From IMG/VR virus record IMGVR_UViG_3300025162_000103, positions 1 through 37,702 of that record: 37,702 nucleotides of DNA; one strand, 5' to 3'. Source of the DNA: a virus. This document shows, piece by piece, positions 1 through 37,702 of this stretch. A program made the translations under genes and the position numbers. The notes beneath the pieces were generated by a model. It did not search any database and was not told the origin of the DNA. It saw only the letters and a list, made by a program, of their open reading frames with translations. Position 1 is the first letter of the stretch; every line of letters begins with the position of its first letter.

Positions 1-1
1 T

Positions 2-64
2 CCCAAATTCCCGCAAAACCAGCGAGCAAGGGGGGTGGTCAAAAAACAACACGGAAGAACATGA
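2..64 (+). CDS. 3' end of a small upstream gene (partial)
   Basis: Frame 2 is open from the window edge to a TGA at 62-64 that overlaps the ATG of the next gene (ATGA), the same stop/start coupling seen throughout this genome. The visible tail is basic and ends KKQHGRT. If the window ends are joined, the frame continues back into the last 53 bases and reaches an ATG at 37650, giving a 38-residue protein that begins MGWAKSYENL. No family is recognised. The coupling argues for a real gene, but the length is too small to be sure. Confidence 0.35.
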   Translation, partial: PKFPQNQRARGVVKKQHGRT

Positions 65-1263
65 AAATAATACAAGTCGAAATTGAAAAATTGATTCCAT
101 ACGCAAGGAATTCTCGGACGCACAGTGATGATCAGGTGGCTCAGATTGCTGGCAGCATAAAAGAGTTTGGCTGGACTAACCCGATTCTGGTGGATGGCGA
201 GAATGGCATCATTGCTGGCCATGGCAGACTGGCTGCTGCCAGAAAACTTGGCATGAAAAAAATACCAGTTATTGAATTGGCCCATTTGACTGAAACGCAA
301 AAAAGAGCATTAGTTATTGCTGACAATAAACTGGCATTAAATTCTGGTTGGGATAATGAGATGCTGGCACTTGAGTTAGAAGAATTAAAACTTGAGGGAT
401 ATGATTTAAAATTAACAGGATTTGGCGAGGATGAGATTGACGCATTAAGTCCAACAGTAATTGATGGATTAGTTGATGAGGATCAAATCCCAGAAGTACC
501 AGATGAGCCAAAGACCAAGCTGGGCGATATTTACCAATTGGGCAACCACAGGCTAATGTGTGGTGATAGCACTAGCATTGACGCTGTGGACAAGTTAATG
601 GATGGGCAGAAAGCCGACATGGTGTTTACTGACCCGCCTTATGGCGTGGCGTATGAAGGTGGACACAACCAAAAAAAACGCAAAGGCATCATTGCTGACA
701 CACTAGAAGGCGATGACCTTACAGGTTTGTTTTATGGTGCTTTGATGGCGGCTGTGCCTAATACTAAAGATGGAGCGGCTTTTTACGTTTGGTATGCATC
801 TGGTAAATCCATAGAGACTTATGCGGCATTAGCAAAACTTCCCCTAAAACTAAGGGCAGTAATTCAATGGTATAAAGTAAATTCAGGACTTGGCGCCTTT
901 ATGTCCCAATACATTCCTAATGCCGAACCTTGTATGTATCTGTACAAAGATAAATGCTCACCCGCTTGGTACGGCCCAACAAATGAAAAAACTGTATGGG
1001 AATTAAAAAAGGAATCAAAAAACACATTTCATCCAACACAAAAGCCCGTGGAATTGCCAGAACGTGCTATAAATAACTCAAGTAAGGCTGGTGATGAAAT
1101 ATTGGATTTGTTTGGCGGTTCTGGTAGCACATTGATTGCTTGTGAAAAGATAAACCGACATGCAAGATTGATGGAGCTTGATCCTAAATACTGTGATGTA
1201 ATAGTAAAACGATGGGAAGACTTTACAGGTAAGAAAGCAGAGCTAGTAAATGGGCGGCAATAA
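61..1263 (+). CDS. ParB-like nuclease domain fused to a DNA (N4/N6) methyltransferase
   Basis: This 400-residue protein has two parts. Residues 1-100 are a ParB/Srx-type domain with the conserved GHGRLAAARKLG segment (53-64). Residues 150-395 are an amino-methyltransferase with DPPY at 191-194 (catalytic motif IV), HPTQKP at 324-329 and the SAM-binding FGGSGST at 351-357. Motif IV before motif I is the beta-class order. The family methylates adenine N6 or cytosine N4 in DNA; the target site is not readable from sequence. A ribosome site GGAAG lies just before the ATG. The gene overlaps the small terminase by 14 bases, as is common for ParB-methyltransferase genes in phages. It could protect phage DNA from restriction or mark packaging DNA; that role is inferred. 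Confidence 0.9.
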   Translation: MKIIQVEIEKLIPYARNSRTHSDDQVAQIAGSIKEFGWTNPILVDGENGIIAGHGRLAAARKLGMKKIPVIELAHLTETQKRALVIADNKLALNSGWDNEMLALELEELKLEGYDLKLTGFGEDEIDALSPTVIDGLVDEDQIPEVPDEPKTKLGDIYQLGNHRLMCGDSTSIDAVDKLMDGQKADMVFTDPPYGVAYEGGHNQKKRKGIIADTLEGDDLTGLFYGALMAAVPNTKDGAAFYVWYASGKSIETYAALAKLPLKLRAVIQWYKVNSGLGAFMSQYIPNAEPCMYLYKDKCSPAWYGPTNEKTVWELKKESKNTFHPTQKPVELPERAINNSSKAGDEILDLFGGSGSTLIACEKINRHARLMELDPKYCDVIVKRWEDFTGKKAELVNGRQ

Positions 1264-1726
1264 CAAACTACCACCAGAGATTCATCAGATTCATGGCACC
1301 AAGGGCATGAATGCTGGGATTATGCTGCCTGAAAAAATTAAGTTAAGAATTCCATTTGCTGAGTGGGCCAATCAGCCAGAGCTGTTTAATCGTGAGCGAT
1401 TTGTCAAGGAAACAGCGGATTATTTATTTGATGTATATGGCATTGGCTCTGGCCAAGATCGGCACACATTGCTTATGCTGGCCGATCAGATGCAGACATA
1501 CATCGATGCCAGGACTGAGCAATTCAAACATCCACTGGTGATCAAAATAAATGCTGGCAAAACATTTGCACCCAATCCATATATTGCAGTGGCAAACAAG
1601 GCCATGGAAAATTGCCTTAAATTGATGAATGAAATGGGCTTGACACCTAAAAGCAGATTGAGCAATAACAAATCAGAAGAAGATAGCTTGATTAATGATT
1701 TGTTTCGAGGCCCGAAAGCTGCATGA
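1250..1726 (+). CDS. terS: Terminase small subunit, P27-like
   Basis: A 158-residue protein directly before the large terminase. Its length, predicted helical make-up and the C-terminal GLTPKSR segment (a hallmark of P27-type small terminases, where the sequence is usually GLTPSSR) support the call. The small subunit recognises phage DNA and feeds it to the large subunit for packaging. The start at 1250 overlaps the methyltransferase by 14 bases and has a weak ribosome site; ATG 1307 is an alternative that would remove about 19 residues. The stop overlaps the large terminase start (ATGA). The N-terminus lacks the usual RGRKP stretch, so the family call rests on the C-terminus and context. Confidence 0.75.
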   Translation: MGGNNKLPPEIHQIHGTKGMNAGIMLPEKIKLRIPFAEWANQPELFNRERFVKETADYLFDVYGIGSGQDRHTLLMLADQMQTYIDARTEQFKHPLVIKINAGKTFAPNPYIAVANKAMENCLKLMNEMGLTPKSRLSNNKSEEDSLINDLFRGPKAA

Positions 1727-3384
1727 ATTATCAAGATGGAATACTGTATGCAATAGCAGTAACAAAAGGCGAAATTAATGTTTGCAAAGACGTGCAATTG
1801 TCTTGTCAGCGATTTATAAATCAATATGAAAATAAAGATTGGCAGTGGATATTTGATGAGGATTATCCACAGCACGTTTTAAAATTTGCCAGCGTTTTAA
1901 CGCATACCAAAGGGCCAGATGCTGGGCGGCCAATTTTGCTTGAGCCATTTCAAATATTTTTGATTTGTGCAGTTTATGGTTTTCGAGCAAAAAAGAATCG
2001 GGATAAAAGAATGGTCACCGATGTGATCGTTTACATTCCCAGAAAAGCTGGCAAGTCAACACTGACGGCCATCATTGCACTTTATGAGCTGCAATTTGGC
2101 GAGGCTGGAGCCGAGGTGTTTACTCTGGCCACCAACAGGGAACAGGCCACCATTGTTTTTGATTCGGCCAAGGGATTTGTTGAAAATATGCCATCGGCAT
2201 TGGCCAATACATATTTTGTTTCAAAATACGAAATGAAAAAGGCTGGAGACTCGCAATCGATGTTTAAGGCATTGAGCCGAGACACAAAAAAAACTGGGGA
2301 TGGCAAAAACCCATCATGTGTGATCATCGATGAGGCCGCCCAGATTGTGGACAGAAACTCGATCGAGGTGCTGCACTCGGGGATGGTGGCCAGACAAAAT
2401 CCATTGAGGATATATATCACCACTGCCAGTTTTACCAAGGACACCAAATTCTATGAGGATTTCTCGATGTACCAATCCATGCTCTATGGTGAGGCCACCG
2501 ACAATCCAAGATGGTTTGGGCTGCTATATTCATTGGATCAAAACGATGATTGGCGTGATCCAACAGTCTGGGCCAAGGCCAATCCAATGCACGGAATATC
2601 GGTTTTTGAGGAGGCCATTGCCCAGAGGGCCGAGGAGGCCAAGCACAAACCAGCTGCACTCAATGAGTTTTTGTGCAAGACTTTGAATATATTTGTGTCG
2701 GCCCAAAGTGCCTGGCTGGATCGGACATTCTGGGATGAGGCCACCCAAGTGGTGGATGACCGAGTGCCCGATGCGGTTTTCATTGGATTCGATTTGGCAG
2801 CCACCCGAGATTTGAATGCGGTTTGCACATTGAAACGATATGGCGAGCTGGACTACCGAGCCGAGTTTAAATTCTTTTTGCCCGAGGCTGGGCTGGAGCT
2901 GATACCAAAACACTATGCCGACATTTTCAGAGTGGCGGTGGGGACTGGAATTCTCAAGATCACCGAGGGCAATGTGATGGATGATCGGGAAGTGAGCGAT
3001 TACATAAAATCAGAATGTGCAAAATATGAAGTCAAGGAAGTGGGATACGATGCTTACAATGCCTCGAGTTTGGTGGCCAGATTGCATGAGGCTGGCATCC
3101 CAGTCAAAAAAGTGGGTCAGGGCATGGGCGTGTTATCAAATCCATCAAAATATGTGGAAAAATTGGTATTAAATAAGCAAATCAAACATGACGGCAATCC
3201 ATTTTTGGGATGGCAATTGTCCAATTGCGAAGTTTACGAGGATGTCAATGGCAACATCAAAGTCAGAAAAAACGAGGCCGACAAAGCGGCCAAGGTCGAT
3301 GGCATTATTGCAATGATCATTGCAGCTCATTGCAGTTTAGACAATCCATATGTCTCAAGTTCGTTTGGATTTCGTTCGTTTTAA
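1723..3384 (+). CDS. terL: Terminase large subunit (packaging ATPase-nuclease)
   Basis: The 553-residue length is normal for the Terminase_1/HK97-type family. The ATPase domain shows a Walker A-like PRKAGKST at 106-113 and Walker B CVIIDEA at 199-205. The nuclease domain starts with FIGFDLAATRDLNA near 353-366, where Asp357 is the first metal ligand, and a late Asp lies in the VDGIIAMIIAAH segment near the C-terminus. The enzyme translocates DNA into the prohead and cuts it. The start overlaps the small terminase stop by four bases, implying coupled translation. The portal gene follows after 31 bases. Confidence 0.96.
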   Translation: MNYQDGILYAIAVTKGEINVCKDVQLSCQRFINQYENKDWQWIFDEDYPQHVLKFASVLTHTKGPDAGRPILLEPFQIFLICAVYGFRAKKNRDKRMVTDVIVYIPRKAGKSTLTAIIALYELQFGEAGAEVFTLATNREQATIVFDSAKGFVENMPSALANTYFVSKYEMKKAGDSQSMFKALSRDTKKTGDGKNPSCVIIDEAAQIVDRNSIEVLHSGMVARQNPLRIYITTASFTKDTKFYEDFSMYQSMLYGEATDNPRWFGLLYSLDQNDDWRDPTVWAKANPMHGISVFEEAIAQRAEEAKHKPAALNEFLCKTLNIFVSAQSAWLDRTFWDEATQVVDDRVPDAVFIGFDLAATRDLNAVCTLKRYGELDYRAEFKFFLPEAGLELIPKHYADIFRVAVGTGILKITEGNVMDDREVSDYIKSECAKYEVKEVGYDAYNASSLVARLHEAGIPVKKVGQGMGVLSNPSKYVEKLVLNKQIKHDGNPFLGWQLSNCEVYEDVNGNIKVRKNEADKAAKVDGIIAMIIAAHCSLDNPYVSSSFGFRSF

Positions 3385-3415
3385 TGATACGATGTGATCA
3401 AAATGGGGGAAAAAC

Positions 3416-4861
3416 ATGGGAATATTAGATATTTTCAAGAGTAAAACGACCAAGGAATCCAACACTTTATTTGGCCAAACACAGCTGGGAAACCAGATTG
3501 TCAGGACAAATCAGAATGGCCAGCAAGGCTCGGCATTCCAGCTGCTCTATGTCACCACCAGCAGCGTCACCAATGCCGGTCGAATTGTGGATATGTCGGT
3601 GCTGTCACGCAACAGCACAATCATGTCATGCGTGGGGGTCAAAGCCAGGGCATTGGCCCAGTGCGGAATCAGCGTGATGTACAAATGTGATGATGGCACA
3701 TTTGTCGATGCAATCAAATCCGATTTGCCTGGTGCCAGAGACAAGGCCAAGGCCAGGCAAGTATTGGGATTAATTCAAGACCCCAACAATTTCCAAAACG
3801 CATACGAGTTTTGGTATCAGTGGGCGATGTGGCAAGACTTGGCTGGCGAATGCTTTACTTTGCTTTTGAGAAAAGACAACAAAGACTCGATGCAGACTCC
3901 AATTGAGATGTATAACCTTGATGCCACATTGATCACAGTGCAGATGACCAATTTGCGGTATCCAAGCTATCGGATGTCCACCCCAACGTATGGTTTCAAC
4001 ATGGATGAGCCATTGCTACCACATCAAGTGATTCATATCACTGAGGCCGCATGGCAAGGCTCGGCTGGTTTTAATAAGGGTATTTTGGCCACTGAATTGG
4101 TAGCATTGGACACTGACATTGATCTATATGCAAACTACATCATGCAAAATGGAGCCAAGCCAAGTGGTTTATTCAAGACAGATCAGGTGATTCCTGACAT
4201 GAAGTACAAAGAAATTGCAGCCAGGCTCAAGGAGGCGTGGGCCTCGATGACTGGCTCCAAGGATACCGATTTAAGTAAGCCAGGCCAAGGAATGCTATTA
4301 GATCAGGGGATGACATTTGAGACAGTCAAGATGTTGACTTTGCAAGATGCCGATGCAGCCAAATTAAAAGACCAGACCACAAAGCGTATTTGTGCATTGT
4401 TTGGTGTGCCAGCGCAGCTGCTGGGCCTAGAGGTCGGCAAGTACAACAACACCCAGACACTATTGGATGAGTTTTACAAAACGACAATGTATCCAATGAT
4501 CATCAACATCGAGCAAAAATTCAACAAGCAATTATTCAGGGGATATCCTAATTTGTGTCTCAGATTCGACACCAAGGATTTTTTAAAAGGTGCTGCACTC
4601 GATCAAATGAATTTTGTCACAGCTGGCGTTTCAGCTGGAATATTCACACCCAATGAGGCCAGAGAATATTTAAATATGGCCAAAGTCGATGGTGGGGACG
4701 AATTGCCAGCATTGAATGCAGCTGGAATTTCCAAAACAAATGTGCCGATTTCTGGCAAACCAGTGGCAAAAATTGATCCAATTGCTGGATCATCACCTCA
4801 AGACACTGGTGGTGGAGGTGGCTCAACAGCTCCAAAATCGGCCATTAATACTGGCAAATAA
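3416..4861 (+). CDS. Portal protein, HK97 family
   Basis: A 481-residue protein placed between terminase and protease, as in HK97-like phages. It carries the family features of HK97 portals: an N-terminal half with the long QNAYEFWYQWAMW helix, the RICALFGVPAQLLGLE segment around residues 325-340, and a Gly/Ser-rich tail. The dodecameric portal forms the DNA channel and docks terminase and connector. Ribosome site GGGGGA precedes the ATG. The stop codon overlaps the next ATG (TAATG). Confidence 0.93.
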   Translation: MGILDIFKSKTTKESNTLFGQTQLGNQIVRTNQNGQQGSAFQLLYVTTSSVTNAGRIVDMSVLSRNSTIMSCVGVKARALAQCGISVMYKCDDGTFVDAIKSDLPGARDKAKARQVLGLIQDPNNFQNAYEFWYQWAMWQDLAGECFTLLLRKDNKDSMQTPIEMYNLDATLITVQMTNLRYPSYRMSTPTYGFNMDEPLLPHQVIHITEAAWQGSAGFNKGILATELVALDTDIDLYANYIMQNGAKPSGLFKTDQVIPDMKYKEIAARLKEAWASMTGSKDTDLSKPGQGMLLDQGMTFETVKMLTLQDADAAKLKDQTTKRICALFGVPAQLLGLEVGKYNNTQTLLDEFYKTTMYPMIINIEQKFNKQLFRGYPNLCLRFDTKDFLKGAALDQMNFVTAGVSAGIFTPNEAREYLNMAKVDGGDELPALNAAGISKTNVPISGKPVAKIDPIAGSSPQDTGGGGGSTAPKSAINTGK

Positions 4862-5070
4862 TGAACAATACAAAAAAAATAATTCGGGTTTTGACTTCAC
4901 AAATCAAAGTGGCTAGTGTTAAACTACCACAAATTACCGAAAAAACCCCGATAATACAAGATAATAATCAGTCGATACATAATGGGGTAATCAATGAAGC
5001 AAACATTGAGTCTAATTTGCGAGGCCAAAGTCAGCCTAAAAAAAGAGGCAGACCAAAAAAACTCACCTAG
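4861..5070 (+). CDS. Small basic protein with AT-hook-like tail
   Basis: A 69-residue reading frame whose ATG overlaps the portal stop (TAATG). It overlaps the protease start by 77 bases in another frame. The C-terminus contains PKKRGRPKK, which resembles an AT-hook (core GRP flanked by basic residues) known to bind the minor groove of AT-rich DNA. The rest is Asn/Ile-rich and of low complexity. The coupling to the portal stop supports translation. No function is known. It could instead be only a leader that couples portal and protease translation. Confidence 0.45.
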   Translation: MNNTKKIIRVLTSQIKVASVKLPQITEKTPIIQDNNQSIHNGVINEANIESNLRGQSQPKKRGRPKKLT

Positions 5071-5782
5071 TGGGAAAATTTCAGCCAAAGTCACCACTTG
5101 GGGGCCAAGGGATGGTGAGGATGGCAGAAAATTCAATTACCAGCCCGAGGGATTCATGGACTGGGCCAATGAATTTGCAGAATCTGGCAAGCCATTGCCA
5201 ATGTTTTTGAATCACAACGATATGGGAATGCCAGTCGGCCAATGGGATTCATTCCAATTTGATGATGATGGAATGTGTGCCGAGGGCAAGTTATATCTCA
5301 GCACAGTCGGTGGCTCTGACCTCTACAACGTCTTAAAAGAATCACCCAATATGTTTGGTGGGGTTTCAGTCGGTGCATATGCCGATGAGGCCCAGATGGT
5401 CGATGCCGATGGCAATCCATGTGATGATGACGATGAATCCTATTTCCAGATCACCAAAGGCGGTTTGCGTGAGGTGTCTGTCGTTATGTATCCAAACAAT
5501 CCCAAAGCGGAAGTAATGAATCTTGAGTATTTCGATGGCCAAGGCCAGGCGAATCCAAGGATGATCGAGAAAACACTGCGTGATGCTGGGTTTTCGAGAA
5601 AAGATGCGACCACTGCATCTTCAATACTGAAGAAAATACTTGAGCAGCGTGATGCCGCCAAGGAACCTATTCAGGAAACCCCAAAACCGAGCGAATCGGA
5701 TGCGGTGGTCAACGAGGCCGATTCAATTCTGATTGCTCTTGAGCATCGGGAATTGTTGAAAGCATTATCCAAGCGTCTTTAA
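4994..5782 (+). CDS. Prohead maturation protease (HK97 gp4-like), with possible scaffold tail
   Basis: A 262-residue protein between portal and capsid. The HK97 prohead protease signature is visible: LNHND with His74, NMFGGVSVGAY with Ser125, and the conserved strand GGLREVSVVMYPNNPKAEV at 157-174. The family is a herpesvirus-assemblin-like serine protease that cleaves scaffold or the capsid delta domain during maturation. Residues 180-262 are rich in charged and Gln residues and may have a scaffold role (inference). The start at 4994 follows a GGGG ribosome-site candidate; the overlap with the preceding small gene makes the exact start less certain. Confidence 0.9.
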   Translation: MKQTLSLICEAKVSLKKEADQKNSPSGKISAKVTTWGPRDGEDGRKFNYQPEGFMDWANEFAESGKPLPMFLNHNDMGMPVGQWDSFQFDDDGMCAEGKLYLSTVGGSDLYNVLKESPNMFGGVSVGAYADEAQMVDADGNPCDDDDESYFQITKGGLREVSVVMYPNNPKAEVMNLEYFDGQGQANPRMIEKTLRDAGFSRKDATTASSILKKILEQRDAAKEPIQETPKPSESDAVVNEADSILIALEHRELLKALSKRL

Positions 5783-5796
5783 TCAAGGAACACATC

Positions 5797-7158
5797 ATGT
5801 CAGTCGATAAAATTTTAGAAAAAGTGGATGCCATTGAGGCATCAAATTTGGCCAAGATCGAGGAAGTAAAAACCCAAACTCTGGCCAAGGTCGAGGAAAT
5901 TTCAGTTGCAACAACAGAGAAATTGGCAGCCATCGAGGCCAAAATTTCTGAAATCAACACAGCTCCATCCATTATCAAGCCAGCGAAAACCATCAAAGGC
6001 GATGTGAATAAGATGGTGCGTGAGCAGCTCAAGCATTTTGCCAAAAAAGGCAAAATGGAAAAAGAATTGAAATTGTTTGAGTCTGATGACCAGTACCAAG
6101 CATATTTGCGTGAAAGTTCATCTTTGACTGGTGGCGGCTACAATGTCGGTGGTCGGACTGCTTATGATCCAGTATTCCACACATTGCGTTTGATTAACCC
6201 CATGCGTGGTTTGTCCAGAAACGTGACCACTGAAGGTTCAACTTATCAGTTCAGAGCAAAAGTCGGCAATGCTGGTGCAACTTGGGGCTATTCCATTCAA
6301 AACAATGGTTCAGCAACAACTGAAGCGACCAACATTTGGCAATTGGTTTTGCAAGACTTGAATGTGCAATTTCCAATTCGTACCGCAGCACTCGATGACA
6401 TCGATGGTCTAGAGGCCAATGTTGTTGATGATATGTTGATGGAATTCAGCCAGGTCGAGGGTCAATCCATGATCCAAAACAATGACCAGACTGACAGCCC
6501 CAACACATATGGTGGCACTCAAGGTTTGCGTGGTTTAAATCAGTATGCAAATGCTGGTGCAGCCAGCACATATGCTGGTGGATCAATCACCACTGGCGCA
6601 TTCGGCACATCAGGTATTGCAACTAGCAACGGATTGAATTCTCTGGCTGTTTATGATCAATTGACTACCAACAGCAACACTGTCGGTGCTGCCAATGTGA
6701 CATATACCGATGTGGTCAATTTCATCTACGCATTGCCACAACAATACTGGACTCCAAGCGCAAAATTCTTGGTCAATCCATTCATGTTGTCTCAAATACG
6801 CGGCTTGAAAGACTCCAACGGAACACCAATTTTCGAGCGTATGCACCCTTTGAACGATGGCCCAGGCACCGGCATTGTGGGCACAATGCTTGGATTTGAT
6901 GTGGTGGTCAATAAGTATTTGGACAATCCATCACAAACAACCACAGCATCAGCTGGCACATTGAACAAGTTCCCAATGTATTTTGGTGACTGGCAACGTG
7001 GCCACACGATCGTTGATCGTTTGAATATGATTTTACGCAGATACGATCAGACATTGCCTGGCTACATTACGTTTTTCGGTGAGAAGCGTTTGGCAGCATC
7101 CAATGTCGATCCATTGAGTATTATTGCCTATCGTTCAACAGCGACAGCTGCAAACTAA
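5797..7158 (+). CDS. Major capsid protein, HK97 fold, with N-terminal coiled coil
   Basis: A 453-residue capsid protein with ribosome site AAGGAA. Residues 1-55 form a strongly heptad-like coiled coil (EKVDAIEASNLAKIEEV and on), followed by a linker to about 105. This is typical of the delta/scaffold domain removed by the protease. From about 105 comes the HK97 core, starting with TGGGYNVGGR (111-120) and including the TYGGTQGLRGLN segment and a C-terminal YDQTLPGYITFFGEKR strand. A strong hairpin terminator follows 4 bases after the stop. The next gene is a paralogue of the core only. Confidence 0.93.
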   Translation: MSVDKILEKVDAIEASNLAKIEEVKTQTLAKVEEISVATTEKLAAIEAKISEINTAPSIIKPAKTIKGDVNKMVREQLKHFAKKGKMEKELKLFESDDQYQAYLRESSSLTGGGYNVGGRTAYDPVFHTLRLINPMRGLSRNVTTEGSTYQFRAKVGNAGATWGYSIQNNGSATTEATNIWQLVLQDLNVQFPIRTAALDDIDGLEANVVDDMLMEFSQVEGQSMIQNNDQTDSPNTYGGTQGLRGLNQYANAGAASTYAGGSITTGAFGTSGIATSNGLNSLAVYDQLTTNSNTVGAANVTYTDVVNFIYALPQQYWTPSAKFLVNPFMLSQIRGLKDSNGTPIFERMHPLNDGPGTGIVGTMLGFDVVVNKYLDNPSQTTTASAGTLNKFPMYFGDWQRGHTIVDRLNMILRRYDQTLPGYITFFGEKRLAASNVDPLSIIAYRSTATAAN

Positions 7159-7162
7159 AAGT

Positions 7163-7191
7163 GTGGGGGAGCATTGCTCCCCTACCTTTTT
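7163..7191 (+). terminator. Rho-independent terminator between the two capsid genes
   Basis: A GC-rich stem GTGGGGGAGC / GCTCCCCTAC (7163-7172 with 7176-7185, one G-U pair) closes a three-base loop and is followed by CTTTTTAT. It sits 4 bases after the major capsid stop. In an otherwise continuous late operon it most likely works as a partial terminator that raises capsid transcript over downstream genes. Confidence 0.8.
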
Positions 7192-7217
7192 ATCATTAAA
7201 ATTTTTTGGGATTATTT

Positions 7218-8249
7218 ATGAGCACCAACATTATTCTTGAGGCCATCCACAAATCACTGGTTAAGCAAAAACGAGTGACTGTTAATTTAAAAGAGGCATC
7301 GGCACTCACTGGCTCAGGAAGTAATGTCGGTGGTCGTGTTATTTATGATGATGCGTTTGCATCATTGCGTTTGGCCAATCCTATTCGTGCAGCTGGCGCA
7401 AGAGTGATCCAAACGATTGGATCGGATGAGGCGTTTGTCGTTAAAACTGGTAATGTGACCAATCCGACAAACCCATGGGGCTATACATTCACACCCAACG
7501 TGGGAACACCCAATACAGCCACATCATTTTGGCAATTGCCAGTGAGAGTGGTTTCTGCTCAGGTACCAGTTAGGACAGCAGTTTTGAGTGACATTAATGC
7601 ACTCAATGAAACCATCATTTCTGATGTCGGTTTGGAATTTTCCCAGCAAGAGGCATTGTCAATGATGCTGAACAATGACCAAGCTGGATCGACCACCACA
7701 ACTTATGGCGGCACTCAGGGATTGCGTGGGTTGAATTACTACACATCATCAGGATCAGCAGCTGCATTTGGATCAAATGGATCGGCCATCACCAATGGCA
7801 TCCATACAGTGCTGACAGTGGCATCCACCACTGGCGGTGCAATCGTTTATAACGACATTGCTGCACTCAATGCTGCATTGCCACCCCAATACTACAATAT
7901 GCCATCCACTTGCTGGATGATGCACCCCAACACCATTGCTTATTTGCGTGAGCTGAAAGACTCAGGCGGTTTGCCACTATTTCTCGAGATTGGTGACAAA
8001 GACGGCTATTCAGTCGGCAATATTTTTGGCCACCGAGTGATTCCCAATCCATTCATGGATCAAATTGGATCGAGTAAGCTGCCGATCTATTTGGGAGCAT
8101 GGGAATTATTTGTCACCATTGCCGATAATGAAGAAATGTCATTCCAGTGGTTTGATCAAACAACCCCAGGCTCAATGGTGTTGTATGCTGAAAAGCGTGT
8201 TTGCAGCACAATTCGTGACGTATATGCTGGCGTAAGACTTTCAACATAA
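7218..8249 (+). CDS. Second HK97-type capsid protein (paralogue without delta domain)
   Basis: A 343-residue protein from ATG 7218; an in-frame TTG at 7206 is possible but less likely. It aligns by eye with the upstream capsid protein over its whole core: TGSGSNVGGR (31-40) against TGGGYNVGGR (111-120), the FWQLPVRVVSAQVPVRTAVL segment, NNDQ followed by TYGGTQGLRGLN, and WFDQTTPGSMVLYAEKR near the end. It lacks the about 80-residue N-terminal coiled coil. Such a paralogue could be a vertex or minor capsid protein, like T4 gp24 beside gp23, or a mixed-lattice subunit. That role is inference. A terminator upstream suggests a lower dose. Confidence 0.85.
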   Translation: MSTNIILEAIHKSLVKQKRVTVNLKEASALTGSGSNVGGRVIYDDAFASLRLANPIRAAGARVIQTIGSDEAFVVKTGNVTNPTNPWGYTFTPNVGTPNTATSFWQLPVRVVSAQVPVRTAVLSDINALNETIISDVGLEFSQQEALSMMLNNDQAGSTTTTYGGTQGLRGLNYYTSSGSAAAFGSNGSAITNGIHTVLTVASTTGGAIVYNDIAALNAALPPQYYNMPSTCWMMHPNTIAYLRELKDSGGLPLFLEIGDKDGYSVGNIFGHRVIPNPFMDQIGSSKLPIYLGAWELFVTIADNEEMSFQWFDQTTPGSMVLYAEKRVCSTIRDVYAGVRLST

Positions 8250-8258
8250 GGGGCAAAA

Positions 8259-8927
8259 ATGCCACTCGACAGCTACGTCAATGGCCCATATTTGGGAACA
8301 AGTAGGAATCCATTTTCCTATGAAAAGATCGAGCAAATCGATCGGGACGTTTCGACTCCATGGCTGACATTGACTCAGATCACCAATCAATTGAATTTGT
8401 TTGGTGATACCAGTCAAGATGATTATTTGTCTGGCTTGGAGCTGGCCACCAGAATGATGGTCGAGGATTTTCTTGGGATGAGCATATTCCCAGCTCAATA
8501 TCGAGTCTATTATGGGGCATGGAATGGCATGAGTGGCACTCAGGTATCATTGGATTTGCCAGAAATCAGCCAGGCCACATCATATGGCCCAGGCGTGGTG
8601 ATCAATCAGGTGGGCTATTGGGACACCACTTCACCACCGACTTTTAATGTTTTGCCCACCACCAATTATTTTTATGACGCATCGGGAAACAAAGTGATTT
8701 GTGGTGGAATGCCCAGCGAAATCAACCAACAGATTACCAATCCGATCACAGTGGTATATACAACCAATTCCAGCCCATACGCAGCATATCCAGTGATTCA
8801 ACAGGCTGGATTGATGATTCTGACTCATTTATACAATAATCGGTCGGATACCACATCGACCAATTTGAAGCAAATCCCAATGGGAGCAGCTGCATTGCTC
8901 AGACCCTACAAACCATTGGTGCTGTAA
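8259..8927 (+). CDS. Head-tail connector (phiE125 gp8 / HK97 gp6-like)
   Basis: A 222-residue protein directly after the capsid genes, with ribosome site AAGGGG. It has a helical N-terminal region (LTLTQITNQLNLFGD, ELATRMMVEDFLGM), a central beta-rich part with the VYYGAWNG segment, and a C-terminal helix ending in AALLRPYKPLVL. This matches the layout of the phiE125 gp8 family of head completion adaptors, which form a ring under the portal. The assignment rests on pattern and position, not a single catalytic motif. Confidence 0.75.
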   Translation: MPLDSYVNGPYLGTSRNPFSYEKIEQIDRDVSTPWLTLTQITNQLNLFGDTSQDDYLSGLELATRMMVEDFLGMSIFPAQYRVYYGAWNGMSGTQVSLDLPEISQATSYGPGVVINQVGYWDTTSPPTFNVLPTTNYFYDASGNKVICGGMPSEINQQITNPITVVYTTNSSPYAAYPVIQQAGLMILTHLYNNRSDTTSTNLKQIPMGAAALLRPYKPLVL

Positions 8928-9272
8928 ATGGCCATTGCTCGATACGAAAATATCAATGTCAACAATGTCACAGCTGGAATTGATTCCATCGGCCAGCAGA
9001 CAACGACCATCACATTGGCATTTCAGACTCGGGCATTGGTGCAAGATGTCAGAGACTCAATGATTGCATCCAAGGATGATCGAGCCTATACCAAGCAAGT
9101 TCGTTTTATCTTGAATTTCACTCCAAACACATTGGCGGTTTCATTGAATCAATATCAATATTCCATCAATTGGAGAAATAAAGATTATCGGGTTATGGAT
9201 GTTTTGGAGTCGAATGATCGCATGAATGTGACTTTTGTCTGTTATCGTAACGATCCAGTGACATCAGTATGA
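8928..9272 (+). CDS. Head closure / head-tail adaptor protein (probable)
   Basis: A 114-residue protein that starts at the base after the connector stop. It is predicted to be mostly beta (VRFILNFTP, YSINWRNKDYRVMDVL, NVTFVCYRND), as in the SPP1 gp16 / HK97 gp7-type stoppers whose small barrel closes the connector. NKDYRVMDVLE resembles the W-x-Y-V-ε strand common in this family. Overlap with the next gene is four bases (ATGA). The family call is based on size, fold pattern and place in the operon. Confidence 0.6.
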   Translation: MAIARYENINVNNVTAGIDSIGQQTTTITLAFQTRALVQDVRDSMIASKDDRAYTKQVRFILNFTPNTLAVSLNQYQYSINWRNKDYRVMDVLESNDRMNVTFVCYRNDPVTSV

Positions 9273-9694
9273 CCACACAACAAAATATTCTTAACTATGC
9301 CCAGGCGATTCAAAATCAACTGGCTGCCACTGTTTCACCAGTGCCAGTGTATGCAAACTTCAACAGGAATTTTGCAGAGCAAACCCAGTTTTTGGTTTGG
9401 CAGCTGCGGAATGTCCACCAGCCAGTCTATACAGGGCCGACCCAATCCAACAAAGGGATTGACACACCCATTTTTCAGACATCGGTTTTTGCCTCAGATA
9501 TGAATAATTGTTTCAGCATGACCAATCAGATTCTTCAGGCATTGCATGGATTCTCAGGATTTTTTGGTGTGCAAGGGTCATTTGCTGGTATTTTTGTGTC
9601 GAAAATTGATATATCGATGCTATACAATACCTATGATGACAATGTAAAATTGAACCAAATAATCTTGGATTGTCGGATGGATATTCCATGTTGA
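9269..9694 (+). CDS. Tail terminator / tail completion protein (probable)
   Basis: A 141-residue protein placed just before the tail tube gene, where lambda gpU or DUF3168-type tail terminators lie. It begins with a helix (QQNILNYAQAIQNQLAA) followed by strands, as these proteins do. They cap the tail tube and join it to the head. The start overlaps the preceding stop by four bases. No decisive motif is visible, so the call is mostly contextual. Confidence 0.55.
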   Translation: MTTQQNILNYAQAIQNQLAATVSPVPVYANFNRNFAEQTQFLVWQLRNVHQPVYTGPTQSNKGIDTPIFQTSVFASDMNNCFSMTNQILQALHGFSGFFGVQGSFAGIFVSKIDISMLYNTYDDNVKLNQIILDCRMDIPC

Positions 9695-9737
9695 TAAAAC
9701 AAAACAATTCGTTTAATTTTTCTCAAAGGATTTAATC

Positions 9738-10259
9738 ATGGCATTACCTAATCAAGTCTTACCAGGCTTTGCAGCGTCACTATGGTGTCAAACTGGAGCA
9801 TCACCCACAGCATTGACATTGACCCAATTGTCCACTTGGACTGGCCAAGTCGCTGGCATTATTGGCACTACAGCTGGCGGTACTGGATCAAGCGCACAAC
9901 AGCTGTTAGTCGAGGACATTCCAGCATTTGGCCAAGATGATGCATCAGCCAATTTCGGAGTCGCTGGATCAAGACAGTCAGACATCATCCCAACTCAATC
10001 AAAACCCACATCCATGACGATTGTGGCAGCATGGAACCCATCAGACGCTGGTTTGCTTTTGATGCGAGCTGATGCCTATTCTGGCGTGATTGATCGCACT
10101 TTTGTGATTGCAGCAGTGTCTGGCTCCAATACAGTGGCTTATGCTTTCAATGGCCGAGTGTCTGAATTCAAAATTGAGACAAACACCAAGGCCGAGGCAA
10201 AATGCACATTCACAGTCCACCCCAGGGGTAATCTCTACGGCTGGTCAAATAATACTTAA
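9738..10259 (+). CDS. Major tail (tube) protein
   Basis: A 173-residue protein with a good ribosome site (AAAGGA) after a 43-base gap, consistent with high expression. It is small, Ala/Gly/Thr-rich and beta-rich. The pattern DIIPTQSKPTSMTIVAAWNP followed by DRTFVIAAVSGSNTVAYAFNGRVSEFKIE is typical of siphovirus tail tubes, in which a strand pair folds around a helix and the last part (KCTFTVHPRG) ends in a tube strand. It lies between the tail terminator and the tail chaperones. Confidence 0.75.
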   Translation: MALPNQVLPGFAASLWCQTGASPTALTLTQLSTWTGQVAGIIGTTAGGTGSSAQQLLVEDIPAFGQDDASANFGVAGSRQSDIIPTQSKPTSMTIVAAWNPSDAGLLLMRADAYSGVIDRTFVIAAVSGSNTVAYAFNGRVSEFKIETNTKAEAKCTFTVHPRGNLYGWSNNT

Positions 10260-10271
10260 TCAGGCAAAACC

Positions 10272-10409
10272 ATGATTACAGTTCAATTTGCAAATGGCAA
10301 AACCTATCAAGTGGAAAATATTGATGAGGCTATTGCCAAATGCCTGGCTGCTGGGGATGACCCATTCAGACCCATTATTGTTGAAACACCAGAAACAAAA
10401 ACAGAATAA
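10272..10409 (+). CDS. Hypothetical small protein, 45 residues
   Basis: A short frame (MITVQFANGKTYQVENIDEA at its start, then CLAAGDDPFRPIIVETPETK) between the tail tube and the next small gene. It starts 12 bases after the tube stop and its base composition and codon use match its neighbours. The beta-hairpin-then-helix pattern looks like a folded mini-domain. No family is recognised. A structural accessory role is only suggested by position. Confidence 0.55.
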   Translation: MITVQFANGKTYQVENIDEAIAKCLAAGDDPFRPIIVETPETKTE

Positions 10410-10415
10410 AACACA

Positions 10416-10646
10416 ATGACAACAATACAAAACAATAATGATCTTTTGGGATATTTGATAAACCAAGCCGAGTCTGGTAAAAAAGATTGGTTTGGTTTTT
10501 CACAACAAAAAATCACTGGCATCAATTTGGCGTTTGATATTGCCAAAAACCATGCCGACTCGATGACTCCAGAGGAGGTGGTTGATTACGTCATCCAGCT
10601 CAATAGTATGATTTTCAAGAAAATCATCATTGGAAAGCTCAATTAA
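10416..10646 (+). CDS. Hypothetical protein in tail operon
   Basis: A 76-residue, mainly helical protein (NDLLGYLINQAESGKKDWFG, then MTPEEVVDYVIQLNSMIFKK). It starts six bases after the previous small gene, and the next gene's ATG directly follows its stop. It is in the place where siphoviruses often have tail accessory genes. No family recognised. Confidence 0.6.
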   Translation: MTTIQNNNDLLGYLINQAESGKKDWFGFSQQKITGINLAFDIAKNHADSMTPEEVVDYVIQLNSMIFKKIIIGKLN

Positions 10647-11210
10647 ATGTCCACCGAAATCAAAATTCAATGGAGTGGATTCAAAGAATTTGAGGATTTG
10701 CTGGATCAAATTGATGATGAATTCAGCGAAAAAGACACTAGAAACATTTTGAGAAATGCTTGCAGATCGGCCATGAAACCAGTATTGGAAACGGCCAGGG
10801 CATTATTAACAACACACATCGACACTGGCCAGCTCAGAGCATCACTCCAAATCGAGGCGAGAAAACCAACGGCCAAAGATAAGCATTCAATATATACCAC
10901 ACCGACCACAATTATGATTTCTCGGGTCACAGTGGCACCAGGTAATAAATTTGTGCCCGATGATGGGGGCAAAAAGCAATTGTCCAAAAAATTCAGGAAT
11001 GTCAAAACCCATCAAGTGGAACATATGCACAGCGATGGCCGAGCATTTGCCATTGAGTTTGGTACGGCCAGATGGCTCAAGGGCGAGGGCAGCCCATTCA
11101 TTCGGCCAGCTCTGGAAAGCAATGCAATCCAAGTCACCAATTCATTGGCTGGTGATTTAAAAGACGCATTAATAAAATACAAATCAAAACACATGGGAAC
11201 AGGAAAATGA
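10647..11210 (+). CDS. HK97 gp10-like neck/tail protein
   Basis: A 187-residue protein with the HK97 gp10 pattern: an opening MSTEIKIQWSGFKEFEDLL, a helix with AMKPVLETARALLTTHIDTGQLRASL, and the near C-terminal GSPFIRPALE, where F-x-R-P-A is the family hallmark. These proteins act at the head-tail joint. Unusually, it lies after the tail tube gene and not before the tail terminator. It overlaps the next start by four bases. Confidence 0.8.
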   Translation: MSTEIKIQWSGFKEFEDLLDQIDDEFSEKDTRNILRNACRSAMKPVLETARALLTTHIDTGQLRASLQIEARKPTAKDKHSIYTTPTTIMISRVTVAPGNKFVPDDGGKKQLSKKFRNVKTHQVEHMHSDGRAFAIEFGTARWLKGEGSPFIRPALESNAIQVTNSLAGDLKDALIKYKSKHMGTGK

Positions 11211-11695
11211 ATCAACTTGCAAATGCTTTTGGCTCCAAATTTACCGAAAATAAAGACTCACTCAGGATCAAATCGTTTGAATTGAATGGCCACACATTCA
11301 GAGTTAAAGTACCATTGACAGCTGAAACTGATGCCATGTTTGAGCGAGTCAAGAGCATTGACGAGGCCAAGGCCAATCAGTTTTATCAGGAAATGTCCAA
11401 AGAGTTTATTGAGAATCGGGTCAAATATGAGAATGATCCAGATGTCAAATACCTCGAGGATGACATCGAGGTCAAGGAAACATCGATCAAAGAGACATCG
11501 AGAAACAAGGTTTTGACCCAAAATAGGATCACTGAGCTGGTACGGCTATTGGTGCCAGAGAATAAAGACTTTGACATGGCATCGATCACTTATGCGGATA
11601 TCGAGGAATTATTTCCATTTTCCATCCAGATGGAATTAATCGATCAAATCAATAATGTGATTTCACCCAATTATTCGGCCACCAAGGGAAAATAG
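11207..11695 (+). CDS. Tail assembly chaperone, gpG-like
   Basis: A 162-residue acidic, helical protein immediately before a frame-shifted extension and the tape measure gene, the exact place of lambda gpG. The last codons read AAG GGA AAA TAG and contain the slippery heptamer GGGAAAA at 11686-11692. Most ribosomes should stop at TAG; a minority should shift back one base and make the longer gpGT-like product. The proteins bind the tape measure and recruit tube subunits during tail assembly. Ribosome site AGGA precedes the start. Confidence 0.85.
   Translation: MNQLANAFGSKFTENKDSLRIKSFELNGHTFRVKVPLTAETDAMFERVKSIDEAKANQFYQEMSKEFIENRVKYENDPDVKYLEDDIEVKETSIKETSRNKVLTQNRITELVRLLVPENKDFDMASITYADIEELFPFSIQMELIDQINNVISPNYSATKGK
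11686..11692 (+). promoter_or_regulatory. -1 ribosomal slippery heptamer GGGAAAA
   Basis: The zero frame is read as G GGA AAA, so the heptamer fits the X XXY YYZ rule, and it is one base different from the lambda site GGGAAAG. It ends directly at the TAG of the gpG-like gene. After a -1 shift reading continues in an open frame to 12042. Confidence 0.85.
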
Positions 11696-12042
11696 TCGGA
11701 TCGGTTCGTAGGCAAGTCAAAGCCTACATCACCGCCCATGGGGCCGATCCAGCAGCAATTGACGAGGGCACATTCAATGACATTGCCATCATGTATGCGG
11801 ATGGCTTAATTGGTAATCGTGGGATTTTGGAGGTTTTGGGGAATCTCACAGCTGGCCAATTTAATAAAATGTTGTCGAAAGGCAAGTCACCCTATACACT
11901 CGAGGATATAATTCCAAGGACTTATGACTACATTTTCCCACCATTAAACGAGGTGGACAAACAGGATTTGGTGAATCAGAGACTTTTGGCGTTTGTGATG
12001 ATGGCACCAAACTGCCCGACACATTTATTTGAGGTTAAATAA
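11692..12042 (+). CDS. Frameshift extension of the tail chaperone (gpT-like part of gpGT)
   Basis: After the -1 shift the frame is open for 116 codons, beginning IVGSVRRQVKAYITAHGAD, and stops at 12040-12042 where it overlaps the tape measure ATG. The first 33 codons precede any ATG, so an independent gene from ATG 11791 would lose the start of the domain. The predicted fusion is about 278 residues. The T part is known in lambda to bind the tail tube protein. Only the frameshift product is likely to be functional. Confidence 0.8.
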   Translation: MVGSVRRQVKAYITAHGADPAAIDEGTFNDIAIMYADGLIGNRGILEVLGNLTAGQFNKMLSKGKSPYTLEDIIPRTYDYIFPPLNEVDKQDLVNQRLLAFVMMAPNCPTHLFEVK

Positions 12043-13979
12043 TGGCCAATATTATTGCTGGTTTAGGTGCCCAACTGGGGCTAGATACCACCGAATTCAG
12101 AAAAGGGATTTCTGAGGCCAAAAACTCACTCAAAGATTTAAAAGAATATATCCCTGAAATATTGTCCATTGCTGCATTTCTTGAGATGACCAAGGCAGCA
12201 ATGGAATTTTCCAATAAGATTGTGGAAACGGCCAAAGCCAATGATGTGGCCACAGCATCTATTTTGGAGCTGGCCAAAGCACTTGAGGAAAATGGCGGTT
12301 CAGCCGATGCCACCAGCAAAATCTATTCTGGATTCACGGCCAAGCTGGAATCGGCTATTCAGGGAAATGCCAAGGCACAGACATCATTTGAGAAATTGGG
12401 CGTTTCACTCAATGACTTGAGGCATTTGTCAGAACAGGCATTGTTTGAAAAGACTGTATCAGCTCTTGGGAATATGAAAGATGCAGCCGAAAGAAATGGC
12501 CTGGCATTCGAGACATTGGGCAAATCCATCAAAGGTGTTGATCTCAAGGGTTTGGCGGCCACCATGCAAGAAAATAAAGGCTCCATGGACAAATATGCCT
12601 CGGCCATTGAGCAAGCGCATGAATTGTCACTCAAACTTGAGGCTGCCAGCAGAAACCTATCATTGCAGTTTACCAACGCATTCATTCCGACAATGAATGC
12701 TGTCTATGATAGTTTTCATAAAACTGGCACCATGATGGAAATGTTTTTTGGCTGGCTCAAGATTGGTGCCCAGGCAATTGGCGATTTTGTTGAGGCAGCT
12801 GTTACAGCATTTCAGCATTTTGGCAGCATCATTAAATTGCTGGCCAAGGATTTATACACTCTTTTTGATATTCGGAGCTATACCCAAGGCACATTTTTCA
12901 AACAGCTCACAGATAATCTGAATCAATTCACCACAGAATGGGCAAAGGATTCTGACGATTATGTTGCATCACTCAAGAAAATTGAGGAGGCAAACAATAA
13001 AGTCGCACCCATCAAACCTCAAGACAAAGTAAACAGAACAGTGGTGGAAAGCTATTCTGGTCAGCTATTGGCAGAAAAAGAATTGTTTAATTCTTACAAA
13101 AAACGATCAGATTTGAATTTGGAAATACTCACACAAAAAGAAAAAGACAAAGAGCTGACCAAAAACGAAAAAGAAATGCAAGACGCAATCAATAAAGTCT
13201 TGAATGAGCAGCAAAAAACCATTGACGATATTGATAAAAAGAAAAATCTAATTGATAAAAATAAGACAGGAGCTGGCCAAATGGCTGCCGAATTGGACAG
13301 ACAGAAATCACTGGTTCAGTTATCCACCGACTACTATATTGGTGAAACCAAAAAAGTGGTGGCAGCCAATCAAGAGGCCAGAACAAAATTCAGCACTGGA
13401 TGGAATGAGGCATTTGCTCAATATAAAGAAAATGCCGAAACAATGGCAGATGTTGGCAGAAAATCATTCAATACAATTGTGGATTCAATGTCAACAGCAT
13501 TGGAGAATTTTGCAAAAACTGGAAAAATCAGTTTTTCCAGTTTGGCTCGGAGCATTATTGCGGATTTGATTGCCATTCAAATCAAGGCTCAAGCTACTCA
13601 ATTATTTAGTAGTTTGGGAGCAAGTCTTTTTACTGGTAGTGCATTTCAATCCAGCAATGTAGCGGTACCAGGCGAGGGCAGCATGAGTATTTCAAGCTAT
13701 TTTGGTGGGCCTAAAGCAGCTGGTGGAGATGTCTCTGGAGGTACACCATATTTGGTGGGAGAAAAAGGCCCAGAATTGATGATTCCAAGGGGGTCGGGGA
13801 CAATCATTCCAAATGACAAAATGGGAGGTATTGGCGGTACCACCAGCGTGACAAATAACTACATCAATGCCATCGATACCAAATCATTTGAAGATCGGCT
13901 ATATGGCAGCTCTGGTGCGATTTGGGCAGCCAATCAATATGCCACCAAGAACATTGCCACAACGAGGAGCAGATCATAA
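12042..13979 (+). CDS. Tail tape measure protein
   Basis: A 645-residue, mostly helical protein after the tail chaperones. The N-terminus (GLGAQLGLDTTEFRKGI) is the usual tape-measure opening. A long coiled region fills the middle, with a Lys/Glu-rich helix at about 340-420. The segment NFAKTGKISFSSLARSIIAD near 490-510 is the lambda-type tape-measure C-terminal signature. A Gly-rich tail with GGTPYLVGEKGPELMIP follows, also typical. At about 0.15 nm per residue the tail should be near 100 nm (inference from known phages). The stop overlaps the next ATG (TAATG). Confidence 0.93.
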   Translation: MANIIAGLGAQLGLDTTEFRKGISEAKNSLKDLKEYIPEILSIAAFLEMTKAAMEFSNKIVETAKANDVATASILELAKALEENGGSADATSKIYSGFTAKLESAIQGNAKAQTSFEKLGVSLNDLRHLSEQALFEKTVSALGNMKDAAERNGLAFETLGKSIKGVDLKGLAATMQENKGSMDKYASAIEQAHELSLKLEAASRNLSLQFTNAFIPTMNAVYDSFHKTGTMMEMFFGWLKIGAQAIGDFVEAAVTAFQHFGSIIKLLAKDLYTLFDIRSYTQGTFFKQLTDNLNQFTTEWAKDSDDYVASLKKIEEANNKVAPIKPQDKVNRTVVESYSGQLLAEKELFNSYKKRSDLNLEILTQKEKDKELTKNEKEMQDAINKVLNEQQKTIDDIDKKKNLIDKNKTGAGQMAAELDRQKSLVQLSTDYYIGETKKVVAANQEARTKFSTGWNEAFAQYKENAETMADVGRKSFNTIVDSMSTALENFAKTGKISFSSLARSIIADLIAIQIKAQATQLFSSLGASLFTGSAFQSSNVAVPGEGSMSISSYFGGPKAAGGDVSGGTPYLVGEKGPELMIPRGSGTIIPNDKMGGIGGTTSVTNNYINAIDTKSFEDRLYGSSGAIWAANQYATKNIATTRSRS

Positions 13980-14581
13980 TGCCTGGCTTTCAAAATATTG
14001 TGGATATTCAACAAAAGATGACAGTCAACAATCGGAGGATTGTTGGCCAGCAAGTGTCAAGATCAGGCCAAGTGACAGTGGCTCAATATCTCAGTTCGGT
14101 GCCGTGGGTTTTTACAATCATTCCACACAATTTTTTGTATTACCCACAGGTCAGAGACATCATTCAAGCAATTGACAATTTGGATCGGCAGCTGCCAGAC
14201 TACATTGCATTTGCATCGAGCCAGTTGTCATGGTTCACACAAAACCAAGGAACGGCCACTGTGGCCAGTTTGAATGGCACTCCAACTCCAAACAGCCAAA
14301 CAGTAAATCTAACCTCAAATGGGACATACAAGGCTGGGGACTTCATATCCATCAATGGTTCTGTTTACAAAATTACCAACGATTCGACTGGATCGGTGAT
14401 TTATATCAATCGGCCATTGATCGGATCACCGACATCGGCTGCACCAGTGGTTTTGGGGAATGCGTGTTCATTCTATGTGGTGGCCGAACAATGCCCTACA
14501 TACTCACTCACACCAATGACCAATGGCGCATTTGTCGAATGGTCTGGCCCATTTGTATTTCGTGAATACATCACAGGATAA
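13979..14581 (+). CDS. Minor tail protein after the tape measure (distal tail position)
   Basis: A 200-residue protein whose ATG overlaps the tape measure stop. It occupies the position of lambda gpM or a distal tail protein. The N-terminal half is mixed (VPWVFTIIPHNFLYYPQVRD), and the second half holds a small beta domain around SQTVNLTSNGTYKAGDFISI that resembles a carbohydrate-binding or Ig-like insert. No catalytic motif. Tail-tip placement is inferred from gene order. Confidence 0.6.
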   Translation: MPGFQNIVDIQQKMTVNNRRIVGQQVSRSGQVTVAQYLSSVPWVFTIIPHNFLYYPQVRDIIQAIDNLDRQLPDYIAFASSQLSWFTQNQGTATVASLNGTPTPNSQTVNLTSNGTYKAGDFISINGSVYKITNDSTGSVIYINRPLIGSPTSAAPVVLGNACSFYVVAEQCPTYSLTPMTNGAFVEWSGPFVFREYITG

Positions 14582-14583
14582 TT

Positions 14584-15390
14584 ATGTCAACAGCAATTGC
14601 AGCACTCAACTCCAGCTCAATCCGATATGCTGAATTTGTCGAATTGATTCTCACAGTTTATGCTGGGGACTTTATTGTCGGCAGTACCTACACCATTTTT
14701 GTGGTCGGCACGACTAATTTCACGGCCATTGGTGCATCATCCAACACAGTGGGGACAGTATTCACGGCCACTGGTGTCGGCACTGGTACTGGCAAAGCGC
14801 AGCAGATTTATACATTTTGCAATGCAGCTGCACCAGTAGTGGTCAATGGGATCACATTTGCTGGTTATGGGACATTTCTTGGAATCAGCGAAATTCAGCA
14901 AGACATGAAAGCCAGCAGCGTGGATATTAAAGTGTCATTGACTGGCCTCGATATCAATGTGGTGGCATTGATATTATCTTCACCAGTCAAAGGCAGCACT
15001 GTTAAGATTTGGCGAGGGTTTCTGGATACCAGCAATCAAATTGAAACAATTGGCGGTGTACAGCAGTTTTTCCAGAGATACCAGGGCATCATTAACAATG
15101 TGGCCATCAATGAGAATTTTGATACTGAAAAGAGACAGCGCACAGTCACTTGTGTGGTTTCTTGTGCATCGATGCGTCTGGTGCTGGACTCAAGGATTGC
15201 TGGCATTAAAACCAATCCATCAAATTGGCGGTTTTTGTACCCAAACGATACCAGCATGGATCGAGTGCCAGTGATTGCCTCAACCTATTTCAATTTCGGC
15301 CAAAACCCAGTACCAGGCTCGGCCACCAAAGTGGTCGGATCAACTCAAACCAATCCATCAGCACTGGTGGCATTCTCAAAAAGCCCATGA
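14584..15390 (+). CDS. Tail protein, DUF2163-like, with inserted small beta domain
   Basis: A 268-residue protein. Residues 74-200 (ITFAGYGTFLGISEIQQDMK, then VSLTGLDINVVALILSSPVK and VKIWRGFLD) look like the DUF2163/lambda gpL-like tail-tip family. The first part of the same domain (YAEFVELILT) is separated from the rest by about 45 residues with the pattern GSTYTIFVVGTTNFTAIGAS, then FTATGVGTGTGKAQ. This module recurs in many environmental phage proteins and looks like an insertion. Ribosome site AGGA. The stop overlaps the GNAT-like gene (ATGA). Confidence 0.6.
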   Translation: MSTAIAALNSSSIRYAEFVELILTVYAGDFIVGSTYTIFVVGTTNFTAIGASSNTVGTVFTATGVGTGTGKAQQIYTFCNAAAPVVVNGITFAGYGTFLGISEIQQDMKASSVDIKVSLTGLDINVVALILSSPVKGSTVKIWRGFLDTSNQIETIGGVQQFFQRYQGIINNVAINENFDTEKRQRTVTCVVSCASMRLVLDSRIAGIKTNPSNWRFLYPNDTSMDRVPVIASTYFNFGQNPVPGSATKVVGSTQTNPSALVAFSKSP

Positions 15391-15833
15391 TTAGACTTGC
15401 AAACAAATTTGACATTCCAATTTTGATTGCAATGATTCAAGAGTTTTCAAAAGAAACATTGATTCAAAAATATAAAGACGAGACATTGTGGGACAAAAAA
15501 TATGTGGGAAATTTGCTTTACAGTTTAATTCTTGGACGAGGTTTTATTGTCATTGACGAGAATTTGAAGGGGATGATCATTGCCATGATTACACCCAATG
15601 TTTGGTGCCCAAAATCAAATCAGCTCAATGAGCTGGCGTGGTGGGTGGCTCCAGAGGCAAGGAATGGGTTACTTGGCGGCAAATTGTGGATAGAATTTAA
15701 CAAACAAGCTCAAAAGCTATTGGATGAAAAAAGGATCGATGTGGTGATGACATCACTTATGGCGAACAGTCCAAAAATTGATTATTCAAAACGTGGTTTC
15801 AAACAATTGCACACAACATTTTTCAGAGAATAA
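15387..15833 (+). CDS. GNAT-like acetyltransferase in the tail operon
   Basis: A 148-residue protein from ATG 15387, coupled by ATGA to the previous gene. GNAT features: N-terminal helix after a short strand (IRLANKFDIPILIAMIQEF), the strand pair FIVIDENLKGMIIAMI, the ELAWWVAPEARNGLLGGKLW segment, which corresponds to the acetyl-CoA-binding loop and helix, and a final YSKRGFKQLHTTFFRE, the usual beta6-beta7 end. GNAT enzymes move an acetyl group from CoA to an amine. The P-loop-like Q/RxxGxG/A motif is degenerate (ARNGLLGGK), so activity is not certain. Genes of this kind sit beside tail-tip genes in other environmental phages. Confidence 0.75.
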   Translation: MIRLANKFDIPILIAMIQEFSKETLIQKYKDETLWDKKYVGNLLYSLILGRGFIVIDENLKGMIIAMITPNVWCPKSNQLNELAWWVAPEARNGLLGGKLWIEFNKQAQKLLDEKRIDVVMTSLMANSPKIDYSKRGFKQLHTTFFRE

Positions 15834-15836
15834 AAA

Positions 15837-18605
15837 ATGATCGAGTCAGCAATACTAGCATATGAAGAATTTGCCACATGGTATGCTGCATCTACTATTG
15901 CAGTTCAAATGGCGGTTACATTTGCCATTTCAGTGGTGGCATCGAGGATATTTGCACCCAATGTGCCACAGGCCCAGCAAAACAATGTTAGGCAGCAAGT
16001 GCCACCAGACCCTACGGCTGGCATTCCCCTAGTTTATGGTGACGCATACACTGGCGGTCGGTTTTGTGATGCGGTTCTGACCTCAGATCAAAAAACCATG
16101 TATTACACCATGGTGATTTCCAATATCAGCCCAAATGGTCAATTTATCTACAATTTGCCCACACCAGGCACAGCATCCAATTTTTACTATCAAGATCAGA
16201 TTATCACGTTTGATTCCTTATATCCAGCCATGGTGTCTACTCTGACCGATGGTGCTGGCAATGTCACTCCATTTGCAAATCAACTGTACATCTATATGTA
16301 CACATCGTCAGCCAGTGGAACGATCACTCCGATCAATACCACATTAATGCCATCAGATGTGATATCCGCGGCCAATGGGGCACCCTCTGGCCAAGAATGG
16401 CCAACGACTGGCAGACAGATGAATGGCTTGGCGTTTGCCATTGTGCAGCTGGTGTACAACCAAAATGCACCTGGCACAACAGCATTGCAGCCAGTCACTT
16501 TTTATGTGAGCCATTATTTGAATTCAGCTGGATGTGCCAAGCCAGGTGATGTTTGGTATGACTACATCACCAATCCAGTCTATGGTGGAGCTGTTGATCC
16601 ATCATTTGTCAGCTCGGCATCGGCCACAGCTCTGAACACTTATTCTGACCAGCTGATCAGCTACACACCATCAGGCGGTGGATCGGCCACAACTCCAAGA
16701 TATCGATTTAATGGCGTTTTGGACACTGGCCAGACAGTATTGTCAAACATCGATTTGATGATGATTTGTTGCGATTGCTGGCAAGGATACCAGGCAGCCA
16801 CTGGATATTGGCAAGTGGTGATTAACCAAGCCATTTCTCCATCATTTGCATTTGATGACAACAATATTATTGGATCGATCACAGTGGGGGAATTGGACAT
16901 CACCCAAATGGTGAATCAGATCGAGGCCAAATTCAACGATTCCACAAACAGGGATCAGGCTGGTTATGTCAATTTGCAAACCCCAGCCAATTTGATATAT
17001 CAAAACGAGCCAGTCAACAAATTTACTGTTTCATATGATTTGGTCAACAATTCGGTCACGGCTCAATATTTGGCCAATCGGACACTTGAGCAAAACCGAC
17101 TTGATTTGATTGTCAGTTTTTCCACCAATTACACTGGCATTCAGGTCAATGCTGGGGATGTGGTGACAGTGACCAATTCTTATTATGGTTGGACAAATCA
17201 GCAATTCAGAGTGATGCAAGTCAAAGAGGTATCATTGCCAGACGGCACTCTTGGTGCAGCATTTCAGCTGATTGCTTATGATGCCAATGTTTATGCAACT
17301 GCTGACATTACCCAATACCATCCAACTCCAAACAGTGGGATGGCATCACCCATATTTTTTAGCGCATTGGCTGCACCAACGATTTCAGCGCATCGAGAAA
17401 CTGCATCAATTCCCAGTTTTGATGTGCAAGTATATGTGCCCATGGTGGGTCGAGTGACCACCGGCACATTGTTTTACACCACAGTGTCCACACCATCGGC
17501 ATCGGATTGGCAGACTTGGGCAAGTTATACCAACACCAGCAATCAGCCAGTGGTTAACAACACCTATTTCACATTTTCCAATGTGGTTTTACCATCGGCC
17601 ACTTATTATTTCGCATACACGGCCAGCAATGAAAAGACATCGACTCCATTGAGTCCAATATCCACTGGATTCACCTGGGCACCCACAGGGATGTCTGGAG
17701 CGTCTGGATACAGTGGAGCGTCTGGATCATCAGGATATTCTGGATCATCAGGATATAGTGGCATTCAGGGGAACAGTTTTCGAGAGGCTTATTTCACTCA
17801 ATCACAATCGGCATCGGCTCCATCGGTCAGTCCAAATCCAACCACTGGCAGCACATCATTTCCGACATCAGTGGCATGGTCTGGATCGATCACCACACCA
17901 GCTGCTGGCCAGTCACTCTGGGCCATCGATGGCACATATAACCCCAATACAAATCAAACATCATGGTCATCACCTTATTTGACCCAAGGATTCCCAACCA
18001 CAATTCAGTCTGACAATTACGTTTTAAACACATCGGGATGGCAGATTCAGAGGGATACTGGCAACGCATATTTCAATGCCATCAGTGCTAGAGGCGATAT
18101 CAGTGGTGGTTCAAACATCAATATCACTGGGAATGCGGTATTTAATGGAGCATACAGTTCTTCTGGATCAACTTATGCTGTAGTGGCAAACGCAAGTTAC
18201 AACGCAAATGGTGGTGTTATTGGCTATGCAAATGGGATATTTCAAGCTGCAATATTCGGTCAAGCCAGTGGAAATGCCATTGGTGGATTATTTCAAGCGA
18301 CAGGAAGTCAGGCAGCATTGCAAGGATATTCAAGCGGAACAGGCAATGGGCTTTATGTGTCTGGTGGGACAATGGCCATCAATAATAATACTCTTGTGAC
18401 TAACCTATATTCACAATATACTTATTATTTGAAAGGCCAAGGGTCTGGAGCCAGTAATTTGTATTTTCAGACTGGCCCAACAACTGGAGCAAGTACGGCA
18501 TCATTTACAGCGACAAATAAACCAGGTACCACCAGTGGCAGCAACACATGGATTGAGGTTGTCATCGGTGGCGTTTCATATCAAATACCAGTGTGGGCAT
18601 CATAA
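15837..18605 (+). CDS. Tail tip / central fibre protein, gpJ-like, with Gly-aromatic-Ser repeat
   Basis: The 922-residue protein begins with a hydrophobic stretch (about residues 20-42, AVTFAISVVASRIFAP) and then the start of a gpJ-like tail-tip core (TAGIPLVYGDAYTGGRFCDA). Residues 270-500 fit the baseplate-hub type domains, and residues 505-615 look like a fibronectin-III-like module. A short repeat GYSGASGSSGYSGSSGYSG lies at about 620-645. The C-terminal part is beta-rich with GNAVFNGAYSSSGSTY-like repeats and may bind receptors. It should form the central tip that contacts the host. Confidence 0.75.
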   Translation: MIESAILAYEEFATWYAASTIAVQMAVTFAISVVASRIFAPNVPQAQQNNVRQQVPPDPTAGIPLVYGDAYTGGRFCDAVLTSDQKTMYYTMVISNISPNGQFIYNLPTPGTASNFYYQDQIITFDSLYPAMVSTLTDGAGNVTPFANQLYIYMYTSSASGTITPINTTLMPSDVISAANGAPSGQEWPTTGRQMNGLAFAIVQLVYNQNAPGTTALQPVTFYVSHYLNSAGCAKPGDVWYDYITNPVYGGAVDPSFVSSASATALNTYSDQLISYTPSGGGSATTPRYRFNGVLDTGQTVLSNIDLMMICCDCWQGYQAATGYWQVVINQAISPSFAFDDNNIIGSITVGELDITQMVNQIEAKFNDSTNRDQAGYVNLQTPANLIYQNEPVNKFTVSYDLVNNSVTAQYLANRTLEQNRLDLIVSFSTNYTGIQVNAGDVVTVTNSYYGWTNQQFRVMQVKEVSLPDGTLGAAFQLIAYDANVYATADITQYHPTPNSGMASPIFFSALAAPTISAHRETASIPSFDVQVYVPMVGRVTTGTLFYTTVSTPSASDWQTWASYTNTSNQPVVNNTYFTFSNVVLPSATYYFAYTASNEKTSTPLSPISTGFTWAPTGMSGASGYSGASGSSGYSGSSGYSGIQGNSFREAYFTQSQSASAPSVSPNPTTGSTSFPTSVAWSGSITTPAAGQSLWAIDGTYNPNTNQTSWSSPYLTQGFPTTIQSDNYVLNTSGWQIQRDTGNAYFNAISARGDISGGSNINITGNAVFNGAYSSSGSTYAVVANASYNANGGVIGYANGIFQAAIFGQASGNAIGGLFQATGSQAALQGYSSGTGNGLYVSGGTMAINNNTLVTNLYSQYTYYLKGQGSGASNLYFQTGPTTGASTASFTATNKPGTTSGSNTWIEVVIGGVSYQIPVWAS

Positions 18606-18880
18606 TGAGCAGAACAGTTAATATTCCAGCATCAACAGTCATTGAGGCCATTGGCTCAATTAATGAGACACCTGGCATTTGTGTCAATTTTTTAGTGGGT
18701 ACAGTCGATCAAAGTGGGGAATTTATCATTCCACAACAGTTCGATAATTTCATTGTTTCTGGGGATGATTACAAAGAATTGAATGGCCCACCCACATCAT
18801 GGGCACCAGACAAGCCAACTGGCACATACAGAAATGATGATTTGTGGCATTATGTGGATTTACAAAGAGCCAAAACCTAG
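18605..18880 (+). CDS. Hypothetical protein after tail tip
   Basis: A 91-residue protein from ATG 18605, which overlaps the gpJ-like stop (TAATG). Longer upstream starts would run into that gene. The sequence is acidic with two Trp and PPTSWAPDKPTGTYRNDDLW near the end. It probably belongs to the tail tip set by position. No family is recognised. Confidence 0.6.
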   Translation: MSRTVNIPASTVIEAIGSINETPGICVNFLVGTVDQSGEFIIPQQFDNFIVSGDDYKELNGPPTSWAPDKPTGTYRNDDLWHYVDLQRAKT

Positions 18881-18958
18881 TAAAATAACGGCAAGACAAG
18901 ACAAAACATTCGTGCCCAGTCAGTAAATTGGGAGCGTCATCACTCAGTAGAGGATCAA

Positions 18959-19441
18959 ATGGCTGTCTTTAACAAGAATTCATTAACCCAAATTTCGGGT
19001 TTTGACAATCAAATACTGTCAGGCGAATTGGTCTGGCAGCAAAAAGCATTTTGGAATATATTTCTCACCAATGATGCTGGCATTCTGCCATTGACTGGTG
19101 CATCCATCGATGCCCAAATTATTCGTAGAGTTTTGACCAATGTGATCGACACGAGGAATGGATTGTCATTCACCATTGGGGACTACACACCCACACCAAC
19201 GGCCATTCAACTCAGCATCACCAATATCGACAATACTGGTGGATCGTTCACATTGGTGATGGATGACAGTGCCTGGGGATTGGCAGCCACAGACCCCAAT
19301 TTAAACATTGCCGATGTCAATGGCGTGGGCTATTCGGGACGCATCAAGATTAGCTATCCAGCCAGTGGCAACACACCAGCTCAAGATATTGTGATATTCC
19401 TATTCTTCATTGTCCGATCAGACGGAATTGTGGTGACTTGA
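18959..19441 (+). CDS. Hypothetical tail-fibre-associated protein
   Basis: A 160-residue beta-rich protein (AFWNIFLTNDAGILPLTGAS, AIQLSITNIDNTGGSFTLVM) with ribosome site AGAGGA. It resembles the N-terminal beta-sandwich domains of receptor-binding complexes and lies before three repeat-rich fibre genes. A 78-base gap precedes it. The stop lies one base before the start of the next gene. Function is inferred from context only. Confidence 0.55.
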   Translation: MAVFNKNSLTQISGFDNQILSGELVWQQKAFWNIFLTNDAGILPLTGASIDAQIIRRVLTNVIDTRNGLSFTIGDYTPTPTAIQLSITNIDNTGGSFTLVMDDSAWGLAATDPNLNIADVNGVGYSGRIKISYPASGNTPAQDIVIFLFFIVRSDGIVVT

Positions 19442-19442
19442 T

Positions 19443-21305
19443 ATGGGAACAAAAGTCACAGTCTTAAATGACAATAATGTCAGCATTAATGTCACTCCAC
19501 CAGCCAATCAAACCATTCTGGTAAACCGATCAGCATTCGGTATTTCTGGTTTTTCTGGCCAGTCTGGCTACAGTGGCCAATCAGGGTTCAGCGGCCAGGC
19601 TGGTGGCTTGAGTGGATATTCAGGATACTCTGGATATAGTGGAAAATCTGGCTACAGTGGGATTTCGGGCTATAGCGGTGCAATTGGAACATCAGGCACA
19701 TCAGGATATTCTGGCCAGTCTGGATTCAGCGGATCGGGCACATCAGGATATTCAGGGTTCAGCGGATACTCTGGATCAGGAATTTCTGGATTTTCAGGAT
19801 TTAGCGGTGCAGTCGGTGCATCAGGCATTTCGGGATATTCTGGATTCAGTGGAATTGGCACCAGTGGATTCAGTGGCTACAGCGGAATTTCTGGATTCAG
19901 TGGCCAGTCTGGTTTTAGCGGGTCAGGATTTTCTGGTTATTCTGGATTCTCTGGTGCCCAAGGCACCTCGGGATTTAGCGGGATTTCTGGATTCAGTGGC
20001 CAAGTCGGTGCCAGTGGATTTAGTGGATTCAGCGGTGCTACAGGAGCCAATGGAGCATCAGGCACATCAGGATATAGTGGCTATTCAGGATCAGGCATTT
20101 CGGGTTATAGCGGGTTTTCTGGTACCAGTGGCCAGCAAGGTACATCGATCAATATCAAAGGCACAGTGGCCACACCAGCTGCATTGCCAGCCACTGGAAA
20201 CAATGTCAATGATGCCTATATCGTTTCATCGAATGGCGATCTATATGTTTGGTCTGGGACAGTTTGGAATAATGTCGGCCAAATAGTTGGCCCAGCTGGA
20301 GCATCAGGCACATCAGGGTATAGTGGATATTCTGGATCAGGCATTTCTGGATATTCAGGATTCAGTGGGATTTCTGGATTCAGTGGATCAGGCATTTCGG
20401 GATATTCAGGATTCTCTGGTGCAGTCGGTTCGTCTGGCATTTCAGGATATTCAGGATTCAGTGGATATTCTGGATCGGGAATTTCAGGATATTCTGGATT
20501 CAGTGGATATTCTGGTTCAGGATTGTCAGGGTATTCTGGATTCTCTGGTGCCCAGGGCACATCGGGATTTAGCGGCATTTCTGGATTTAGCGGCATTTCT
20601 GGATTCAGCGGATCAGGCGTGTCTGGATTTTCAGGATTCAGTGGGTATTCTGGATCGGGAATTTCAGGATATTCTGGATTCAGTGGATATTCTGGTTCAG
20701 GATTGTCAGGGTATTCAGGATCAGGTGTATCTGGATATTCAGGATTTAGCGGTATTTCTGGCTGGTCTGGATTTTCAGGAATAAGCGGATATTCTGGTTT
20801 GGGATATTCTGGGCTCACTGGATCAGGATCAAATACATTAGGACTTGGCAGCAAATCATTCACAACAAATTTGGATGCAAGTGCAACTGCCTTTGCAGTT
20901 GGCCAATATGTCAGAGTGTATGCCACTTCTGTTCCCAGTCAGTTTATGGAAGGCTTGATCACATCTTTTTCAGGCACTTCATTGACAGTCAATATGACTT
21001 ATGTAGTTGGTACTGCATCTTTCAGCAGCTGGTCAATCACTTTATCTGGTGCAGTTGGTACATCAGGATATTCAGGATCAGGGATCAGTGGATATTCAGG
21101 CTATAGTGGATCAGGGATCAGTGGATATTCGGGCTATAGTGGATCAGGCATCAGCGGTTATTCAGGATATTCAGGATCAGGGATCAGTGGATATTCGGGC
21201 TATAGCGGATCAGGGGTTTCAGGTTTCAGCGGTTATTCAGGATATTCTGGAGCTGGATCGACTGGGACTGGCGGCTCTGCATTTGCATGGTTCATTTCAA
21301 GATAA
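19443..21305 (+). CDS. Repeat-rich tail fibre, Gly-aromatic-Ser triplets
   Basis: A 620-residue protein made mostly of collagen-like G-x-y triplets, but with Tyr, Phe or Ile at x and Ser at y and almost no proline, for example GYSGFSGYSGSGISGYSGFS. The repeats occupy about 31-230, 285-457 and 535-610. Two non-repeat inserts break them: about 231-285 (IKGTVATPAALPATGNNVND, DLYVWSGTVWNNVG), a module known in phage fibres, and about 458-534, a small beta domain. The N-terminus (VTVLNDNNVSINVTPPANQT) is the likely attachment part. It probably forms a long shaft. Confidence 0.7.
   Translation: MGTKVTVLNDNNVSINVTPPANQTILVNRSAFGISGFSGQSGYSGQSGFSGQAGGLSGYSGYSGYSGKSGYSGISGYSGAIGTSGTSGYSGQSGFSGSGTSGYSGFSGYSGSGISGFSGFSGAVGASGISGYSGFSGIGTSGFSGYSGISGFSGQSGFSGSGFSGYSGFSGAQGTSGFSGISGFSGQVGASGFSGFSGATGANGASGTSGYSGYSGSGISGYSGFSGTSGQQGTSINIKGTVATPAALPATGNNVNDAYIVSSNGDLYVWSGTVWNNVGQIVGPAGASGTSGYSGYSGSGISGYSGFSGISGFSGSGISGYSGFSGAVGSSGISGYSGFSGYSGSGISGYSGFSGYSGSGLSGYSGFSGAQGTSGFSGISGFSGISGFSGSGVSGFSGFSGYSGSGISGYSGFSGYSGSGLSGYSGSGVSGYSGFSGISGWSGFSGISGYSGLGYSGLTGSGSNTLGLGSKSFTTNLDASATAFAVGQYVRVYATSVPSQFMEGLITSFSGTSLTVNMTYVVGTASFSSWSITLSGAVGTSGYSGSGISGYSGYSGSGISGYSGYSGSGISGYSGYSGSGISGYSGYSGSGVSGFSGYSGYSGAGSTGTGGSAFAWFISR
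19536..20134 (+). repeat. Tandem degenerate repeat, first fibre block
   Basis: Degenerate repeat of 9-18 bases built from GGATATTCTGGATTCAGTGG-like words and coding for GYSGFSG. It is in frame throughout. Similar blocks lie at 20300-20815, 21046-21258 and 21678-21870, and a short one at 17692-17775. Such repeats can expand or contract by recombination. Confidence 0.85.
20300..20815 (+). repeat. Tandem degenerate repeat, second fibre block
   Basis: The same GYSGFSG coding repeat as at 19536. Near-identical longer units occur, for example the TATTCTGGATCGGGAATTTC word at about 20468 and again at about 20648, which suggests recent duplication within the gene. Confidence 0.85.
21046..21258 (+). 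repeat. Tandem repeat, third fibre block
   Basis: This block codes for repeated SGYSGYSGSGI units. The roughly 39-base unit containing GGATCAGGGATCAGTGGATA is repeated several times with few changes, so it is the most homogeneous of the blocks. Confidence 0.8.
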
Positions 21306-21314
21306 GGGTTCAAA

Positions 21315-22238
21315 ATGTTAGTTTTAGACACAACAAGCAAAACCATCACAGTGGCCATGTCTGGTGCAGCAGCCACCACCAATCCATCGTTCGTGACTGC
21401 CTATTCCGATGACAATGGCACCACATTCGTGGAGGGATCGAGCGATGGAATTTTGAATGGCACCACCCAGGTGACCATGGTGGCTGCACCAGCTGCATCT
21501 ACTCGCAGATTGATCAAGTCATTATTCATCGAGAACAATGACACTGCACCAGTCACCATCATTGTGACGCTGAACAATTCTGGCACTCTGAGAAACATTC
21601 AAAAAGTCACATTGGCGGTGGGAGACAATTGGTCAACCGATGGCGTGATCGATTCCAATGGTAATTTCAAACAGCTCGGGGCATCAGGATATAGCGGTTA
21701 TTCTGGATTCAGTGGATTTAGCGGGATTTCTGGATTTAGCGGCACAAATGGAGCATCAGGATTTAGTGGGATTTCTGGATATTCTGGATACTCTGGATCA
21801 GGCGTAAGTGGATATTCTGGATTCAGTGGTATATCTGGATATTCAGGAACGATTGGATCAACCACAGGCTCTGGTGCAATTGTTTTGCAAACCAATCCAT
21901 CCATCACCAATCCAACAGTTACTAACTACGTTGAAACGCTTTACGCTCCATCAGCAGGGTCAGCATTTACTATCAGTTTAGCCAATGGCACAGTACAAGA
22001 AATTAGTTTAAATGCAAATGGAACGATTACTCTACCATCAAGTGTGGCAGGTAAATCGTTTACTATCATTGTGACGTATTCAGGTTCTTACTCACTTACA
22101 TGGTCTGGTGGTGGTACTCTTAAATGGGCTAGTGGTACTACACCAACTGCAACATCAACGTCTGGTAAGTATGATATTTTCAATTTTTATTGCGATGGCA
22201 CAAATACCTTTGGTTCTGTTTATGGGTTGAATTACTAA
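21315..22238 (+). CDS. Fibre protein with repeat shaft and exchanged C-terminus
   Basis: A 307-residue protein. Residues 1-120 are a beta-rich domain (MLVLDTTSKTITVAMSG, RRLIKSLFIENNDTAPVTII). Residues 122-185 are Gly-aromatic-Ser repeats (GYSGYSGFSGFSGISGFSG). Residues 195-307 form a second beta domain (VQEISLNANGTITLPSSVAG, TWSGGGTLKW) like those in other phage fibres. Base and codon use change at about 21900, exactly where the repeat ends. The stop overlaps the adhesin ATG. Ribosome site AAGGG. Confidence 0.65.
   Translation: MLVLDTTSKTITVAMSGAAATTNPSFVTAYSDDNGTTFVEGSSDGILNGTTQVTMVAAPAASTRRLIKSLFIENNDTAPVTIIVTLNNSGTLRNIQKVTLAVGDNWSTDGVIDSNGNFKQLGASGYSGYSGFSGFSGISGFSGTNGASGFSGISGYSGYSGSGVSGYSGFSGISGYSGTIGSTTGSGAIVLQTNPSITNPTVTNYVETLYAPSAGSAFTISLANGTVQEISLNANGTITLPSSVAGKSFTIIVTYSGSYSLTWSGGGTLKWASGTTPTATSTSGKYDIFNFYCDGTNTFGSVYGLNY
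21678..21870 (+). repeat. Tandem repeat, fourth fibre block
   Basis: In-frame GYSGFSG-type repeat in the second fibre gene, similar at the DNA level to the large blocks upstream and therefore a possible site for recombination between fibre genes. Confidence 0.8.
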
Positions 22239-24607
22239 TGTTTAGCAGTCGTAAATCATCTGCACCAGCAAGTGGTGGACTTACTAAGTCTTTAAGATTT
22301 AGAAGCAGTGCGTCTGCTTACTTGAGTAGAACACCTTCTGTTGCTAGTAATCAAACCACATGGACTTGGAGTGGTTGGGTTAAGCGTGGAAATATAACAA
22401 GTGGTTACAATACTTTTTTTAGTGCTGGCGATAATCTTTTTCAAGCTCGTTTTGATCAAACTACTGATGATTTACAAATTTATAATTACAATGGTAGTTC
22501 ATTTCAATTTCAATTTGTAACAACACAGATATTTCGTGATCCATCTGCTTGGTATCACATTGTGATAGCTATAGATACTACTCAAGCAACATCAACAAAT
22601 AGAGTAAAATTATATGTAAATGGTTCACAAGTAACATCGTTTTCAACTGCAACATATCCCGCACAAAATACAAATTTAATAGTTAATAGTGTAATAGGGC
22701 ACTACTTTGGTATAAACCATGGTTATGGCTCTTATTATGATGGATATCTTGCTGACTTATATTTAATTGATGGACAACAATTAACTCCATCATCATTTGC
22801 ATCTACAAACGCTACAACAGGACAATGGAGTCCTGCTACATATTCTGGTACATATGGCACTAATGGATTTCATTTAACATTTGCAAACACAACATCTTTA
22901 ACCGCATTAGGTTACGATACATCAGGTAATTCAAATAACTGGACAACCAATAACATCAGTCTAACTGCTGGTGCAACATACGACAGTATGAATGACTATC
23001 CAGTAGCGTCTAGTGCGACTGCGGCTAATTATGCGGTATTCAATCCACTTGTCAAAGTTTATTCACAACCGACACTAAGCAATGGCAATCTTCTTTCTAC
23101 TGCCCCTGCAAATTGGAGTTCAGCGGTTGGCACAATTGGTCTAACAAGCGGTAAATGGTATTGGGAAATTGTTAATGGTGCTTCAGATGCGTTTGTTGGT
23201 ATTTGCGGAGATAACGCCACACTAGGCACTGATCCACCACAAAGTTCAACAGCCACTATTTTGTATTATGGCAATACAGGCAACAAGCGCGTTGACACAG
23301 TAGACACCGCATATGGAACAGCTTTTAGCACACAAACAATTGGCGTGGCATTGGACATTGGTGGTGGGACAATTATTTTCTACAGGAATAACGTATCTCA
23401 GGGGAGCATCAGTCTTTCATCAAGCACACTAAATGGAAGAACTATTTTCCCATTGTCAGGTGTTATCAGCACAACAGCAACAGTCAACTTTGGTCAACAA
23501 CCATTCACCTACACACCCCCATCAGGATATAACGCACTCAACACATACAACTTACCAACGCCAACAATAGCGCAAGGTAATAAGTATATGGATGCTACTT
23601 TGTGGAATGGTGGTCAGACATCCCCATTCAATGTATATAACGCAGGTTCATTTCAACCTGACTTTGTTTGGGCTAAAGAGCGTTCAAGTGCAGGTAGCTC
23701 AAGGCTTTATGACGTTATTAGAGGTACTGGTGTATCTTTAAGCTCAAACTCAACAGGAGCTGAAGGCACGGAAACAAACCCTGGTGTTTCTTCTTTTAAT
23801 AGCAACGGATTCACAATTACAAACACTTATTCACCAAGTGTTGCGCCTTACTTAAATGACACAAGTCAAACTTATGTCGGTTGGAATTGGAAAGCCAATG
23901 GCTCTGGGTCATCAAACACCAATGGCTCTATTACATCAACAGTAAGCGCAAACACAACTGCGGGATTTAGTATTGTTACTTATACAACCACTTCTTCTAG
24001 TGGAAATGCAACTGTTGGTCATGGTTTAGGTGTTGCACCATCAATGATTTTAATGAAATCTAGAAATGCAACATATAACTGGGATGTATATCAAGCAAAT
24101 GTTTGCACAGGTGGAAATTATCGTTTAATTTTAAATAGTTCTGCCGCACTTGATACTGGTAATAATCCATTTGGCGGTGTAGTTCCAACATCATCTGTAT
24201 TTACAATGAGTCAAACATTTTATGGCACAGGGATTAATACAGTTGCCTATTGTTTTGCACCAATAGCGGGATATAGTGCTTTTGGTAGTTACACAGGCAA
24301 TGGTAGTGCAACAACAGGGCCATTTATTTATTGTGGGTTTCAACCAAAATTTATTATGACAAAAAGAACTAATACAACAGGTGATTGGTTAATGTGGGAT
24401 ACAACCAGAAACCCATATAATGGTTTGCAATTAAATTTATGGGCAAATTATAATTCTGCTGAAAATAACTATGGTTCAGGAATCTGGAATGTATATTCCA
24501 ATGGTATGCAACCAACAAGTAACTCAATAGTTTGTAACAACTCAGGCGACACATACATCTACATGGCATTTGCATCCAATCCATTTGCCTACAGTAACGC
24601 ATTCTAA
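22238..24607 (+). CDS. Large adhesin with LamG-like and SPRY-like domains
   Basis: A 789-residue protein from ATG 22238, coupled to the previous stop. Residues about 20-205 look like a concanavalin/LamG-like sandwich (WTWSGWVKRGNI, WYHIVIAIDTTQ, VKLYVNGSQVTSF, YLADLYLIDGQQL). Residues about 275-440 look like SPRY (GLTSGKWYWEIV, FVGICGDN, TIGVALDIGGGTIIFYRN). The C-terminal 330 residues hold a further beta-rich repeat (FQPDFVWAKERSS, PSMILMKSRNATYNW, FQPKFIMTKRTNTTG) as in marine and freshwater phage fibres. These folds bind carbohydrates or proteins, so it is the best receptor-binding candidate. Only one GGCC occurs in 2.4 kb, unlike the rest of the genome, which points to acquisition. Confidence 0.75.
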   Translation: MFSSRKSSAPASGGLTKSLRFRSSASAYLSRTPSVASNQTTWTWSGWVKRGNITSGYNTFFSAGDNLFQARFDQTTDDLQIYNYNGSSFQFQFVTTQIFRDPSAWYHIVIAIDTTQATSTNRVKLYVNGSQVTSFSTATYPAQNTNLIVNSVIGHYFGINHGYGSYYDGYLADLYLIDGQQLTPSSFASTNATTGQWSPATYSGTYGTNGFHLTFANTTSLTALGYDTSGNSNNWTTNNISLTAGATYDSMNDYPVASSATAANYAVFNPLVKVYSQPTLSNGNLLSTAPANWSSAVGTIGLTSGKWYWEIVNGASDAFVGICGDNATLGTDPPQSSTATILYYGNTGNKRVDTVDTAYGTAFSTQTIGVALDIGGGTIIFYRNNVSQGSISLSSSTLNGRTIFPLSGVISTTATVNFGQQPFTYTPPSGYNALNTYNLPTPTIAQGNKYMDATLWNGGQTSPFNVYNAGSFQPDFVWAKERSSAGSSRLYDVIRGTGVSLSSNSTGAEGTETNPGVSSFNSNGFTITNTYSPSVAPYLNDTSQTYVGWNWKANGSGSSNTNGSITSTVSANTTAGFSIVTYTTTSSSGNATVGHGLGVAPSMILMKSRNATYNWDVYQANVCTGGNYRLILNSSAALDTGNNPFGGVVPTSSVFTMSQTFYGTGINTVAYCFAPIAGYSAFGSYTGNGSATTGPFIYCGFQPKFIMTKRTNTTGDWLMWDTTRNPYNGLQLNLWANYNSAENNYGSGIWNVYSNGMQPTSNSIVCNNSGDTYIYMAFASNPFAYSNAF

Positions 24608-24616
24608 GGAGCAATT

Positions 24617-25135
24617 ATGTTTGCAATCGTACAAAACAACACCATTCAACAACTCATACAAGAGGGTAGTCAATTCACAGTCAATGATGTGACTTACTCT
24701 AACAACTGGTTTCAACTAGCAACCCAAGAAGAAAAGACTGCTCTTGGAGTCATGGAAGTGGTCTACGCACAAAGACCAAATGACAAATATTATTGGGTTA
24801 CAGAGTCAACACCAGTTATCAATGGTAATGTGGTGGACATTGGGTTCACAACAACACCAAAAGACTTGACTGGCTTGAAAGCCAACGCAACATCATCCAT
24901 TGACCAACAAGCATTTTCTTTATTGTCTCCAACTGATTACATGACAATTAAGGCATTGGAAACCAACACAACCATGCCTGAAGCGTGGAAGACTTGGAGA
25001 GAATCAGTCAGGACAACTGCATTGAATGCAAAGACTGCTATTACAGCAAGTACAGACATTGACACCTTGATTACTGCTAGTACAGTTACTTGGCCTAACG
25101 ACCCTAATTATGTAGCACCAACACAAACACCATAA
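24617..25135 (+). CDS. Tail fibre assembly-like protein
   Basis: A 172-residue protein with ribosome site AAGGAG, following the adhesin. Its C-terminal half has the pattern LSPTDYMTIKALETNTTMPE then WKTWRESVRTTA, known in small proteins encoded after phage fibres, often described as fibre assembly or chaperone-like. It shares the low-GGCC composition of the adhesin and so seems to belong to the same exchanged unit. Chaperone function is inferred. Confidence 0.6.
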   Translation: MFAIVQNNTIQQLIQEGSQFTVNDVTYSNNWFQLATQEEKTALGVMEVVYAQRPNDKYYWVTESTPVINGNVVDIGFTTTPKDLTGLKANATSSIDQQAFSLLSPTDYMTIKALETNTTMPEAWKTWRESVRTTALNAKTAITASTDIDTLITASTVTWPNDPNYVAPTQTP

Positions 25136-25139
25136 AACC

Positions 25140-25820
25140 ATGACAATACAAAACAAAACAATATATGGACTCAGCATCGAGTCACAGTGGAATCAAATTC
25201 TCGATATCCATTGCTTAAAGCTGGCCAAAGAGCATCATCCAGACTGGTATCGATGGAGACTCACGAACAATTATGAACGTGCAGTATTCCTGAAAAACGA
25301 TCCAGTATTCCCGAGAGAATCATCGAGGTATATCTGGGCCAATAAGAATTTACTCGGCACCAATGTCCTAGAGGTCGGCTGCTCCACAGGATATGGCTGC
25401 CAATTCCTACCAAATCACATCACATATCTTGGCCTCGATTACGACCCCATCATCATCGATGTGGCCAAAGAGCAAGACTGGCACGAAAATGCCAAATTCT
25501 CATGCACCGACATCAATGAGATCAACCTGGCACAATTTGACACCATCATTGCTTTTGAGGTGATCGAGCATTTGAACAATGGCCTCGAGCTGGTGGACAA
25601 ACTCAAATCACATTGCAGACGATTACTCATCACAGTGCCATGGAATGAGCCACCAGGCTTTTGGGGCGAACATCACAAATTGCATGGCCTCAATGAATCC
25701 AATTTCCCTGGCTTTGAATTCAACTACATTGACCAACATGGCCGGATCACTGAAACAGTGGCACCGATCAGCCAGGACAATCAATTCAATTTGATGATTG
25801 CGAGGTGGGATCGTGGATAG
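25140..25820 (+). CDS. SAM-dependent methyltransferase, class I
   Basis: A 226-residue protein. SAM-binding motif I VLEVGCSTGYG is at 76-86, acidic motif II GLDYD at 98-102, and FEVIEHL (139-145) followed by LLITVPWNEPPGF is typical of Methyltransf_11/23 enzymes. The substrate is not readable. Since two glycosyltransferase genes follow with overlaps, a sugar or surface-glycan substrate is plausible. Its GGCC-rich composition returns to the genome average, so it is outside the adhesin island. The ATG lies four bases after the previous stop. Confidence 0.85.
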   Translation: MTIQNKTIYGLSIESQWNQILDIHCLKLAKEHHPDWYRWRLTNNYERAVFLKNDPVFPRESSRYIWANKNLLGTNVLEVGCSTGYGCQFLPNHITYLGLDYDPIIIDVAKEQDWHENAKFSCTDINEINLAQFDTIIAFEVIEHLNNGLELVDKLKSHCRRLLITVPWNEPPGFWGEHHKLHGLNESNFPGFEFNYIDQHGRITETVAPISQDNQFNLMIARWDRG

Positions 25821-26784
25821 TGTACTTTGCAGCATTGGCACCAGAGGCCGATATGACACAACCCTACCCTTGGCCTTGGCAGCCATCATCAATCAGACCA
25901 AACGGCCAGACAAGGTGGTCATCTTTGATGACAATGACACTCCAAGGGATGTCAGGAATGAGCTGATATACCGAAATTTATTCCAAATGATGGATATCAA
26001 GGGGATCAAGTGGGAATGGCTCTATGCTGCCAAAAAGGGCACTCATTACAATCACCAGGCTGCCAACACCATGGGATATAAATGGGTTTGGCGTATGGAT
26101 GACGATGCCATCCCAGAATCCGATGTCTTGAGGACTTTGCTGAGTTTTGCAATATTCAGCAATGCTGGGGCAGTCGGTGGCTCGATACTCACTCCACCAT
26201 TGAATTTTGAAAATAGCAATCCAACTGGCTATATCGAGAATATAGCGACCGAGCCAAACCCACAATGGCGAATCATCACCAGACGGCAGCAAGTCGAGCA
26301 TTTGCATTGCTCATTTCTATACCGAGCTGGAGTGCATGATTACAATTTGGGACTCTCCAGAGTGGCCCATCGAGAGGAAACACTATTCACATATGGATTG
26401 CACAAAAAAGGATTTGGAATATTCATTGTGCCCGATGCGATTACCTGGCACTTGAAAAACCCGAGTGGTGGTATTAGGTCAGAGACTGACGCATCGATGT
26501 ATTCCCATGATGAACAGATATTCCAGAATTTTCTGGCATTCAAGAACAACACCATTGTGGTTTTGAATTGTGGACTTGGGGATCATTTGGTTTTCAAGAA
26601 AGTGCTGCCAGATATCAAAAACCCAATGATCTTCAGCTGCTACCCTGAAGTGATACCAGGCGAATCCATTGCTGCTGCTCAAAACCTATTTGGCAACATT
26701 GACCAGTGGAATATATACCTTAAGATGGCTCAGTGGAAATGGAATCAGCCACTCGAGGCAGCATTCAGGAGAATGTATCTATGA
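25813..26784 (+). CDS. Glycosyltransferase family 2, with GT-B-like C-terminal segment
   Basis: A 323-residue protein. GTG 25813 is the preferred start because GAGG lies seven bases upstream; TTG 25798 is possible. GT2 signs: FDDND at 38-42, and the metal-binding triad MDDDA at 95-99 after WVWR, with NQAANTMG-type flanks. From about residue 245 the sequence changes to VVLNCGLGDHLVFKKVLP, which looks like the first Rossmann strand and loop of a GT9-type (heptosyltransferase-like) enzyme. The second half of such a fold is in the next gene. It overlaps both neighbours. The product could decorate tail fibres or host glycan. Confidence 0.8.
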   Translation: MDSVLCSIGTRGRYDTTLPLALAAIINQTKRPDKVVIFDDNDTPRDVRNELIYRNLFQMMDIKGIKWEWLYAAKKGTHYNHQAANTMGYKWVWRMDDDAIPESDVLRTLLSFAIFSNAGAVGGSILTPPLNFENSNPTGYIENIATEPNPQWRIITRRQQVEHLHCSFLYRAGVHDYNLGLSRVAHREETLFTYGLHKKGFGIFIVPDAITWHLKNPSGGIRSETDASMYSHDEQIFQNFLAFKNNTIVVLNCGLGDHLVFKKVLPDIKNPMIFSCYPEVIPGESIAAAQNLFGNIDQWNIYLKMAQWKWNQPLEAAFRRMYL

Positions 26785-27218
26785 TCATTATTAGTCCATA
26801 TTCAAAAAAACTAATGAATGGGAACCCCAATCCAAAGAATTACCCATATTGGCCAGAATTGATCAATCAGCTCAAGGAGCCAATCATCCAGATCGGCATC
26901 GAGGGCGAGGCGCAGCTGGTGGACGATTTCAGGCCAAATCTACCCATGGCAGAATTGATCAAATTGCTGCACAGCTGCACAACATGGATTTCATGCGATT
27001 CATTTTTCCAGCACTTGGCTTGGCTCGAGAACAAACCTGGCATTGTTTTGTGGTCAGTATCAGACCCATTGATATTTGGCCATCCAGAGAATATCAATTT
27101 ATTGAAAGATCGAGCAAATCTGGCCAAAGATCAATTTCTCTGGTGGGAAGATCAGGAATACCAAAAAGACGCATTTATCCACCCAAATGAGGTTATCAAA
27201 AACTTAAAATTGCTCTAA
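26781..27218 (+). CDS. GT9-like glycosyltransferase fragment (C-terminal half)
   Basis: A 145-residue protein from ATG 26781, overlapping the GT2 stop by four bases. The pattern MAELIKLLHSCTTWISCDSF, then FQHLAWLENKPGIVLWSVSD and PLIFGHPENINLL matches the nucleotide-sugar-binding half of GT9 heptosyltransferases (D-S-G-x-x-H-L-A-x region). The N-terminal half of a normal GT9 enzyme is missing here but a GLGD segment is at the end of the preceding gene. It may therefore act only together with that protein. Confidence 0.6.
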   Translation: MIIISPYSKKLMNGNPNPKNYPYWPELINQLKEPIIQIGIEGEAQLVDDFRPNLPMAELIKLLHSCTTWISCDSFFQHLAWLENKPGIVLWSVSDPLIFGHPENINLLKDRANLAKDQFLWWEDQEYQKDAFIHPNEVIKNLKLL

Positions 27219-27241
27219 AATTCAGCATATTTGGGGGCACT

Positions 27242-27412
27242 ATGACTGAAACTGAGGCCAGACTGAATTCCCATGAGGCGGTTTGTGCCTTGAGGTATGA
27301 GCAAATCAATGCCAGGCTTAAACGACTCGAGCAAATAATGATCACCAGTGCTGGGCTGGTGATGACTGGCTGCATTGGCACCATCTTCACGTTTATATTG
27401 GTTCACAAGTAA
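27242..27412 (+). CDS. Small membrane protein, XhlA/holin-like
   Basis: A 56-residue protein with a GGGGG ribosome site. An N-terminal coiled helix (ARLNSHEAVCALRYEQINAR, then LKRLEQ) is followed by one membrane segment (about 33-54, ITSAGLVMTGCIGTIFTFIL). That is the architecture of XhlA-type accessory lysis proteins, and it opens the lysis cluster. Its stop overlaps the following ATG. A role in lysis is inferred from architecture and place. Confidence 0.65.
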   Translation: MTETEARLNSHEAVCALRYEQINARLKRLEQIMITSAGLVMTGCIGTIFTFILVHK

Positions 27413-27885
27413 TGGATCCCATCACAGTATTTGCAGCGTGTAAAGCTGCCCATGCTGGTATTCGGGAGTGTATTGATCTCTACCAAGATTTCAAGAAAGA
27501 CGGAAAAGACGTAGGAGATATCGTTGGAGACATTGGCAAGAATTTGGGATCATTCTTCACCCATCAAGAAACCCTTAAAGAAGCTGAAAAAGAAGAAAAA
27601 CTCAAGCCACTCGATAAAAAGACTAGCATCAATGAAGAAGCGATGAATCGGATCATGCGTCAAGAGCAGATTCAGCGCATGGAAACCGAATTGCGAGAAA
27701 TGATCATATACCAGGTCGGAATGCCTGGCCTCTGGAGCAAATTTGTTGATATGCGAGAGGTGGTCAGAAAAGAGCGAGAAAAAATCGAGCGTGAACAAAA
27801 AAAGCCATTGAAATGGCTGCACTCAAGAGGAGGCAGTTCATTAATAAATGGCAAGTCAGGGCAGCACTATGCACTGGCATTTTGA
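27412..27885 (+). CDS. Conserved phage protein in lysis cluster, unknown function
   Basis: A 157-residue protein. The opening MDPITVFAACKAAHAGIREC and the GKDVGDIVGDIGKNLGSFF region recall a protein found in many aquatic phages beside lysis or structural genes. The middle and end are a long charged helix (QEQIQRMETELREMI, VVRKEREKIEREQKKP), likely coiled coil. No catalytic residues are recognised. The last 73 bases overlap a small membrane protein gene in another frame. Confidence 0.65.
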   Translation: MDPITVFAACKAAHAGIRECIDLYQDFKKDGKDVGDIVGDIGKNLGSFFTHQETLKEAEKEEKLKPLDKKTSINEEAMNRIMRQEQIQRMETELREMIIYQVGMPGLWSKFVDMREVVRKEREKIEREQKKPLKWLHSRGGSSLINGKSGQHYALAF

Positions 27886-27971
27886 TTTTGTTTTTGACAT
27901 TTTGTGCTTTAATGTATGCAATTCATTTGGACTATCAGAAAAGCAAATATCATTTGGAGGATAAAAAATGA
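27813..27971 (+). CDS. Small single-pass membrane protein, holin/spanin-like
   Basis: A 52-residue frame. It begins inside the preceding gene in another frame, has a basic N-terminus (ALKRRQFINKWQ), one strong membrane segment (AALCTGILILFLTFCALMYA) and a polar C-terminus, and its TGA overlaps the holin ATG (ATGA). This layout is seen in short holins and inner-membrane spanins encoded inside neighbouring lysis genes. Codon use and coupling support a real gene; function is inferred. Confidence 0.65.
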   Translation: MAALKRRQFINKWQVRAALCTGILILFLTFCALMYAIHLDYQKSKYHLEDKK

Positions 27972-28462
27972 GCTGGATTGAAAGTATTGCACCCACAGTG
28001 GCCAGCTGTCTTGGCGGCCCATTGGCTGGATTGGCCATCGAGGGTTTGTCCAAGGCACTTGGCATCGATGCCGACAAGGTTCAGGAAACCATCAATTCTG
28101 GCAAGATGACATCGGATCAGATTGCAGCATTACAGCTGGCCGAGACTAATCTTAAGGCCAAGGCTCAAGAGCTGGGATTGGACTTTGAGCAGCTGGCGGT
28201 GCAAGATCGAAAATCAGCCAGGGATATGCAGATCAACACCAAGAGCTGGATTCCACCCATTCTGGCCATTGGCATCACCATCGGGTTTTTTGGGATTATG
28301 TATGGAATGATGTCTGGCCGAGTCACATCCAGTGACGCATTAATGCTGCTGCTGGGCAGTCTGGGGACTGCATGGACTGGCGTGATTTCGTTTTATTTTG
28401 GTAGTTCAGCATCGAGCCAAAATAAGGATCAATTACTTCACCAGAGCACACCCATCAAATGA
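27968..28462 (+). CDS. Holin of the 3TM (GTA holin-like) family
   Basis: A 164-residue protein. The N-terminal part is soluble (CLGGPLAGLAIEGLSKALGI, EQLAVQDRKSARDMQIN), and the D-R-x-S-A-R-x-M-Q segment before the first membrane helix is a family hallmark. Two strong membrane segments follow (SWIPPILAIGITIGFFGIMY and LLLGSLGTAWTGVISFYFG), with the hydrophobic N-terminal stretch as a weaker third. Holins time lysis by opening the inner membrane. It overlaps the endolysin by four bases. Confidence 0.8.
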   Translation: MSWIESIAPTVASCLGGPLAGLAIEGLSKALGIDADKVQETINSGKMTSDQIAALQLAETNLKAKAQELGLDFEQLAVQDRKSARDMQINTKSWIPPILAIGITIGFFGIMYGMMSGRVTSSDALMLLLGSLGTAWTGVISFYFGSSASSQNKDQLLHQSTPIK

Positions 28463-28890
28463 CACAACTCACACCACATTTCAGTCTGGAAGAATTGACA
28501 TTCACAGAGCACAGGGAATTCTCAAATGAGCCCAATGAATCTGAAACAAAAAATCTGGAGCGTTTGGCTCAGTTCCTTGAACAAATTAAGGAATTATTGG
28601 GCAATAAGCCAATCATGGTTAACTCGGCATTTCGGTCAAAGCAAGTGAATGATGCAGTTGGCAGCAAGGACTCAAGCCAGCATCGGGTGGGTACAGCTGC
28701 CGATCTGAGAGTGCCTGGCATGACACCAGACGAGGTGGTCAAGGCCATCATTGACAGTGACTTACCATTTGACCAAGTGATCAGGGAATTTGATCGATGG
28801 ACTCATGTGTCGGTGCCCAACGACCCAGCTGGCCAGCCAAGACGGCAAGCACTAATTATCGATAAGTCTGGGACAAGAGTTTATTCTTGA
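28459..28890 (+). CDS. Endolysin, peptidase M15 (D-Ala carboxypeptidase-like)
   Basis: A 143-residue enzyme with zinc ligands in SSQHRVGTAADLRV (His75, Asp82) and RWTHVSV (His116), the S-x-H-x-x-G-x-A-x-D motif of M15 peptidases, and a catalytic acid in the VIREFD segment (Glu110). The family cuts cross-links in peptidoglycan. No signal peptide or second binding domain is visible, so it depends on the preceding holin. The gene ends the rightward late operon and overlaps a convergent small gene by 10 bases. Confidence 0.9.
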   Translation: MTQLTPHFSLEELTFTEHREFSNEPNESETKNLERLAQFLEQIKELLGNKPIMVNSAFRSKQVNDAVGSKDSSQHRVGTAADLRVPGMTPDEVVKAIIDSDLPFDQVIREFDRWTHVSVPNDPAGQPRRQALIIDKSGTRVYS

Positions 28891-29000
28891 AGCATTAAGA
28901 ATACAACAAACCAGAAAACGGCTGAGATCGAGAAAATGATCCCAGCCATTCCCAAACCAAATGCCCAGGCTAAAATATTAATCCAGTCTAAGTGTGGCAT
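28881..29000 (-). CDS. Very small membrane protein, minus strand
   Basis: A 39-residue frame, MPHLDWINILAWAFGLGMAG and then a second hydrophobic half ending FWFVVFLMLQE. It is almost entirely hydrophobic, one long or two short membrane segments. The ATG lies two bases after the stop of the preceding minus-strand gene, fitting the compact style of the operon, although the ribosome site is weak. Its end overlaps the endolysin stop. Function unknown. Confidence 0.55.
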   Translation of the reverse strand: MPHLDWINILAWAFGLGMAGIIFSISAVFWFVVFLMLQE

Positions 29001-29002
29001 GA

Positions 29003-29122
29003 TTAAAGATTGTATTTAATCTTGGCCCATTTGGTTTGATATTCCACCATGGTCGATGGTGGGACAAACCCGAATCGTTTCCAAGTATTCATCACATTTG
29101 TAAATTCTGATTTTATATACAT
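29003..29122 (-). CDS. Very small protein, minus strand, unknown
   Basis: A 39-residue frame (MYIKSEFVNVMNTWKRFGFV, then PPSTMVEYQTKWAKIKYNL) whose ATG overlaps the HTH gene stop by 10 bases and whose stop lies two bases before the next ATG. The Trp/Tyr/Lys-rich content with a helix at each end looks like a folded or nucleic-acid-binding peptide. No family is recognised. A longer frame in another phase (29016-29237) looks like a shadow. Confidence 0.5.
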   Translation of the reverse strand: MYIKSEFTNVMNTWKRFGFVPPSTMVEYQTKWAKIKYNL

Positions 29123-29313
29123 GATTGATTCTCCAAGTACCCAGCCAAATCTCTGGTATCCACAAACACTTTGATGCCATCTTTGAAAGTCTTGAATGGC
29201 AGATCGGAAGACGATCGTTTGTTGTACAAAGTGCCAACAGGCACTTTAAGCACTTCAGATGCCTCTTTGAGTGTCATTCGGACACCATATTTTTCAATTA
29301 GGTACTGATACAT
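29113..29313 (-). CDS. Small helix-turn-helix DNA-binding protein
   Basis: A 66-residue protein with MTLKEASEVLKVPVGTLYNK (13-32), a MerR/excisionase-type HTH (HTH_17), followed by the wing KDGIKVFVDTRDLAGYLE. Such proteins act as excisionases, small transcription factors or Cro-like switches. With no integrase in the window, a transcription-factor role for the neighbouring divergent promoters is more likely than excision. It overlaps the preceding minus-strand gene by 20 bases. Confidence 0.75.
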   Translation of the reverse strand: MYQYLIEKYGVRMTLKEASEVLKVPVGTLYNKRSSSDLPFKTFKDGIKVFVDTRDLAGYLENQSCI

Positions 29314-29473
29314 TGTTTAATTGATCTTTGATAATTTGGTCAGTGAGGCCAGCGAGTAATCGTCTGGCCTCTTGTATGTCCAAAAGTGTGGGTTCATTTC
29401 TGAACAAAAGCCACACTCCATTGGCAGCCAATAGAGTGTGGAAATCATTTGTGTCAAGGGAATGGGATGTCAT
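29294..29473 (-). CDS. Hypothetical small protein, minus strand
   Basis: A 59-residue protein, MTSHSLDTNDFHTLLAANGV at the N-terminus, then LFRNEPTLLDIQEARRLLAG. It is helical, with a second helix that could be a small DNA or protein contact. ATG 29473 was chosen over the in-frame TTG 29485; it overlaps the SSB stop by 20 bases. No family is recognised. Confidence 0.55.
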   Translation of the reverse strand: MTSHSLDTNDFHTLLAANGVWLLFRNEPTLLDIQEARRLLAGLTDQIIKDQLNNVSVPN

Positions 29474-30005
29474 TGTCTTGAGCAACAGTTTTCACAATTC
29501 CAAAGTCATCGATGGCACTGGCTTTTGATCCCAATGCCTCACCTTTATCAAGCATTTGGATGTTATTGAGCCAAAATGCTACCCCATTATTACCGGCTTG
29601 GGAATACGCATAGGCAGTGACCGAGACTCGGCCATAATCACCAGATACAAAGTCATTGGCAGCCATCAAAGCATTGCCATTCGCATCAACAGTACCAGGC
29701 TTTTCATTGGTCTTGCAGCGGATGAAATAGCAACCCTTGTATTGTTCACCCAAAGATGAACCATCTTGTTTTGTCTCAGTGTCTCCATCTCTCAATGGAT
29801 TTCTAAGATTGGCTGGATATTTGCCATTCCACTTTTTATCCAAAGCATTCTTCATGGCAGTTTTCAGGCCAGTAATGGTGGCCACATCAGACTTGGGGAC
29901 AATGAATTCAGTACTGAATTCTTCTTTTCCAGACATTTCATTGACCTTGGCAGATGCCCAATTCAGGTATGAAAACCGACCCCGACCAGTAACAAATTTA
30001 GACAT
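29454..30005 (-). CDS. Single-stranded DNA-binding protein, DUF2815/Enc34-like
   Basis: A 183-residue protein. The pattern FVTGRGRFSYLNWASAKVNE at the N-terminus, the KNPLRDGD-like NPLRDGDTE segment, GCYFIRCKTNEKPGTVD and the final beta region with VSVTAYAYSQAGNNGVAFWL match DUF2815 (Enc34) single-stranded DNA-binding proteins. An acidic-aromatic end (DDFGIVKTVAQDNDIPFP) follows, as in SSBs that recruit partners. These proteins coat single strands in replication and recombination. It is the first gene of the minus-strand operon, about 60 bases after a strong extended -10 promoter. Confidence 0.85.
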   Translation of the reverse strand: MSKFVTGRGRFSYLNWASAKVNEMSGKEEFSTEFIVPKSDVATITGLKTAMKNALDKKWNGKYPANLRNPLRDGDTETKQDGSSLGEQYKGCYFIRCKTNEKPGTVDANGNALMAANDFVSGDYGRVSVTAYAYSQAGNNGVAFWLNNIQMLDKGEALGSKASAIDDFGIVKTVAQDNDIPFP

Positions 30006-30062
30006 AGTTTTTCCAGTTTAAAGTTAAAGAGAATATCGAGCCATTCCTGCCCCGATGGATGG

Positions 30063-30071
30063 ACTATAACA
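30063..30071 (-). promoter_or_regulatory. Extended -10 promoter for the minus-strand operon
   Basis: Read on the minus strand the sequence is TGTTATAGT, a close fit to the extended -10 TGnTATAAT. It lies 58-66 bases before the SSB start, with no clear -35. The divergent plus-strand gene starts at 30150. Confidence 0.5.
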
Positions 30072-30094
30072 TATTTTCTCAAAATTTCCTACAA

Positions 30095-30131
30095 TTTCAC
30101 AAAATCTAATATATACTTGATTTTCCATCAC
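30095..30131 (+). promoter_or_regulatory. Shared operator-like element upstream of the SNF2 gene
   Basis: The 16-mer TTCACAAAATCTAATA (30096-30111) is followed after 9 bases by TTTTCCATCAC. The same 16-mer occurs at 36572-36587, where the companion element is present in inverted form (GTGATGGAAA, 36601-36610). TATACT at 30112-30117 could be a -10. These are candidate early-gene control sites, perhaps bound by one of the small HTH/RHH proteins. Confidence 0.45.
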
Positions 30132-30149
30132 TGAAAAACTGGATTAAAA

Positions 30150-31367
30150 ATGCTATTTCCCCACCAAGCGACCTCGAGAGAATTTCTCTTGAGGCAAAAA
30201 AGGGCCATTCTGGCCGATGAGCCGAGGGTCGGCAAAACACTACCGACAGCAGCTGCTGCACTTGAGCATTTGCCAGCTCTCATTGTTTGCCCAGCCATTG
30301 TCAAAAACGTCTGGAAACAGGCTTTTGAGGCGATGGATTTCAAAGGCGAGATCAGAGTCATCACTAGCAAAAAACAAGCGTCTGAGAGCCAATTCAGTGG
30401 CATCACCATCATCAATTACGATATTTTGAATTCACTTTGCGATATTGGCAAATATGAGACATTGGTGCTGGATGAAAGCCACAGGATCAAGTCACCCAAG
30501 GCCATCAGGACTATTGCAGCACTCAAATTAATGAAACGCATCCCAAGGGTTTACGCATTGTCTGGCACACCCATCCCAAACCGACCCATCGAATTGTGGC
30601 CACTGCTGCATGGCTTGGGGGTTTACCGCGGTGGCTGGTACGATTTTGGCGTGAGATATGCCAAATTGTGGAATGCACCCTGGGGGCTGGATACGTCTGG
30701 AGCATCAAATTTGCCCGAGCTGAGAGCAATGGTGCAGCCACATTGTTTGAGGCGCACCAAGGCCGAAATATTCACGAATTATCAGCATCCAGTGACCAGT
30801 CTGATCACGTTTGATTTGCCAATTGACAAGCGTGAACAGCAATTCGACATCGATGCGCTGATCGAGCATCCAAACCCCATGCTGGCATTCGAGGGATTGT
30901 CCTCGGTGATGCTGGAATCGGCCATCAGGAAAGTCAAACCCGCTGCCGAATTCATCGAGGCCAAGCTGGCCGATGAGCCAGTTATTGTGTTTGCCCACCA
31001 TAAAGAGGTGGTGCATCAGCTGGCCGAATTGCTGAAAGCGCATAATCCAGTCGTGATCACTGGAGACACACCAGGAGCCGAGCGAATCCAAAACTTGAGG
31101 GATTTTCAAGATGGCAAGACCAGGCTTTTTATTGGGAATATTCAAGCGTGTCAAGAGGGCATTGATTTGTCGGCAGCCGATACAGTCATTTTTGTGGAGG
31201 CCACATGGCAGACTTCAGCACTCCAACAGGCATCGAGCCGAGTCGAGAATATCAAAAAGTCTGGCACAGCTCCACTCATTTATTTACTCACGATTTCCAA
31301 CTCACTGGATCATACGATTCTGGCCAAAATCCTCAAAAAGCAAAACATTATCAACCAAATTATCTAA
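30150..31367 (+). CDS. SNF2-family (DEAD-like) helicase/ATPase
   Basis: A 405-residue protein and first gene of the rightward early operon. Motif I is DEPRVGKT at 23-30, motif II DESH at 108-111, motif III SGTPIPNRP at 138-146, and the motif V/VI region EATWQTSALQQASSRV near 355-370. It is shorter than cellular SNF2 proteins and lacks accessory domains, as usual for phage members. These ATPases move on double-stranded DNA; in phages they are linked to replication or recombination. The start has only a weak GGA ribosome site. Confidence 0.9.
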   Translation: MLFPHQATSREFLLRQKRAILADEPRVGKTLPTAAAALEHLPALIVCPAIVKNVWKQAFEAMDFKGEIRVITSKKQASESQFSGITIINYDILNSLCDIGKYETLVLDESHRIKSPKAIRTIAALKLMKRIPRVYALSGTPIPNRPIELWPLLHGLGVYRGGWYDFGVRYAKLWNAPWGLDTSGASNLPELRAMVQPHCLRRTKAEIFTNYQHPVTSLITFDLPIDKREQQFDIDALIEHPNPMLAFEGLSSVMLESAIRKVKPAAEFIEAKLADEPVIVFAHHKEVVHQLAELLKAHNPVVITGDTPGAERIQNLRDFQDGKTRLFIGNIQACQEGIDLSAADTVIFVEATWQTSALQQASSRVENIKKSGTAPLIYLLTISNSLDHTILAKILKKQNIINQII

Positions 31368-31371
31368 CCCC

Positions 31372-31557
31372 ATGGACAAAATACTCTTAAAACAAGCTGC
31401 ACGAATCATCGACCATTTGGTCGAAAACAAAGATGAGGACATCGATTGGGCACTGATCGATCGTTTTCAAGATTTACTCGAAAAACATTTGAACAGATCA
31501 ACACTCAAAATGAAAGCTCAACAAAATGCCCAAAAGAATCACCATCCCAGTCACTGA
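31372..31557 (+). CDS. Hypothetical small protein
   Basis: A 61-residue protein from ATG 31372, five bases after the helicase stop. It is acidic then basic, with a helix DEDIDWALIDRFQDLLEKHL and a His/Lys/Gln-rich tail. The end overlaps the RHH gene by 32 bases. No family is recognised. Confidence 0.55.
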   Translation: MDKILLKQAARIIDHLVENKDEDIDWALIDRFQDLLEKHLNRSTLKMKAQQNAQKNHHPSH

Positions 31558-31696
31558 CAGCATCGATGTCATCATCAATAAAGTCAGAGAAGACACCGGC
31601 ATCAGAATGTCGTATGTGCAGATCATTAATTTTTTGATCCATTTCTATATCAAACACGCAAACGAGCCAAGAACACAATGGAGGTCAATCAAATGA
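31526..31696 (+). CDS. Ribbon-helix-helix-like small protein
   Basis: A 56-residue frame: MPKRITIPVTDSIDVIINKV, then REDTGIRMSYVQIINFLIHF. The basic N-terminal strand (RITIPV) followed by two helices (DSIDVIINKVRED; SYVQIINFLIHFYIKHA) is the RHH layout of Arc/MetJ/CopG-type regulators. Its TGA overlaps the next ATG. It could regulate early promoters. Too short for default gene callers, but the fold pattern is good. Confidence 0.65.
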   Translation: MPKRITIPVTDSIDVIINKVREDTGIRMSYVQIINFLIHFYIKHANEPRTQWRSIK

Positions 31697-31968
31697 CTAT
31701 GACTAAAGATGAAGCATTAAAGATGGCACTATCCACACTGGACGAAGTAAGGCAAGAAACATTTCGATTGATGAGAGATGGCCAAAAACTTTATGCAGAA
31801 GATAAAGTATGGAGCACTATCATTTCCATCAAAGAAGTATTGGCACAACCACAACGCACATGGGTTGGACTGACCTATCAGGAAAAACATGAGATTCGAT
31901 ATAGTCATATGACTTCAGCAGAATTTATTGAGTTCATCGAAGCTAAATTAAAGGATAAAAACACATGA
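31693..31968 (+). CDS. Hypothetical early protein
   Basis: A 91-residue protein. ATG 31693 is preferred to the ATG at 31678 because GGAGG lies eight bases upstream and the ATG overlaps the previous stop (ATGA). It has a helical N-terminal half (DEALKMALSTLDEVRQET) and the TWVGLTYQEKHEIRYSHMTS segment, which recurs in small phage proteins of unknown role. It overlaps the next gene by four bases. Confidence 0.65.
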   Translation: MTMTKDEALKMALSTLDEVRQETFRLMRDGQKLYAEDKVWSTIISIKEVLAQPQRTWVGLTYQEKHEIRYSHMTSAEFIEFIEAKLKDKNT

Positions 31969-32159
31969 CACAAGATGAAATTATTGAACTGGCTAGACAG
32001 GCTGGTTTTGAAGAACATCAAGCAAAATTTGATACACGCTTTGAACCCTTTGCCAAACTGGTAGCAGAGCATGAGCGTGAGGCGTGTGCAAAGGAAGCAG
32101 AAAGAACTTTTTACTCAGTTCAAGCCGCTGAGAACATTCGAGCAAGGGGACAAGAATGA
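31965..32159 (+). CDS. Hypothetical early protein
   Basis: A 64-residue, helical, charged protein with the segment FAKLVAEHEREACAKEAERT and the ending AAENIRARGQE, a pattern common to many small proteins of proteobacterial phages. It is coupled on both sides by four-base overlaps. Function unknown. Confidence 0.65.
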   Translation: MTQDEIIELARQAGFEEHQAKFDTRFEPFAKLVAEHEREACAKEAERTFYSVQAAENIRARGQE

Positions 32160-32404
32160 CGCATGAAGAAGCAAGAAAACTGATGTTTGAGGTTTTCATC
32201 TTGAACAGAATGCCCAAAGAGGTATTGATGGCAGTTCTTGAGGCACTCAAGACTCATTATTTCAGCAAGGGATTTGAATGGGGATTTTGTGCCAGTCTTG
32301 AGGGCTGGAATGGCGAATATCCATTTTATGATAAAAACCTTGATCCAAAACTCGATGACCAATACCAAGCCATTCTCAAAGATGGATTGGGTGATACACC
32401 ATGA
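32156..32404 (+). CDS. Hypothetical early protein
   Basis: An 82-residue protein, first half helical (EEARKLMFEVFILNRMPKEV), second half aromatic-rich (HYFSKGFEWGFCASLEGWNG) and ending acidic. It is coupled to both neighbours by four-base overlaps. No family recognised. Confidence 0.6.
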   Translation: MTHEEARKLMFEVFILNRMPKEVLMAVLEALKTHYFSKGFEWGFCASLEGWNGEYPFYDKNLDPKLDDQYQAILKDGLGDTP

Positions 32405-32577
32405 GTGGCGGTGCAAGGGCTGGTTCTGGCCGTAAACGAGCCAACATCGATGGCAACCGAGTCCTCAAACTCAGGGCCGATGGTGTATCCATTCGGGAGA
32501 TTGCTGCTCGATTCAAAGTCACAGCAGCCACCATCCAATATTTTTTAAACAAACACAAAGAGGAAAATCCAAAATGA
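32401..32577 (+). CDS. Small resolvase-type HTH protein
   Basis: A 58-residue frame. A basic Gly-rich N-terminus (MSGGARAGSGRKR) precedes VLKLRADGVSIREIAARFKV and TAATIQYFLNKH, which match the Hin/resolvase HTH_7 recognition fold. Four-base overlaps couple it to both neighbours. It should bind DNA; its target is not known. The GARAGSGRK opening also resembles the start of phage terminase small subunits, but there is no room for the rest. Confidence 0.65.
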   Translation: MSGGARAGSGRKRANIDGNRVLKLRADGVSIREIAARFKVTAATIQYFLNKHKEENPK

Positions 32578-32765
32578 ATGCGTTCCCAAACCCAAACCGA
32601 ACAGACCAGTCTGGCATGGAGCTGAGAGACTATTTTGCCAGCAATGCGCTGCCAGCTCTCATTGCTCACGCATACGCAGAGCAGCAAGAGATTGTCGGCA
32701 TCGAGGAAATTTGTGGTCTGGCTTATGCCTTGGCCGATGAAATGATGATTGCGAGGGCAAAATGA
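32574..32765 (+). CDS. Conserved small phage protein
   Basis: A 63-residue protein. The segment GMELRDYFASNALPALIAHA, then AYALADEMMIARAK is a pattern common in small early proteins of proteobacterial phages, of unknown function. It is coupled by four-base overlaps to the HTH gene and to the nuclease. Confidence 0.7.
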   Translation: MNAFPNPNRTDQSGMELRDYFASNALPALIAHAYAEQQEIVGIEEICGLAYALADEMMIARAK

Positions 32766-33757
32766 GCAAACACGCACCCATATCAGCCAGCAGACTTGAT
32801 CGAATTGTTCTTTGCCCAGGCAGCTATTTGCTCGAGCAAGGATTGCCAGACACCACCAATGATGCTGCACAACGTGGCACCGACATCCATGCGATTGCCC
32901 AAGCCATTTGGGATGGCAACAAAATCGAGTGTGATGATCCAGACATGATCCAAGTGGCCACCGATTATGTCGATTACCTCAAAAGAGCCAGTATCAGTGC
33001 CACCATGATCCAGCTCGAGTGGAATCTAACCCCAATGCTGTCCAAGCTCCACCCAGACTTGGGTGGCACAGCTGATGCAGCGTTTGTGATTAACCAGGCA
33101 CTTCATGTGGTGGACTTAAAGACTGGCCGAGTCAAAGTCAGCCCAGAAAATAATCAGCAACTGATGATGTATGCACTTGGGGCATTGATGAATTGCATCA
33201 AGGCCGATATCAGAGTCACCCACATATATCTGCACATTTTCCAGCCATTCAATAACACCCAGCCAGTTTATGTGTCATTGGAGGAGATCGAAAAATTTGA
33301 GGAGGAATTGATCATCATTGCCAAAATGGCCAATGAGCCAACAGCTCCAAAGATTGCTGGGGCCAAGCAATGCAGATACTGCAAAGCAAAGGCCATTTGC
33401 CCGACCATCAAAGAATCGGCCATCAAGGCTGCACAAATCGATTTCAGGGCCGAGCAAGCCAACATGGCAGAGCTACTTAACCAGGCTGAATTGTGCAAGT
33501 CTTGGGCTGAATCAGTGCAAATTCTGGCCAAAGTCAAACTCGAGGCTGGGGCCAGCATCGAGGGCTGGACACTCCAGGCTGGACGCAAGATGCAGAAATG
33601 GGATCATAGAATCGATTTGGCCACCGAATTCAGGAATGAACCAAATGCCTGGGAGCTGAAGTCACCAGCAGCCATGATCAAACTCAAGCTGCCAATTCCA
33701 GTCGGTGCTATTATCACGACCCAATCGGCAGCATCACTCACCCGAATAAAAGAATAA
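32762..33757 (+). CDS. Cas4/RecB-like PD-(D/E)XK nuclease, DUF2800-like, probable Fe-S
   Basis: A 331-residue protein. Nuclease residues: RGTDIHAIAQ (His43), GGTADA (Asp105), VDLKTG (Asp118 and Lys120) and the QxxxY-like NQQLMMYALG. Four cysteines, Cys18 (LCPGSY) plus Cys204, Cys207 and Cys213 in CRYCKAKAIC, reproduce the C-(n)-CxxC-(5)-C layout of Fe-S nucleases such as Cas4 and AddB. It should resect DNA ends in phage recombination. The stop is followed by a hairpin (33764-33787). Confidence 0.85.
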   Translation: MSKHAPISASRLDRIVLCPGSYLLEQGLPDTTNDAAQRGTDIHAIAQAIWDGNKIECDDPDMIQVATDYVDYLKRASISATMIQLEWNLTPMLSKLHPDLGGTADAAFVINQALHVVDLKTGRVKVSPENNQQLMMYALGALMNCIKADIRVTHIYLHIFQPFNNTQPVYVSLEEIEKFEEELIIIAKMANEPTAPKIAGAKQCRYCKAKAICPTIKESAIKAAQIDFRAEQANMAELLNQAELCKSWAESVQILAKVKLEAGASIEGWTLQAGRKMQKWDHRIDLATEFRNEPNAWELKSPAAMIKLKLPIPVGAIITTQSAASLTRIKE

Positions 33758-33763
33758 AAAAAA

Positions 33764-33787
33764 TGGGCAGCTGGTGAGAGCTGCCCA
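33764..33787 (-). terminator. Terminator-like hairpin with U tract on the minus strand
   Basis: A perfect 9-bp stem, TGGGCAGCT / AGCTGCCCA, with a six-base loop. On the plus strand it is preceded by eight A and followed by no T run, so a U tract exists only for minus-strand transcripts. It would stop antisense transcription entering the nuclease gene, or act as a structured element between nuclease and primase. Confidence 0.6.
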
Positions 33788-33807
33788 TAATCCCGAACTA
33801 GGACAAT

Positions 33808-35859
33808 ATGGCAAATACAATTGTAAGCGAAACCGACTCCAAATTTCCATTTTGGTGGCAATTAAAAGAATTCCCGATTTTTTGTGGATTCACCGACATG
33901 AAACGGCCAGTCGGCATCGATGGCGTGATGGGCATTGCCGAGGCTGCCACTACTGGCCGACTCGGCACCTACGACCAAGCCAAGGCCATCAAACACCCAT
34001 ATGTGGGTTTGTCACTGCTCCATCCATTTGAGATCAAGCCAGATCAATACCTGGTGTGCATCGATCTGGACTGGAAGAATGCAACCGATTACCAGCCACA
34101 CACCCAGCAGCTGCAATTGATGACATATCTAAACAAATGCGGTGCAGCATACGAGACATCATTGTCTGGCCATGGTGCCCACTATTGGGTGACCATACCC
34201 AAAGACAAAATACCCAAGTGCATCACATTGCCCGAAAACCGACAAATCGAGTTTTTCAGTGGATTTTCTGGCCAGAAAAAAAACATACTGCTGACCGACT
34301 GGGACTTCACTGGTGAATTGAAAGAGGTCAATGTTATGGATTATTTGCCATCCAATTCCAAAGTCGATGATGCCAAATTATTATTAAATTGCATCGATGC
34401 CGAGGATTATCAGGAATGGATTTCGGTGGGCATGATACTCAAAAAGGAATTATCTGATTTGGGTTATGAATTGTGGGATCAGTGGTCAAGAAAATCAAAT
34501 AAATATGATCCATTTATTATGTCCCAGAAATGGGATTCATTTAAAAAGGAAGATGGAATCGGAATTAAGCAATTAATCCGATTATCTAAAAAATATGGGT
34601 TTCAAGGCCAAATTAATAGTTTTAATAATCCTGATGAAGATTTTAATATTCATTCAACTGATATTTTATTTCCAGATATTATTGATCCTGAGACTGGCGA
34701 GGTTTTGGTCAAGGATATTTGGGAAGGCCGAATAATCGAGCCAATGACTGTTTTGACCAGTCCAAATTGGGTGATCGATGGTTTTATGGCCGATGGTCTG
34801 ACACTGATTGCTGGGGCCCCAGGCGTGGGCAAGACCAGCGCCATTGTGCCATTGGCCATGCAAGTGGCGGGTTTTTACAGCCATTTCTCAAACATCAGCA
34901 TCAAGATCAGGCGCAAAGTGATCTATTTGTCAGAGGATACAGGCCAAGTGCAGCGGATTCAGTATGCGCTGCAAAAGCGTTTAAAGCGCACAGAGGCCGA
35001 TTTGCCGATTGAATGGCCAGAGATATCAGAATGGTTCAAAGTCGTGGCCACCAAGCGATCCAGTGCCTCGGATATAGCAAAACTGGCAATTTTGGCAGCC
35101 AAGAATATAAGCCAATTCCCAGACATCACCGGCCAGCTGGTGGACATCAAGCCATTGATTGTGATCGATACGGCCAGTGCATCATTCAATGTGGATTCTG
35201 AAAACGACAATGCTGAGATTGCCAAGTACATTTCAGCGATTAAAGAGGGTCTGATTGCCCGCGGGTACCCAGTTTGGGTGGTGACCCATACTCCTAAAGC
35301 ACTTAAACGAGCAGATGTCAGGGATTTCAGTGCCAGGGGTGCTGGTGCCTGGGAGGGCGATGCCAATTGCGTGGCTTATTTATTCCAGGAGGAGGGACTA
35401 GAGGAGCGATTCCTAAAGCTGGGGAAACATCGATATCAGTCGGATTTTGATGAGGTGGCATTTGAGTCCAACCTATATGTTGAGTTTGTCACCGACCAGC
35501 TGCGAGGTGCAATTGAGATTTCGGTGCGTTGGGCCATCCCATCCAAGTCGATGGAGAGTAAGCGCATCGAGGCCAAGGAAATGGCCAAAGAGGAGAAATT
35601 TGAGAATTTGAAGAATTCACGCAAAACCGAAATACTCGATGTCATCCAGTCCGAAATCAATGCTGGCCGATATCCAAACAAGCGATCGATCAGGAATTTG
35701 ATCAAAGGCCGAACAGAGGAAATCATGGCCATCATCGATGATTTGATTGAGGCTGGATCAATCATGGAAATTGATTTGCCAGATGATTTAAAAGTGGGCA
35801 ATAAGAAGACTTCATTGGTTCCCAATTATCGGGAACCATTAGAAAACCCATTTAAGTGA
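33808..35859 (+). CDS. Primase-polymerase / AAA helicase fusion
   Basis: A 683-residue protein. N-terminal prim-pol-like domain: CIDLDW with Asp86 and Asp88, SGHGAHYW at 120-127 and QIEFFSGFSG-x-ILLTDWDF near 146-167 fit archaeo-eukaryotic primase motifs. Residues 186-265 match PriCT-2 (YQEWISVGMILKKEL, WDQWSRKSNKYD). The ATPase is RepA/AAA_25-like, with GAPGVGKTS at 336-344 and LIVIDTA at 450-456. The C-terminus (600-660) is a winged-helix-like segment. It should prime and unwind phage DNA. Ribosome site AGGA. The last codons overlap the iteron cluster. Confidence 0.85.
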   Translation: MANTIVSETDSKFPFWWQLKEFPIFCGFTDMKRPVGIDGVMGIAEAATTGRLGTYDQAKAIKHPYVGLSLLHPFEIKPDQYLVCIDLDWKNATDYQPHTQQLQLMTYLNKCGAAYETSLSGHGAHYWVTIPKDKIPKCITLPENRQIEFFSGFSGQKKNILLTDWDFTGELKEVNVMDYLPSNSKVDDAKLLLNCIDAEDYQEWISVGMILKKELSDLGYELWDQWSRKSNKYDPFIMSQKWDSFKKEDGIGIKQLIRLSKKYGFQGQINSFNNPDEDFNIHSTDILFPDIIDPETGEVLVKDIWEGRIIEPMTVLTSPNWVIDGFMADGLTLIAGAPGVGKTSAIVPLAMQVAGFYSHFSNISIKIRRKVIYLSEDTGQVQRIQYALQKRLKRTEADLPIEWPEISEWFKVVATKRSSASDIAKLAILAAKNISQFPDITGQLVDIKPLIVIDTASASFNVDSENDNAEIAKYISAIKEGLIARGYPVWVVTHTPKALKRADVRDFSARGAGAWEGDANCVAYLFQEEGLEERFLKLGKHRYQSDFDEVAFESNLYVEFVTDQLRGAIEISVRWAIPSKSMESKRIEAKEMAKEEKFENLKNSRKTEILDVIQSEINAGRYPNKRSIRNLIKGRTEEIMAIIDDLIEAGSIMEIDLPDDLKVGNKKTSLVPNYREPLENPFK

Positions 35860-35993
35860 AAAGCATTCATTTTAAATGGTTCCCGATGTAATGGTTCCCC
35901 TAAGGAAAAAAGACTGGGAACCATTGGTGCTTGTAACACCAATGGTATCGGTTCCTGAAAACTGGGAACCATTGGGAACCATTGGGAACCATT
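35814..35993 (+). repeat. Iteron-like cluster of 10-bp repeats (GGGAACCATT) with perfect hairpin
   Basis: At least eight copies of GGGAACCATT or its complement occur in 180 bases: 35814 (variant, minus), 35831 (plus), 35875 (minus), 35890 (minus), 35916 (plus) and three directly abutting copies at 35964-35993. A degenerate copy lies near 35941-35955. A perfect inverted repeat ACCATTGGTG / CACCAATGGT (35920-35929 with 35937-35946, seven-base loop) is embedded. This looks like an origin or operator array bound by a phage replication or regulatory protein. It is the main feature of the 153-base gap between two early genes. Confidence 0.7.
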
Positions 35994-36012
35994 AGTAATA
36001 AAGGATTAGGAA

Positions 36013-36228
36013 ATGGATAAAGTTGATTTATTGAATGATCCAAGATTTGTCGATGATGATCGGATTTTTTGTGATGAATGCCAGCATTTGGGGCCATTGA
36101 ATTGGCAATCCAAATGCTTGGTTGGCCAGACTTATTTGCTTGGAATCAAAAACAGATGCACAATTTATATACAGAAAAAACCAAAGTCAGAAAAATTTTG
36201 GGACACTCAGGAGAAATTTTGGGAATAA
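36013..36228 (+). CDS. Hypothetical small Cys-containing protein
   Basis: A 71-residue protein, MDKVDLLNDPRFVDDDRIFC at its start, then DECQHLGPLNWQSKCLVG. Cys20, Cys23, Cys34 and Cys49 could bind one metal. The ATG follows GGATTAGG, a weak ribosome site. The end overlaps the VRR-NUC gene. No family is recognised; a DNA-binding accessory of the nuclease is possible. Confidence 0.55.
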   Translation: MDKVDLLNDPRFVDDDRIFCDECQHLGPLNWQSKCLVGQTYLLGIKNRCTIYIQKKPKSEKFWDTQEKFWE

Positions 36229-36560
36229 AAGAACACACACTACAAGTGAAAGTGATTCAATATATTCGGACTTTTTGGCCAAATGTATTGATTTTCTCGA
36301 TACCGAATGGTGCAGCCACCAGTGCCAAAAACCGATTGAATCTGTTTTTGGAGGGACTGACAGCTGGTGTTCCTGATCTATTTTTGGCCGAGGCCAGGCA
36401 TGGATTCAATGGTCTATTCATTGAAATGAAGACCATCGAGGGACTGGAATCACACGATCAAAAGCGAATTAGGCTGTTGTTGAATGATCGAAACTACTTG
36501 GTTTATGTGGCCAGATCAAGCGAAACGGCCATCCAACTGATTGAAGATTATTTGTCTTAA
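36219..36560 (+). CDS. VRR-NUC nuclease
   Basis: A 113-residue nuclease from TTG 36219, chosen because AGGAG lies five bases upstream and the start overlaps the preceding stop. A longer form from ATG 36078 would add 47 residues that look unlike the family. VRR-NUC signs: IPNGAATSAKNRLNLFLEG, GVPDLFLAE (Asp53) and FIEMKT (Glu69, Lys71), with the late DQKRIRLLLNDRNYLVYVAR helix-strand pair. The fold is a Holliday-junction-resolvase-like PD-(D/E)XK nuclease that cuts branched or flap DNA. Confidence 0.85.
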   Translation: MGIKEHTLQVKVIQYIRTFWPNVLIFSIPNGAATSAKNRLNLFLEGLTAGVPDLFLAEARHGFNGLFIEMKTIEGLESHDQKRIRLLLNDRNYLVYVARSSETAIQLIEDYLS

Positions 36561-36571
36561 TTTCACAAATA

Positions 36572-36610
36572 TTCACAAAATCTAATAAAATTGTGCTAGA
36601 GTGATGGAAA
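36572..36610 (+). promoter_or_regulatory. Promoter/operator with the second copy of the 16-mer
   Basis: TTCACAAAATCTAATA (36572-36587) is identical to the site before the SNF2 gene. TGCTAGAGT at 36594-36602 is a plausible extended -10, and the companion GTGATGGAAA follows. It lies 20 bases before a strong ribosome site for the next gene, so it probably drives it. Confidence 0.5.
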
Positions 36611-36630
36611 TTAACTGAGGAGCTGAAAAA

Positions 36631-36738
36631 ATGTTTAAACTTACAGACGAGCAAAAAGTGACGATTCTTGATGTTTCAGCGGCCATTGTCATTGGTGTGG
36701 TAATAGCATTATCGATGGTTTATGGTTTAAGCAAATAA
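36631..36738 (+). CDS. Very small membrane protein
   Basis: A 35-residue frame, MFKLTDEQKVTILDVSAAIV then IGVVIALSMVYGLSK, with one membrane segment (about 12-33). The ribosome site GAGGAG eight bases upstream is one of the strongest in the window, and a promoter candidate is just before it. Function unknown; superinfection exclusion or membrane anchoring are possibilities only. Confidence 0.65.
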   Translation: MFKLTDEQKVTILDVSAAIVIGVVIALSMVYGLSK

Positions 36739-36746
36739 GGTTTATT

Positions 36747-37184
36747 ATGCCAATTATGAAAAAGTCTGATGGCTGGTATTGGGGATCAAAAGGCCCATTC
36801 GATACCAAGCAAAAGGCTGTCCAAGTCGGCCAAGCTGCTCATGCAGCTGGTGCAGAGGATGGCGAATCTGCCATTGTCAAAGAAAAAAAGGCTGGCAAAC
36901 TGACGTTTGCGCTGGATTATCACAACACCTATTCAGCCGATCCAAAATTTTGGAATGTGTTTATTGAATTGGTTTATTTACGCAAAGACAAATTACTTTG
37001 TGTTTCTCATGCTACCGATCAAGATGAGATCGATGAATTATATAAATCAATCGGCAAGATAATCGGAAAAGATAATGTGATATTAACTGATGGTGCTGCA
37101 AAGAAACCATATTGTGATGAGAATGGAATTGATATTGATGTATGGATTGATAATAATCCAGAGCATATTATTAATACACCATAA
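36747..37184 (+). CDS. HAD-like protein with short phage N-terminal domain
   Basis: A 145-residue protein. Residues 1-40 hold a small domain (WYWGSKGPFDTKQKAVQVGQ) found alone in other phages. Residues 52-143 look like a HAD fold: motif I is LDYHNT with Asp57, motif II CVSHAT (Ser87) and motif IV VWIDNNPE (Asp135). The second Asp of the DxDxT motif is replaced by His (Asp57-Tyr-His59), so phosphatase activity may be altered. The stop overlaps the HNH ATG. Confidence 0.7.
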   Translation: MPIMKKSDGWYWGSKGPFDTKQKAVQVGQAAHAAGAEDGESAIVKEKKAGKLTFALDYHNTYSADPKFWNVFIELVYLRKDKLLCVSHATDQDEIDELYKSIGKIIGKDNVILTDGAAKKPYCDENGIDIDVWIDNNPEHIINTP

Positions 37185-37672
37185 TGCCAACACTGCCAGT
37201 TAATAATAAGTGTGCATCATTAGGATGCTCAGATAATCGATCAAGATTATCTACATTTTGCATTAAGCATGGTGGTCGGGACACATACGTTGCAAGACGA
37301 TCCATTGAACGCAAGAAGTTCAATTCAATGTATGACAAGGGATCATGGAAGAAGTTAAGACAGGCCAAGCTATCGATGCAGCCGATGTGCCAGGCGTGTT
37401 TGATCCGAGGCGTGGTTTCACCAGCATCACAAGTCGATCACCTATTTGCTTGGAGTGCCATTGGAGAAATGGCGTTCTATCGCAATGTGTTTCAATGCTT
37501 GTGCCATGGATGCCACAGTGACAAGACCCAGCTCGAGCGTGATGGTGTCTATCGTCATTACAATGGCAAGGAGATGGATTACAGCATCGAGGACTACCAG
37601 TCAGTGCTTGGGATTGCCTCGATGGACTCAGCAACCAGCTCAGAGTCGCATGGGTTGGGCGAAATCCTATGA
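37184..37672 (+). CDS. HNH endonuclease
   Basis: A 162-residue protein. The HNH core is MCQACLIRG (Cys69, Cys72), QVDHLFAW with His86, NVFQCLCHGCHSDKTQLE with Asn101 and the zinc pair Cys107/Cys110 plus His111. An extra N-terminal zinc site is probable (Cys10, Cys15, Cys26, His29). In a circular genome it lies two genes before the terminase; HNH proteins beside terminase are known to be needed for packaging cleavage in HK97-like phages. The start overlaps the HAD-like stop by one base. Confidence 0.9.
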   Translation: MPTLPVNNKCASLGCSDNRSRLSTFCIKHGGRDTYVARRSIERKKFNSMYDKGSWKKLRQAKLSMQPMCQACLIRGVVSPASQVDHLFAWSAIGEMAFYRNVFQCLCHGCHSDKTQLERDGVYRHYNGKEMDYSIEDYQSVLGIASMDSATSSESHGLGEIL

Positions 37673-37702
37673 AAACTTAAATTTTGCCCGAACACAAACA
37701 AG

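Follow-up and report, generated by a model that had tools for sequence, protein, structure and literature searches.

Introduction

DnaA boxes are common at iteron-type origins, but not universal. The iterons can lie inside the initiator gene itself, as they do at ori-lambda, within the O gene of phage lambda. In other systems the gene comes first and the origin follows. In the PICI/SaPI islands (SaPIbov1, EcCICFT073) and in SCCmec Cch2, the origin lies directly 3' of the rep gene or of a fused pri-rep gene (PMC6092414, PMC7581432). In the PICI/SaPI origin an AT-rich stretch is flanked by short iterons in two sets, the iterons are read by the C-terminal domain of Rep, and the gene-then-iteron order drives replication (PMC6092414, PMC7581432). 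The oriV of RSF1010 (IncQ) contains iterons and ssi hairpins, and is served by a helicase of the RepA fold, a primase and an iteron binder, which cooperate (PMC4234260). In pRN1 ORF904 and in Bordetella phage BIP-1/BPP-1 a prim-pol, an SF3 helicase and a winged helix are combined, with a stem-loop just 3' of the rep gene that is conserved in shape while its sequence changes; and alpha of satellite phage P4 unites in a single polypeptide a Toprim primase, a helicase and a C-terminal winged helix that binds iterons (PMC4234260).

The window spans an entire virus record (37,702 bases). Here we describe a repeat array in it that begins in the last codons of a primase-helicase gene. We consider that this array is very probably the replication origin of a small freshwater phage, recognised by the C-terminal domain of the phage's own primase-helicase.

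Results

Genome context

Genes for terminase, portal, capsid, tail and lysis are present in the window, together with a replication block of SSB (on the minus strand), SNF2-type helicase, exonuclease, primase-helicase, VRR-NUC and HNH. None of the annotated proteins searched, a set that lacks some of the small ORFs, was recognised as a DNA polymerase. The right ends of the window (37702, ...AACAAG) and of G001 and G005 coincide, and the left starts of the window and G001 are alike. Because these ends coincide in different phages, the window probably represents the complete genome, linear and fixed at its ends.

Some other features of the genome deserve mention. A ParB-like domain fused to a DNA methyltransferase is encoded at the left genome end (61-1263). 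The neighbouring genes 5797-7158 and 7206-8249 each have a match in phrog_10, a family of major head proteins, and are possibly capsid paralogues. At about 20441-20738 a collagen-like tail fibre gene contains nine copies of ATCCTGAA (or its complement), which is a coding repeat.

The repeat array

Seven perfect copies of GGGAACCATT and one copy with a single mismatch are found within 35814-35993 (Table 1). There are no perfect copies elsewhere in the window, and even the core GGGAACC occurs only once outside the array, at 26820. The seven copies in 200 bp compare with at most two in 100 shuffles that preserved the local base composition. The sequence-only reading had described such a cluster, with three abutting sites and a perfect 10-bp inverted repeat, starting within the last codons of the primase-helicase, and all of these features are indeed present: the first two copies lie inside the gene, and the array ends 134 nt past its stop codon. 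The same reading depended on the 10-mer not being scattered over the genome. It is not, and in a 36.8-kb relative all eight of the repeat copies are likewise located in the array.

Table 1 Features of the primase-helicase gene and the adjoining array (positions in the window)
Feature	Position	Strand	Remarks
Primase-helicase, 683 aa, proposed initiator	33808..35859	+	prim-pol-like N-terminus, PriCT_2, RSF1010-RepA-like AAA_25 helicase, C-terminal probable winged helix
Codons of putative C-terminal DNA-binding domain (residues about 600-672)	35605..35823	+	proposed repeat reader
Iteron S1, GGGAACCAAT	35814..35823	-	one mismatch; inside codons S-L-V-P; retains relatives' letter
Iteron S2, GGGAACCATT	35831..35840	+	inside codons; retained in L007 despite frame shift there
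AT-rich spacer, candidate melting region	35841..35874		74% AT, 95.6th percentile of genome
Iteron S3	35875..35884	-	perfect GGGAACCATT
Iteron S4	35890..35899	-	perfect GGGAACCATT
Conserved tract CTAAGGAAAAAA, S4-S5 interval	35900..35915		relatives' counterpart TTTCCTTTG
Iteron S5	35916..35925	+	perfect GGGAACCATT; overlaps hairpin left arm
Hairpin	35920..35946		arms 35920-35929/35937-35946, 10-bp perfect stem, 7-nt loop
Degenerate iteron S6, GGAACCGAT	about 35949-35957	-	ninth copy, directly past hairpin
Iterons S7-S9, three abutting	35964..35993	+	perfect GGGAACCATT, starts 35964, 35974, 35984

Two sets of iterons, S1/S2 and S3/S4, flank the AT-rich spacer, whose length of 34 bp is constant across all near lineages while its sequence varies. 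The window's own array contains no DnaA box. The hairpin was considered as a terminator and rejected, neither strand having a terminator-like site. It is worth adding that the gene following the array (36013-36228) encodes a 71-aa protein with a CxxC pair, zinc-ribbon-like and with no family match, which adjoins the array in near relatives too. GC skew, which the sequence-only reading had offered as a check, has its detrended minimum at 34,311; this agrees weakly with an origin at the array, the skew being slight and tracking gene content.

Conservation in the near clade

The near clade comprises 11 contigs, with primase-helicases 78-88% identical, and two more array-bearing contigs. The array was retained in every close relative whose contig spans the region; its loss there would, on the sequence-only reading, have counted against an origin or operator. 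The order and orientation of the sites are the same, and the spacing is nearly so (S2-S3 44, S3-S4 15, S7-S8-S9 10 and 10). The repeat unit of the near clade reads GGGAACCAAT. When the window is compared with L007, none of the 72 iteron letters differ once position 9 is set aside, against 40 of the 99 spacer letters (Fisher p 6e-12). Position 9 itself (AAT/ATT) shows a concerted change in seven of the eight copies, the exception being S1, which lies in codons where the same change would give Leu -> Met. In L007 the final codons of the primase-helicase are frame-shifted (SLVPNLSGTNGF) and the iteron there is intact, which argues that the constraint acts on the DNA and not on the peptide. Clustered, near-identical short repeats, direct and inverted and conserved as DNA, are what characterises an iteron-type origin, and all of this is found here.

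The hairpin has a 12-bp stem in both L004 and L007, with compensatory changes. Pairing is thus retained with altered letters, the left arms reading ACCATTGGTG, ACCAATAGTGCT and ACCAATAGTACC.

An exact DNA search of viral contigs with the window's own 20-mer gave no match, because the relatives use CAAT; the CAAT version of the 20-mer matched 11 loci. A nucleotide search in phage records gave no match, a prophage scan of genomes found no relative, and an exonuclease-based search for intermediate relatives returned close ones only.

The same layout with different repeat words

A wider family of well over a hundred contigs was gathered using MW202879 and the SNF2 helicase as queries. MW202879 is the only annotated full-length-like relative, and is 27% identical. 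An array was counted where a 9-mer recurs five times or more, with up to one mismatch per copy, within 320 bp around the stop codon. It is present at 86 of 93 non-redundant primase-helicase loci, compared to 1 of 186 control stretches, with five to nine copies per array. The units are specific to the lineage: TAAACCGGTA, TAAAGCGGTA, TAATGCGGTA, TAATACGGAA, TCGAGGATAC, TCGACCGGAC, CAACGGGTAC and TTGAGGGGAC.

In the plan common to the relatives, a first cluster of three or four copies in direct orientation, stepped by 8-11 bp, and one inverted copy is followed by a hairpin, beyond which lies a second cluster interrupted by TTTCCTTTG. In our own reading, the window follows the same plan, given a reversal of the whole block relative to the gene. 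Most lineages have the hairpin at about +60 to +126, with differing sequence. Perfect DnaA boxes (TTATCCACA) occupy fixed positions in the array, often over the hairpin, in nearly all MW202879-like relatives; there are none in the arrays of the window's clade or of L146, L147 and L171.

Several family B loci have an extra single iteron in the coding sequence of the next gene, about +288 to +301 past the primase stop. In the isolated phages VLCpiS13b, phiHSIC, pYD21-A, Arya and Persinger, which have a PriCT_2 match only, no such array lies directly behind the primase. Behind the PriCT_2/Toprim/DUF5906 primase of Pseudomonas phage PG1 there is an array of TGTGTCGGGTT (L200:6222-6551). Its sites, TGTGT[CT]GGGTT, occur in both orientations in a 330-bp gap: this is the same idea with a different enzyme.

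The primase-helicase

Pfam identifies PriCT_2 and AAA_25 in the primase-helicase, and there is no Toprim match. A deeper structure model was built from 60 sequences, for which the top Foldseek match is the NrS-1 prim-pol. The best fold match of the middle region is RSF1010 RepA (Z 17.7, rmsd 2.8, 208 residues). Residues 600-672 are predicted to form a helix-helix-helix-strand-strand arrangement, with a pLDDT of about 80 in the first model, which was poor overall, and low confidence in the deeper model. A fold search with the first model gave no meaningful match for this C-terminal domain, and a sequence search of solved structures gave nothing useful. On the basis of the predicted secondary structure, a helix-turn-helix-wing pattern, residues about 600-672 are a probable winged helix. 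The primase-helicase chain therefore seems to unite three jobs that in RSF1010 are split among RepB', RepA and RepC.

Repeat type follows the C-terminal domain

Association between repeat and protein was analysed in 52 family-B loci, which are relatives outside the window's own clade. Columns of the C-terminal domain show a perfect association with repeat letter 5. This letter changes once on the domain's own tree, compared to three times on the tree of the remaining protein, and for letter 10 the corresponding numbers are one and four. Letter 6 is matched by no protein column, and letters 5-6 change 12 times even on the C-terminal tree; because letter 6 varies freely, and is often mixed inside a single array, it is probably not strictly read. 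In L079 and L162 the helicase belongs to one group, and the C-terminus and array to another, so that both resemble natural chimeras.

Along the DNA, the association with repeat type is 1.0 in the C-terminal codons and the array. It is about 0.8 across the helicase part, back to -1150, with background values farther upstream, and on the downstream side it is at background beyond about +350. The C-terminal domain and the array adjoin on the DNA, and hitch-hiking could explain part of the linkage. However, the association is one-sided, with the downstream side unlinked at equal distance, a pattern that mere adjacency would not produce. The sequence-only reading had listed the primase-helicase, SSB and the small HTH/RHH proteins as possible binders; these patterns of inheritance point to the primase-helicase itself. 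We propose, from the co-inheritance and the perfect association in relatives, that the C-terminal domain of the primase-helicase recognises the iterons.

Discussion

Comparison with described systems

The window resembles the PICI/SaPI systems in that a probable origin lies directly 3' of a putative initiator gene, as is also the case at the 86 family loci, and in that two iteron sets flank an AT-rich stretch, with two clusters in the relatives. The helicases of PICI and SCC elements are of the SF3/AAA+ type, whereas that of the window is RepA/DnaB-like (AAA_25). The window is moreover an autonomous tailed phage with its own terminase, portal, capsid and tail, not a satellite island, and in most of its relatives the array includes a hairpin as well as DnaA boxes.

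The match to the RepA fold suggests a likeness to RSF1010. There, however, RepA, RepB' and RepC are separate proteins and the iterons are 20-bp, while here a single chain is accompanied by iterons of 10-11 bp (10 bp in the window). With pRN1 and BPP-1 the window shares a prim-pol, a helicase and a probable winged helix, as well as a hairpin of variable sequence past the gene; those systems have an SF3 helicase and a 100-nt stem-loop with no iterons, in place of the RepA/DnaB-like helicase, 10-12-bp hairpin and iterons seen here. P4 alpha and its ori/crr sites are similar in placing primase, helicase and a (here putative) C-terminal iteron binder in a single chain, but P4 alpha combines Toprim with an SF3 helicase, and the window a prim-pol-like fold with AAA_25. 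As with lambda O, the first iterons lie inside the putative initiator gene, although O has neither helicase nor primase.

Origin or another kind of site

The sequence-only reading had left the choice between origin and operator open. An operator bound by a small HTH regulator (the genome encodes two such proteins, for example 32401-32577 or 29113-29313) would control the downstream nuclease and packaging genes, and both the position of the array, directly upstream of the gene at 36013, and its inverted and direct 10-bp sites would suit a repressor. However, no sigma-70-like promoter or terminator was found in 35700-36200, the other gene starts have no site, including the divergent SSB/SNF2 gap, and the downstream gene shows no link with repeat type. 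The DnaA boxes in relatives' arrays, the hairpin that changes in sequence, and the joint inheritance of repeat type and C-terminal domain favour an origin. These features of the wider family, together with the conservation of the array in near relatives, support the origin half of the earlier proposal, and we regard the operator half as improbable. The array may nevertheless exert autoregulation on top of its origin function.

The NrS-1 prim-pol starts at an 8-nt motif (PMC8718748), and the N-terminus of the primase-helicase resembles this enzyme. The repeats might serve the prim-pol domain as single-strand priming signals, the part played by TTTGGTTA for NrS-1 polymerase, rather than as double-strand sites for an initiator domain, and TGGTT is indeed common to AATGGTTCCC and the NrS-1 motif. 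This is very unlikely, given that repeat type tracks the C-terminal domain, and that NrS-1 has two sites, one per strand (PMC7102993), as against eight or nine clustered copies with conserved spacing here. It is likewise very unlikely that the array serves packaging or partition (as a pac, cos or centromere-like site): clustered short direct and inverted repeats do look like parC-type sites, and the genome encodes a ParB-domain protein, but that domain forms a fusion with a methyltransferase, the annotated genes show no ParA, and the genome ends common to the window, G001 and G005 lie 1.7 kb off.

A model for initiation

We therefore return to the array as an origin. Taking PICI/SaPI Rep, SCCmec Cch2 and P4 alpha as models (PMC6092414, PMC7581432, PMC4234260), we suggest that iteron binding, opening of AT-rich DNA, helicase loading and priming would take place at the array, and that replication would start there. 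The probable C-terminal winged helix would bind the 10-bp iterons (the abutting S7-S9, S1/S2, S3/S4 and S5), and so bring several protomers together along what is roughly a single face of the DNA. This would strain the 34-bp AT-rich stretch between S2 and S3, or extrude the hairpin, or both. The RepA-like helicase ring could then load onto the opened strand, and the N-terminal prim-pol domain would prime. The hairpin could act as an extruded cruciform or as a single-strand priming site, in the latter case perhaps a preferred start comparable to the ssi hairpins of RSF1010. The annotated genes showed no DNA polymerase, and we therefore propose that the host replisome extends the primers. The DnaA boxes, which are at the same place in most relatives, suggest that host DnaA assists there, while the window's clade would manage without them.

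Implications

In these free-living tailed phages a probable origin of the PICI-like kind, rep first and iterons after, accompanies a helicase of the RepA type, and the proposed reader and its word visibly co-evolve. A large group of free tailed phages has the rep-then-iteron layout with a different helicase class. It is tempting, if doubtful, to go further and regard the helicase end, the C-terminal DNA-binding domain and the iterons as an interchangeable origin-specificity cassette, with concerted diversification and recombination swaps giving many incompatible replicon types per lineage, and with selection for divergence. If this were true, divergence of the cassette might keep co-infecting phages from interfering with one another, or protect them from being captured by satellites. 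The dozens of natural protein/iteron pairs, together with the chimeras, form a data set on how the specificity of an initiator and its origin change jointly; and since DnaA boxes are present or lost within one layout, dependence on the host initiator becomes testable.
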